From assembly GCA_002104935.1 (NCBI GenBank), contig MCGT01000054.1, positions 43,578 through 107,577 on the forward strand: 64,000 nt of DNA, read 5' to 3'. The notes beneath the pieces were generated by a model. The model saw nothing but the letters and a program-made list of their open reading frames with translations, was not told where the DNA came from and ran no database searches. Position numbers and translations under genes: made by a program. This stretch comes from Hesseltinella vesiculosa. Its lineage: Eukaryota > Mucoromycota > Mucoromycetes > Mucorales > Cunninghamellaceae. Shown piece after piece: positions 1-64,000 of this stretch. Numbering within the stretch: the stretch's first letter is position 1; each line of letters starts with the position of its first letter.

Positions 1-1028
1 ATTGTGATTTGCGCTGGTAATGGTCAATACCATTACGCGCTGCGCGCCGTTCAAGCCATTCGCAAGACACTTAAAAGCAGTCTTCCCATTGAGCTCTATG
101 CCATTGATGAATATGACCTCTCACCAGCAAAGCGAGCCGTCTTGGAATCTTTTGATGATACCACGGTTCATAACATAAAGGATATCATCGGGAATGAAGG
201 CACCGAGTTTGGCGGCTGGTCTTTGAAACCCTATGCAATGGTGGCGACAAAGTTCACCGAAGTCATTTTGATGGATGCCGATGTTTATTTTTTTAAACCG
301 CCAGAAACAGTGTTCGAGGACGATGGATACATAGCCACGGGTGCACTGTTCTTTTATGATCGTACACTTTTCGATGGCTGGACCATTGGCAAAGAATGGC
401 TGTCCTCCTTTTTGCCGTCCATGAGCTCTTTGGTGCGTCACACAAGATGGTGGAAGTTTGAAAGCGCGCACGAGCAAGAATCAGGGGTGGTGGTTATTGA
501 CAAGAGCCGCACCCTTTTGGGTCTCCTTGCCACATGTAAGATGAATGGAAAACGTGAAAGGGACGAAGTTTCTTACAAACATGTTCATGGTGACAAGGAG
601 GTAAAGATTTCAGTCTCTCCAAAAAATAAGAGCAGTCGTTGTATTCTAATCTTCGCATTCCTGGCAAGACCTTTTGGGTAGGATTTGAAATGATGCAAAC
701 ACCCTATGCTTTTGTAAAATCGCATGCTGCTGTACTTGGTGCTCTTGGTGATGGCGGGGATGAAAATAAGGTATGCGGTGTCATAATGCATCTGGATGCA
801 AAGGGACGGCCGTACTGGTGGAACGGCGCAATTTATCGAGACAAGAACAGATGGCAAGACAGATACATAAAGTTCAAGAGTTTTGCAATTGGCGAATCCT
901 GGGATTTTGAAAATTCTTGCATTGAAGAAACAGACAAGATCCACGCCTTAACTGAAGAAGAAGTAGAAGTAGGCGAAGCATATATCCAAAACAATGAAGA
1001 TCTCAAACAATTCGATATTGTAAATTGA
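1..1028 (+). CDS. MNN1-type alpha-1,3-mannosyltransferase (GT71), 5' end missing
   Basis: Two exons, 1-600 and 669-1028. The reading frame is open at base 1, so the N-terminus (expected membrane anchor and stem) lies outside the window. Exon 1 carries the DxD metal/nucleotide-sugar motif in ILMDADVYFF and the GGWSLKPYAM stretch. The intron 601-668 (GT..AG, branch CTAAT) joins HGDKE to TFWVGFEMM, rebuilding the HGDKExFW signature typical of fungal Mnn1/Mnt2-family enzymes that transfer mannose in the Golgi. The C-terminal acidic tail ends at a TGA at 1026-1028. The next gene is convergent. Family assignment is firm; the linkage made and the substrate are inferred from the family. Confidence 0.88.
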
Positions 1029-1343
1029 AGTTGGCTTCGTTTTATTAAAATCGATGACGTTGTAGACCATGATCAGAACAAACACTGGTTAAATAAACAG
1101 TAGTCCTGTGTGTTGCCATGGCAGTAGTACGAAAACAGGGGAGTATGAACGTCTTGCTAGTCACTCTGCTGGACAATTTGGTGACTTCACAATACTTAAA
1201 TCCTGGTGCTGGTTCTGTGCCACCCCCCCCCCCCCCAAGGCACACGCTTTTGACAGTGGACAGCACTGATGCAATATGACACACGGGTTTGACATGCGAA
1301 AGCTATGCAATACATCTATTTTGAGATCCAGCATTGGTTTTTA
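1029..1343. other. Intergenic region between convergent genes
   Basis: No gene recognised. It holds a run of about 15 C at roughly 1217-1232, the only long poly(C) in the first 14 kb, between two convergent 3' ends. Confidence 0.5.
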
Positions 1344-2189
1344 TTAATGCCGTGCATTAGGACAAGCTTGGTTTGAAGCCAGTTTATCCTTTAGAAGCGT
1401 GTCTACGGTGTCCACAAAGCCCACAATGATGACCCTCTCGCCTTTGGTTATGTCATTGCCTTGGTGTTTAATGCGGGAATCGTGGTGGATCAGAGCACCT
1501 TGGTGGGGATGCAGCAGTGTGGATGGTGACCCGTCACTGACGAAGAATTGAGTTCCGCCTCCACTGAAATCGGTAGGCCCGTTGACCAGAATACTGAAGC
1601 TTAAGAGGCACCCGTCTGTATGGGCGGCCAACCCGCGTTGACCACAAGCTGAGTACTTAACTAGGAAGAGGTCTCGAAATCCAAGTTGATGAGGTGCAAA
1701 TCCATACATTGGACAAAGAATCTTGTAGATCACTCGCTCACGTAACAAAGATACGACATCTGCAAATGATGGTGTAGTTGTCAATGGAATATCATGCGTT
1801 GGAAACGCTGAATGGCGATCGGATGTCCAAGCATCTTCCATTTGCAAACATTGGTCTAGGATCATTTGACATTGATCGGCCGTCAGCACCTCCGGCACCA
1901 CAACTGGTGACGGAAAGTGCGATTTTCGTACTTGGAAGAAGACCCATCGGTTGTCCAGTATCGATCGAGCTTTCGGTGATTCTGCGGTAAGTCGTTGTAG
2001 TCGTTGCTGATTGGCATTGTTCACAGCATCCTGACGCTTCTGCAGCACGATCTGCTCGTCTTGATCCAACTCACTGAATAGCTCAAGCTCATCATCTGAG
2101 CATGCGCTCGAATTTCTACAGGAATTGCACATGGTAAAAAAAAAATAGAACTTCGGATTTTCCGTAGTCGGGGTCGTGACTTTGGTCAA
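1344..2189 (-). CDS. 2-oxoglutarate/Fe(II)-dependent dioxygenase (prolyl-4-hydroxylase-like fold)
   Basis: Single-exon gene of 281 codons from the first ATG (2189). A second in-frame ATG at 2132, directly after a poly(T) tract and ACC, is the more likely start (262 aa), because many genes here have T-runs just before the start. The C-terminal half shows the expected iron triad: HTDG (first His and Asp), the distal His in SRIKHQG, and the 2OG-binding Arg in KGERVIIVGF. GGGTQFF sits between them. The N-terminal 80 residues are acidic and helical and are not recognised. Enzyme class is reasonably firm; the substrate is unknown. It could hydroxylate a protein or a small molecule. Confidence 0.8.
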   Translation of the reverse strand: MTKVTTPTTENPKFYFFFTMCNSCRNSSACSDDELELFSELDQDEQIVLQKRQDAVNNANQQRLQRLTAESPKARSILDNRWVFFQVRKSHFPSPVVVPEVLTADQCQMILDQCLQMEDAWTSDRHSAFPTHDIPLTTTPSFADVVSLLRERVIYKILCPMYGFAPHQLGFRDLFLVKYSACGQRGLAAHTDGCLLSFSILVNGPTDFSGGGTQFFVSDGSPSTLLHPHQGALIHHDSRIKHQGNDITKGERVIIVGFVDTVDTLLKDKLASNQACPNARH

Positions 2190-2505
2190 TGGGCGTGGTG
2201 GTGGCTGGATAGTGCCATTGCATGCTCGGCACCAGTGCGTGAGTATTCCTCAAGATGAAGTGCATGGCTAGATGTGCACCTGGAAAGTCTGTTGGAGAAG
2301 AACAGATGATGAACTTCAGAATGCATTTTTCTGGTTTTCAACCAAGGCGTTGCTCGGAAGAACCAGCGTAACGAGAGTATCCTCTTTAGCATAATAAAAT
2401 TTTTGGTTCATGATAAACCAATGACCATTCAGATTTATTCAAACCCTAACTCTTCTGACCAAGTTGTGCTACCCTGCCAGCACTTTATTTTGTCGAGCGT
2501 AAAGA
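2190..2505. other. Intergenic region
   Basis: Spacer between the oxygenase 5' end and the 3' end of the seven-TM gene. AT-rich, no coding signal that I can support. Confidence 0.4.
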
Positions 2506-4072
2506 TCAATCGACCCTTGTACGCGAGGAATCAGAGGAGGCAATAGTAAGTGACTGTGAGCTCGAGGGATCTTGGATGCAGGAAGATTGGCTAGAGGAGT
2601 GCGTGTCATCGTCATCTTTGTCCGTAATCATAACAAAGCGACCATTTACGTAGTGGTAAGAAATAGGAGTAGAGGAGCCCAGTATGTTGGATGAAACGGC
2701 AGGAGGCTGCAGCGAGGGTAGCTGGTTGTCCTTGTTTTGAATATGTTGAGGCTGATAGGCAGTGACAGGAGAAGTATGTATGGTGTTTCCTGTGGCTGAC
2801 ATATATACAGTGGGGTGGTAATCAGAGATGTCAGCAGATGGCCATGCGGAGTGGCCAAATTCACCGTATTGTTGTGTCAGGGGGTCGAATCGGTATCGCT
2901 GCTGTTGCTGCTTCTTCTTTTCTTGAGAGGCATCTGACTGAGATGTCTGTGTCGTAATGGTAGGCACAGCTTTGCTGTCTTCGCTTAGCTCCGGCTGGAT
3001 AGCTGTATGACGCGCACCTTTTTTCGTTCGCTGTGTGGTGACCCAGTGAACTGTGCACACGTTGATCATCACGTCCACAAAGCAGCAGGTCAAGCAAATT
3101 ACACCGGGTTCGTAGCCATGCAATATAGTGAGGGCGCACACGTTCGCAAATGACACAATAAGACACACCATCGAGGCGACCATCGTTCGTTTAGCAACAT
3201 CGCGTAGTCTTGATTCTCGCCAACCGCCGTTGTTATCACTTTCAATTTTCATTAACGGGCGCACGAATAGGACGGTCATGTATAAGTTAATGATCTGAAA
3301 TAGAAAAACTAGTGTCAGTTGATTCTCTATGTTACATTAGTTGTATTCCAACATACAAAATCGTAAGTCTATGTAGGAATAAAGGGATGTGGTAAGTGTC
3401 GCTGTTTTATGGACCTGCTACCTACCATTAACGGAATACTTGCGATCGGCTTTAATCCAATGGAACAGTGCCCGTCGGGTTCAATCCATGCATTATGGAA
3501 ATATATCTGCAAACGCAAAAAAAAATTAACCTGTGCCCTATTTTTCATGGGCAATTGAAAATTTCCTCTACCATCAACACAAAAATACCAAGATAAGGTG
3601 AAAGCATGCAGATGTGGATTCGATACGACTTCGTATTCCATCTTGATGTACGACCAGCGTTCACCACCCAGACTTTTTCGATTAGCCAAAGGTAAATCGT
3701 AATCTTTGTTCCTGCATAAAACACGTCACAAGCAAGTTCTGACAATAAGCAAGACGTATAATTCCCTGCCATGGCATAGAAATTTCATTAGTTTGAATCT
3801 ATACGTGAACCTACTGGGTATTTCTGGTTACCATTGTTTGTCATCACGAGGATAATGCCACTAACTGTGAATGCCCAAGAAAAGATGTAGAGAATGATCA
3901 CCAGCCATTTCGAGTAGGATAAATATTTGTACTGCACGTTGTATGTTTTGACCCCAAATAAAGCGCACATGCCTGACGCTGAGATTAGCCCAATAATCTG
4001 TGACATGATTTCGGCGTGGTCGGGCTTCCCATCGTAAATATAATCAGGGGATCCTGTTACTCGAAAGCTCAT
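2506..4072 (-). CDS. Seven-transmembrane protein with a long Gln/Ser-rich cytosolic tail
   Basis: Four exons close in phase: 4072-3832, 3765-3572, 3506-3426 and 3294-2506, giving 434 aa. Seven hydrophobic segments can be placed: two in exon 1, two in exon 2 (the second within HICMLSPYLGIFVLM), one across the exon 3/4 junction, and two in exon 4 (MVASMVCLIVSFANV and VICLTCCFVDVMINV). A tail of about 170 residues follows, with KKKQQQQ, several Tyr and many Ser/Thr, suited to phosphorylation. The layout is that of a receptor-like fungal 7TM protein, but I recognise no named family and no ligand can be given. The start lies 12 bases before a poly(T) leader on the coding strand. Confidence 0.8.
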
Positions 4073-4737
4073 CGAATGGAAAAAAAAGAGAGGCTAATGA
4101 AAACTGGAAAAAAAAACAAAGGAAGAAGGGAAAGCTGAAAAAAAAAAAATTGCGGCCTTGAAACCTGTTTTGAAAACTTTAAAAAAAGACACTGATGTTA
4201 CACTTTGTGGCACCCGCAATGAAGTCAAACGGATAAAAAGAATCGTGCGTTTTCCTCCACGCTGCAGTGCTGGTCATCCTAAGCGCTTTGACCAGTACCA
4301 CTTAGACCGCCAGCATTGGAAAGCAAAAAATAGGCACTGTGGCTTTATGTGACTCCCCTTCACCAGCACTAAAGAATGAATTCGACTGATTCTTTTTTTT
4401 TTTTTTTGGAAATGATCTGCAAGGGTCAGTTTAGTTTTGCCCTTCATCTTTGTTCCAAACACAGTACCAGAATTGTATCTAGTCTCGTGTCACAAAGCAC
4501 ATCAACCAATCCCTACACTTCACAGAGGAATATTTGCTTTTTTGTGGTAATTTGGATATGAAGGTTTTCATACAGGGCAGGGGCTGGATAGACATATAAT
4601 AGACCGAAAAACAAGGAAATTAAGTAGCAAAGTCCCAGGATTATGGGTTGTATGCACAAGTATCGCGTAAAAAAACCTTGGCGAAAAAAAGGGAAGCTGC
4701 ATCTTTCCGCTTCACTTGTTTTATTTTTTTCTGTGCG
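4073..4737. promoter_or_regulatory. Shared upstream region of the divergent 7TM and ATG17 genes
   Basis: 665 bp between divergent starts. It contains several poly(A) runs near 4080-4150 and a 15-T run at about 4391-4405, likely nucleosome-depleting tracts. No other element is recognised. Confidence 0.45.
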
Positions 4738-6452
4738 ATGGATGAGAAACTGATAGGGTTGCTGATTGCAGCGAAAAAAGCATTGCACTCGGGTCAGTCC
4801 ATATGTGAGCAAGCTAATACACTGTCACAAGATTCTGAAGAATATGCGGATGCAATTGAAAAATCTTGGCCACGCATGGTGTTTGTCCATAATCATATTC
4901 TTGTCCAGCTCAGTGCACTGAATCGAATTCGTGAATATCTCTTGATGAAAATACAAATCAAAAGAGACAATCTCAAGGTGACTTCGAGTTCGAGCCTTAC
5001 TCATCAAGGAATGACCTGACCTAACCTTGAGAGTGAGTTATTTTTTTCAGGATCGGGAATCGACATTTGGAAAAGTTTCATTTGAACTTCAAGAAATCTT
5101 TGGCACATTGCGCAAGACAAATATCGACCCACATATTCTCCGGCTTAATCATCCCACGGTTCATTTACAGCAAGAGGAAAGATCGACCCTGTTCGACTAT
5201 ATCCAAGACCAAGCTGTGTTGGAGCTACAGCAACTGGCTGATGATGAAATCGGCAAGGCTGAGGTGGGACAAAAAAGCGGCGTCAATCAATCCTCATCTT
5301 TATTACGGGGGCTATTAGGTACTCTGCAATTCACTCGAGCTCATAGAAAAGAACTTGTCTACCAAGATCAATGAGCTTGCATCCATGCTGGAAGCTGCAG
5401 TTTCGATTTCTCTGGATGATACCACAGCAAGTTTTGTCAATGCCAAGACGCAATTCCAAGAAGGTGAAATGGCAGCAATGGCTGATATCTTGAACAGCTT
5501 GACCAACCATTACGATCAACTTGGAGAAGCGTTAAGGTAGAGGGTAGAACCCCTTTCTGGCATGTGCGCGTGAGTATTAACAATGGGTTGGTTCAGGTTG
5601 TGGCGTTCCAATTTGGATACAAGACAGCATCTCGATATTTCGGGCAGGTCCCACTCCTCATTCTCCACGTAACATTTGACACATTTTTTAATAGTGCTTC
5701 AGGAAGATCATGATCGTTTACCAGATATTGTCGAAGATCTGAGAGACTCGTTTGACGTAGTTAAAAGTGTTAAAGAGGAACTTCTGGTGCGATTGCGAGT
5801 GCAGCAGACTGTTCACGGAGACCTTTTGAATGTTCTTGATCAGCTGGAAACAGTTAACGTCACTGGTGGTCTTGCAGAATTGATTGTGGATAGATTGACG
5901 CATGTGGAAGTAGAAACGGCGGAGCACGAAACAAACATGGACCTGTACTTTGACCAGTTGATGTCTTTGACCGAGTGGTTAGTTGGTTGATGGGGAGGGG
6001 TTGTCTGCCAGTGCTAATGTTTGCCTTCACATGCTTGGCAGGTACAACCAATTCATCCACTCATACCACCATCTCATCGTGGAAGTCGAGAGACGACAGC
6101 AAGTAGCTGAGGACCAGGCCAAATGGAGGCAGGAAATCATGCGTGCGCTGGAAAAATCACATCAAGGTGAGTAGTGGAAAACGCTGTTAGAAAAAGCCTT
6201 GACATATTTCGTTTTCTTCAGAGGAAATACAGAAACGAAAGGATTGGGTGGCCGAGCATGGACAGTTTTTACCAGAAGACCTATGCGCATTCATCTTCGT
6301 AAGACCTTTTCAAGTCACTGAGCAACCAGAACCCATTCATTTCATTCATATTCACTTTTACACAATAACAGGTCCAACCTGTGAAGCTGTCGGTGCATCC
6401 TGACCGACAGTTACTGTCTCTCGGGGAGTCCGCCGATATGAAAGTAAGGTAA
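4738..6452 (+). CDS. ATG17: Autophagy scaffold protein Atg17
   Basis: Coiled-coil scaffold of the Atg1 kinase complex at the autophagosome assembly site. The N-terminus (LIAAKKALHSGQSICEQA) is the family hallmark, and TLRKTNIDPHIL follows in exon 2. Exons: 4738-4977, 5051-5263, 5319-5536, a probable small exon near 5598-5646, about 5695-5978, then exons starting WYNQFIHSYHHL (about 6042), EEIQKRKDWVAEHGQFLPEDL (about 6222) and VQPVKLSVHPDRQLL (about 6372). All junctions close in phase except around the small exon, which needs either a GC-AG intron or a boundary I could not settle. The stop at 6450-6452 follows MKVR; a GTAAGG there could instead splice to a further short exon near 6500. Product of about 420 aa, close to the family size. 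Confidence 0.85.
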
Positions 6453-7177
6453 AGAAAAAACGCGCAAAAGATCTTATGTTTATTGTGTCACTGTTGACTA
6501 GGCCTCGGGTGATATCAAAGGGTGACGGCGAGCAATTTTTACAAGAAGACAACGTCAGAATCACCAACAATAAATAATTAAATAAATAAACTAAAGCTAG
6601 CAATTATAGACTACAGCAACATCGATGTGTATGTCTGATGCTTAGTTATTCTCTCCTTTGGTAGCATGTCCCCTTTCCAAGGTCTTCTCAGATGCAATGG
6701 CACTCATGCGAGCCTGACTACTGGATTTCCGCCATCATTTGGCGAGAATCAGGTTTTATGGGATAGATTAAAGGTAAAACGTGTGATTTAATATAAGTGA
6801 AGTTGGGCTCCATAGCTCGGTGGTTGCTTTTTTTTTGTGATGGAGAAAATGAATGCACAATGGAGAAACGATCAATACATCTGATTCAAGCTTCCCATCA
6901 TACCCTCCCAGCCTAGGTGACAGTAAAAAGGCTTTTGCTAATCTCACTACGTTGTGGCGGTGGATGAAATTGGGCTTAAAAAAGTATGTATGATTGATAG
7001 TCAAGACGGACCTTTTCTCTTTTTTCTCATAATCTTTCAACTGTATACCTCGTCATTTATTTTTTTTTAAAAAAAGGTAAAAATGGCAATTAAGAGAAAG
7101 GTGTGAATTCCAATAACTAGGATACTGATCGCTTATTGGTGTATTGGTGTTATTGTTGCTGTTGACTGGAAATAAAG
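6453..7177. other. Intergenic region upstream of SNF7
   Basis: AT-rich, with poly(T) at about 6827-6836 and 7060-7068. It contains the 20-bp sequence at 6725-6744 that recurs exactly at 32874-32893. No gene recognised. Confidence 0.4.
6725..6744 (+). repeat. 20-bp repeated motif, possible mobile-element terminus
   Basis: ATTTCCGCCATCATTTGGCG. The identical 20 bases occur on the other strand at 32874-32893, and the first 16 at 27986-28001. The 32.8-kb copy continues into sequence resembling the arm of the hairpin element at 60450-61752, so the motif is probably a leftover transposon end rather than a promoter site. A role as an E2F-like TTTGGCG element cannot be excluded. Confidence 0.5.
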
Positions 7178-8020
7178 ATGAATCTGTTTTTTGGGAAAGC
7201 CAAGACCAAAACGACCGCCAAGGATGCCATTTACAAGCTACGAGATACTCTTGACATGCTTGAAAAGAGACAAACATACTTGGAAGCCAAGGTTGAAAAC
7301 GAATTAAAAATCGCCAAAGTCAATGCCACAAAGAATCGGAGGGGTAAGCAGTGAAAAAATAAAAGTTTTAGAGATGACGCAGTTCACGTATTTTTTGTGT
7401 TGTATCTCTTAGTTGCGCTGATGGCGCTGAAACGGAAAAAGGCGTTTGAATCAAATATCGAAAAAATCAATGGTGCCAGAATGACGATTGAAACACAAAT
7501 GATGGCCATTGAAAATGCTAATGTCAACTTGGAAACGATGGGTGCAATGCGGGCTGGTGCGGAAGCTATGAAGAATATCCATGGATCCATGTATGAATGC
7601 TTGAGAAAAAAATAATAGGGCACGCTCTCATGTATATTCTCATCTATATTGAACATAGGGATATCAACAAGGTGGATGCCACTATGGATGATATTCGAGA
7701 TCAAATGGATGTCGCCAACGAAATATCAGAAGCCATTTCTCGACCTGTTGGCCTTGGAGAAGAGCTGGACGAAGACGAATTATTGAACGAGTTGGAGGAA
7801 TTGGAGCAAGAAGAATTAGACGCCAAGATGTTGGAAACTCCTGCTCCCGCTGTATACACACCCAACGTACCCACCCACCAACCAGGTAATAGGACACCTC
7901 TCTCACATCTCATTCTTCTTATTGACACCATTGTTCTACTCAACCTCAGAACGCAAGAAAAGGGTGGAAGATGACGAAGAAGAGGAATTGGAAGCCCTCA
8001 AAGCAAGCATGGCCATGTAA
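7178..8020 (+). CDS. SNF7: ESCRT-III core subunit Snf7/Vps32/CHMP4
   Basis: Polymerises on endosomal membranes to drive inward vesicle budding and scission in multivesicular-body sorting. Exons 7178-7343, 7413-7590, 7659-7885 and 7950-8020 close in phase and give 213 aa, the usual size. The N-terminus MNLFFGKAKTKTTAKDAIYK and the basic helical hairpin (ALMALKRKKAFESNIEKI) are typical. The acidic second half (EELDEDELLNELEELEQEEL) is followed by the C-terminal helix EEEELEALKASMAM, which matches the family's Bro1/Alix-binding end. Only SNF7-type paralogues have this N-terminus and end, so the subtype call is firm. Confidence 0.95.
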
Positions 8021-8283
8021 ATTACTGTTATTCCAAAATTGGATGTCGCAGATCGAGGAAAATAAATAGGTTAGTCAACTACGAAAAAAGGGAAAAAAGA
8101 CTAGTTTCAATGAGAAGCGTTATTTCATTGCTTGCTTACTTACCTTTTCTCGTTTGGTGCTATCAGCTTTTTTTTTTTTTTTTTGGGAGTGCACTTACTT
8201 TAATAAAAGCGTTAAATCTCATGGGATTCCAAGGATAACACCTGAATAAGTGTTGCTGTAAAATAGAGAATAAAAATGGAGAG

Positions 8284-8668
8284 ATGAGATCAAGTGGTGA
8301 TGGTACAAGTAAAAAGCTGATGTCTATAGATCAAGATTTTTTCCTGGCTGTACCGACCGATGTTTCAGCCAACCTTTACCTAGCACCTTTTTGTCTGATC
8401 AAGGACAAAACATCGCTACTGCTGAAACATGGTAAGCTACAAGATCATAGGCTGAGGGTAGGCGTTTGCCGTCCAACTGTTATTTTCAGTGATGATGAAA
8501 GAATTAAGCGCCAAGCCTAATCACGTACAAAAGTTTATGTTGCAAAGCTTGATACGCTGCGACCCATTGAACCAGGATATGGTGAAAACTGCCCTTAAAT
8601 TTGAAATACGTACTGATTCACAAAATCGTATCACCATTGCACACTTGGAAAAGCTATTGACAAAATAA
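8284..8668 (+). CDS. Small protein of unknown function (108 aa)
   Basis: Two exons, 8284-8431 and 8490-8668, join in phase through a good GTAAGC..TTTTCAG intron; the stop is TAA. A second ATG at 8320 (MSIDQDFFLAV) may be the true start. The middle (DFFLAVPTDVSANLYLAPF) and the C-terminal helical part (MMKELSAKPNHVQKFML) look like a structured soluble protein, with neither a signal peptide nor a membrane segment. I do not recognise a family. It sits between SNF7 and the sphingoid-base kinase on the same strand, 264 bp after SNF7, behind a 16-T run at about 8169-8184. Confidence 0.55.
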
Positions 8669-8839
8669 GAAAGCCCCTTCATTCTGATGGCATGCTTTTT
8701 GAAACGCATTGCTAATCTGTGATCACTAGAAATGGATTACTTGAATTTCTGCCTTCTGATTGGCCCTTATTATTAAAATCACGAACATCCTTCCAAATGG
8801 TTTTTTTTTGTTTCGCTCTTCCTTTGCTTGAAATCATAA

Positions 8840-10676
8840 ATGATGTCCGCATTGAATGTGACAAAGGGGGTCCATCCCGTGACGTTGACTTATGACGGTG
8901 AAGGTCTGCGCATCGAAGGTGACTTGAATGCTCATAAAAAAGGTATATATTTAGTACTGTTTTTTTTCGTTTGCCCTATCCATAATAACAATCCTTCTTC
9001 ATTTCATCTCTTTCTTCCCTCTCTCACTGTTGCATTGGTTGATGTAAACATTTAGTGAAATCTCACTATGGATGTGGATGCGTCCCCCTTCCAACACCAA
9101 AAGGACCTGATCCAACGCTATTGCCTATAAAAAATACGTACTTGTTGCAAGTGTTTTACAACGACAAGACAAATATGGTGCAAATCCACGCTGTGATACC
9201 TCAGGCCCCTGACGCTGATGACACTGATTTCGAGTTGTACAAATTTATGTATTCTGTGGACAAAGACAAAGTTGATCAAGCAAAGATGTATTGCCACGAC
9301 ATTATGCAATCCGTATATCACGACTTAAAACCTGAAAAACGCCTCAAAGTTCTGATCAATCCTTTTGGTGGGCAAGGCAAGGCAAAATCCATTTTTGAAA
9401 CAAATGTGCGCCCAGTATTTAACGCAGCAAAGTGCGCGGTAGATATTCAATGCAAGTGCTATTTTTTGCCTAAAAAAACAAAATCTGAAGATCTTCTTTT
9501 TTTTTTGAATTCCTAACCAGATACTGAGCACCAAGGCCATGCTCTACAAATTGCAAAGGAGATCGATGTAGATGCATACGATGCCATTGTCACTGTCAGC
9601 GGTGATGGGGTGATACACGAAGTAATCAACGGATTTATGCAACGCCCTGATGCTGGAACTGCTATTCGAAAGGTTCCCATTGGTATTATCCCTGGTGGGA
9701 CTGGTAACGCCATGAGCATTTGTATGCTGGGTGAAATGGCAGGTTTTGACCCTGTGGCGACGGCGCTGCAAGTCATCAAAGGGCGGCCTTTGGCGCTGGA
9801 TATCTGCTCAGTCTCGTATGATGACCATCGCTATTTCTCTTTCTTGTCACACAGCTATGGCATCACATCCTATGCCGATTTAGCTACGGAGCACCTACGG
9901 TAACCCTCACCCTTAAAAAAGAGGGGGGTAAGGAGAGAGGAAAAAAGATTGACGTCTCGTTTTTTAAAAATAGTTGGATGGGAGATGCACGCACCGTTTT
10001 AGGTTTGCTCAAGGAAATATTCTCAGGAAACACGTATGGATTCGAAGCCGCAATTGATATAGCAGAGGATAGTAAAGAAGCCATTCAGCAGCAATGGGAG
10101 CAAGCCCACAAGCAGCCGGAATGGGCCGCTTTGAACGAGGCCAGTGATGGGCAAATCCAAGATACCATCCCTGCTCTATCCGAGCCGGTGCCCGATCACT
10201 GGGTTAAAATGGACGGGGAGCTTTCTTTTTTTCTGTCTAGCAAAACACCACTTCTTGCCCGTGGCATGATGAGTCACCCGTATGCTTTACCCAACGATGG
10301 GCTTCTCGACCTTCTTCTTGTGCGTGGAAAGCAGAGCCTGGCAAAGCAATTAGGCATCTTTGACAAAGTGGAAAAAGGGAACCATCTCACTTCCAGCATC
10401 GTAAGTTCCTCCCCCTGAAACTGCCTCACGCTGTGCAGATAGTAACCTGGGCAACGCCCCTTTCTTTCTGGGTTGGGTCGGGAACTTTTTTTTTTTTAGG
10501 TTGAGTACTACAAGGTCAGGGCATTCCGCTTAACTCCTAAGCCCAGGGTTGGGCAAGCGGCCTATGTCGCCGTGGACGGGGAACATGCCCCCACCAAACC
10601 GTTCCAAGTTCAAGTGCACCCCAGAATGATGTCCGTACTCAGCTTGCAGCCCACATTTCACAGGGCTAAGATTTAA
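8840..10676 (+). CDS. Sphingoid long-chain-base kinase (sphingosine kinase, LCB4/5 type)
   Basis: Phosphorylates sphingoid bases to the 1-phosphates that act in signalling and sphingolipid turnover. Exons 8840-8942, 9056-9451, 9521-9899, 9974-10400 and 10500-10676 give 493 aa. The diacylglycerol-kinase-type catalytic core shows VLINPFGGQGKA (nucleotide loop), VTVSGDGVIHEVINGF and IGIIPGGTGNAM, with a C-terminal lobe rich in MMSHPYALPNDGLLDLLLV. The second intron (9452-9520) can only be read as a GC-AG intron with a perfect GCAAGT donor: it restores DIQYTEHQGHALQIA, the conserved segment, whereas no GT donor fits. The 3' end is convergent with the HMG-box gene. A ceramide-kinase identity is less likely. 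Confidence 0.92.
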
Positions 10677-10796
10677 CCCAAATATTCCACTTTTTTATTT
10701 TTTTTTATTATTTTTTTCCACGATAAAACTAAGACTATAAAACTGAATAGTGCAAGGTGTCATATTGGGGGAAAACAATGAAGGAATGTTAGAAGC

Positions 10797-11444
10797 TTAT
10801 TTCTTGTGTTTTTTTTCTTTCTTGCTTGATTTCTTCTTTTCCTTCTTTGAGTGCGAGGATTCGGGTTCAGAGGAGCGGTGCTTCTTCTTGGACTCATGAG
10901 TTTGCGACGACAAAGTGCCATCAGTGGTAGTGGCATGATTTGGCGACAGGTATTCTTCCATTTCCTTTTCATAGCGCTGCTTGTCTTTGTTGGCTTGCTT
11001 TTTCCATTGCTACAAAGAGTAAAAAAACAATCCAGTTAGTTATCATGGCCTTGTATATTTTTTAGGCAACTCGCTTCTTTGTCTTCTTCGGTTAGGCCAG
11101 TCCATTGCTTTCCCAACACCTTGGCGATTTCAATTTGGTTCAATCCAGGATTGTCTTGAATGACGCGATCACGGCTGGCCATAACGAAGTGCAAATAAGA
11201 TGAGATGTTTTTCTTGGGAGCGTTGACATCCTTGGTACGCTTTCTCTTTCCATGGACTTCAGTGATGACAGGAGTTTCTTTCAATAACTTGGACACATGA
11301 ATAAATGATTCCCCGAGCTTGCGAAAGGCTTCCACCAACTTATTTAAAAATCGGAAAACGCCGAGATGAAAATGTAATTCTTTTCATTTTTTTCATTTTT
11401 TTTAACAGACTTACTTCCTTATTGTTGGCGGGATGTGCAGTCAT
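10797..11444 (-). CDS. HMG-box chromatin protein, HMO1-like
   Basis: Exons 11444-11415 (MTAHPANNKE), 11338-11075 and 11009-10797 give 168 aa. A short N-terminal helix (LVEAFRKLGESFIHVSKLL) precedes one HMG box (residues about 50-120: NAPKKNISSYLHFVMASRDR, then GKQWTGLTEEDKEQWKKQA) and a basic Lys/Ser tail ending KKEKKHKK. This layout resembles yeast Hmo1, which binds DNA at ribosomal-protein and rRNA genes. NHP6 proteins are shorter and lack the leading helix. The second intron begins GCGAGT, so the box is completed by a second GC-AG intron in this window; without it DKE is not joined to QWKK. Confidence 0.85.
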
Positions 11445-11639
11445 ATTAGCAATAGAAATCACGCGTGTAATTGTTAAAAAAAAGTGGATAAGTGAAAAAA
11501 AAAGAAAAGAAAAAAAGAGATGAAAAAGAAAAACAAACAAAACAAAAAGACGTGGCCAAAATTCGGGGAGCTCCCCAGCTTATGAAAAGATTTGGCTCTC
11601 CTTCTTCCCCCCTGCCGACTCGGCTCCAAAAATAAATCA

Positions 11640-11668
11640 ACTTTTTTTTTTTTTTTTTTTTTTTTTTG
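11640..11668 (+). promoter_or_regulatory. Poly(T) tract in front of CDC73
   Basis: About 27 consecutive T, ending roughly 18 bp before the CDC73 start codon. Such poly(dA:dT) tracts stiffen DNA and keep promoters free of nucleosomes in fungi; that role is inferred. Confidence 0.45.
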
Positions 11669-11685
11669 CTTGTAAGTACGATCCA

Positions 11686-13088
11686 ATGTCATCTTCCCTT
11701 TCCCTGCTACGTAACTTTACCATCGGCAAAAATGACATTACTCTGTTGAATGACAAAGGCGAGCCAACAAATGTGATGTCAGATTGTTCATCTATTCAGT
11801 TTGGCGATCAAGGCACTTTTTCTCGTTTCACCAATACCGAACTGAAGAAAACGGCTACCGATGGCCAAAGTGATACTTACGCCCTCGACACTCTCGTGTT
11901 CTTGTTGCAGCATGCTTCAAGCGACAACAGCGCGTACTTCCGTGAATGTAGAGAACAAAGAGTTGATCATGTCTCCATCGTCGATAAACGCAAGATTCTG
12001 GATTACTTGACGGGCAAAGTCAAGGATGTCCCAAATATTGTTACTGGTAACAACAACATGGCTGCGAAACGTATTCATCTCATACCTTCTCCATGGTGAT
12101 TAGCAAAACGGCCATTGGATGATGATGCCACCATGTCTGAGACCGATGCCATCAAACGATTGAAAATTGCACAAGATACCAAAGAAAGAGTTGATCGCAT
12201 CATCAAACGGGAGCATGAGCTCGAGTCAAGGTCAAGCGTCTTGCAAGGCACAAAGTCTTTTGAAAAGCTGAGTGAACTGGTGAAGTCTTTGCTGTTCAGT
12301 AAATCCAGTAATCGTCTTGGAAAGCAACAGCAAGCTGCTCAGCCCATCTCGTCTCGACACCATAACAAGTTCTCCTCTGAAGGTACTTTTTTATGCTTGC
12401 AACTCTGCGCTCATCCTTTATTTCTAGACAAAATCCCTATAATCATTGTACCTGCAGCTCCTACTGCCAAACTGAACTTGTTCAATATCAAGGAGTTTTT
12501 GCAAAATGAAATGTAAGCGCACGATCACCTATTACTAGGTACTCATGCATTGTAAACAGGTACTTGGATGCCCAGGAAATCCGTGCCTCAGGAGAAAAGA
12601 AACCAGATCAAGTCACTGTGGAACGAAGGCGTCCCAATGGCCAAATTGCTGTGTATCATATTGTGGACTCGGTGTCTGGTTTGAAGCAAACCGATTGGGA
12701 TCGTGTATGCTGTGTGGTGACCACTGGCCAACAATGGCAATTCAAAGGATGGAAATGGGAAAAACCATTAGATGTTTTTAGCCATGGTATAGATTGATTG
12801 ATTTTTCTTATAAGCACTAACCTGCCTGCTTTGCCCTCTTTTTAGTGCAAGGTTTCTATCCCAAGTGGTCGTCTGACAAAGTGATCGGCACAGCCGCTGA
12901 TTGGGCAGTCCATGTGCTGAATGTAACTCATCTCTATGATCAGGACAAGAAGAGACAAGACTGATTTTAGTTTATCTTCTTTCCAGATTCACCGTGATCG
13001 CCGGTATATGGACAAAGCAGCCGTGGTGGATTTTTGGAACAAATTGGACGCCTTTAATTCAAAATGCAAGCCCTTCCTGAATTTCTGA
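11686..13088 (+). CDS. CDC73: Paf1-complex subunit Cdc73 (parafibromin)
   Basis: Component of the Paf1 complex that travels with RNA polymerase II and supports histone modification during elongation. Exons 11686-12046, 12104-12382, 12428-12512, 12560-12786, 12846-12922 and 12987-13088 all join in phase, giving 376 aa. The N-terminus SSSLSLLRNFTIGKNDITL and the basic AKRPLDDD segment are typical. The C-terminal Ras-like domain (residues about 213-370) starts with IPIIIVPAAPTAKLNLFNI and ends in QGFYPKWSSDKV...HRDRRYMDKAAVVDFW. Start chosen at the ATG that directly precedes SSSLSLLR. Confidence 0.95.
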
Positions 13089-13157
13089 ACTGTAGCCTAG
13101 AAAAATACAGCACGAATAGTTCTAGCCATCCCAGTTTTATTATTTCATAATTGTTTT

Positions 13158-14594
13158 TCATTTAAATATGATGTTTAATGCAGTGCGTCGGCGTTGTTGG
13201 GTGCAGTGGTCGATCCAGGAGTAGAGGCACCAGGATGCTTCCAGGACGACGTAAGTGGCTGCCAATTCTAGAATACCAGCACCCCAGCCAGGGAAGAACG
13301 CGCGCCAGCCACCTTCAAGGTACATATGCCGGCAACAATCCCATATCCCCGTATAAATCTCTGTCGTGAAGCCTGTGTCCTGTACCATAAGTTTGAAATT
13401 GACGGTATCTAGTGGGTAAGTCATCGTTCGGGTTAACAGACTGCTTAGCATTCCGCAGGCAATTTCGGGAAAATAGACACAGCGCAGTGAGGAGGATATT
13501 GGGCGCTTTGGTTTGGGCGAGGGCGCCAAAGGCTGGGTGACTGGTTGGTCAAAAGACTGGGGTATAGCAGCGGTGGTAGTGCTGAGTGAGCACATTATGG
13601 TGTTATCGGTGCACTTACTGCTTTTTACAGTTGTTTCGCCTTTTTGTAACCAGAAATGATATGCTTGTTTGTAAATCCACATCATACACTTTTCAGCAAA
13701 TGCGTTGAATAAAAAGAACGGCACAAAAGTGGACCAAATAGAGAGAGCCCCCGCGGTGGTGGCCGGGCGCCAGAACCGTCGCAAGTCTTGCTTATAATGG
13801 GCGATAAAATCGGTGAGAGAGGTGATCAACGTTCGGTCAAATGGCTGTACACGTAGAATCAGGGCAGTTCGAAACAGAGGATACAGTGGTACGTGGATCA
13901 GGCACTTCAGCCTATGTCCCCATAAATCATCGTCAGCAATGGGTGCTACTTTCTTCTTCTTCTTCTTCTTTTTGCCGCTCTGGGGGTTACCCTTGATAGA
14001 GCCATCGGATGTGTATTGGTTGTGCCAAGGCAGGAGTGCCCCAGATAGAAGCAAACATGTGCTTAAGGCAAGTTTCATAGGAGGACGTCACTACCTGACC
14101 AATCAACCCGAGACCAAATCCCGCATAAAGGGACCTCAGACCATAAGTTTCCCACTTGATACGCAACAGGTGAAAGCAGTAAGCAGGTGTATCTCTTTGC
14201 CAGCTCGTGATTGGTTGTGATAGGGCTTGAAGACCGTGACGGGACACAACAATAGGAAAGCAGATGACATAGTTGGTCATCATTGTGCCAATGGCAATCG
14301 CGATACCTGTGATTGTTTCCTTGCCTAAAAAATAGGGGGGGTGAAATGAGAATGCATGCTTATTGACTTGAACAGTTGAGACCTACTTTCTGTTATGGGA
14401 TGGTCTGCTGAAGGAATGATCTGATTGTGAAGTAGTAAATGTCGGCTAATACTTTGCAGTGCTATGGATTCTGACTGCTGGCAACTCAGTTCATACTGAT
14501 GCAAGAACTTCGATCTGCCCTCCTTAAGGCTTGAAGAATGCTTGATGATTGGATTTCCTAGGCCAAGCTGGCCAACAAACGGCATCAATGTCAT
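13158..14594 (-). CDS. SLC25A46/Ugo1-like mitochondrial outer-membrane carrier-fold protein
   Basis: Exon 1 is 14594-14387 and exon 2 begins at 14324 (KETITGIAIAIGTMMTNYVICFPIV). The last exon ends at 13158 and carries PEIACGMLSSLLTRTMTYPL, then GIWDCCRHMYLEGGWRAFFPGWGAGI, matching the C-terminal carrier repeat of human SLC25A46, a protein of mitochondrial dynamics and lipid handling at the outer membrane. The join between exon 2 and the last exon is not solved. Both frames are open over 14078-13987, and a Lys run (GKKKKKKKK) lies at the start of the last frame. A small intron, an indel in the assembly or a real frameshift are all possible. Family assignment rests on both halves. Confidence 0.75.
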
Positions 14595-14754
14595 TGTGTT
14601 CCTTTTGTGGGGGGGGGGTTGTTTCGAAGAAAGAAAAGCAGGAAACTCAGCTTTGCTTGTTTTATTTTTTTGCCTGGCATATCCAAACCACGTTTAAAAA
14701 CGCTACAAGACTGATGCAAAATAAAAAAAATATACAAAATGGATCGAGAACGAC

Positions 14755-16653
14755 TTATACCGTGAGAAGATTAACAGAGAAACCAAAGATGTTCATCGAT
14801 AAATGGTCGCGCTTGAAGGTCCACCGCAGAGCATGGATGAGTTCATTATCATTTCCTGGGCACTCGACTCGCCAGTGGATAGCCCCACTCTCACTTTGAG
14901 TATCTAATACTTGACATTTCAGCTGTGCCGGTATAATAAAAAATGAATACGCAAATATCAAGGTTCTATCTTAACCAGATTTACCCATTGACCTTGATGA
15001 TAGGCACTCAGCTCTAAGAGCCCCGCGTCAAAGTTGTCGTCGGTCAGTAAGGACACTGTACGAGGCACGCCATTTCCCATGGTCATGATCCCAAAATAAT
15101 CTCCCTTCTTTGCACCTGTACAATCAAAGAATGTTAGTGTTCCACTTTCTTCGATTTTGTTTCTAGACCATACTCGTTTTCCAGGCAGTAGTGGGATCAT
15201 CGTCTACAGCAAGATGATAGCCAGAAGAAACCCATAGGTTACTTGCCTCGAGTAACTCGGTGCCAAGGGCAGTATCAGGATCCAAAGTGCCAACAAGTTG
15301 ATCAACAAACAACTGGTCCCAGTCTTTGGGGTTCTTGTAGACCTGAGAATCAAATGGGAAGTGATCTTGCCAGAGCCAAGGGACGCCTTGGAGCGAGAAC
15401 ATCGTAGGTAGCATGCTGGTGATTAGCAAGGTAGAATGACGGCCCACGGCACGGGTGTCTCGCTGATGCATAGGAGGCATGGCAACATAGCGGTCAATGT
15501 AGTCCTTTGGGCTGTTGGAGGTGTCAGCTGCAAGTGCGCGTTGTAGGCGTCGAATGGCATCGTAGATTACGCGACGAGTTTTTCCAGTGAAGTGAGGGTC
15601 CGTCAACATGGATTTATGATAGTGCTTGCTGTCTTCGCTGCTGTTGCTTGAAGATGGCGAGCTGTATACCAAGACCCATGGATACTGATTTGTCCAAATT
15701 GTGAAGTAGATGTCGGCCACATCCAGGCGATCTTTCCCAAGACCTGATTTACCCAGCTGCGTGAGGAAATGCTGACAGCGCCATTTCGCGACGAAAAGGC
15801 CATAGCTGACGTCTGAGTAGCCTGTGTGTAAGTTCTGGTTCCCATTGTACTGGAAGAAACGCCATCGTTGAGAATCCAAGTAATGCTCAGGTGGCACTAT
15901 AGCGTGGACTAGCTGGGGGTAGCGCATATAATTCAAATACAAAGCATCCAGAGGTACTTCGGCCAGAGCGCTATCGACATCCTGGAAGAAGCAAGTATCA
16001 TACGTCGCCAGCGACGAGCATAAAGTGTACCGTGACAGTGTCTTCATCTCATCAATGGGTTGACCTTGCGACTTTAGAACTCTGACCACGCTGCCCATCT
16101 TGGTTTTCAGCACCAAAACGGTGCCTGACGAGGTTTGTTGCTGCGCGTGTGATATGATGAGCTAGAATATATATGTTGAGCACATGAATAGGTTTAAATC
16201 CGAAGTGAATAGGCTTACATTACTGCGAATGGTGGGGAAGCTGAGACGCAGCGGCTGGTAGACTATGATTTCCTTGAAATATTGGAGCTGCAGTAAACTG
16301 TTCAAGTGCAAGTTGAGAGCATCATCATCTACGTCGTTCCGATCGTACAAGATAGCAGTCACGGGTTGCCAAGGCTCGTCCATTACATTCCACGTTAGTC
16401 TACTAATACCCGAGGAGAATGTGGCTTGATTCGATTCAAAAGGAACTTGGAGTCCATCTAGGTGGTAATCCATGTCGGCTGGTAAAGTATCGAATGAGTC
16501 ATTTTTGCTTTCAACATGTGTTTGTTTAGCAGAGTTTAGATATTTTATAGTAATATAAAGAAATGTCAGAGCAAAGGCAGATATGTAAACGTATCCGGAA
16601 AAACGTGGCCGCTTGGATAAAAGCTTTGTTGAGGATTGAAACTGATTCTCCAT
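14755..16653 (-). CDS. Type II membrane glycosyltransferase with C-terminal discoidin-like domain
   Basis: Exons 16653-16219, 16161-15174, 15115-14985 and 14922-14755 close in phase, giving 573 aa. A single hydrophobic segment near residues 17-33 (YVYISAFALTFLYITI) after a short basic N-terminus marks a Golgi-type signal anchor. The luminal part carries TYDTCFFQDVDSALAEV (a DxD-like motif), RWRFFQYNGNQNLHTGY and DIYFTIWTNQYPWVL, the pattern of a nucleotide-sugar transferase. The last 110 residues (DDDPTTAWKTSAKKGDYFG to FKRDHLSMNIFGFSVN) resemble F5/8-type C (discoidin) domains. I know similar uncharacterised fungal proteins but cannot name donor, acceptor or CAZy family. Confidence 0.72.
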
Positions 16654-17336
16654 GGAAAAAAGGACTTTTGGAGCAGCTTTGAAAAAAAAATAATAAAATT
16701 CGAACGAGGCGGGAGGAGGGCATTTTTCAACTTTCATTGCACGCCAGTCGCCCATCAATACCGGATTTTACTTTGTAGATGAGGTGCTTTGGGACTTTTG
16801 GATTACTTTTTCATATCGAGGTAGTATTCGCTGATTCTAAATTCCCAGCGTGCACCGGTCTGGAATCGAAGGGTAAGACGAGAAAATGAGCTTCTCCGCT
16901 GCTCACGCTCACACACGCCCTGCTCATTTCTATTATATAACGCTAATATGTTTTTTTAAAAAATGTGTGAACAGATCAACTTCTTGTCCAGCTGATGACC
17001 AAGCTTACAAATATCATTCCACCATTCAATCTGTGGGTCAAGGCACTCGTAAACATGAAAGCAAACTTCGCTTCAAACTTCTCAAATTGGCGCTGTCCTC
17101 ATTTAAGAAAACCTTGCTCCTGATTTTGTGGATAACTACTGTAAGTGAATTGAGCGATTGTAGTGGGTTTAGTGACAAATTCACGTTCTTCTTTCTGACT
17201 GGCTGCGCTATTTTCTTCGCAGCATTTTTCCTGTAGTGTTGGCGGCATCAAAGCCAAGCAAAGAGTTTTTTTTTCACAGCAAGACCTCATTGTTTTTTTT
17301 TTTTTTTGTTCCTCTTTCACACCTTCCGCTGAAAAG
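16654..17336. other. Upstream region with a doubtful small reading frame (16886-17236, +)
   Basis: A 116-codon frame runs from an ATG at 16886 and contains two short hydrophobic stretches (TLLLILWITT and FFFLTGCAIFFAAFFL). A second frame over 16993-17110 (MTKLTNIIPPFNLWVKALVN) has better codon use, and a good GTAAGT donor lies at 17142. Either could belong to a small spliced gene; I recognise no family, so no CDS is called. A 15-T run near 17294-17308 precedes the next gene. Confidence 0.3.
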
Positions 17337-18388
17337 ATGCTTCGCTTGACACAACAATCAATTCGCCCTTTATTTGCCACAGGTATATACCGTGGACCCA
17401 CGACTTTGTTTTATACCACTACCACCGAAACTGCTTCATCTGTGTCAGATACTGTCACCGATCAGTTCATCAGTAATCAATCAAAAAATTAGCTTCCTTT
17501 TCTGGGGAGAGGTGAAGGCTCCCGGTTATTTACATACTCCCTTAGGACAAATTTCCAACAAAAGGACAAAGAAGCCTATCCCTACCTCTGATATTGTTGT
17601 TATTGAAGGCATGCCCACTACGGGCACGATCGAAGATATCCGCAAAGTTGCTCGAGAAGCCTTTGATCAAGGTGACAAGAGCATCCGTGAAGGTAAATAA
17701 CAAAGCTCTTTCAAGCTACTCAACTATGCAATATGTTCACTTCTGACTCACATTCTGCCTGAATAGTGATTTTCTGTCGCAGAAATGATTTCAAGTTCTT
17801 TGGACGCTGTGTTGTGCAAATGGATAGCAAGGAACACGCTGGCAAATTGGTCAACTACGGCAACATGCGCATGATTGGCGGCAGTCATATCAAAGTGAAG
17901 ATGGTAAACCCTTGCCTTCCTCCCCTCCTCGTAGATGCTGGGCTCTAATTTTTGTATAGGGTGGCCAAGAAACAGCAAATAGCAAAGATTACATCAACCG
18001 ACTGAGACGCCAGGAGTTGGTTTCCGTAACCGATGCCACAAGTGCTTCTGGTCGTACAGTCTTGGTCAACGGCCTTCCTCCCAAGACCACTGTCGATCAG
18101 CTGTTTGGTATTTTACGTTCCAAAAACTTATTTCCTGTCGAAGGCTCCTCTAGAAGCGTCATCCCTTTGAGATCGTAAGTTGAATGATGACAGTTGCAAT
18201 GAATAGCTGGCGTCCTCAATGTGCTTCTTGTTTATTTTAGGCATGAACGATCCATTGTTTCCAAGTATCTGGTCAAATTCGACTCTGAATCTGAAGCTTG
18301 GAGATGTGTGAGGGCATTCCATAACACAAAGTTTAACCTGAAAGCTAGAAACTCTGATTATCACTTGGATGTATCTGTTGTATACTAA
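17337..18388 (+). CDS. Mitochondrial RNA-recognition-motif protein
   Basis: The N-terminus MLRLTQQSIRPLFATGIYRG is Arg-rich, amphipathic and free of acidic residues, a likely mitochondrial presequence. Preferred exons are 17337-17472, 17546-17692, 17767-17903, 17960-18174 and 18241-18388 (260 aa). An alternative donor at 17383 also fits in phase and would remove the Thr-rich stretch after the presequence. Two RRM-like units follow. The first runs from SDIVVIEGMPTTGTIEDIRK to GRCVVQMDSKEHA; the second has RTVLVNGLPPKTTVDQLFG and KYLVKFDSESEAWRCVRAF. RNA binding in mitochondria is inferred; the target is unknown. Confidence 0.78.
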
Positions 18389-18479
18389 TATCAACCCTTT
18401 TCACCTATTCACTAATTCTCGGCCTTTAGAAATACATTTTAGTCGAATAAAAAAATTGCAAATTCAAAAGAGAGAACTA

Positions 18480-18705
18480 GCAAAAAATGACTGGGTACAG
18501 TTTGAATAGGCAGATCAGAGAAACCAAATCGGCTTTACCCAGCCTTTTCAGCAAGGAAGGAACACCAAGATGCTTTGGGAGAAAAAATAATGCTGAGCTA
18601 TCTTGAAATCCTAACCAAGTTTTCACACCTAGATGATTGGGCAGCACTTGGCAAGCGTCAGAGTCTTTGAAATCGCTTGACATGATCGATGACAGGGCCT
18701 TGTGA
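18480..18705 (+). repeat. Degenerate solitary copy of the Fanzor 3'-flanking sequence
   Basis: Aligns by eye, in the same orientation, with 61825-62010, which lies immediately beyond the stop codon of the Fanzor gene. Shared blocks include CAGAGAAACCAAAT, a GATGCTGAG/AATGCTGAG block followed by TAT, an A-rich stretch, the CCTAGTTTTCA/CCAAGTTTTCA block and the GATGACAG(A/G)GCC block. No Fanzor coding sequence accompanies it here. It is probably a decayed end of a related element. Confidence 0.6.
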
Positions 18706-19586
18706 ACCCCGGGTGTCATTTGTCTTGGTGTGTGGTTGAGTCGAGGGGATGGATTGATCGGTAGGGTAAGGGGGCAGAAGAGGAAAGCGCTTGTGCCGCT
18801 GAAGTGGTCACCATATCCTTGACCTAGATTTCAAATGATAAAGATGCAAAAGACTTGTTCAACGTGCATTGGCAGATTTCATGAACAAGGTAATCTCTCT
18901 GATTTTGGTCTTAAATGAACCAAGCGTCGAACAAATCTTTTGCTACAGGAGCTTTGGAGCTTTGGAGCTTTGCCATGATCCGCCTTGGTCTTGTCAAGGT
19001 CCTTGGGAAGTCGACTGTTTCATGATTAATTGCCTTCTTGGTCACACTACATCTTTAACGCATAGTAGGGATTTTTTTTTTGAGGGTCAATCTGACAAAA
19101 GCTGGGCATTTGCCAATCTGGAAGGAGGCGCAAGTTGAAAAAACAAGACGCGAAAGGAAAGCCAGCGCGTCGTCCAATTGGCGTTGCTTTTTTTTTTTTT
19201 CAGGGCAACCGGCTTTTGATCAGCATTTATTGTACTATTATCATAATACGCAAATATTGTGGCAATTATTTGGTCATGAGTGAGTACTAGACCGAGTGGG
19301 ATAGCTACTGAAGAGATTTTGAAAAAAAAAGAATCAGCGAAAATTACCGATAGTCTTACCGATGGCGTCTTGGCTATCCTGCCAAATGCAAAAACTGACA
19401 AGCTTGTCGATCGTGTACTTTCCATTTATTTCAAAAGATATCGTAGGAATCACTGTGCACAACGTCCAATCGTTATTACACTTATTAGATTACTTATACT
19501 GTATTCTCACTTCCCAAAAATATACTTTAGAGGTCTTCGATACGTGTTATTAATATCATGGGAAACATTCAGACTCTGGAATCATT
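18706..19586. other. Intergenic region
   Basis: No gene recognised between the mitochondrial RRM gene and the VPS34 3' end. It holds the tail of the repeat relic and T-runs near 19071-19080 and 19188-19200. A short tandem GAGCTTTG duplication lies near 18952-18972. Confidence 0.4.
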
Positions 19587-22500
19587 TCATTTGCGCCAGT
19601 ACTGCGCCCATTTATGCACAGTTTCTATGATTTGGGGGAAGAGGGCGTTGACACTCTCTGAAATCAATCCTTGGAAATAAGCAATTGCAGCTTCTTCACT
19701 GAGATCCAGTCGAAATTTTTCCTGAACCTAATTGATTCATGTCAAAGAAGTGTTCTCAGAGATACCAACCTATTTTTTTGTTGTGCTCTTACCTTGAAGA
19801 CCGCCTTGTCTGGCTCGATTTTGATATCAATGATGCTTGAATCGACCATCAGTGCAAATAGGTTGAGTATCAGGTTAGCATTGCGGCGTAAAGTTGTGAA
19901 AGCTGTGTAGCAATACTGCTGGAACTTGTTGTAATGGGGAGATTCGGCACCGCCCATTGCTTCTATCATTTCTTTACACAACTTCATTGGCGGAGGGAAA
20001 GGCTTTGGGTCCCTACCAAGAATAAATCCAAAGTCAACATGGAACAGGTGCCCTACCAGGTAAATGGAAAAGAAATGAGGCGTGACACATCGTGAAAATC
20101 TTATTATACCATTGGGTGAAAGTAAGAGGTTGTCCAGATGGCGGTCACCCACACCAAGAAGATAGGTGATGACACAATAGCCAGCACAGCTTCGAATATA
20201 CGTTTCCATGACTTGGCTGTCGATGCCGTAAATGCCATTAGGGCCCGTATCAGGGTGGTGCAGGCGAAGGTAGCTCTGTACGTTGTTCTGATGTTCGTCA
20301 AGGACAGCTGCTAACGGTTTGGATGGGATGAACTGCACCAGTCCGTGCTCGGGTCCCGTAGCAAGCACTTTGTATGGCGTCAATTTAAGATCAAGATTCT
20401 CTTTGCGCAGCAATTTGTCCATCAGGGTAATGATTTGGATCACAAGTTGATCTTGGCGTAAGTCGTCACCAGACTTGAAGATAACCTATCGCACATTAAG
20501 ACAAAGAGGGAAAGGTCAGGGGAATTTGTTTTCGTTGCTGACAGTAACATGACATACAGGGTATTCATCATCATTCGCACATGAAAATGTCAATCGTAAA
20601 GGTTGGAGATTGCTGTTGAAAATGCCAGACTTCTCGGCCACAATGCCACATACTTTTTTGGTGGGGTCCAGGGGCAGGGGTAATTCCGGTAGTGACGACA
20701 AATTTCCTTTGGGATCATTGATCATGGTGCGCAGTTTTTCTACCTACCGATCCACGAAGGTGTGTGAATAAACGCGGTGGCCACCTGCCGATGATTTGTA
20801 CCTTTTTTGCCCGCACTTCTTTCAGTGCCCGTATTTCTTTGCACACTTGAGACAAGGTTTGGATCAACTCGCCCTGCTGTCTGAGGGTGTCTCGGCGCTG
20901 GTGTCCATTCGGTACCTGGTAAATAACACAAAGGGATGGAGTCAAAAAACGATACAAAAGAGATTTGGTGAGATTGAAATGCTACCTCAAGTATGGCTTT
21001 GAAATAGTGATAGGCCACCTTGGCGTACATCTTCCCCACAACTTTGTCTTCGCACTCAACCATCAGGTACCAATGGAAGTAATTGCCCAGGACAGGATTA
21101 CGTGTAGCGCGATCTATCAAGAATTGTACTAATGACGAATCGTAGTCATTTGGGTCCTTTTCGTTAAAGTGTTCGAATTTCAAAGCTTGCACCAGTTGAA
21201 GCAAGTAGAGAAGTAAATCCTAACAGAAAAAAGTAATGGTTATGACTATCATTTGACTACCGCCATTTTTCTCTGCGCTTACATCATCATCAGCCTTGCG
21301 TAGTTGATCAACGGCATATGACCGTACAGCCCGATTTTCAAATTCCTTGCCGAGTAGCTCCAATGCATCATCGACATCAATATCCGTCCACAATGAGAGC
21401 AAATCTACAGCTTGGCGAACTTCGGTTGGGTCCAGCCACACCACACATTTCAAAAATTTTGTCAGTGCCTGGAAAAGTAAAAAAAAAAAAAGAGTCATCA
21501 ACAACGCGGCGTGGAGGTTAAAAAAACAATCTTACCCGTTTGTCCCTGGTCAAATAGAATCTGAACTTCCAGACAAGATCCTTTTCTTCGGTGGTCAATG
21601 ATTGGGTAGGCGGATACGTCATGATGGTCTAAAGATTTCATAGAGTTAATTTTTTGCTCAACTGACCTCAGTGTGTTGGCTCACGTTTAATTCATCACGG
21701 ATCTTGGGATTTGGTTTGAGATCACGATCCAGTGGGCCATTGCGATGGCTGCGGACTAAGCGGCGATGCTTTGCCTCCACAAGATTGTCGCGCAAAAGGT
21801 CAGGATCTAAGATGACAGAATATCCTCTGCTGCCAGTGCTATCGTTGTTCATCGGGTTCATATGGGATATGCTGCCAGCAGGTTGCTGTTGTTGGCCGAG
21901 AGAGGCAGCAGGTATCGTAGGGAATGCGGTCGATTCGTTTTCGTCCCAAGCATACTCCTGTCAGATAGAAAAGTAAGCACAATTCTTTACAAACAAACGC
22001 GCACACACGATATCACCGTAGACAACAGGAAAATCAAATTTGGGAAGCTCTACGTATAAGGACAAGTTTGTTGATGTGCTTGACAATTTCTAATAGAAAA
22101 AATAAATAAAGCAACTGCTGGTTTGCCATGAATGGATCATAAAAGTACCTGGTGGATTTGTTCGATCTGTCGAAATGTCAAGTTGTCAAGCCATTCCACC
22201 GGCTGAATGTCGCCACAGTCATACCATTTGACAAACTTTTTAAAAGCGTCAACATAAAATATATCACTGAAGTCATTTATGCTTACCTTTTCCAGTTTCT
22301 CCATGTCGTTGGGCGACTTGACTTTGCTTGGGGTCGAGGTGTTTGATTGGCCATCAGCTTCTTGATCAGCCCATAGAAACAATTTGTGTCTTCCTTTTCG
22401 CAACGTGCTTTAATAAAAGGGTCGCGTTTGTCAAATATGTTAATGATAGCAGCTGCGGGCGGTTACCTATGTTTGCCAAAGATGGACATTGTGGATCCTC

Positions 22501-22801
22501 CAATAGGAGTGACTTTTCTAGGCGATCGAGTACACCACACACTTACAGCCAATTGCGCAGACGAAGGCAAATCGCAATACTTAATGGGTAGTGTCAGCCA
22601 TTCATCCCACCTAATATTTAATCAAGAACAAGAGTGAGTCTTCGCTTCTACCTTTCCGAAATTGCCGTACTTCAGCTGGTGGCGAAATGCCTTGAATTTT
22701 GTCCGGACTGGTAGTGTCAATGGCTTATTGTCTCCATATACTTGAACCGTGACATAATAATCAGTATCATTACTAGTTAAAAGGTAGTGAGATAAAACCA
22801 T
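19587..22801 (-). CDS. VPS34: Class III phosphatidylinositol 3-kinase Vps34
   Basis: Makes PI3P on endosomes and pre-autophagosomal membranes. Fourteen exons close in phase (22801-22671, 22610-22467, 22407-22287, 22235-22149, 22089-22009, 21957-21685, 21628-21536, 21468-21283, 21219-20986, 20915-20802, 20743-20558, 20485-20110, 20052-19793, 19727-19587), giving 808 aa. Domain order: C2 ([35 protein letters not shown]), helical PIK domain ([20 protein letters not shown]), kinase domain. The catalytic loop is [11 protein letters not shown] and the activation loop starts [20 protein letters not shown]. The end [17 protein letters not shown] is the family's membrane-binding C-terminal helix. The N-terminus is short (MVLSHYLL), so a small upstream exon cannot be excluded. 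Confidence 0.95.
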
Positions 22802-23147
22802 CTAGAGTTTGGACGCTATCTTTACGCCACGTTATCCGCAGTGATTCGTGGAGGGAATCGTGAACCTTCGAGCGAAGCGCTAAGGAAGAAATAAACAAAA
22901 AATAGTGAGTCTTTGCTAGCACCATCTTTTATTACAAAGTGGGTTACATTTTAATGCAAACAGGTAGATGAATGGTATTTGTTAAGCAGTAAGAAAAATC
23001 CATTGAAAGCTAATTGGCAAGAAAAAAGGGAACGTGATTCCTCCAAAAAGCCATTTTCCAGCTTCCGCCAAAAAAAAAAAAAAAAAGAGGCAGAGCCAAA
23101 CTCCCTCTCCATTTGTTTTTTTTTTCTTCTCATACACCCGTATTGAA
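22802..23147. promoter_or_regulatory. Divergent promoter region of VPS34 and TFIP11
   Basis: 346 bp between two start codons on opposite strands, with a 17-A run at about 23070-23086 and a T-run at 23116-23125. No other element recognised. Confidence 0.45.
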
Positions 23148-25347
23148 ATGGGACGAAGGAAGGGTTATATGGACGATGGAAGCGACTCATCTGAAGATGA
23201 AGATGGGTTTGTCAACTTCAACATGAACGAGAATGACGATGATCAAGTTGATTTTACACCATTCACTGGCTTTCGCCAGCAGAAACGACAGAAACGCTTT
23301 GCAGATGACATGGGCGATGATGACGACGATGACGACCGAGGCCATGGCGGGCTGGGGCTCGGTAACAAACCAAACATCTCATTTACAACGTCAAAGAAGG
23401 ATCCAGCAAAGGATCGACTCAAGCAACAAGGTACATCACAACCATCTTTAAGAGACCGATCGCGCAGCCCTGCACCTGGCACTGACTTTGCAGCATTCAA
23501 CAAGCACACTACCGGCTTTGGACAACGCATGCTGGAACGCATGGGCTGGAAATCAGGCACTGGTCTAGGGTCTTCGGGTGAAGGTATGGTTAATCCTGTG
23601 GAAACCAAGCTACGGCCCAAAGGCATGGGTATGGGTTTTCGCGGGTTTGATGAGCGCACCGATCAAGCCAAAGCTGATGCTGCAATGAGCTCCGAGGACG
23701 AAGAAGACGCAGTGGATAAAGATACCAAACTGGATGGATGGAAACGGCAAGACACAACAACCCCTGCTTCCTCACAGCGACCATCCTCTTCCAAACCAAA
23801 AAAAACGACCTACCACACTGCAAAAGACGTTATTGCTCATGCCGAGCAGTCCATTCAGCATCAACCACAGAAAGTCTTGGATATGACCGGACCCAGCATC
23901 CGTGAAATATCTCTGTCTGACATCAAGCGCACCGACTCGCCCACCTTGATGGAATCCACCACCCGTCTCCCCGAGCTTCGCCATAACGTCCGTCTCCTTG
24001 TGGACCTGGCCAAGGGAGATCTGGAAAACATGTCTCGAGAAAAACAGACCAACCATTACAAGTTCATTGCCCTTCAGGAAGAGCTGGAGTCCTTACAAAT
24101 TCAGCAGCAGCTACAATTGCAAAAGCAGCAAACCATGGATCAAATCAAGGAAGTCACAATGCAAATCCAGCAGCAATTTAAGTTGGCGCAAGAGCAACAG
24201 CTCTATCAAACGAATAGTATCACCGCGTTATATGGTCCTCTCTTTGAAACCCTCTCTACAGCATTAGCGGATCAAGTAGCTCTTCTTCAGCTGGACACGA
24301 TCGTTGTAGCCGTATGGGTTCCCAAGATGAAGTTGGTCTGTGCTGATTGGGATGTGCTTGGTGATCCTGAATGTGGTCTAGACGATATTCGACGATGGCG
24401 CTCTTTACTCCGCTGCCATGACGACGAAGATAAGCGCTCTCGTTCATCCAGAAAACAGCATTTGACTGCAACCCTTGTAGCCACACCATATGAATCCATG
24501 ATGAACACCATTTGGCTTCACCGTGTGCGTAGCGCCATCAAGTAAGGAAGAAAACGGGCATTTTTTTAATTGATGTTAGCACCTTACACTCTTTTTCATT
24601 TTTTTTTTTTACTCGATTAGCAACGAATGGAACGTACGAGAGCCCGAATCACTGATCCAACTGCTAACGCAATGGCAAACCGTGTTGCCACAATACTTGT
24701 TTGAAAACGTGGTACATCAGCTGGTACTGCCAAAGATCACGCGGGCTGTTAATGATTGGGACCCGCGTCAAGATCAAGAAATGATCCACACCTGGATCCA
24801 TCCCTGGCTTCCTCTATTACGCGAGTGGCGCATGGCTGATTTATTCACCTCGATCCGTCACAAGCTCTCTGTGGTGCTTCGACAATGGCATCCCTCGGAC
24901 GAATCAGCTTTGGAGGTGTTGTCTCGATGGAAAGGTGTTTGGACCCAGGTGCAGATGGACACCTTTTTACAAAAGACAGTGGTACCCAAGCTATCGCAAG
25001 TGTTGCGCCAGGAATTTGTGGTCAACCCTCACGATCAACAATTGGAACCGCTGTTCTGGTGCTTGGCTTGGCATGAGTTACTAAACCCCGAGGTGCTTCA
25101 GTCTCTGCTAGAGACAGAGGTATTTACCCAGTGGCTACGAATCCTCTACAAATGGCTAACCCTGAACCCAGAGAATGTCAATTTCGATGAAGTCAAGGAG
25201 TGGTATCTTTGGTGGAAGCAGGTCTTTGCCTCTTTGTCATTAGCCGATCACCCCTCAGTGTTGAAGTGTACAAGAAAAGCACTGGATATGATGTCTGCGG
25301 CCTCAAGTGGGGATACCGTCCCAAAAGCCTATGTTTTGGATGGCTAA
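23148..25347 (+). CDS. Spliceosome disassembly G-patch protein, TFIP11/Ntr1 type
   Basis: Activates the DEAH helicase Prp43/DHX15 to take apart the post-splicing intron-lariat complex. Exons 23148-24541 and 24621-25347 join in phase (706 aa). The acidic N-terminus (SDSSEDEDGFVNF, then DDDDDDD) is typical of the TFIP11 N-terminal domain. The G-patch (residues about 120-165) reads TGFGQRMLERMGWKSGTGLG. After a Gln-rich coiled coil comes the large GCFC-type domain with LIQLLTQWQTVLPQYLFENV and PWLPLLREWRMADLF. Size and order match the family. Nuclear location is inferred. Confidence 0.92.
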
Positions 25348-25421
25348 AATCACAAATGGCTAACTACAGTATCAGCGGCCACTCTTTATAAAAATAAACC
25401 ATTTATTCGCATCAATGAGGG

Positions 25422-26901
25422 TTACGTGGGTTTCCAGTGACGTGCAACATCGTCGCCGTACCAAACCAGTAGCTCATCCCCTTTACGAATTGGCCATTTA
25501 GACCAGCAGATGACTTGATTCACAACGAATCCTTCGACGAAGAGTACATTGGCGGAATTGGTATCATGGGCCTCGTTCATGTAATGAAAGGGGCAGAGAC
25601 GAGTTGAGGTGTTGTTTGGGTCTGTCCAGGGCTGTCCTTCGGCATCAGTAGCATCAAGGATGGTCTTGCGATAGCGAATAGAATATTCGGATGAGCGGCC
25701 AATGTTGTCTTTGATGCTGTCAAATTCGTCTTCAGTCATGGGAACACCAAAGTAGAAACCAAGGGGCGAATTCCCAGGAAGGTCGCGTTTGGCAAACAAT
25801 CCTTCACCTGCGCCTTGGATACCTGACTTGGCAGCATACAGAATATCATCCAGGGATTTAGGGATATCGCTGGTATCCAGTTCATCCAAGGTATATTCAA
25901 TGTAGTTAAGATATGGATTCGGCTGCTTACGTCGCGGCTTGTCCCTGTTGTGGTGAGAGGGTATGGTCATCCCGTTGTCGGTTTTTTCTTTTTCATCTAC
26001 GGAATCCAATGGTCTTGGTAAAGTCGATAAGTCATGGCGGGCTGGAAGCACAGGCGAAGGTGACTCGGGGTTGTATGATTTGTTGGGGGCGGTGTCATCT
26101 GCGTTGGGAGTGTCATTTTCCTTGTTATCGGTGGGGCTAGGAACGGTGGTGGAAGAAGACGCGGTCATTGAATTTTTCAAATGCTTTTGTTCCAGTGCAG
26201 CGCGTTTTTCCAAAGAGGCAGGGAATGGGCGACCAAAGCAATGTGGCCAGTCGAGGTCAATTAAGCGAGTCATCCAGATCTCATACTCTTTGAATGCACT
26301 GTCAAAACTGCCAGGTTGGTATGCCAATTTGAAAAACGTCTTTCTGCTTCCTTCGGGTTTGAAAGAGATAAAATACCGTTCTGAATTACAAGTGAGCACA
26401 TGTGAGCAAGAGTTTTGAGGTGTCTATAGGAAGGAAAAAGAAAATAATCAGAGCGAGGGCATTTTAAAATAATCACTGCTTATTCTTATTCCTCCTCTTC
26501 CTTCTTACCTTGCCTCGAAAGGCTCTCGGTATATTTCTTTCCTGGCTGATCTTCAAGTCCAATTCCAATGCTGCATTGATGAGATCACCTCGAGGCATAC
26601 AATGGTAAGGATGCTGACGAAGGGCCAGGAACACGACGTAGGATTGCGTGTACCAACGAGGGACATTAAGAGGAATCTCCTTTCTGATTCGGCGGCCAAT
26701 AGCGCCATCGTTTGCTCGATAGTACAGACTGTAATCAGAAATACCTGGTCGAGAGCGCCGTGGTCGTTTGCTAGTTTGATCGAGTTCCATGGGTTGGGGT
26801 TTTTCTTCTTGGCTTTCTTCTGGAGGAGAATGGAAAGCGGGGGCATCCAACTTAATATGATCTCGCGAACGCTTTGTCGTTTCAGTTGGTGATTCTGCCA
26901 T
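25422..26901 (-). CDS. PR/SET-domain protein, putative lysine methyltransferase
   Basis: Exons 26901-26509 and 26423-25422 join in phase (464 aa). The N-terminal half is rich in basic and Pro/Ser residues, with PRRSRPGISDYSLYYRANDG and a helical LALRQHPYHCMPRGDLINAA. The C-terminal SET domain begins AAKSGIQGAGEGLFAKRDLP (the GxG cofactor motif). It continues with RLCPFHYMNEAHDTNSANVL in place of the usual NHSC motif and ends ICWSKWPIRKGDELLVWYGD, with the catalytic Tyr present. No post-SET Cys cluster is seen, so the domain is closer to the PR/SET (PRDM-like) than to SUV39 or SET1 classes. Substrate unknown; methyltransferase activity is plausible but not certain. Confidence 0.85.
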
Positions 26902-27054
26902 GTCGTTTCCAAGCTGATTGTAAAAATAAATTGAAGAAAAGTGTTTATTGTTATTATTTTTTATTTTTTATTTTTTATTTTTTCTCTTTTTTTTTTTTCA
27001 CCGCGCAGACCACTGCGGCTGAAAATGTTCGAGTGGCGGTATCGTTGAAAAAAA

Positions 27055-27945
27055 CTAATTGTCCAAAACCAAATAAAACCTTTGGATGGCAATCAAAACC
27101 CAAAAGCATGCTCGCCATTTTCGAATGGCAGGCAGGTTCTCTTTGGCTTTGGTGACTCCCAGTTCCTCCAGCACTGTCACAGCTTCCTGCTCGCTGTTGT
27201 TCCAAGAGAAAAAGAGGCAATGAGAAGCTCACGAGGGCCGATTCAACTTGACCTACCTGGCTTTCAATGCTTGGTTGGCAAGTAACAGGTATTGTTTTTG
27301 GAAGAGCAAATCTGCTCGCTGTCTATTTGCCAGAGTTTGTTGGTGTTCTACTTGCTCTACAAATCGTTCAATTTCTGATCGATGCCACTATTTCAAATAA
27401 GTGAGTTCTTCTGCTATTATATTCGGTCGGGCGACGGCTGCGTTACACTGGTTTCTGTTTGCATGTCCAAATGTTCGCCTAGTTCTTGGTCCAATGTGAG
27501 CTTTTTCTGGTTTTCCAGCATTTCCTCCAAGACAGCCTTGTCCTTTCGACACCTTAGCAGGCTGTCATGGCATTTTCCTAGTGAATTCAATAGCGTTTGA
27601 TTTTCTTGCTGCAAGTGCCTGACCATGTCAGCCCAGTCAGGATCCTGCTCGGCTTTATCTTCATGATGCTTCTAAAAAGAGCGAATAAAACAACTCAATA
27701 TATGAACGGAAAGGATCATTGCCATTTTGTGTTTCTTTTACATTTTTTGAGAGAGGCAATGACTGCAAGTATTCGTCATCGAAGAGGGTGGTTGGGCGGT
27801 GAGCAAACTGGCTTGCTGACCGTTCTATTGCTGGGTCTTCAGAGATCATGGATGACTGAGCCATGTGTTTGTGAAGCTGTATTCGTGAATAGATGCTAGA
27901 TTTGTCGCTAGCCGTTTCGTGATCATGAAGAGTTGGAGCATACAT
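27055..27945 (-). CDS. Short coiled-coil protein with a PACT-like C-terminus
   Basis: Exons 27945-27742, 27671-27447, 27387-27257 and 27193-27055 close in phase (232 aa). The middle (residues about 70-190) is a continuous coiled coil (LQQENQTLLNSLGKCHDSLL, VLEEMLENQKKLTLDQELGE, FVEQVEHQQTLANRQRADLL). The last 25 residues, LPAIRKWRACFWVLIAIQRF, resemble the pericentrin/AKAP450 centrosomal targeting (PACT) motif: basic residues, then an aromatic and aliphatic helix with a conserved Ile-Ala and Arg. That would place the protein at the spindle pole or another microtubule-organising centre. The assignment rests on a short motif and is tentative. Known fungal PACT proteins are far longer. Confidence 0.6.
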
Positions 27946-27985
27946 GTTTTTAATGATTTAGTGAAAGAGGGGTAAAGTGCGCCAG

Positions 27986-28330
27986 ATTTCCGCCATCATT
28001 TTTTTTTAATTTATTTTAGCTGGCAAACCAATGACTGCTAAATTATTTTCTAGTACGCGCGAAAGTAAAATAAAGTGCGCGAGAAATCTCAATCTAGCGC
28101 AAGCAAGTCAGGCTTTATCATTGCTGTTAAATGAATCGCAAGAAAAAAAAAATGAAAAAGAAAGAGGTTGGACAGGACCGGAGCAGCTGGAATTTGGACA
28201 GGTTGTAGAGCACCGGAGCAGCCGGAATTTGGACAGATTGGAGAGCACTAGAGCCGCTGAACCTTGGACTTGCGTGCCCTAGGCATGGATTCGCATGCAC
28301 GTGATTTTACTTTCGCGCGCAGTAGAAAGT
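27986..28330. mobile_element. Small inverted-repeat element carrying a 43-bp minisatellite
   Basis: The TACGCGCGAAAGTAAAATA block near 28053-28073 recurs inverted at about 28300-28318 (TTTTACTTTCGCGCGC), suggesting a MITE-like unit of about 270 bp. Between them three tandem copies of a roughly 43-bp unit (GGAGCAGCTGGAATTTGGAC and variants) span about 28165-28270. The left edge at 27986 starts with the 16-bp ATTTCCGCCATCATTT motif shared with 6725 and 32874. No coding capacity. Confidence 0.5.
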
Positions 28331-28364
28331 TATAACGGACACCCTCAGACACAGATCAAAGCCA

Positions 28365-28910
28365 CGGCGCAAAATTGCTCCAAGTCAATCCACCCCAAAT
28401 TTATCAAGCCGGTGCAAAATGATGAGAACTGATCATGATTAAAATTACAAGTCTCTCAGACAGCGGAGGGTTACAATATGCAAAAAGGATGGAAGCCGGT
28501 TGCCATATTGCACAGGCCAGGAATCGAAGGCACTGAACGGCGATTGAATATTGCCCACTCATGTTATTTTTCATTTTGAAAAAAAAAAATGCTAATGCTA
28601 CACAGCATTTTTGATCGATCGGATTGATTCAAAATTCTGTATGAGTGTGCACGTACATGAATAATGACGATACTGAAAAAACCAAGTCGATTGATAGAGA
28701 TGGCCCAGCCAACTTTTGATCAGTTTCGTTTTGACACCTCCGATTCCCCAGCTTACGAAATGCGAAAATCGGCCATTTTCGCCAGGGGACCCCAGGCGAT
28801 TTACTCAAAAATCACAGCGCTAAATTGTTCTAAATAAATTCAACCAGAATTTGCACGCAATTTCAAAATAATGAGAACTGCTCTGTAATTAAAATCACAA
28901 GTCTCAGATT
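28365..28910 (-). repeat. Dispersed repeat copy A, flanked by direct repeats
   Basis: 28571-28810 is the reverse complement of the repeat family seen at 38218, 50412 and 58741 (diagnostic CAGTTTCGTTTTGACACCTC and GGCCATTTTCGCCAGGGGAC). Related direct repeats of about 90 bp lie at 28370-28460 and 28815-28905 (both with ATGAGAACTG and a closing CAAGTCTC). Fragments of the same unit occur at 33720-33830. Non-coding. Confidence 0.6.
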
Positions 28911-29095
28911 GCTGTCCGAAGAGCTGGAAAGCTTGCAAACATACGCTAGATATGATTTCGCACGCATTTGAACGACGGACACCGGTATATTGCGGGATTT
29001 CAAACCAAGAAAGGTATATTCAAAAATACGACTTTTTCCCCACTTCAGGATTGTTTTTCCACGTTTTTTCTCTTCCCTTTCCCAATTCAACAACC

Positions 29096-30678
29096 ATGTC
29101 CAGCTATCTATTGATCAAGGCCAACAAGTCTATTTTGTCAGCTCAAAGCCAAGAACTACCCATTGAAGTGTTGGTAGATAAGCAAACCGGCCGCATCCAA
29201 CAAGTAGGAACTTCCATCGATCGCCCTCAAGGTGACATTGAAGAAATCGTTTTGGAAGACGACCAAGTATTGATGCCTGGCCTGGTCGATGCTCATGGTA
29301 AGTAGCACAATGAGACATATATTTTAAATTGCCAGAACTCAGATTGACTGAGGACACTTTCTTTTACCTTTTTTATAGTGCATTTGAACGAACCTGGACG
29401 AACTGCTTGGGAAGGGTTTGAAACTGGTACCAAGGCTGCAGCTGCCGGTGGTATCACAACAGTCATCGATATGCCTTTGAATGCCATTCCTCCCACCACG
29501 ACTCCCGAAAACTTGGATGCCAAGCTTGCTGCCGCGAAGGGCCAACTGCACGTTGACGTCGGATTCTGGGGTGGCGTCATTCCTGACAATAGTCAACATT
29601 TGCCTGAGTTGATGCGCCGTGGAGTCCGTGGCTTCAAGTGCTTCCTGATTGAGAGCGGTGTCGACGAGTTCCCCTGTGTCAACGAAGATCAAGTGCGTTT
29701 GGCCATGGACCAGATGATCGGTTCGGACAAGGTGCTGCTCTTCCATGCTGAAATGGACTGTGGCTCTTGTGGTGGTCACTCAAAGAAGGAATTAGACCCT
29801 CGTACTTACGAAAGCTTCTTGCAATCGCGCCCCCAAGCCCTGGAAACAACTGCCATTGATATGATCATCCGCCTGACCCGTGAATACAAAGAAAAAGGCA
29901 CCCCTGTCAAGACCCACATCGTCCACCTGTCTGCCGCCGATGCTTTGCCTGCCATCCGCGCCGCTAAGAAGGATGGCGTGCCCCTCACAGTTGAAACATG
30001 CTTCCATTACCTGAACTTTGTCTCTGAAAAGATTGAAGATGGTGCCACCCACTTCAAGTGCTGCCCTCCAATCCGTGAAGCCGACAACCGCGAACTATTG
30101 TGGGGAGCCCTATTGGACGGCTCCATCGACTATGTTGTCTCTGATCACTCTCCTTGTACCGCTGACCTCAAGAAGTTGGAGACCGGTCACTTTGGCGAAG
30201 CCTGGGGCGGTATCGCCTCTGTCCAATTTGGTCTCAACGTGCTATGGACAGAAGGACGCAAGCGTGGACTCACGTAAGTTAGAAAAAAGCGAAAACACAA
30301 AGGAGGAAAAAGCGTTGACAATGACCAATGGATGGGATATCAATACCTTATCGAATCTTATGATACCTCTTCACTTCTTCAAGACTTCAAAATCTAGTCA
30401 ATTGGCTGAGCAAGCAGCCTTCGGAACGCACACAATTATCTGATCGCAAGGGTGAAATTCGAGTAGGCAATGACGCTGACTTCGTTATCTGGCGCCCCGA
30501 ATCTACCTGGACCGTCGATATCAAGGACATTCACTTCAAAAACAAGCTGTCGCCTTATGTTGGCACAACTTTCTATGGTGTCGTCGATCGCACCATCGTT
30601 CGTGGTCAAACTGTCTACAACCCTACTCAAGACGGTCTATTTGCTGCCGTGCCTTTGGGTCAACCTTTGCTACAATAG
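29096..30678 (+). CDS. DAL1: Allantoinase (purine catabolism)
   Basis: Hydrolyses allantoin to allantoate, opening the hydantoin ring during use of purines as nitrogen source. Exons 29096-29297, 29379-30273 and 30384-30678 join in phase (463 aa, the usual size). The cyclic-amidohydrolase fold shows the metal ligands: DAHVHLNEPGRTAWEGFETG near residue 65, the Lys that becomes carbamylated in GVRGFKCFLIESG, the His ligands in LLFHAEMDCG and HIVHLSAADA, and the final Asp in VVSDHSPC. The last exon gives KGEIRVGNDADFVIWRPE. A dihydropyrimidinase is less likely because of the allantoinase-type HLNEPGR and DHSPC. Codon use is strongly biased, suggesting high expression. It has no purine-pathway neighbours here. 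Confidence 0.94.
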
Positions 30679-31329
30679 ATCCTTTTCGTCCTCTCTCCTT
30701 TAAATAACTTGTAGACACTTTATGTATGATATTCCCAATTTGCGGCCTTCCTTTTTTCTTCTGTATAAAAATAGCTTGACTATGCTATCATAGCTGCATC
30801 TCGTATTTGCCCTTGAAAGAGTGCTGCTTCAAACGATGCATCTCCTCGTGCTCGCTGAAAATACATGTGTAGCTATGAGGTAGAAGATCAACTCCAGCCT
30901 GTCGACAGGCACCTAGCTATCGTTGTGGTAAACTCTCGTGCTCTCGCAATCGTATTCATGCCACAGCATTTAATGGGATTATAGATTCCATTTTACTGAT
31001 CATTCTTGTCAAAAGACTATTTCTAGTTGAGAGCTTTCACGTATTGGGCCGTAGTACTGTAATTCGCGTTTGCTCAGCTGTAGTTGCCACTGGCGATATC
31101 CAATGCTGTATCAAGAAGTCTATTCTTAGCTTTGTCACTTTGTTTTAGGCGTTGATGAGGAGTATGATGCCAATGAAGTTGCAGCTTTTAATGAAGCTTG
31201 CGTGCTGGAGACAGGAACATGCAATTTGGGTCGACGCCCTGAAATTTCTGAATCTCGGCTTCCGGCTTTTGCAACGGGCCGAGCTGTAGTACTGGTGATG
31301 CGCTCTACAAGAAATCTAGTATTGCAGCA
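30679..31329. other. Intergenic region
   Basis: 650 bp between the convergent 3' ends of allantoinase and the SWAP gene. I see no coding region, tRNA or repeat that I can support. Confidence 0.4.
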
Positions 31330-32237
31330 TTAAAATAGAAATAACTGAGTGATATAGCGCGTTTGCTTTGAATGAGTGACAAACCTTTCAGGTGACACAG
31401 TATCGTTTTGGACGCGTACATCAACGCTGCCTTCTTCATCGCTGCTACTGTAATCAGCAACGAGAGCTACTACAGAGGATGATTGGGTATATTGCGACAA
31501 AGTCTTCGGTGATGAGGCGTTAGGTATCTTTTCCTTGAAAATATGCAAGACGTGGCGATAGAAAGGATAGAGAGGATGCTGCTTGTTCACAAAAACGACA
31601 TCAGGGTCACGTACGTGTCTTACTTGGAAATAGATCTCTTGAACGTTTATAGACGTGCCGGTTGCTCGTGATTTGCTTGCCAAGTCTTTTGCGGTCTCTT
31701 CGATTCGTTCCAATTCCTGCTGCGACTTTGGCACTACCATGCTTTCATCGATTGAATATTTTTTAGCAATGTCTTTCTGGGTTTCGGTCCTCGGCACTGG
31801 GTGAGCGTTGTAGCAGTACTGGAACCGCTTTCGTGGGCCGCCGCTTGTTTGCAATCGTTTCCGTCGTTTTTCTTCTGAGGTAGAGAGAATGGCGGCAGTG
31901 TAATCAGTCAATGGTCAGAATTTTGCTTTGGCGCTTACCTGCATAGTCTTGGCGTTCTTCTGCTGAACTCATGCCATACACGTGAAGCTCATCGGCAATG
32001 TCGCCAAACCGATCTTCAGCCAATTCATCTTGCAAGTCCAGTATGAGCGAATTATTCCGTAGTTCATCAAGATCTTCCAGGATATGTCGAGCATCGAATC
32101 TATTGTGACGGGCATGGTCAAGGCAAATAAGCTTCAGCCATCAGCGATGCCGTTTAAATTTACCTGTCCATAAGCAGTGCTCGATCATGACTTTTCCAAG
32201 GTATCAACCCATGGCCTAACTCTATCTTTTCAGCCAT
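31330..32237 (-). CDS. SWAP-family (DRY_EERY domain) splicing regulator, short form
   Basis: Exons 32237-32164, 32099-31939 and 31874-31330 join in phase (259 aa). The N-terminal domain (residues 1-80: LIPWKSHDRALLMDRFDARH, then LQDELAEDRFGDIADELH and SSAEERQDYA) matches the DRY_EERY region of Suppressor-of-white-apricot/CLASRP-type proteins, which regulate alternative splicing. A basic KRRKRLQTSGGPRKRFQYCY region follows, and a SURP-like HPLYPFYRHVLHIFKEKIP near residue 180. The usual long Arg/Ser tail is missing. Either this lineage has a short form or further 3' exons were not found (a possible GT donor lies inside SPERFV). Confidence 0.72.
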
Positions 32238-32336
32238 GATGTTATCCTTAAACAATTTTGATTGATACCCAAACAGAAGCATGTCAGGGGTGCTTTCTTT
32301 GCGATTTTTTCGCTTGTCCATTTGCTCCCTCCAGTG

Positions 32337-32374
<38 letters not shown>

Positions 32375-33025
32375 GTCGAGAATCGTGACCCACTCTTTCA
32401 ACAGAAAATGTGAACCTTTGTCGTCGGCCAATAAGAAACGAAGAGAACAGCAGCTTAGGAACTTTTATTATGGCTCCATTTTTTTCAATTTTACTGTCCC
32501 TGATTAACTTTAAAAATACATAATAAAATATCGAGAGTGGTCAATGAGAGTAAGGAAAAAACGGATTGTTGCTGCCAAGAAAGGATAAATATTTCGGCTA
32601 CCTGGCGTTTGCATTAAATCCTTGACCTTCCAGGATTGTGGATTGAGCATCCACACAGAATGTTAGGCGATTTTTACTTTAGATTTCGTACCTGCTCTAA
32701 TGACATCCAATTTTGTTTCAATGTAACACGCATCAGTTTGGCATGACATTAGCAGCTCAAGATGTTGGTCATTTGAAAAACTGTCGCCTCTTTTTTTTCC
32801 CTTTTACTGTACTTGCACGCACAAGATTTGCCTGCTAAAAATTTATTCATGGCTTAAAAATTAACCTAGTTCCCGCCAAATGATGGCGGAAATTCTGTTA
32901 AGTGGCAGAAAAAAATGGGATTTGCAGTTGGCCAATACTCTCCTAGAACAAATCTGAAAGGAAAAATGATGTATAAAAAAAACTGTTCTAGTTCACTTGG
33001 ATTAAGCTTGGGAATGTTGTTTTAA
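32238..33025. other. Intergenic region with a 35-A tract and a transposon-end remnant
   Basis: A run of about 35 A (32338-32372) lies about 100 bp upstream of the SWAP gene (poly(T) on its coding strand). From 32893 back to about 32810 the sequence carries the 20-bp motif also found at 6725, followed by TTTTTAGCAGGCAAA, which resembles the outer arm of the hairpin element at 60450-61752. This looks like a solitary end of a related element. No gene. Confidence 0.5.
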
Positions 33026-33554
33026 GGACAGAGTGCGCTCATCCCAAAAAAAAAAAAAAAGGTCTCTAGGACACGCGTGAATACGGCCAAAGTCAGATAA
33101 TGCAAATACGGGGATTGAAACCAAGTCATCCGGGTTCGAAAAAAAACCCATATTTAGACATAGCAAGAAAAGTGACATTTTTATACAAATACTTGCCTTC
33201 AATGGGAATTTAAATAATTGTGAGCGATATATTTTTCTTTATATGGGTGGTGGATTTTTTGAAAAAATACGTGCCTTTTCAAGGCAATTGACCCTTTTAT
33301 GGCACGTATTTTTTCAAAAAATCCACCACCCATATAAAGAAAAATATATCGCTCACAATTATTTAAATTCCCATTGAAGGCAAGTATTTGTATAAAAATG
33401 TCACTTTTCTTGCTATGTCTAAATATGGGTTTTTTTTCGAACCCGGATGACTTGGTTTCAATCCCCGTATTTGCATTATCTGACTTTGGCCGTATTCACG
33501 CGTGTCCTAGAGACCTTTTTTTTTTTTTTTTTTTGGGATGAGCGCACTCTGTCC
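33026..33554. repeat. Nearly perfect 250-bp inverted repeat (foldback) with a 25-bp loop
   Basis: Left arm 33026-33275 and right arm 33301-33554 are reverse complements almost base for base, differing mainly in the length of one homopolymer (about 15 A against 19 T). The spacer 33276-33300 is TTTTCAAGGCAATTGACCC plus six bases. The outer ends are GGACAGAGTGCGCTCATCCC and its complement. There is no coding capacity and no clear target-site duplication. Transcribed, it would fold into a long double-stranded RNA. Confidence 0.92.
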
Positions 33555-33699
33555 TCACGCATTGGAAAATAAAAAAATAAAATTAAGATTGTAGAACCTT
33601 AGAAAAAAAAAAGGGCCCAGATCATTTTTCTCTATATTGAATAGAAAAACCAAGTACCGCATACATTATGTGATTGTCAATCCTTCTCAAACTGTATCA

Positions 33700-34125
33700 A
33701 ACTCCCCGTTCACACTCTAAAGAACAGTGCACTGAATGCACAGGCTAGAAATCGTAGGCACTGAAAAAAAATCGAATGCTGCATAATCCTTTTGAGTGAT
33801 TGGATCGGTGCGAAATTTGTACGGGACAGTTTTTATACTCTGAAAATCAGATAAGGAAAATCATTTACAAAAACGTGGTCTAGTTGCTGCCCATGTACGA
33901 GACCAAGGTCCTTTAAGACCAATTCTATCGGCATTGAGGTGATTGAAAGTGATCCCTTCACCTTTATTTCATATCCTGAATCATCGAGACACTTATCCTC
34001 TGATGGTAGTGATATTGATGTCGATACTGATTGTTAAATAGAAATAGAAAAATAAGTCTTACTCATTTATTGGCACGTCTCACATCATCGGTCGTCACTC
34101 TCCCTTTTTCCCAATCTGTTTTATC
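33700..34125. repeat. Fragments of dispersed repeats
   Basis: 33735-33830 resembles parts of repeat copy A (the CTAGAAATCG(T/A)AGGCACTGA block at 28520) and of copy E (TTTTGAGTGATTGGATCGG). 34060-34125 (TCATTTATTGGCACGTCTCA and onward through the CATCATCGGTC block) is the reverse complement of 60110-60165. No genes. Confidence 0.5.
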
Positions 34126-35544
34126 GGTATCACTCATTCTTGAATAGGTCCACTGAACGGTTTTTCACACTGATGACAGCAAAATGCAACATGATGATTG
34201 CGGCGACGACAATAACGATTATAACGCTGATAATGACGCACGTAATGACAATGAAAACGACAGGGACGGCAGCAGTTACTGTAGTAACGAAGATCGTTCT
34301 CTTCTTGCCATGTCTTGAAGGAACCAACTTCACCCTCCTCCAAGCAACACCAAACATTTGATTTACCTACTTTCTCCCGTCAAGCTGTTCCAGCATCATC
34401 GATTGGTTCCACTCACCACCACCCCTTACCCAATACCTCTTTCCATTCGCTACGACCTTTTGACACCAGTCGCCAACTCCTATGTTTCACCTTCTCACCA
34501 TCACCCCCACCTCCCCCACGCCTCCCACCACAACGCCTCATGGAAACTTGACTGCCTGACACAACCTCTGGACCACCACTGACCTTTTTTCCATATTTCA
34601 AGCTACTCTAGCCTATTCCCTGATACCCTTGTCCTCCACCATTGCAGTGGCCGTAGCCACATTCCACGATGACCACACCGACACACTGCTCCTAAACGTT
34701 TCTCAGCAATAGATGACATCGAACATAATCTTCTCCGCGCTTTGCACTACGCTCGTAACGTCTCTGACAAGCCGCAAATATCACACCACCTACAGCGTGG
34801 ATGAAGCCTACATAGTCGTTGGTTATGGTACCTGCCTTGACCTTGACCTTGTCTTGTCTTGCTTGCTTGCCCCGCGTACTATGCAAATGCCTCCTAGATT
34901 GGTGGTGACGCCTTTCTGCGTGGGAACCACAGTTTTGGCGGGTCTGCCATAACCAGACCACGCAAACCTTGTCGTAAGTACATAGAAACCAGTTTCATCC
35001 AGAAAAAAATGCATGCATGAGAAAGTAGACGTCTGCGATGGATTTCCATAAACCACTGTTTCGTTGTGCTATGAGAGCCTCTTTTCTTGTATTCTTGCTG
35101 TTGTGAACCTGTTCAGTTTATTAAGAGATAGTAACCTGCAGTGCTTGAATAAATGATCTCCACGAAATTCATGCCATTGCAGTGCTCTGAGAAGGTAAAA
35201 ACAAAAAAAAGACGCACTTCTGGGATTCCACCAGTTGATATAAAAAAAAAATGAAAAGAAAAGCCGAAGACATACCGAACTATCTTTGGTTCCTCTCAGT
35301 GTAAAAAAAGCAACGCATTTATCAATTCCTACTCCTTACCTTATTCCTTTAGTACATATCTCCAAGAAAAGTAAAAAAAAAAAAAACTTTCAGCGGTCTC
35401 ACATGATGCAATTTTCGAGAGAATCCACTATCTCAAAGTGGGGGTGCAGTCCTTCTCGGACCATGGTCAATGCAAGGTTTAAATTCGCAGACGTCTTCTG
35501 CTGTTTCCACCGCCTTTCCTTCTCATTTTTTTCTATTTCTCTAT
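34126..35544. other. Unassigned region, possible decayed or unrecognised gene fragments
   Basis: 34190-34320 has an Asp/Asn-rich frame on the + strand (DYNADNDARNDNENDRDG). 34390-34560 is C-rich and pyrimidine-biased. 34690-34800 has a frame reading KRFSAIDDIEHNLLRALHYA that looks coding but is closed by stops on both sides. No consistent exon chain could be built, so none is called as a gene. Poly(A) runs lie at about 35240 and 35375. Confidence 0.3.
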
Positions 35545-36920
35545 ATGTCACTGTTTGCTGAATTTCCAAAATTGACAGGCCCATTTACTGTGGGGTGCCA
35601 CGATTTAGAATGGGGAATGAAAAAAAAAGGCCAGACCAAGCCCACCGTTTTGATGAAGTTGTTTTATCCCGTCGCTGTAACGAAGCATGATCAATTTGCA
35701 TATTGGCTGCCGCATGAAGCATATATTAAAGGTAGGAGGTATAGTATGCAAGAAAGATAGATCATTGACATTTTTATGGTTTAAGCATTGTGCGAATTAG
35801 CTGAATTACCATCCTTGGTGACCAATTGGCTATGCTATGCAGCCATGCAACGAAAAATACCTGTATATGCTAATGCCAATCTCAAAAAACATCAAGGTGA
35901 TGGTTATCCGGTGATAATTTTCTCCCATGGTATCCGTATGCTCTCATTGAAAAATAGCTGGACATGAACGGAAAATTCACTTTCACGTTGTTATAGGAGG
36001 CAACCGACATTTGTACTCGAGCATTTGTAGTGATCTAGCGAGTCATGGATATGTTGTGGCAGCCATTGAGCATCGGGATGGTTCGGCTAGTCTCGCACAA
36101 GGCAGAGATGGTTTGTGGATTGAAAATGATCAACAGCCAATGGATTCATGGGCAGTAAGACAGGAACAGCTGGAAATTCGTCAAGAAGAGGTCTTGCTAT
36201 GCCGGCAAACTTTAGACAATTTGAACCAGGGTCGTATACAAGTGGACCCCATCACACGTCAGTTTTCTGGTCAACTAAACCTTAACCAAGTCATTGCTGC
36301 AGGGCACAGTTTTGGAGCGGCCACCGTGGCTCTCGTGCTCAGCCAACATAAAACGCTTTTCCAGTGTGGGCTCCTATTTGACCCATGGGTCCAACCTTTG
36401 ATTATGCAACAGCGATCACAGGCGGCAAATTTACTTCCCACATTTCTTCAGGACATGGATGGTGCTTATATCGGTGAAGGCGAGATGCCAAGGCTGCAGG
36501 TTCCTGTGACATGCATCCTCAGCGAGCAGTTCACCTATTGGCCAGATAATTTTGATTCGGTCAAGGAGCTGCTAGCCTCTTCTAACGCCAGAAGCCAGAG
36601 TCAATGCGTAACATTAGTCGGCACCTCTCATCTGCATCAATCAGATATATTGGTAACTGCGGTCAGTTTTAAAGAAAACAAGGTCCTCACTGTCATTTTT
36701 TTTATTCCAGCTGGTGTTACGTAACTTGCTCAGGTTTGATATTCGTTCGCCGTTTCAAATGGCACCGATCCGAGCGATGGCTTTAAATACCGAAGTTTCT
36801 GCAAGATTTATTCAAGATGTTTTCAAGCAGGCATCCTTCACCAAACAGCCTTCATTTACCAATTCCCACAATGCAATGTATTTACAAGTCCACCCGGTCT
36901 CTTCTATGGATGTCATTTGA
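35545..36920 (+). CDS. Platelet-activating-factor acetylhydrolase-like lipase/esterase
   Basis: Exons 35545-35731, 35786-35929, 35997-36652 and 36711-36920 close in phase (398 aa). The alpha/beta-hydrolase shows the oxyanion region YPVIIFSHGGNRHLYSSICS and ASHGYVVAAIEHRDGSASLA. The nucleophile elbow is GHSFGAATV, the likely acid lies in LLFDPWVQP, and the His is in LVGTSHLHQSD. This order and spacing are those of PAF-AH class II/plasma enzymes, which hydrolyse short or oxidised sn-2 acyl chains from phospholipids. No signal peptide is visible, so it is probably cytosolic. It is the only intact gene in about 10 kb of repeat-rich DNA. Confidence 0.88.
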
Positions 36921-37411
36921 TTATAACACATCAATTTCAAACTGTAAAGTAAAATGAAAAATGATGCATGCCTGCATTCGTTCTTTTCTGCAGAGAGAAA
37001 AATCGAGTCCGATTCAGCCGGTACTTGAAGCGGCCGATCATGTGCCAATACAGTTAGAAATTGGCATGTATAAGACCATGACCCATGCAGCGTGCGATTC
37101 TGCGCCATGACATATGAAAGTGCAGCACAGGGACAGTGACTCGTTTCCTATAAGTATCACTGCGAAGACCACAGTAACGCCATCGATAAATTTGGGCAGG
37201 TGGGTAGCAGTGCAAGATGTGCGATATCCCGTTAGATCGACAGATCGGAGATGTTCGGCGTGCTGAGGCTCTCTTCAAAATGACCTCTGTCACTTTTAAT
37301 AGGCTGGAAACTAGGCAAAATTGCGACATCACTGGAGATCTACATGCACCGTTACCATTACAGAATTCCCCTACATTTAATATACTGTACACCGTTTCCA
37401 TGAATAAGTGG
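36921..37411. other. Intergenic region
   Basis: No gene recognised. Several in-frame stretches exist on both strands, but none matches a family I know. Confidence 0.35.
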
Positions 37412-38150
37412 CGGCTCTCCTGGAAGACAGGTGGCGGACTTTGGATTTCCGAGTGTCGCACTAGCCATGACAAATTTGGCGCAGGATTTTTTTTTGTTTG
37501 TCGTAGATATTTTTTTTTTCGTGTCGTAGATATTTTTTTTTTCGTGTCGTCATAGACTTGTCGTGCGACAAATTGCTACTTAAATACAACTACATAGGGG
37601 TCCTATGGAAGCAGTCATTGATGCGGGGAGAAGAATTACCGATAAAGCCATGCAGATCCTTGATAGAAACATCATTACACGCCGCTTTGACGATGCGGCC
37701 GACCAGAACTGCTCAATCGGATCGAGCTCAGGGGAATAGGTTGGAAGATGCATGTATCGATACCCACGATTCCTGATGAAGGTATCGATGGCCTTGGATT
37801 GATGACTTGGTGCATTGTCCATCACCAAATAGCAGCCCTCAAATTCTGGATGTTGGTCCATAGCATTCATGACCTCATTCAACAAGGCGATGTAGTGATG
37901 AGTGTTTGTGCCGATGCCAATGTGTTTGTAGGTAACTTGATCAAGTTTGCTTTTTTGTTCCTTGTAGCCGGACTTCTCATGCTGATTTGAACAACACCAG
38001 AAGCACAAGGACCAAGGATCGTGGAAAAAGGCAACTTTCTCAAAATGCGACATTATGCATTTGGTCATCCTGACAAAAAAAAAAAAGTTGCGCCAAATTT
38101 GTCATGGCTTGTGCGACACTCGGAAATCCAAAGTCCAGGAGAGCCGCCGC
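37412..38150 (-). mobile_element. Decayed Tc1/mariner-type element with terminal inverted repeats
   Basis: Ends of roughly 65-75 bp are inverted copies of each other: left GGCGGCTCTCCTGG ... TTTGGATTTCCGAGTGTCGC ... CATGACAAATTTGGCGCA, and right TGCGCCAAATTTGTCATGG ... CCAGGAGAGCCGCC. The left end has a 16-bp insertion relative to the right. Between them lies a broken transposase reading frame on the minus strand. At about 740 bp the element is too short to be autonomous. Confidence 0.8.
37580..38068 (-). pseudogene. DDE transposase fragment (Tc1/mariner type), C-terminal half
   Basis: A 162-codon frame carries GCYLVMDNAPSHQSKAIDTF, the second catalytic Asp in the usual MDNAPSH context, then YMHLPTYSPELDPIEQFWS, the segment holding the third acidic residue. 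The N-terminal helix-turn-helix and the first catalytic Asp region are absent, and the frame runs into unrelated residues after FWS. It is therefore a non-functional remnant inside the element at 37412-38150. Confidence 0.85.
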
Positions 38151-38217
38151 TCAGTGTAATTCTATCTGGCTTGTACAGTACTGTACAGTAAAAGAATAAA
38201 GAGGCGGCAGGCTTTTT

Positions 38218-38480
38218 TGAGACCCAGCTCTGATTTTTTATCAGATCGCCTTGGGGTTCCCTGGCGAAAATGGCCGATTTTTCATTATTTTTAGCTGAAG
38301 GATCGGAGGTGTCAAAACAAAAGTGATCATAAGACGGCTGGGTGACTTTCACCAATCGACCTGATTTTTTGTATATCACCATTGTTAATACATGTGCGCA
38401 CTCATACAAAATTTTAGTGCGACCTGATAACTCAAAAGTGCTGTGTAACATTTTCTTTTTTTTATTCAAAATGATATATT
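38218..38480 (+). repeat. Dispersed repeat copy B
   Basis: Starts TTTTTATCAGATCGCCTTGG, then CCTGGCGAAAATGGCCGATT, GGAGGTGTCAAAACAAAAGT and CTTTCACCAATCGACCTGAT, and ends with the CTCAAAAGTGCTGTGTAAC and T-rich block. Same family as copies at 28571, 50412, 58741, 59285 and 60363. Non-coding. Confidence 0.75.
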
Positions 38481-40670
38481 TTTGTGGTCGGAGCCCTAAT
38501 TTTTTCTAAGGCTTGAGGTTTGCTGGGTGTGCGCCTAGTGCCTTGATGATGGTCTCTCTGTGGCATCCTGGACTGCGGGTGGCGGCGGGACACACTCCCT
38601 TCTTGGAATTAGCTGGCTGTTGTACCATCCCTTTCATTAACACATCTGTTTTCCACAGTAAAACAAGCTTATTTGCCTCGTTCCTCACTTTTTTTAAAAA
38701 AATAGGTATACTGCCCAAAACTTTTGAGTGAAAGGATAGATGTACATTTTACTGTTGGTTCAATTTATCCTACGCTATAGGCAATGGACTACTGCCAGCC
38801 TTTGCCAATTCGCACGCCGACACCTAATTCTTCCTTTCCCCGGTACCGGATCCCTATATCACTTTCAATGTTGCTCCTTTGTATGCTCTTTAGCTCTATG
38901 GATACGTGTGAAGTTTAAATTTCTAATAATGCTATTGGAAGATCTGAAACATGCATTAGAACTTCTGTAGGACAAAAAAAAAAAAAGAAAGGGAAAGGCA
39001 GGGAGAAGCCAGGCTTATTCCTTGGCCTGATCTAGCCCTGTAGCCATATGTCTAGAGAGGTTACAATTTCGGATACTGGCCAGGACACACCAAAGGCTGC
39101 CAGGATGCACAGTTTAAAGTACCTCGTTAGAGATTGGGGATGAGGCGTATCTGACGGCATGTTTGTAGTGGTTAGGTTTGGTCAGGAGAACATTCAAACT
39201 TAGGCTTGGTCTAACTCTGGAGTGATCGAGGAGGATTGTGGTTTTAACACTGGTTGGTCATTTCTCACCAAAGACTATCATTCTGAACAGTTTCGAATAA
39301 ATCGGTCGAGGCTGGCACTTGATGACGTAGGATTCTAGTCACAAGCAAAAACCTTGTATAAGATGGGATGCCAAGCTAAAAGTACAGCAAAGAATGGCTA
39401 CCTAGCCATTATGCAAAGGGGACCTACCTTTTTTGGTAACCGTATTCCTGCACCATCTAATCTCAGTGACGCATCATTTTGTCTGTCAATACTTCTTTTT
39501 TCTGACCTCCAGTTTTTGCAACTCTAAAAAGCACTAGTTTTATTTTACATTAAAAAAAAACAGGGGTGGCAGTTTAAAAAATGCCTATTGGCGGCGACGG
39601 TGGAATGACGGCAAAGGGACTAAAGAACAGAGTAGTTGTTTACGCGCTAGATTGCAATGGCGGTGGTATTATACATATAGGCTGTTCATCAACGTGGACG
39701 TCTGGGACTTCGATGCCCTGACTCATCGACCAGCGACTGAGCCAATAGGGCGAGAAGACACACCGGATTACAAAGTGCAATCGAAGAGAATCGCGCTGCT
39801 GGCGAGCATGGAACAACCTGACATTGGTGACACCACCATTCTTCGACTGTAAAAAGGCTGTTGTTTGCAATAAGAGGACTATACATAAGCCACGGTACTG
39901 AGAAGGAATTCATGGATCAGCGTTGTTGCCCGTATTTAGCGTCATAAAAAGAGAGAGAAAATGGGTATAATAAAAGGAGTGCTGCATCATTTTTGAAAAG
40001 TTTTACCCTGTGCACCGGATCCCTGTAAAATCCACGATCCATTCAAGGCGTACTCAGGCGAAATCTTATTCATCGAGCGCCATTACCCTGTATCACTCCT
40101 ACAAAGGGATATCATTCGACATTGTTAGCTGTAATAGATCAAAAATCTTCGAATTGACAGCCAGTTCTGTTTCACTGCTTTCATCATTCATATTCTTTTA
40201 TTTTCCTACTTGGTTTCACCTCTCCTTTTTTTCTCATTTTATTTTATCACAAGTGTATTTCCCCCCATCTGCAGTTCTCTCTTTATCAACTGCTTCACAG
40301 TACAATATTTAAAAGCCAATTGTCTGTCAATAAACAGAAACACATACTTTTTGTAATATGGAGCCTTTGCCGACTGCAATAGGACTGAGGTACTTACAAA
40401 AAAAAAAAAAGTGGTCAGTAACTTACCTCCTTTAATAAGCAATAGATTAAAGCAAGGAAGGTCAAGCCAGAGAGATGGTCGTCCATCACCAATCTCCTAT
40501 CCACAGCAAGATTCTTCTCACCCTCACCACCCACTGAAGGTCACAGGCACTTTCGTACGAAGCCAGGATTGCAGGAATTGTAAATGTGCTCACTTATTTT
40601 TTTTTTCATTTACCCGGATAGACACGTGGCTCCCACCCTTACAGCAGCCAAAAAGCATCAAACGAAATCA
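38481..40670. other. Unassigned, gene-poor region
   Basis: About 2.2 kb with no reading frame I can assign on either strand. Poly(A) runs at about 38973 and 40400 and many short broken frames suggest decayed sequence, but I could not name an origin. Confidence 0.35.
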
Positions 40671-41131
40671 AGCAGGGAACTGAGCAAAACTATCCTTGTC
40701 AAGAGGCTGAGTTTGTGATCGACGGTCACAGTCTCCCAATGTTTGGAAGTCAACTACGTCACTCACAAGTTCGTGAAATGACATCTGGGATGCAGCATGA
40801 AAGCCAAGTCTCGTCACCGGCTGGAAATCATGGCGAAGAAGAAGATAAAAACACCACTGTGTTCGTAGGTGGGCTCTCGGCCATGCTATCAGAATCCGAA
40901 CTCGAGCAGTACTTTCGGCCATTTGGTGCCATTATCCAAGTCAGAATACCAGGAGGAAAAGGGTGTGCCTTTGTGCAGTATGCCAAGCATGAAGCTGCCC
41001 GACAGGCTATCGAGAGTATGGATGGATATCAAATTGGCCATTCGCGTATTCGACTTGCTTGGGGCCGCACGCAGCTCACCAAAACCAGCTCCTCAGCTAC
41101 TGGATATTCAACTTCCAAATATCGAAAATGA
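40671..41131 (+). CDS. Single RRM fragment related to the third RRM of Nam8/Ngr1/Csx1-type proteins
   Basis: From about 40683 a frame runs to a TGA at 41131. It contains one RNA recognition motif: TTVFVGGLSAMLSESELEQY (RNP2), GAIIQVRIPGGKGCAFVQYA (RNP1), and IESMDGYQIGHSRIRLAWGR. The IPGGKGCAFVQ and SRIRLAWG wording is that of the last RRM in TIA1/Nam8/Csx1 family proteins. The two preceding RRMs were not found upstream, where only low-complexity sequence is seen, and the protein stops soon after the domain. It may be a truncated duplicate or a gene whose 5' exons I could not identify. The in-frame ATG at 40715 would give 138 aa. Confidence 0.55.
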
Positions 41132-43337
41132 GAAAAATCAAAGTGAGTAATCTACGGAATAAAGGAGTCAGCAAGAATAATGGGAGCAGACAGCGAACGA
41201 GTGATCTTACTTTGCTACAACTTTGTCAGGGCCAAACTGAGCACTCAGCTTTACAGCAGCAGCAACGGTTCACATCCATGTGTTACGTGGATGATATGAA
41301 AAAAAAAAAAAAACTAAGATTGCACGGGACGGCAGGACGTTGTCAAGGGTGAGGGCGGATCAGGCTTGCAGGTTGTGTGAATGATGACAAATGGTGAGGC
41401 AGCTTGTTGGCAAATAATATCCTTTGGCCATCTATTCGGAATTTCAAGACGTCTGTACCGGTGCTGACATTCACGGAGTCCTTCAATAAAAATGGACGTG
41501 AGCAAAAGAATGGAGCAGCGCATCACCACTCTTGATCTGGCATGCCTGTGAGGTTTGTAATTCACCGATTGAAGAAACAAGACACTTTACCCTTGCCATG
41601 TGTTATAGGAGCCGACACATCATTTCTGACAAACAGTTCTCACAAGCAAATCACCATTGTCAGAAATTTGACGACAACACTGTTCTTGACAACTCCATAT
41701 AAAATCCTTGTGCAATATTCAATGGCCACCGGATATGACAAGCATATTGAAAAAATCTAAAAGGTGGTGAACAAAAAAAAAAAAGTCGGCGCTGGCAAAT
41801 GCTTACAATGTGGGAGATCGAGAATCCAGTGCATAGATGAGGTTACATTCTAAAGCCTTCAGGGCTTCTACAGCCATTGAAATCAGCGTAGCTTGTAACT
41901 GTGAATGAGCTGAAGATCTTAGACAATTCACCGAAGCTAGGGCGTGGATATGATGTATCAGTAATTTCTTGTAGACCTTTTGTTTGCTGAGCCTGTTTAT
42001 CGTTTAGATTTATTGCACGCTTTTGTTCCAGTCGAGAGCAGGTTTGGACCAGATGCTGTATCTCGCAGACTTCCTCAGTAGCCGCTAAACTAATCAGCCA
42101 GGCTCTGCTGATTGTAGAATTTTCAGATTGCAGGCTGTTGACCAGAATTTTGTTGTTGCGCTTAAAATAAAAAATCTGGCGATGCTGTCTTGGCTGCCCC
42201 GATGATTGATTGATTCGAGTGCTTGAAACGTCACCGCGTCAGTAAGATCCAGGCATGTTGGTCAAGGTGTGCTTCTTTTGAGAAGTGATTTCATCCGACT
42301 CGTATGCTCGCTCTGGGCATGCAGTTCATTGGCGGTAAGTCAGCGCACAGGCAATTTCTTGGTGCCAAGAATTTGGGCATCACCATCAGCAGCATCGGGG
42401 ATGCAGGTACACGGTCGGTGGCCATGCTGACGACCTACATTAACTGGCTTCTTTCCTTGGTGACGCGCTCTGATAGATCCGTATGTCAGGTGTAGGCATC
42501 GATCTGGTGGCTGTTGCTGTGGCTCGCCGTCCAAAAATTGTCGCGAGCTTGAAGCGATTTCGGACATCACGATCCATAGGTGCAGGTCTTCACTGTTGGG
42601 TGAAACTATCATAGGTGGGTCATGCATTCATGGGTCGAGAAAATCTTCGCGACTGGAAAAACAAAGTCAGTCACCTCCAGGCAACAAGTTTAACGATGGA
42701 TATGCAGATGGGCCTCACAGATATGAACCAAAGTGTTTTGACGGGCAGTAGGTCATACTAGGTTGAGTATGGGGACTGCAATGGAGGATTGAGATAAGGT
42801 CGACAAGACGCAATGTCCGTCATGGGTGAGGGCGGTTGTCTACAGCTTTGGCGAGGGACGTTCCAAGAATGGGTCCGCTGTCGTAATGTTCCATGGATGC
42901 TAGCATTTAAATCAAGGGATGCGGATGACGTTTGACATTATCCAGTTGTGATGATATCTGCATGTTGATGCTGGAAGACAAACAGCTGGGCAGCCAATGC
43001 GTTTCTGTCGTGTAGGCAGTGATGGCGTTGTGGCCATTCTTCTGACCACCCATAATGGTCAAGTACAGTTGTCCAGTCAATAAAAGGCTTATAGCTTTCA
43101 GCTGCCTTCAGCTTTCGGGGCGAAATGCACGTAGGACTCATCCACAATGTAGGTTACCCAGAGCCACCACTGGCGTTGAGGATAAAATGCAGTAAAAAAA
43201 AAAGGGGGGGGAGGGGGAATTCTCAAAGTGGCGACTCAGATTGGAAAGGAAAGAAGTCTGAGAACCAAAACATGATTTTGCGGGACAAAAGATCCACGCC
43301 TTTTCTCTCTTTTTCTTCCACTTTTACCCTGAACGAA
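41132..43337. other. Unassigned region upstream of PLP2
   Basis: No supported gene. Minus-strand frames near 41400-41550 and 42940-43140 (LKAAESYKPFIDWTTVLDHY) look partly coding but end in stops, and I found no splice chain. A mixed A/G homopolymer block (AAAAAAAAAAGGGGGGGGA-like) lies at about 43193-43215. Confidence 0.3.
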
Positions 43338-44200
43338 ATGGACGATCCCAATGAAGACACGGAATGGAACGATATTTTAAGAGCTCGGGGGATCTTGCCT
43401 CCAAAGGATGAACAGTCAAAGGATGAAATCGAAGATTGGTTTATGGAAACGCTCAAGGCTAAGCAAGAGGCTGACCAAAGCCTTGCCAACAAAACCCTAG
43501 ATGAGCTAGATGAACTGGAAGATGAAGAGGATGATCGTATAATTGCGGAATATAGGTAAAAAAGGCTGGATAGGGATCGTTATTTAAAGTTTGCTTTCTC
43601 ATTTCTGACATGCTTTTAGGAGGAAACGACTCGAGGAAATGCAAGCTTCGGCTGCCAAGGAAAAGTATGGCGATGTCATGGAGATTTCGAAACCAGAATT
43701 CATCAAACAGGTGACCGAGGCCAGTCAAGAGTGTATGGTTGTTGTTCACTTGTATCAGGATGCGTAAGTACCATGTCCCTGACAGATGTAAAGAAATAGA
43801 AAGGAGGGAGACTAAGTATTGGACGGATGATAGGATTCCTGTGTGCAAAGTAATGAACCAGTGCCTCTCAGAATTGGCCCGTCAGTTCAAGGCGACAAAG
43901 TTTGTTAAGATTGTGGCAGATCAATGTATTCCCAATTACCCGGATCGCAACGTGCCTACGCTTGTCATCTACGACCGAGGGGATATCAAGGCCAATCTGG
44001 TGGGCGCGATCCAATTTGGAGGCATGCAAATGACAACCAAGAGTCTCCGTGCGTTACTTGCTTCGTATGGTGCTTTGCCTCCCGAAGCCACCGTTGATGC
44101 CGACAAGGAAAAAAAGAAGACAATATACCGAACGTCTGCTTCAGCAGCCCTAAGCAGTGACGAAGAAGACGATGACGATTCGGACCAAGGCTATTATTAA
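43338..44200 (+). CDS. PLP2: Phosducin-like protein 2/3 (PLP2, viral-IAP-associated-factor type)
   Basis: Thioredoxin-fold cochaperone of the CCT/TRiC chaperonin, assisting folding of actin and tubulin. Exons 43338-43555, 43620-43763 and 43834-44200 join in phase (242 aa, family size). The N-terminal helical part has TEWNDILRARGILPPK; the thioredoxin-like domain has KPEFIKQVTEASQECMVVVH, IPVCKVMNQCLSELARQF and RNVPTLVIYDRGDIKANLVG. The acidic tail ends DEEDDDDSDQGYY. Start chosen at MDDPNEDTEWNDIL, behind a pyrimidine-rich leader. Confidence 0.94.
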
Positions 44201-44278
44201 AGCAACCACGCGTAGACCTTTTCATGACAGGATCATCTCAGAGGAACGAGCAGTGTTTAATGGAGGTACGAGTATGGG

Positions 44279-46194
44279 TTAGCGTCTTTTCTCACGGACG
44301 ACGTACTGTTCACCAGCGAAGGTCCATTCGTCACCATCAATCTGCTGTTTGGGTTCTTGAGGGGAAGATGCCAACTCGTTTTCAAACACTTTTTGGTGTA
44401 GACGCTTAGCAGCCTTGGGTTGCAGCTGAAAGGAGCGGGCTTCGATGTGGGCCTTCTTTTTTCGCGTCAGTGACTGGCGGTCCTTGAGATTGGCAGCATT
44501 CATTTCCTGGTCCAAGGTCTTGGCAAGCCGGTGGGTCAAGCTGCTTGGTCGGTTTTCCTGGGAATGGAATGGAGCATGGTTGGTTCCCATCCAAAAGGCG
44601 TCCTCTTCTTGAGCCATGGCGGCGACGGACTTGGATGTTCTACTTATTGGCGTGGTAGAGGTTTTACCATGGATCTCTTCCCAAATCTTGTTTCGTACTA
44701 CACTGCCATTGGGGGTCCTTCCATGCCAAAAAAAAAAAAAAAAAATGAGAATTGTCAAGTCATAACCCAACTTTCAGGATTACTGGATGGTGGCTGTGGA
44801 TTTAAGTTTTGCCTTGGACATGTCTCCTAACACAGGATGATGCATTGGTCTGGTATTTTCCAATGTCTATGGCAAAAAAAAAAATGAGAAAGGGTGAGAC
44901 CTGGGTGTCGTAAAGTTTCCACCATGACTTTACCCTATCCACTGAAGAAGGTAGCGTGCGCTGGCGCTTCATGGGGTTGGGAGAAGAGGACACGCGTAAT
45001 GGCGAGCTGGCAGTGGCAACGGATGCCAGTGGTCGTTTTGAAGGTGACAGAAGTGGGTGTCGCTTGGTCACGGTTGGGCTGTGTGGTGAGTGATGAGGTG
45101 AAGAGGAAGGGGAGGTGGGGCTGGGGGATCTTTTGAGCAGTTGGATGGAAGAAGGTCGACGCGGTGACGGATACCGGTTCAAAGGAGACGTTGCAGGGAG
45201 AGGTGGGATAGGAGGGAGTCTCCGGGATGCTGCGGCGGGTGATGAACGACTTAGAATGACTGACTGCTGTTTGATGGCCAGGATGTCTTTTTGTAATTGA
45301 TCCAAGCGGCGACTCTCATCCAAAAGGCGATCATGTAGCCTTGCCGAAGGCGAGGCTGGATTTGTGTAGAGGGACGGGCGTGAGAGGGGTGGAGGTGGGG
45401 TTTCGCGTAGTGATCCAGGTGATGAGGTGATGGACTGGCGATAAGGTGACGTGTCTATGATTCTCCTGTGCGAAGGCGATCGTCCAAACGGTTCAGGTGA
45501 AAGAGGTGGTCTTCGAGCATAGCCAAGAGGCTGGCGTGGGCTAGGAAGAGGGGACACGTGTTCGGAGTAGCCCAGTCTTGTTTTGTCATTCCCTGGTGGT
45601 TTGGGTGTGTCCGATTGTTCCAGTTCTGGCTCTTGATCTTGAGCCAGCTGGTCATTGTCATCAGAAGACTGAGAATGGCGTGGGGTGGTGTTTGTGGAGC
45701 TGTTGTTAAAAATGGAATGGGATCGTACAGTGTTGGGGGTTAAAGTCATTTCTCGTGGAGGAGGATAATCGGGTATCCGTCGGCTAGGTAGCTTTGTGGG
45801 GCTGTGTATGCCACGGTTGATTTCTACAATGACGACGGTGAGTCTGTTGTCGCCAGGCTTATAGAGATACTTCTCATTTTATAGCTCTTTTTTTTTTTAC
45901 CTAGATCATTCACATCCATGGTTGGATGGATCCCTAATTTAGGTGTTTTCATGCTAGAAGGGTTGGCCAGTTTATGCATTTCTGTGGTCTGGAAAAAAAA
46001 AATGGGAAACAAATAAACAACGAAAAAGCCTGAGAGGGCAAAGAAGTCAAAGAAAAGGAGCGTACCTGTTGTGATCGTCTTGGAGACAAAATGCTGGTCA
46101 TGTAACCGTGAATGTTTTCAAATTCTTTGTTGGTTGTTCTCTGAACAGAACGAAGAGCATCTAACAAAGGCGATGCAGTGTTGGAAGGTGACAT
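44279..46194 (-). CDS. Ser/Pro-rich protein of unknown function (553 aa)
   Basis: Five exons close in phase: 46194-46066, 45988-45901, 45823-44901, 44866-44784 and 44717-44279. The third is almost wholly low-complexity Ser/Pro/Arg with many SP dipeptides (candidate proline-directed kinase sites). It is interrupted by one predicted coiled coil, HDRLLDESRRLDQLQKDILA. The last exon is different: charged and helical (KTLDQEMNAANLKDRQSLTR, KKAHIEARSFQLQPKAAKRL), ending EWTFAGEQYVVREKRR. Joining exons 3 and 4 requires an intron of only 34 bp (44900-44867), which is unusually short. I recognise no family; a regulatory or cytoskeletal scaffold would fit but is a guess. Confidence 0.6.
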
Positions 46195-46308
46195 GATTGT
46201 CGTTTCAAAAAAAAAAAAAAAAAAAAAGGAGCTTGGAAAGAACAAAGAGAATCGGCGGGAGAGGGGAGCTTTTTTACTTTTCCTCAAGAGGCGGGCGGTA
46301 GAGGTCAT

Positions 46309-47873
46309 TTATTTTTCTATACGGTTGAGTTGTTTGACTAGTTCACTAAACGATGGTAGGCGTGGAAGCTCGTTTGACGATGAGGAAGAGGGAGGTGCAG
46401 AGGTGCGAAGAGGCCAGGATTGGTCAGGACGGCTTGGACAAGGATAAGAAGAAGGATGGAGAGGCAGGGAGGAGGAGGAAGGGGAGGCAGGAAGGAAGAA
46501 AGTGGAAGAGGAAGAGGGTTGAGGTGAGATAGGAGGTGATATGGATTGAATATGGTGTCGATGATGATGGTAATCTTTTGGTTCTAATGGAGGATACCGG
46601 GGTAACATGGAGACTGGTCTTCGAGGAGGGGGAGGATATGCTGAGCGACGGATGGAGGGTTCTTCTTGGGTCATGAATTTACTAAACTTTGTTCGCAAGG
46701 GTGCATCCAAAAGGTCGCGCCTGAGCGGAAACACAAAAAAAAAAAAAAAATGAACTTTGTTTCCCCTCACCTCTTTTTTGTAGATTACCTGTCATTGGTA
46801 GGAGAGGTCGCAGTGGCGGGGATTTGCGGTGAATCGACAGAAGAGCAAGAACTGGAAGTAGGCGAATTTGCCTCTCCTTCCTCGGTATCGTCATCGTCTT
46901 CGTACTTTTCATTTAAATTGAGGACTCGTTGGTATTGGAAGATGACGTCTTTGGAATGTCGTACACGTCTCCGTTTGCGCGGGGCTGAGGCTTTTCGAAT
47001 ACGGATTTTTAGACCCTGCCTAGCAAAACTTCGTGCCAAGGGACAGGAGCCAAACATGCCAGGAAACTATAAAAATAGACATGCGAAAAAAAGAAAAAGT
47101 TGAGTTTTTTTTTTTTTTTTTTTTTTTTTTGCTTTTCAAAGGGTTACTTTTTTTGCAGAATACACGGTGAATTCATCGGTGTCGATGGAAGTTTTAAAAG
47201 AAACATCGAGCCTGAAGAAAAAAGAAAGGGTTGGAAAAAAAAAAAAAAAAAAAAGTGGTTTACCCGGTGATTTCAAATAGAGCAAGCTTGAACAAGTAGT
47301 TTCCTTCAGCACGAATGGACAAATCAGAAAACACAAAAAAGAATTTTTCTTGATGATCCAAGTCTCTGAATTGGTACAAGGAAGATACAGTGCGACCAAC
47401 GGTTAACTGAGAGTGGACATGAACGTCTAAATCAGGGGTTGGGCGTTTCTTTTTGCATGGTAACAAGACAGCAGTCAAAAACAAGTTGGACAGTTTATGC
47501 CATTCAGGATCGGAGCATCTATTAAAAGCGTGTTTAAATAAAAAGGATGGGTTGTAGAATGTCTATGTCGTTTACTTATGAAGGCTGTCAGTAGGGTGAC
47601 CTTTCCGGAGAACTTGTAATTCGACGATGAGTGGAGGATCAATCGGTCTCCGGTCCACTGGAACAAAAATGTTAAGTTTCACTCCCCCCTTTTAGTCAGA
47701 AGAGTCCGAGCTTAGCTGGTTCTCATAATACCTTTGTCACCGATACCACACATTCTTGATTGAAGTGGTTGTTGCCTAATGACGAGTTGAAAGGACCTAT
47801 GGAAGTAGCATGAGTCTTTCATTTTCGCCAATGGATCACGCTAATGTTACAATGATGCATCGTCGATGTCCAT
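46309..47873 (-). CDS. Velvet-domain transcriptional regulator
   Basis: Velvet proteins are fungal NF-kappaB-like DNA-binding factors that couple development and metabolism. Seven exons close in phase: 47873-47851, 47796-47732, 47657-47576, 47518-47264, 47211-47148, 47066-46789 and 46720-46309 (392 aa). The velvet domain fills residues about 8-200: SFQLVIRQQPLQSRMCGIGD, DRRPIDPPLIVELQVLRKGH, FSDLSIRAEGNYLFKLALFE, then DEFTVYSAKKFPGMFGSCPL and ARSFARQGLKIRIRK, the typical C-terminal signature. A basic patch (PRKRRRVRHSK) may be a nuclear signal. A Ser/Pro/His-rich tail follows. Among the subfamilies it is nearest the VelB/VosA type by layout (no long insert in the domain), but I cannot decide between them. 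Confidence 0.92.
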
Positions 47874-49008
47874 ATTGGCTGCTTTTTTTTATGTTTTTGT
47901 TTATGCAAAAAAGTGAATGTAAGTTACAGCATAAATGAAGACTTGGAATGTCAGACTATGTACAAATGAGTAAAATGAAGAAAAGAAAAAAAAAAAAAAG
48001 AGAAAACCCCGTTGGTGACTAAAACTACAAAAGAATATGCAAAAGAAAAAAGAGGAGAAACGTAACGACGGTTCTTTTTTTTTTTAAAAGCCAAAAAATC
48101 TCAGTGTCACCCATCCAGAATCATGGCAATCACCAAAAAAAAAGGAGAGAGGGGGAGGTCAGGAATGAACCGGAAAAACAATCACAAAATTGATCGCCCA
48201 TGAAAACCAAGGAAGCCCAAGCTCAATTTGGCAGGTTGCACCTTTTTTGCGCAAAACTCAGGCAAACACCCACTCTTATAATGTTCATTCTTCCATCTTC
48301 TATGCATCAAATCAGCTGAGACAGTTTAAAAGTCCTCGAAATTGTCCAATGATCGAGTCATCCAAGAATACGGGAATAGGAGGGAAACAAAAAAAAATTA
48401 GGAAATGAGATGATTTTCTCAGCCACTTTCCTTATTCTTCACATTCAACCGCTTTGCTGGTTTCAGCCATTGATCACAATCTCGATTTTTTTTTTTTTGG
48501 GGATCCCACAAAGCTCGCTCTGACATCCCCCCCCCATGTACACCTACCGAAAAGGTCCAATCGCTACGCTTGCAGAAACCTAACCTATCCTCTGGTCTTT
48601 TCATCTACTGCCTGCTAAGGGTACGTTGTTGGCACATCATCCTTTTCAAGTGTGTGAGAAAGCTGCAAAACCGACGAGATCTTTGCTGTCGTTGAAAAAT
48701 CCACCAAAACGGTGGACTTCACGTTTGAGAAGGTGTTTTGATCTGGAGAGCAAGGCGCTCTGACGCGATGGATCAAACCCAGTATCCCATGAATCCTACG
48801 GACGATTTTCTCAGCAGATATCAGGTAGAGTTTGCGTGCACTGGAAATCAGGTTGGCATGACGTGCAAGGTAAATTTGATTTTCGTGCGAAGAAATTTAT
48901 TATGCCTGTGCATTGGATGTCGTTTGGCAGCTAAATGCAAATGCCTGAGAACCCTATTGTTGAACAGGTCATATATCATACTCAAAAAAAAAAAAAAAAA
49001 GGAGGGAT
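47874..49008. other. Intergenic region
   Basis: 1.1 kb upstream of the velvet gene and downstream of the BTB gene, with many A/T homopolymers (about 47986, 48076, 48487, 48984). No gene or repeat recognised. Confidence 0.4.
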
Positions 49009-50034
49009 CTAGGACGAAGCAGGCATCACTTTGACCGAGACGTTGCCTTGATCAAATCGAAGATTGACAGTTGTACCATCATCTTCACGGAGAGCTAGAA
49101 CTTGCTTTGCAAAATGAAGACGTTGCATAGGATCACGCACACCAAGTCGATCGTGCTCGATGCAGTGTTCCAATAAAGGCAACGACAGATGGGCATACAC
49201 ATGGGCCAGATCCATGTAGTTATTGTCCAGACCAAACGCATCCAACTGAGCAGGCAACGTCTGGGTCAAAAAATAAATACCATGCTGTACTGAGGCCAGA
49301 GATGTCTGATCAGGCAAATCAAAATAAGGCAGCCAAAATAAAATGGTGTCCAAAGTCCATTCAAGGTTCAGGGCATCGCAGATCGTATTGCTCAGCGGAT
49401 GCAATTCCAGGTAGACCGAAAGATCCAGTAGGGCCAATAACACTCTTGGCCTTGCAAATAAATACATGATGTCTTGGTGATGAAGTGGCCGGTATAAATG
49501 ACCCAAGGCCATATGCAGCACTTCGTCTGTCACAGAACGAGGAGCGTCGGTCATCTCCAGACAAATCTTTTTCTGTCGGCCAGCTGTCTGCTTGATGGCC
49601 ATCTGTTGCATCAAGGCCAGCTGTAAACGGGGAGATCGGCCTAACACGAGTGCATGCGTTTCCTTTTCCAGTGATCCTAGCTTGATCATTGTATCCGTAC
49701 AACGACCTATCAATCATGGATGAGCGCTGCGTTGATGGGCTAAAATCAAAAAATCACCTTGAATAAATCCCACATGATACAAGTAATCGGTTAGTTCTTG
49801 ATCATTAGGCAAGCATGAAGGTGGTGGAGGTGGTGGTGGTGGTGGTGGTGGAGGAAAAGGTAGATGACGGCCTTGTTGAGGTGCGTAAAACGTGGATGGA
49901 TGAGGTGGCATCTGAGGATTGACAACGATCGGATACGACGACCCATTGACAAACGACGTAGCAACAGCCGGGTAATAATACTCAGTAGAGTTCCCATAAT
50001 GGTGACTATTACCGGCCATGAATGATGTAGGCAT
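49009..50034 (-). CDS. BTB/POZ-domain protein with N-terminal poly-proline
   Basis: Exons 50034-49758 and 49706-49009 join in phase (324 aa). The N-terminus is low-complexity and contains 12 consecutive Pro. The BTB fold begins LTDYLYHVGFIQGRCTDTMI and continues THALVLGRSPRLQLALMQQM and DEVLHMALGHLYRPLHHQD, then a BACK-like helical region (VLLALLDLSVYLELHPLSN). Such proteins usually act as adaptors for Cullin-3 ubiquitin ligases or as dimerisation modules; which one is not visible. A second start at the sixth codon (MAGNSHHYGNS) is possible. Confidence 0.75.
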
Positions 50035-50249
50035 GCACTACTGTTATTCCAAGATCAAAATGAAGCAGATGGTGAAAAATAAAAAATTGTAGGAGAAAAG
50101 AAAGTGTTGGGTGGATTTTTTTCACTTCTTTTTAACCTAGTGCACAGCGCAGGATTGTCAATGATGATTGGCCGAAAAAAGTTGTCCTTCCAAATGACTG
50201 ACGTTTTACAGTTTTTCCAGGAAAGGAAGTCGCCCTCTGTGTGAAACAC

Positions 50250-50717
50250 TGTCGCCTTTTTCAGGACGGATGCGTCGCATTGTAATGAAATGAATGAGAC
50301 TTACACATGGCTTCTGCTTTCCAGTATCAACTGAATGTGAAGGACCACAGTATCACTTTTTCTCTTCGAAAACATGGAGCTCGATAGGATGGATGCCAAG
50401 GAAGAAGATGAAAGCCTGGGAGGTCCCCCAGGGAAAATGGCTGATTTTTCATTTTTTTAGCGGAGGAATCGGAGGTGTCAAAACGAAACGGATGAAAAGT
50501 TGGCTTGGCGACCTTCACCAATCGACCTGGTTTTTTCCCTACCATCATCAATCATGCATTTACGCACCCATACACCATTTTAGGCAGATCGAATGACTCA
50601 AAAGTGATGTGCAGCGTTTGCTTTTTTTTTTTAAAAGAAAATTGGAGCGCCAAATTCAATCTCCGGCATAATCTTGGATTTCTCTGTCCTTTCTTTATTG
50701 TGCAGAGCGTTTTTTTT
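50250..50717 (+). repeat. Dispersed repeat copy C (50412-50640)
   Basis: Contains AGGGAAAATGGCTGATTTTT, CGGAGGTGTCAAAACGAAAC, GACCTTCACCAATCGACCTG and CTCAAAAGTGATGTGCAGCG, in the same order as copies at 38218 and 58741. It lies between the convergently spaced ends of the BTB upstream region and the CTF18 3' end. Non-coding. Confidence 0.7.
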
Positions 50718-53700
50718 CTACAGGAACAAGTTCATCGGCATTGGCTTGCGAACAGCATTGGAAAAGCCTTCATGATAACGGTATTGGATTTGTAGATTTG
50801 GCTCGTCGACTAACACAAAATAGGCAATGAGAAAGCTTTCTAAGAAAAACGAAAGCGTCACGTAGTCTTACCACCCATGGGTGACACTTCATCAGCTGCC
50901 TTTTCTTTCGATTCAATACGTCGACCAAAAAAGTCGGTGGCAATCTTTTTTGTGGTTGCTTTTGACGACACCGGTTCGCTATGGAGGAAGAAGAGAAGAT
51001 GGTTACGACCGGCTGCGTTGGTTTCAGTGCTATTCTTCAGCATTTGCACTTGCTTTGTCATTGGCGCGTCTTCCTTTTTGGTGGGCTTGGGGCCCATGGC
51101 TGATTCTCGTCGCCGCAATCTTTCCGTTTCAATCTAGAACAATGAATACCGTCCATTGTCAGAATAAGTCACTTGCCTTCCTGGCGCATGTCCTACCTCT
51201 TGAGCTACCAATTGTCGAACAGCATAACGGCTTGTCAAAATGGATTTTCGATGCAAATGTTCAAATAACACCATTTCTTCCATTGGACTAATTTGAAATA
51301 AAAGAGGAGGGAAGACGTCTGAGGAGATAGACAAAATCAAGCAATGAACTTACGGTTCCAAACGGAATGAAAACTGACCGTCACTGTTGCTTTCTTGTAT
51401 AAATGTGAGACCATATTCCAACATGGTGTTGACAAGATTCTCAAGCACAGCTTTCTCCTGAGGCTTAATTAGATGTTTGTTCACCTACGCCATAAAAAAA
51501 AGGATGTGAGTGCTTTTCGTTAAGCTCCTCTTTGCTAAGCTTACAGGTTTCAGGTCAGGCGATAGGATGCGCAACAATCTTGGAATCACAACTAACGCTA
51601 GCTGTTCACTGGTCAAGAATCGTCGTTGATACGGATGAATCCCGGTCATAAAGATAGACATCAGATTTTCGTAAGATTTCTTCTTTGCAAACATCTACAG
51701 AAAAAAAAAAAAAAACTGTGAGGACTTTTTTTATATTTTCTTGTCATTAGATTTACTTCGTAGTCCATACGAGGATATTCCATACGATGATCTTGAATCA
51801 CAGCCCCGGCAAAATAGCGATGATAATTTACCGCTACATAAGGCATGTAGCCCATCATGCTATAATCATGCATGCTGAAGGTGCGGTGTTGCAAATGGTC
51901 ATAAAAATCCATCCAATCACCAATGGCTACAAGCTTTGATAAGCTTTCATCATGGAATTTCATCAATGGATAGGCTTCAAAGCATCCCTGTAACACCTTG
52001 TCTACATCACCACTGTTGTTTATCGTCAAGGCAAGATGATCCACAAACCGATCTGACAAGTAAAAGAAAATCGGCCATGAGGCACCAGTTTCAACGTCCG
52101 TTCAACGTTCACATCCACTTGTTACCTTGTCGTTGGCGCTTGTACAGCTGCCTTGATTTGCCTGCAGAAAACAAGGTGTTCCAAGTAGCAAAAAGCGACT
52201 GGCCCACATCTTTTTTTCCCAGGGTGCCTTGGTTTTTAGCAAGCATCTCCTTGTCCAAGCTTGAGCTTTTCGATCGGATAAACTATATCAGCAAGATAGC
52301 AGGCATCAGAAAGATGAGCTTCAGAGTTGTTTGTTTCATGGAAAGAATGAGTTTACCTGGAGTGTGTTCAAGCAGCTGCGCATGTCACCATCCGTCATTT
52401 CGCACAAAAGGCTGAGGGTACGTAGATCTGTGGAAAGACCTTCGTTTTGACAAATAAAATCCAAACGCTTGGCAACATTGAGTGCTGGTACGCGGCGGAA
52501 TTGGATATGGGTGGCCACTGCTCGCAACGGTCGAAGCACTGGAGCATAGGCATCGTTGCAAACACAAATGATTGGACGTAGCAGTGGCTGGCGTTCCTTT
52601 TTCCTGCCTCGTCTGCTGCTTGCCTGGTTGTCCTTTTTGACTTCTGCAGAGGCCATATCTACAAGCTGACGGATGAAGCTCTAATTTCAACAAAAAGACG
52701 TCAGTCAAGGTCATAGACGTTGCCTATCTCCTTACGTCAGCGCCACCGGAACTGCTGGCACCATCAATTTCGTCAATGATCAGCAAGTTGGGCTTGGTGT
52801 ACATTGTTGTGCCTTTGGACCCATCCTCGTTAGGTTTGCGCATAATGGCTTGCATCTCCAAGGCTGATTTGATTTTGGTGTTTACCACTTCCCCTGTCCG
52901 GTCATCACTGCCCGGGAAAAAATGAGTGTCTGCAAACGACAAGCCTGATCATTTTTACCTTGCATTCACTTCCACGATATTGTAACCCGCATGCTTGGCA
53001 ATAACATGCGCCAGTGTTGTTTTTCCGTACCCTGGAGGGCCTGACAAGAGAAGGATCTATTCGATGTTGGAGTGTTGGTAGCTGTTTGATCCTAGACTTT
53101 TGTATCTCCGCCATGGTTTACCTTTTGATCAGGCCGAAGCAATGGGTCGTTCTATTTTTTTTTAAATAAAACGTAGAGATGCATCAGTCGCGTGGAGCAG
53201 ATAGCGTGGTAATCTTACATTTTCTGGTCGTTTGGCGTTTGCGTTAAGATTCGCGGCGTTGGACACTTTGCCAAATGTAGATTGGTATTGACGTAAAGCC
53301 TTGTCTCGTTGTGATTCCACCTGGGGTCGACGTCCAAACACGCAATAATCCCACTGTTTGACCCAAGCTAGAGCTTCACGATTCACACGCTGGTCACCCA
53401 ATAAATCCATAAAGATGGAAGGTCGATACTTTTCCACCCAAAGTAGCTGCGCCTCGGGATCGATTGTTCGTTTTTTCTTACTCTTGCCTTTCACCTGCTT
53501 GCGACGTTCCCTAGTTAAAATGGAGCTAAGCGGAATTCCTAAAAAAAAAAAAAAGTGTGCCTTACCGTTGAGCTTCAGCATGGGCTGTCATGTCTGTGAC
53601 TTTCAGATCGTTCATCATTGTATGGATAGGCTTTGATAGCAAACGGGTGTCCTTATTCAAGCAGTAATTCAGCAGAGGGGCAGGCTTTCTTGCTTTGGCC

Positions 53701-54221
53701 CTGAGCTGGGTTGGGATATAGATTGGTTTGCCAGTTTGAGGACATGTTGCTGTCAAAAAGTTACCGGTCGCTGGTGGCCGAGAGTAATCGTAGCCTTGTT
53801 CTTTTGCTGGCAATGGAGATGATAGGGAAGGATTGGCTGTGCCTGCTTTTTTGCTTGTGTTGGCCATGGCCATGGAAGCTTGATGGCCACGGGCAAAAGT
53901 CGACACTGGTATTGATGTCGTGTGATCCATGGACGCATCAAATAATTCGATATTGTCGTCGTCGTCATCGTCAAGGGGGTACACCAGTTCTTGATCTAAG
54001 ATCATGGATGCGTGGATATCGTTTTTACTACTGCTGACGGTCGATGATTTCAAGTCGTTCATTTGCTGCCACCGCTCTTGCTCCTGGATGTAATCATCCA
54101 AACCTGCAAAGGTGTCTTCACCCATCTCGTCGAAAATAAGCTCGTCGTCATCATCAATGCCATCATCAAGATCAAAGTAATTTATGGATCGCTTCTGTCC
54201 TGAATTTGATGGAAGATCCAT
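50718..54221 (-). CDS. CTF18: Ctf18, large subunit of the alternative PCNA clamp loader
   Basis: Ctf18-RFC loads PCNA and supports sister-chromatid cohesion and checkpoint signalling. Exons 54221-53566, 53510-53219, 53151-53122 (30 nt), 53056-52959, 52907-52736, 52680-52357, 52282-52126, 52052-51757, 51694-51545, 51484-51354, 51287-51197 and 51134 to about 50865 close in phase. A last exon near 50790-50718 ends [19 protein letters not shown], the conserved Dcc1/Ctf8-binding end; its splice junction is not settled. Motifs: [18 protein letters not shown], Walker [21 protein letters not shown], Walker [17 protein letters not shown], then sensor region [19 protein letters not shown]. The N-terminal 200 residues are acidic. 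Product of roughly 920 aa. Confidence 0.93.
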
Positions 54222-54590
54222 GGTTTGGAATTGACAAAATGAGAGAAAAAAAAATATTTGGGTGAAACGAGCACCCAGACGCGGTGGAAAAAAAACCATA
54301 AAAAACAATGGGCAACCCAAGCGTGCCTTTTTTTGGCCAATCAAAAGCAGCATAAGTCTGTCGCCAACATTTGGTGAAAAGACTGGTCAATTCTGGCTCT
54401 TGTGCTACAAAGCTGTCAGACAGATCAGAGTAGGTTGCATCCAGTAAAATGAAAACACAACTTAATGAGCCGGAAGAGATACTTCAAAGAAGATTCGTCA
54501 ATGGGTTCAACCTGGATAGATTGACAGCAGATTTGTTTTTATTTTCAATGGATCAAGCAATAAAGTGGGCAATCGGAGGGCCGACGGGGA
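54222..54590. other. Spacer between CTF18 and the FHA-kinase gene
   Basis: 370 bp; both genes are on the minus strand, so this is the CTF18 promoter and the kinase 3' flank. No special element recognised. Confidence 0.4.
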
Positions 54591-56837
54591 CTAAACAAGC
54601 ACAGGGTTAGCGTATTTGATTTTTTTGAATACGCGGCCAGCGTTGGCAGGAACATCATTGCACGGGTAAGGGCCAGGGTTGTATATCGGGGAGTTGGAGG
54701 AATTTTGTAACCTTTTGCTAGGTTCTTCGAATCGAAATTTGTCAAAGGCTTCTTGATATTTCAAGTACCCACGATGAATAAACGAGGAACGCAATGCTTT
54801 TTGGCAGTCGAATCGTTCCTTGTAGTTCTTATTCAGCAGGCCTTGGATCAACGATTTTACTGCACGAGAAAATGAAATAAATCCTACTGCTCTCCGTTTT
54901 TTGATTTCCCTTCTTACCTTCAGATGATTTGGTGGTCCAAATCGAGTGTTGTGTGATATCGACTCCCACATTCAAGATCCAATGGCGCTGCCTTTGCCAA
55001 GTATGGTCGGGCTTCAAACGCTCGTTGTTTAAATGAACTTGGTAGGGAAGCAGCCCTGTGACCATCTGATGCAGGATGATCCCCAGACTCCAACAGTCCA
55101 CCTTTGTACTGAGATGTTTCTCAGCTGGCAGCAGCTCTGGAGCCATGTAACTGTTATAAAAAAGAGGATAAGGCTTGCGCACTTTGTATTTTACGATTTA
55201 CCTATAAGTGCCTCGGCTCAGGGGTTGAATGTCTTGATTTTTTGTGCATACGGCAATGCCAAAATCGCAAACAGTAACTTGAGGGAATGGATATCTCATA
55301 CTTGACGTTAGGATATTCATTGGCTATTTTTTTAAATTAAGAAAGAAAGATGAGGTCTGGTCTTTTATGGTCATTGACACTTTTTTCTACCTTACCTTGA
55401 CATCTAAATTATAATATGCCAAAAAAAAAAAAAAAAACCAGATGAGAACCGCTTTTTTTTTTCATTGCCATTTGCTGCAGATCATCGCTTACCCAAATGT
55501 ATGACGTGGTTTTCATGAAGGTACTAAAAAAAATAAAGACGGAATGAATGGTGCTTATGGGCCCTCACGCGAGGCTTACTTTGAAAGCGGAGAGTAGCTG
55601 ACAGAATATAAAATGGGCTTGATTTTCGTTTAGCTGGGATATTTTCATGTAGGCTGCCAAGTTTCCACCGCAGACAATGGGATGAATCATGGAAACCGCG
55701 CCATCAGGTTTTGCAAAGTGATGCACTACTCGAGTGATGTTTCGCTATAATGAGATAGGTCGTCAGTCCTTTTTTGCATCATTATCAAAGTAACGTACGT
55801 GGCTTAAATTCTTGAGTAGCGTCACTTCGTTCTTCAACCGGGCAAAGTATTTGGCACGCTCCTCACCTTGATGGAGGACACGTCTTGGCGTTCGACAGAC
55901 ATGCTGATTGTTATAACTATCAGGGCTGACGACAAGGTGGACGTCATACTGGCTGCCTTGACCAATCAGTTCGTTTGTGAGATGCAATATCTGGCCATCC
56001 TCCAGAGTCTAAAAAGAAGTACAAAATGAGCGTCTTGAAAATGATAATATCACGCCCCAGAACGTGTATTAGCTTACAATAGGTGTAGGCTCCTTCCAAG
56101 TAAAATCAGCTCGAATCAAATCGAAACTGAAGGCTATTATCAAAAAAAAAAAAAAAAAAGTTCGGTAAGCTGGTAGGGAATTTGAATAGACAAAAGTTAC
56201 CAATTCTCGACACACCCAATGAGATGGTACAGGCACTATGAAGGACTCGAGTATTGCCTCTTCCAATCTTTTCACCGTTCACTGATCAAAAACAAAAAAA
56301 TTAAGCTTTTTACATTGTTTGTGTGCTCGGACTTACGAAAGGTTCCACGACGGCTATGATCCTAAACAATTGGATGAAACGTCCAGAACAGGAACAAAAA
56401 AAAACATAATAATAAATAAAAAGGCTTCTTACCTCAATGACAATAAACGAGCCAGACACAATTTTGTTGGTCATCGCTTCCACCTAGAATGAAACGAGAG
56501 ACGTGAGTGTTAGCCGTGGTCTCCGTATCACAGAACAGCATTTACCGTGTATATACGACAATGAAGATCGTCGATACAACTATAATTGACTGTGATTGTA
56601 CTAATGAGATAAATAAACATGATAAGGGACATGAAAAATAGTATGAAATAAAATATACTTTCTGCTGTTTGTGCCAATGGTCACGTCTTTGCCTACACAT
56701 ATAGGAATTTCTACAGGGAAATCAAAATATGTCAAAAAAAGCAATCGCACGTATAACTGTCACTGACCCATTGAGTGTACGTTGCCATGCGCCGGGCATA
56801 ACTGTCCCAACACATCAGGAGAATCCATATAGGCCAT
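54591..56837 (-). CDS. FHA-domain protein kinase, Rad53/Chk2-like, with altered active-site residues
   Basis: About 475 aa from at least 13 exons, starting MAYMDSPDVLGQLCPAHGN. FHA domain in residues about 20-115: PICVGKDVTIGTNSRN, CIDDLHCRIYTVE, DHSRRGTFLNGEKIGRG. Kinase domain from about 145: glycine loop ELIGQGSQYDVHLVV; beta-3 reads HVCRTPRRV, so the usual Lys is Arg; helix-C Glu in ARLKNEVTLLKNLSH. The catalytic loop is HVIHLDVKPMNIL (HRD to HLD, Asp and Asn kept), then CDFGIAV and YMAPELLPAEKHL. An 8-nt exon (55420 region) encodes most of DVK. The FHA-kinase order suggests a DNA-damage or meiotic checkpoint kinase (Chk2/Rad53/Mek1). Whether it is active is open. Confidence 0.82.
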
Positions 56838-57156
56838 TGGAAAAAAAAAAAATAGTATGAAAGAGAAAGCGAAAAAAAAAAAAAGAATAAATCGGAGACC
56901 TGAACACAATGACAGGCGGCAGGAAAAAGAGCGCCACATCGTCCTCCTTTCTGCCACTCGATGCCTGGTATCACCGAGCCTATGTTAACCGCCTCCAAAT
57001 CCCCCACCCTTCGATGGCTGGGCCATCAACCTGATTATCCCATGATTGACGTTCGTCTCTCCTCAGCAAGCCATTAACAAGTGAAAAGGGCGAAACACAG
57101 GAAAACAAAAAAAAAATAATGTATTCGTGCGCCACTTTTCCCTTTTTCTTTTCTCG
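56838..57156. promoter_or_regulatory. Divergent promoter of the FHA-kinase and AIM19 genes
   Basis: 319 bp between opposing starts, with A/T runs at 56840-56851 and 56872-56883. It contains a degenerate copy of AIM19 exon 1 at 56997-57070. Confidence 0.5.
56997..57070 (+). pseudogene. Degenerate duplicate of AIM19 exon 1
   Basis: Matches 57178-57254 (AIM19 exon 1 through its splice donor) with scattered substitutions. Shared blocks are CCCTTCGATGGCTGG, CATCAA(C/G)CTGATT and the CTCAGCAAG/TTCAGTAAG end. A one-base gap and a changed donor make it non-functional. It lies 181 bp upstream in the same orientation, so it looks like a tandem partial duplication. Confidence 0.7.
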
Positions 57157-57755
57157 ATGGCTGAACCAACCACATTGAAATCTCCTGCCCTTCGATGGCT
57201 GGATCATCAAGCTGATTCTCCTATGACTGTTTGGGGTCTTTCTGCCTTCAGTAAGTTCAGAACAACGTAAAATAGGGAATACAAGGCGCATGCGCGCGAA
57301 TGGAAACGAAAAATAATGGGATCTTTTTTAGACCTTGCTGTTTTGCCTTTGGCAGCAAAATCTGTGCCTGGCATGCCCTCAGTGATCCAATCCATTGTCT
57401 TTAGTGCCATCTACGGCGGAGCAGGGTAAATAATTGAATTACAAAACAAAACGAAAGCCCTCAATGCCTGCTTTTATAACATCTTTCTAGCTATGTGAGC
57501 TATGTTGGGGATAGTGAAAACGGTGCTGGCATCGCAACAGGTAAAGAGATTGGCTTCAAAAAAAAACATACCCATTGTGCTGATCACCATTCTCTTGACA
57601 TATCCACAGCCTGGTGTTTGTCTTGGTCCTTTTTAAACGCTCGCCGTGCTATTCAGTCCGCCCGACCAGCTCCATTGCTGATGGTCCTGGCCACATCCTA
57701 TAACATCGCCGTGTACGGCACCAAAACCCTCAAAGTCAATGGCTACATTCAATAG
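57157..57755 (+). CDS. AIM19: Mitochondrial inner-membrane protein Aim19
   Basis: Exons 57157-57250, 57332-57425, 57491-57540 and 57610-57755 close in phase (127 aa). Residues about 30-60 (NLAVLPLAAKSVPGMPSVIQ, then IVFSAIYGGAGYVSYV) and 80-115 are hydrophobic, giving three or four short membrane segments. The family signature YVSYVGDSENGAGIATAWCL is clear and crosses two introns. Aim19-type proteins are small fungal mitochondrial membrane proteins of poorly known function, named from altered inheritance of mitochondria. Confidence 0.85.
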
Positions 57756-58079
57756 CATCTTCCTACGCCTGACAATCGTCCAGACATTGCCCATACAAAA
57801 TCGGAACCCCCCTCTTTTTGGTCTCCTCTGCACACTTCAAAAAATGTCTAACCAGTAGATTTTTGACGCCAGTTATCGATAGAACATTAAATTTCACACA
57901 ATGCATAATGAAGGGTGGCACGTCTCTGCATTTTCATGAGACTTAAAGACGAGCAGACAGATAGTCGACAAAGAAATGCACAATCCTGAGAATCGATAGG
58001 GCTGCGATCGTAAAATGGGGTCTGGAGGCTAGCCAAAACTTCAGGAACGAGACGTCAGACATCTGGCTTGTACGATGAA
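57756..58079. other. Intergenic region
   Basis: No gene recognised downstream of AIM19. Confidence 0.4.
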
Positions 58080-58420
58080 CAGAAATCTGCGAATGACATG
58101 TGCTGGTCCACTAAAGTTTCGTAGCGCACAATGAAGAGACTCTTCAAGAACCATGCGCAAGAAACTGTTCTTCAATGCGAAGCAGTGCCAACCGCACAGG
58201 AAGTTTGCCCTGACCAGTCGATCATGGACAATCGAGCAACGGTGTTATGCGCTGATGAATCCAGCTTCGAAATAATTGTATTGACGGCACACTTCAGTGT
58301 GACCAGGAAACCTGATGAAGAGCGCGAGCCAAACTGTCCGGGTGGAAATCATTAAAGTGGAGTCACCAACGGCAAGAAAACGGGGATTGGTTTCTTCATG
58401 AAAGATCTTCCCAACGACAG
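58080..58420 (+). pseudogene. Frameshifted Tc1/mariner transposase remnant
   Basis: Read in two frames, the region gives RKFALTSRSWTIEQRCYALM, then, one frame over, LCADESSFEIIV and VTRKPDEEREPNC. These resemble the Tc1 stretch from the linker through the first catalytic Asp (SDESSF-like) to the RKPDEE segment. At least one frameshift and a stop separate the pieces, and no second catalytic region follows. It is a decayed copy of a family different from, or more degraded than, the one at 37.4 kb. Confidence 0.65.
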
Positions 58421-58689
58421 GAAGACCTGCAGCACGGCACCGGAATTTGTCTCAGCTACACAGTGCCCTTTCCAAAGAAATCACCAACTCTTTCTATATT
58501 TTCTTTCCTCCTTACCTTTTCCTTACGGTGGCCATTAAGATATTCTTTTTTTTTAACGAAGAAAACCTGGGTAGGCCAAGTTGAAGCTCCGCCCTACAAC
58601 CTTTGATTCCTGATGGTGCACACACCTTCTAGCTCTTCACTGAGCTACCAGAGAGATTTGCGATTTTTATCAAGATCATTTCTAACCAA

Positions 58690-59505
58690 TTTGCATTGGT
58701 GTGCAAAATTTGAAACAAATTTATTTAGACCAATTTAGCACGGTGGTTTTTGATCAGTTCGCCTGGGGATGCCATGGCGAAAATGGCTGATTTTCATTTT
58801 TTTTAGCTGGAGAAAAGGAGGTGCCAAAACGAAACTGTCGAAAAGTTGGCTGGGTGACCTTCACCAAATGACCTGATTTTTTCAGCAACATCATCAACCG
58901 TGTAATTGCGCATTCTCTCAATATTTAACATTGATCCAATAACTCCAAAGTGCTGTCGAGCGTTTGAGCGTTTGCTACTTTTTTTTTTCAAAATGAAGTT
59001 TGAAAATTAGTGCCATATTCAGCCTCCGCGCAATGCCTTCCATTCCTGACAATGCACGCTGCAAAGTAAGTTCGCTTTGGACAAGTTGGAACGCCATCGT
59101 GAAGTGCGACATCATCAACGCACTGACAGTATATCTTCATCAAATGGGAACTTAGGATTGTTGGTTTGTATTGGAAAACGTTCTACGTTGGGCTTTTGAA
59201 TTGATTTTGGAATTGCCTTGAGTGCACCAGCCTGGATTTGATCACAGTGCGGCGGTTGAATTGTCGCTCATTTATTTTCTTTGTTTTGATAAAAAAAAAA
59301 GCAAACGCTTCAAAGCACTTTTGAGTTATTAGATCGGCGTAAAATAGTGAATGCGGGCGCAAGTGAGTGAATGATGATGGTACTGAAAAATCAGGTCGAT
59401 TGGTGAAAGTCCCCCGGCCAACGTTTCTACAGTTCCGTTTTGGCACCTCCTTTTCTCCAGCTAAAAAAAAATGAAAATCAGCCATTTTCGCCATGGCATC
59501 TCAGA
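58690..59505. mobile_element. Inverted-repeat element made of dispersed repeat copies D and E
   Basis: Copy D (58741-59010, +) and copy E (59285-59505, -) are the same repeat facing inward, separated by about 275 bp of unrelated sequence. The outer ends match as GCCATGGCGAAAATGGCTGA and its complement. The arrangement is that of a non-autonomous element with terminal inverted repeats of about 220 bp. No transposase frame. Confidence 0.7.
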
Positions 59506-59918
59506 CAACCACAATTAGAGGCACGAGACATGCTTCAAAGTCACAGCGACCTGGAACTGATGAAACAAGCAAAATTGTTTTAAAGCATGCAGAAGTGAAG
59601 AATATAGTGACAAATGCAGTACTGGGTATGAAGGTTGCTGATGCTGATTGGAACGGCACAAGACCCGATGTTCTATACCTGCCAACACCTGCTGTGCTAA
59701 ACTCCCTTCCACCTCTCCTGGCTGAAATCCAAAATACCATCGACTCACAATTCCTGCAAAGAGGGTTGATTGATTACTCTCTCAATGTTGTAAAAGTGCA
59801 CAAAGCCCTACCTGTCGTATTATTTTTTGCTGTTCACAAGATATCTCCACGCAACCTTCTTAGCCGCGGTTGGTGCGGGGGTGTGTACAGTGTAGCATGC
59901 GCCTTAGCTAGCGTATAA
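59493..59918 (+). CDS. Uncharacterised reading frame starting inside a repeat
   Basis: A 141-codon frame begins at an ATG within the outer end of repeat copy E (GCCATGGCATCTC). The residues after the repeat edge (SKIVLKHAEVKNIVTNAVLG, DVLYLPTPAVLNSLPPLLAE, FLQRGLIDYSLNVVKVHKAL) have a normal soluble-protein composition and biased codons. It ends in a Cys/Gly-rich stretch that does not look like folded protein. I recognise no family. It may be a gene fragment captured next to, or carried by, the element. Confidence 0.35.
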   Translation: MASQTTTIRGTRHASKSQRPGTDETSKIVLKHAEVKNIVTNAVLGMKVADADWNGTRPDVLYLPTPAVLNSLPPLLAEIQNTIDSQFLQRGLIDYSLNVVKVHKALPVVLFFAVHKISPRNLLSRGWCGGVYSVACALASV

Positions 59919-60449
59919 AACCTTTACATTATTTCTTGCTAAGATCAAGCCTAGCCTGACCAACTAAGGACTCAATTCCAATAATGACCCATTCAAAGTG
60001 TTCACAGCTGTAAATAGATGTGACGTGTGTGAAAAATGGTTCAATGGGCTTAGTCAAGAATGAGGGAGACCGAAGAAAAAGTTTTCAGTCCTGAAAGTCA
60101 GATTGAGAGAAAGAGAGAACGGGAAGAGAGGACCGATGATGTGAGACGTGCCAATAAATGAGTGATACCTTTTTTTTTTTTTTTTTTGTATTTAACAAGA
60201 GGGAAAAAATCAATGGACGAGGAAATGGACGGAAATAGGAGGCCCCAGAAAAAATCACTAACTTAACACCAGTGCCATTTTTCTTTCTTTCTTTATAGCT
60301 TCCTATCGATACCTAACTCATGTACGGTAGTACATCCTAGACTTTTCTGACTTTTCTCAATAAGCACTGTGGTTTTTGATCAGATCGTCTGGGGATGGAT
60401 GCCATGGCGGAAATGGATGATTTTTCATTTTTTAGAAATGACTTTGATA
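59919..60449. repeat. Repeat fragments left of the hairpin element
   Basis: 60110-60165 (GATGATGTGAGACGTGCCAA and flanks) is the reverse complement of 34060-34125. An 18-T run lies at about 60171-60188. 60363-60440 is a truncated copy (F) of the dispersed repeat, beginning GTGGTTTTTGATCAGATCGT and stopping at TTTTTCATTTTTTAG, just before the hairpin element starts. No gene. Confidence 0.6.
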
Positions 60450-60753
60450 CAGAATTTTTAGTGATGATTGGCGCGCAGGATAGAAATTTTAGCAGGCAAA
60501 AGAGAACTAATTCACAGGCAAAATAAAATTGATTGCACGCAAACCAGGTCTGATTTGCACGCAAAGCATTTCCAGTGCACGTGAATCTGGTTCTCCAGCC
60601 ACGCAAACCAGACTTCCGACTCCCGCAAACCTGATCTTCTCCACCCGCAAACCAGATCACCGACTCCCGCAAACTTGATTTCGAAGTGCGGGAAGGCTTG
60701 GATAGTAGGAAGGTGTCATCAACGTGAGTAGCCCGCCCAACCTTCTTTTTTGG

Positions 60754-61130
60754 TCGCACTTACGTTCAAGATGTCATCCAGATGGGTTGCCCGCCGCCCA
60801 ACCATTTTTTATTGTCGCACTTACGTTCAAGGTGTCATCCAGGTGAGTTGCCCGCCGCCCAGCCTTTTTTTCTTGTCGCACTTACGTTCAAGATGTCGTC
60901 CAGATGGGTTGCCCGCCGCCCAGCCTTTTTTTCTTGTCGCACTTACGTTCAAGATGTCGTCCAGATGGGTTGCCCGCCGCCCAACCATTTTTCCTTGTCG
61001 CACTTACGTTCAAGATGTCATCCAGGTGAGTTGCCCGCCGCCCAGCCTTTTTTTCTTGTCGCACTCACGTTCAAGGTGTCATCCAAGTGAGTTGCCCGCC
61101 GCCCAGCCTTTTTTTTCTTGTCGCACTTCG
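60754..61130 (+). repeat. 61-bp minisatellite array, left arm
   Basis: Unit starts TCGCACTTACGTTCAAGATG and contains GTTGCCCGCCGCCCAGCC followed by a T-run. Starts at 60754, 60815, 60876, 60937, 60998, 61059 and 61121: six full units and a seventh start, with a period of 61 (last 62). Units differ at a few positions (GGTGAG/GATGGG, CATCC/CGTCC, AACCATT/AGCCTTT). Confidence 0.92.
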
Positions 61131-61254
61131 ACATCTTTTTTTTTTTTTGGATGACTCGGTACGTTCAAAAAAAAAAGATGTCGTCAACTCCCAAGTTTGA
61201 TAATTTTTGAACATTTTTGAACGTACCGAGTCATCCAAAAAAAAAAAAAGATGT

Positions 61255-61480
61255 CGAAGTGCGACAAGAAAAAAAAGGCTGGGCGGCGGGCAACTCACTT
61301 GGATGACACCTTGAACGTGAGTGCGACAAGAAAAAAAGGCTGGGCGGCGGGCAACTCACCTGGATGACATCTTGAACGTAAGTGCGACAAGAAAAAAAGG
61401 CTGGGCGGCGGGCAACTCACCTGGATGACACCTTGAACGTAAGTGCGACAAGAAAAAAAGGTTGGGCGGGCTACTCACGT
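61255..61480 (-). repeat. 61-bp minisatellite array, right arm
   Basis: Inverted counterpart of the left array, with only three full units plus a partial one (starts marked by GTGCGACAAGAAAAAAA). The left arm has six, so the arms have diverged in copy number while staying almost identical in sequence. Confidence 0.9.
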
Positions 61481-61824
61481 TGATGACACCTTCCTACTAT
61501 CCAAGCCTTCCCGCACTTCGAAATCAAGTTTGCGGGAGTCGGTGATCTGGTTTGCGGGTGGAGAAGATCAGGTTTGCGGGAGTCGGAAGTCTGGTTTGCG
61601 TGGCTGGAGAACCAGATTCACGTGCACTGGAAATGCTTTGCGTGCAAATCAGACCTGGTTTGCGTGCAATCAATTTTATTTTGCCTGTGAATTAGTTCTC
61701 TTTTGCCTGCTAAAATTTCTATCCTGCGCGCCAATCATCACTAAAAATTCTGTATACACTTTATTGAAGTAAAAATGTCGCAATTCAAAAGGAAAGATGT
61801 CGCAGAACAAACTAACAAAAATGG

Positions 61825-62060
61825 AATAAAGTTGGGTGAGTTCAGTATGAATGGGCGAATCAGAGAAACCAAATGGACTTACCAAGGATACGAGAAATGA
61901 AAGGGATAACAAGGGTGAACAAGAAAAAAAATGAGAAGATGCTGAGTTATGTGTTTATGAAGTCTTTACCTAGTTTTCATGTCTTGATGACAGAGCCGCC
62001 GCCTCACACTCACAGAGCGTGGTGCATTGTACAAAGTCGTTGGTAAGATTTCAAAGTCGC
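61825..62060 (-). ncRNA. Fanzor 3'-flanking region, candidate guide-RNA/element-end segment
   Basis: Lies directly 3' of the Fanzor stop codon on the Fanzor strand. Its sequence from 61825 to 62010 recurs, degenerate and without Fanzor coding sequence, at 18480-18705. In TnpB and Fanzor loci the guide RNA is made from the 3' end of the gene and the adjoining element end, so conservation of exactly this stretch is suggestive. No structure was computed and the boundary is not defined. Confidence 0.4.
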
Positions 62061-64000
62061 TCATAAGATTTCACAATTGGTCAGCTGTCCATAGCACCGC
62101 AAAGCAATGCACGTACACGAGAGGGAGTCTCGACCAAAGCAGTTTTTTTGTTGTTGGTAAGCTTCACAGGAGGGGTTGGTGCAGCAAGAGGTACCCAGGT
62201 TCAGTTTCGACCTGCCATTAACAGTTTTGCGGGGGTGAATGATGCGGTGGCGGCAGAAAGGGCATGTCATCGACGTACGGGCTTCATTGGTGACAAGGAC
62301 GATGGTATGTTGTCGTGATATGTGTCGGTGCCATTTGCCACCTAGTCGAAAATGACCGCCCACTCTTGAACCAACCCCAGTGCCCGCATGCCCAATGGCT
62401 TGGATGAGGGTCTTGTCATGCTTTCGCTTGGCATCCACTGGGATTTTCGTCTTCACCAGCCATTGTCGCCATTGTAAGTGTCGACGTCGACGCTCGATTT
62501 GCGGATGGTGGTAAAATTCACGGAGTTTTGCTACTTTAGAGCGTGTTTGGGCAAAGCGATCGTTCAGCTGCTGGACAGTCATGGCTGAGGCTAGGGAATT
62601 GTGCGCAAGGATGGCTTCAGCTTGAGATACTTCTTGACCAGCGCCTGTCTTCAAAAAAATTAAAGAGTTAGATAAGCTCAATGTGGCTAGGAGTTGCTTA
62701 TTTCTTACTTTTTCCTTTGCACGTTGTAATCGTCGCTGCAGCTGGAACTGCCCAGTCTTCCACGCAATATCCTTTGCAACCAACTTTGTTGGTTTTGGTA
62801 ACTTGAAGAATTGGCCAGCCTTCAATTTCTCCAACTCCTCGAGAGTGTGCGTCACCGTTGTGGCCATTGTCACAATACCATAGTCGGTACCAGATAGGAT
62901 ACATTCCTTGAGATCAAGGTCAAGCTGCGTATGGCGAGGGTCCTCCTCTACACGAGTGGTCTTGTTAATCTTGGTTGGAGGAATGGGTGGCGAGGGCTTG
63001 GTTTTTTTGGGCTTCTTGGTGTCAGTTGCCTGCAGGAAAAAAAATCGGAACGTGAGCACCTTCCTGCTCCTTTCTAAGTTCATCTGGACATACCTCCTGT
63101 AAGTGATACCGTGTGCGTCGTAAATTGGCAAGACTATCTTGGGCTGCATGCACGTCACGTGTAGCCTTCTGTGCTGCTGCTTTTAGCCGCCGTTCTTCTT
63201 GAACCATCGCAAACTTGGAGGTTTCTGTCTTGCCTACCAAAAGAAATAAATATAAATGATATGGCTGTTTCCCTGAATCATTCCCTATTCTTTTTGAGCA
63301 CCTTTGATTTTGCTTGTGTTGGAGGTTGATGGATGGTTGACGGTGGCTGTTGTCTTCAATGCACAGCGAGTGCTGCGCAGCTGCTTCGTCATGTCTCGCT
63401 TGGCACTGGTGACGCGGTCTCGTTCTTTTTCGGCAAGTGAGATGGCTTCGCCAATGGTGTCGAGGTCATGAGCAAGGACGTTATCGGTTGTCGCGGAAGT
63501 AGCATCGACATCGGCAGTGGGGGCCTTGAGCCGCTTTTCATACATCGATTGCTGACGTGGCTTGATCGTACAACCAAAGAGCAGCGTATCGAAGGCAGGC
63601 GTCACGTCGATTCGGTAGATGAACTCAGTTCCATTCTTCGTGCAAGCCTTTGTGACTTCATCCATGTCGAAAATAGTGGAGAAGACACTGTGCTTGTTTT
63701 GCCGTGCTGTCCGGATGCATGTTACGCCGTTCGAGCGCATATCGACCCTCTTGTGGAGTAATTCGTACAGGGATGGAGCATTCATGGAAAGGGTGTATAG
63801 CGAACCGGCCGACACAACTGGGCAGTACTGCTGACAAAATGTGTGGTACCCGCAAACACGAAGGACTTGGTTGCCGAGCATGATAAGATTGATTTTGCGG
63901 TATTTGAGGCGCCCGGGATGCTTCGGCCCATCATACACCATGTACGGCTTCAGGTGCTGGTAGATTCGCTTCAGCACGTCGAGCTCATGGCCAGTGGGGT
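62061..64000 (-). CDS. Fanzor: eukaryotic TnpB-like RNA-guided nuclease, N-terminus outside the window
   Basis: Exons in window: 64000-63303, 63233-63094, 63029-62709 and 62648-62061 (62708-62649 is an in-frame 60-nt intron with a GTAAGA donor and CTAAC branch). The 5' end is beyond the right edge. RuvC-like nuclease with all three acidic residues in context: Asp in LSGTDYGIVTMA (RuvC-I), Glu in VLVTNEARTSMTCPFC (RuvC-II), Asp in CFGRDSLSCTCIA (RuvC-III). Between the last two is a four-Cys zinc ribbon (CPFC, and CCTNPSC). A Lys/Arg-rich helical region (HLQWRQWLVKTKIPVDAKRK) precedes the GRFRLGG-like segment, as in TnpB. A coiled-coil region (63.1-63.5 kb) lies N-terminal. The frame has no internal stop once introns are removed. 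Confidence 0.85.

Follow-up and report, generated by a model that had tools for sequence, protein, structure and literature searches.

A probable multi-copy DNA transposon of Hesseltinella vesiculosa carrying a Fanzor-type nuclease gene and a candidate guide-RNA scaffold

The visible gene and its catalytic half

The window, the whole 64,000-nucleotide stretch analysed here, comes from the soil mould Hesseltinella vesiculosa (Mucorales; genome G000, 27.05 Mb in 85 contigs) and covers positions 43578–107577 of contig C50. The contig has 107,577 bases, and its last base is also the last of the window, so the gene running into that end is cut by the assembly and not just by the window. The visible part of the gene is laid out as follows, with exons numbered by comparison with sister copies and introns assigned from the reading frame and the same comparison.

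64000 to 62061, minus strand: visible Fanzor-type gene, running off the window end, with its TGA stop at 62063–62061
63302..63998, minus strand: exon, sixth of nine, cut by the contig end
63234..63301, minus strand: intron of 68 nt, GT..AG, closing in phase; the same intron is present in six sister copies
63094..63233, minus strand: exon, seventh of nine
63030..63093, minus strand: intron of 64 nt, GT..AG, in phase
62709..63029, minus strand: exon, eighth, carrying RuvC-I GTDYGIV at about 62868–62892
62649..62708, minus strand: intron of 60 nt, GT..AG, in phase
62061..62648, minus strand: last exon, with the RuvC-II Glu, C4 zinc ribbon, RuvC-III Asp and stop
62283–62285, minus strand: RuvC-II Glu codon
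62127–62129, minus strand: RuvC-III Asp codon
62061–62063, minus strand: stop codon

When spliced, the visible piece (window 62061–64000, minus strand) encodes 581 residues, the C-terminal part of the protein. The whole protein, deduced from a sister copy, has 1117 residues in nine exons; 536 of these (48%) are missing here, which is more than the N-terminal third that the original prediction had placed off the window. Its three fungal introns were found as described, all GT..AG and closing in phase. Its description of the gene as apparently intact holds for the visible half, and ‘intact’ is used of the window copy in that sense only, the N-terminal half being unseen beyond the contig end. The 60-nt intron (62708–62649) has no in-frame stop, so its retention would also keep the frame open. 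At the end of contig C18 lies the initial 1.4 kb of such an element, facing outwards and 99% identical to the copy on contig C85; this may be the other half of the window copy.

The window gene encodes a Fanzor-type (eukaryotic TnpB) nuclease: its RuvC/TNB half has the Fanzor1 catalytic residues, and a relative has the Fanzor1 fold. The Fanzor motif of Bao and Jurka (2013), D-X(125,275)-[TS]-[TS]-X-X-C4 zinc finger-X(5,50)-RD (PMC3627910), is present in the window protein, where 182 residues lie between D328 (GTDYG) and TS, and RD follows 11 residues past the second knuckle, CTNPSC. E508 sits six residues before CPFC (E-ARTSMT-CPFC), which is the Ealt position. The RuvC Asp, Glu and Asp thus occur in the predicted order, with the zinc ribbon (the CPFC and CTNPSC knuckles) between RuvC-II and RuvC-III, and the alignment proposed as a check places the family Glu and Asp on E541 and D606 of SpuFz1 (Spizellomyces punctatus, PDB 8gkh). 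GTDYG is invariant in all nine rows of alignment A7, and the catalytic residues are kept across Mucorales and Mortierella relatives. In two distant relatives the spacing from D to TS exceeds 275 residues (276 in P0009 and 303 in P0013, which has HD).

Single-sequence tests of this identity were mixed. The window protein alone retrieved no PDB match and did not match Pfam PF07282, and the NCBIfam search gave no TnpB match; matches to PF07282 were obtained for 4 of the 13 family members, none of which reached the curated cut-off. The identity was settled by profile and fold comparison. Family profile A6 matched SpuFz1 with an E value of 7.7e-12 (8.5e-6 for A5 and 1.2e-4 for A2). The first seven fold matches of the relative P0002, which was modelled in place of the window protein, were all Fanzors. 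This model is weak overall (mean pLDDT 60.4, pTM 0.35) and of low confidence in its N-terminal part (REC/WED lobe, REC2 insertion region), and fold matches for its long helices (residues 300–414) were unrelated coiled coils and were disregarded. SpuFz1 shares the RuvC/TNB fold and a C-x4-C knuckle (CTNPNC, compared with CTNPSC here) but has about 638 residues (chain minus tag, our own arithmetic) and not 1117, and it lacks the DYG found here. Most Fz1 proteins have 600–700 residues (PMC11423790). Multi-exon Fanzor1 genes are known, with five and ten exons in Chlamydomonas (PMC3627910).

According to Yoon et al. (2023), the Fanzor fingerprint is Ealt together with DPG (‘near exclusively’), while TnpB has D-Phi-G (PMC10711439). 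In this family, RuvC-I reads DYG in the window protein and in 10 of the 11 other proteins in which the motif was found, and DSG in P0003; the sister copy on C85 and P0001, itself the gene model of a sister copy, are left out of this count, and P0008 lacks the region. The protein is therefore classed as a divergent Fanzor-type nuclease and not as a fingerprint Fanzor. The original prediction missed the DYG, as it did the multi-copy transposon and the candidate guide RNA described below. Bacterial TnpB (IS605/IS607) has the same RuvC triad and zinc ribbon, and DYG is a form of its D-Phi-G motif, but the protein here differs in its Glu in the Ealt position, its long N-terminal half and its introns.

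It is improbable that the family is an independent eukaryotic capture of a bacterial TnpB, from a clade combining D-Phi-G with Ealt, and so no true Fanzor1. DYG together with a Glu six residues before the zinc finger is a combination that Yoon et al. place in a clade separate from DPG Fanzors (PMC10711439). However, the best sequence and fold matches are Fanzor1 structures, ahead of Cas12, and SpuFz1, in which metal is coordinated by D383 and N385, is not D-x-G either. Nor was any relative found in a collection of prokaryote genomes at the sensitivity of that scan; a search of viral contigs gave none either. Those database entries of the family that were seen are named hypothetical or uncharacterised. 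No report of a Fanzor from Hesseltinella or Mucoromycota was found in the open-licence literature; published Fanzor lists may contain the protein.

Transposon copies, ends and neighbours

The Fanzor-type gene is probably carried as cargo by a multi-copy DNA transposon that encodes a Fanzor-type, CRISPR-like RNA-guided endonuclease and in which no other gene was recognised. The features that bear on this reading, taken from copy alignments and repeat analysis, are as follows.

61755..64000, minus strand: visible part of the Fanzor transposon of ~4.46 kb (subfamily fam1)
61755..61760, minus strand: right end of the transposon, AG|TGTA, followed by the flank predicted to serve as guide
60450..61752, no strand assigned: fold-back element with 486-nt arms 97% complementary, ends CAGAATTTTTAGTGATG, and TA on both sides

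Four whole copies (on contigs C85, C2, C1 and C33) were pairwise 99.2–99.6% identical over about 4.47 kb, beyond which the similarity stopped abruptly, and the copies on C34 and C7 behaved likewise at 99.1%. Out of 14 matches in all, seven right ends were 98–100% identical, among them those of the window copy and of the query. Searching the genome with P0002 gave 90 exon matches, which were grouped by hand into about 42 loci, many of them partial or cut by contig ends. The other well-populated subfamilies are fam2 (P0004) and fam3 (P0005, P0006). The right end is AAGTGTAT in all nine fam2 copies and in three of four fam3 copies, the fourth having AAGGGTAT; two fam3 copies share the same flank and so are not independent. 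C27, C29 and C36 end in AAGTGTAT or AAGTGTAC. After the conserved right end the flanks are variable.

The left end, CAGNNNWWCCACTTTCAA, has 25 exact matches in the genome. At the 21 for which the flank was listed, the letters before CAG are TTTA in 18 and TTCA, TTAT and TTTG in one each; the C18 left end deviates, with TTTATGC instead of TTTACAG. TA is present at both element ends, near which AATGTCGCA-like subterminal motifs make up weak inverted repeats. A search for the left ends of C29, fam3, C52m and C32a was negative. No empty insertion site was found, so the TT that precedes the left end may be part of the element and not of a TAM (see below). Many relatives lie at contig ends because the assembly breaks in repeats. 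A subtelomeric family was considered and rejected, as seven fam2 contig ends (C6, C19, both of C27, C30, C56, C75) fall inside the element. Contigs C6, C19, C27, C30, C50, C52, C56, C62 and C75 include several that end inside Fanzor elements, and these repeats thus limit the assembly.

No transposase was recognised in the ~4.46-kb element, and the ORF list of the C85 copy revealed no further gene, the searches covering ORFs other than the antisense ones (up to 147 residues). SpuFz1 likewise belongs to a single-ORF element with many copies in one fungal genome and has a conserved dinucleotide before its left end (CA, compared with TT here), but that element has 30-nt inverted repeats where the ends here are degenerate. 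Mariner-type Fanzor1 elements, as described by Bao and Jurka (2013), also have TA at both ends and in some cases encode Fanzor1 only; they differ in that their inverted repeats are shared with confirmed Mariner elements. Our analysis identified no element that has ends like those of the Fanzor family and bears a transposase.

The full 1117-residue frame is present in three of the six whole copies (C85, C1, C33), while C2, C34 and C7 have exon indels, and all eight introns keep GT..AG in all six. In comparison with fam1b (about 82% identical), dN/dS was 0.30 over 1108 codons, with five fam1b stops in matched codons set aside; dS is saturated for more distant families. The gene had been proposed to be recent or under selection, and both parts are supported, recent spread by the copies of about 99% identity and constraint by dN/dS. 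Alternatively, this might be a decaying transposon family that has lost cutting, its intact frames being recent copies of a dying lineage. The exon indels and the fam1b stops would fit such decay, but three full frames with all splice sites, the catalytic residues kept in Mucorales and Mortierella, and a dN/dS of this size even though fam1b itself has decayed make it decidedly improbable. P0001 was at one point a candidate for the window gene with a lost catalytic Asp; this was rejected, since P0001 is a model of the frame-broken C7 copy. Its 40-nt ‘intron’ (L025 6393–6433, contig C7) bridges the broken frame at the cost of the second zinc knuckle and the RuvC-III Asp.

Fanzor-type left ends were also found on elements in which a zinc-knuckle protein (P0014–P0016) comes after a degenerate first Fanzor exon. 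The N-terminal part of this protein has 76 matches in the genome, on elements that include L042, L043 and L044. None of P0014–P0016 had a Pfam match above cut-off, and P0015 had no match in the PDB. These elements may hold the autonomous partner or another nuclease. At G000:C35:50705-55187 and G000:C12:458757-466975, left-end and right-end pattern matches are paired.

The fold-back element beside the window copy is ~1.3 kb long, contains 61-bp tandem repeats and is inserted in the TA immediately past the right end of the Fanzor element; most of the guide position is thus made up of its sequence. Insertion inside the terminal TA itself was rejected because the sequence reads GTGTA-TA-CAG, which places the TA directly beyond the right end. 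Termini like CAGAATTTTTAGTGATG with TA upstream occur at least 46 times in the genome, and some facing pairs are separated by 3.5–4 kb, as would be expected of longer elements sharing these ends. One MITE family (at least 49 matches in the genome) abuts the Fanzor right end in C34 and C29, and a copy of this type, with ~110-bp inverted repeats, lies at window 37395–38136. Elsewhere, window 33046–33530 is a perfect 230-bp palindrome with a 25-nt spacer, and a dispersed repeat family (64–91% alike, both orientations) occupies 28575–28794, 38248–38470, 50414–50636, 58760–58982 and 59291–59503.

A candidate guide-RNA scaffold behind the stop codon

Comparison of the 3' UTRs gave two further features.

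61962..62035, minus strand: candidate omegaRNA scaffold, a 7-bp hairpin and a 4-bp hairpin followed by TGAAAAC (covariation, covariance model)
61964..61969, minus strand: GTAAAG behind the scaffold, a putative 5' splice-site-like motif (GTAA in seven of eight families)

In the window copy the scaffold starts ~25 nt after the stop and ends ~220 nt before the end of the element. The 3' UTRs of distant subfamilies are alike mainly at about 26–100 nt past the stop. Given eight sequences from this region, RNAalifold predicted, unaided, two hairpins of 7 bp and 4 bp. In this alignment, whose eight sequences are few and related, 93.2% of cells are paired, and both sides have changed in 6 of 11 pairs. 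The pairing percentage, the number of double-changed cells and the covariation score were each reached by none of 500 shuffles, and the other two measures by 6 and 4 of 500; slid versions of the structure were 19–66% paired. Hairpin 2 is broken in C32a and fam2 in this alignment, and fam2 forms one in another register. Competing stems exist in the RNA, and of the eight families just fam2 and, weakly, C29 folded better as single sequences than their shuffles did.

A covariance model, R1, detected the RNA with E <1e-12 in 21 of 28 sources, each time behind a Fanzor gene or remnant, and elsewhere nothing better than E 0.2. Eight of these 21 matches are training sequences and most of the others near-identical copies of them. 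The window scaffold, itself one of the training sequences, scored 83.1 bits (E 1.1e-19), and the deleted copy L046, outside the training set, 75.5 bits. An Rfam search found no relative.

Parasitella parasitica also belongs to the Mucorales. Its Fanzor1 nuclease, PpFz1 (9cf0, 9cf1), carries an FRI insertion with cyclophilin binding. Stem loop SL1 is reported to have seven base pairs in three Fz1 omegaRNAs, and SL2 has four in PpFz1, where it directly precedes the guide (PMC11423790). The RNA here is called a scaffold because its 7 bp and 4 bp match SL1 and SL2 of known Fz1 omegaRNAs, and by this analogy the covarying RNA behind the stop codon is probably the guide-RNA scaffold. Unlike those of SpuFz1 and PpFz1, it does not lie at the very end of the element.

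Predicted guide, TAM and guide-RNA maturation

In known Fz1 systems, the scaffold is followed by the guide, whose sequence derives from the DNA outside the right end (PMC10432273). In the Hesseltinella elements the guide would be the host sequence just beyond the right end (...AAGTGTA|guide), and the nuclease would then recognise the empty insertion site behind the TAM. This TAM is predicted to be TTTA, the TT before the left end plus TA; that of PpFz1 is ATN. If the empty site were cut after excision, repair from the sister copy would restore the element, while movement itself would need a transposase from elsewhere. Restoring the element by cutting the empty site is the proposed role of bacterial TnpB. 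If the flank is the guide, the window, C34 and C29 copies carry guides that match transposon ends, which could also arise by chance from shared TA targets.

The distance from TGA(A/C)AAC to the right end is 139–219 nt in fam1, fam2, fam3 and C29. GTAA follows TGA(A/C)AAC within 10 nt in seven of eight families, C52m having none, and in each of the eight families whose right end was read (fam1, fam1b, fam2, fam3, C29, C52m, C36, C32b) AG immediately precedes the TG there, whereas left ends do not keep this AG. The GTAA behind the scaffold and the conserved AG at the element end suggest that splicing joins the scaffold to the guide. The spliceosome would then mature the guide RNA of the same nuclease, with the hairpins as exon 1, the terminal repeat inside the intron, and AG|TGTA joining the scaffold to the flank, a reading that we put forward tentatively, as less likely than not. 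It agrees with SpuFz1 and PpFz1 having just one stem loop between SL1 and the guide (PMC11423790), and with the AG-free stretches before the terminal AG in fam2 (134 nt, reached in 4 of 2000 shuffles, with CTGAC 21 nt before that AG) and C29 (99 nt, 46 of 2000). However, such runs are ordinary in fam1, fam1b, fam3, C52m and C32b, the model is complicated by a second intron-like stretch, GTAAG..TTAG, in fam1-like families, and C52m lacks the GTAA.

The same nuclease may instead use a long unspliced omegaRNA of about 300 nt, with further stems between hairpin 2 and the right end, which is a real possibility though short of an even chance. The omegaRNA of GtFz1 has 150 nt, with SL2–SL4 before the guide (PMC11423790), and if the whole 3' region were transcribed, the RNA would include the guide with no need for splicing. 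Against this, the stretch from the scaffold to the right end is 59–67% pyrimidine and poorly conserved between families, and fam3 loci match the 311-nt right region of fam1 only in a 71-nt stretch at the scaffold.

Returning to splicing, the elements could represent a DYG Fanzor lineage with a split guide RNA, in which the 3' UTR scaffold is spliced at the terminal AG to an insertion-site guide and transposons nested there reprogram the guide against transposons. Taken as a whole, we consider this on balance unlikely. No published case of guide-RNA splicing in Fanzor or TnpB elements was found in the open-licence literature, supplements aside.

Fanzors, which correspond in eukaryotes to TnpB and Cas12, are under development as genome editors. 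The family described here falls outside the DPG fingerprint, exceeds most Fanzor1 in size and has several near-identical, recently moved copies, some with an unbroken frame. Its comparison provides a concrete candidate scaffold, a TAM prediction and one predicted guide per copy, which allows both the native role, retention of the transposon at its site, and guide-RNA maturation to be tested together. As the window copy is one of dozens of related copies and a probable guide RNA is visible right behind its gene, the way in which such elements carry and renew their guides is directly testable.
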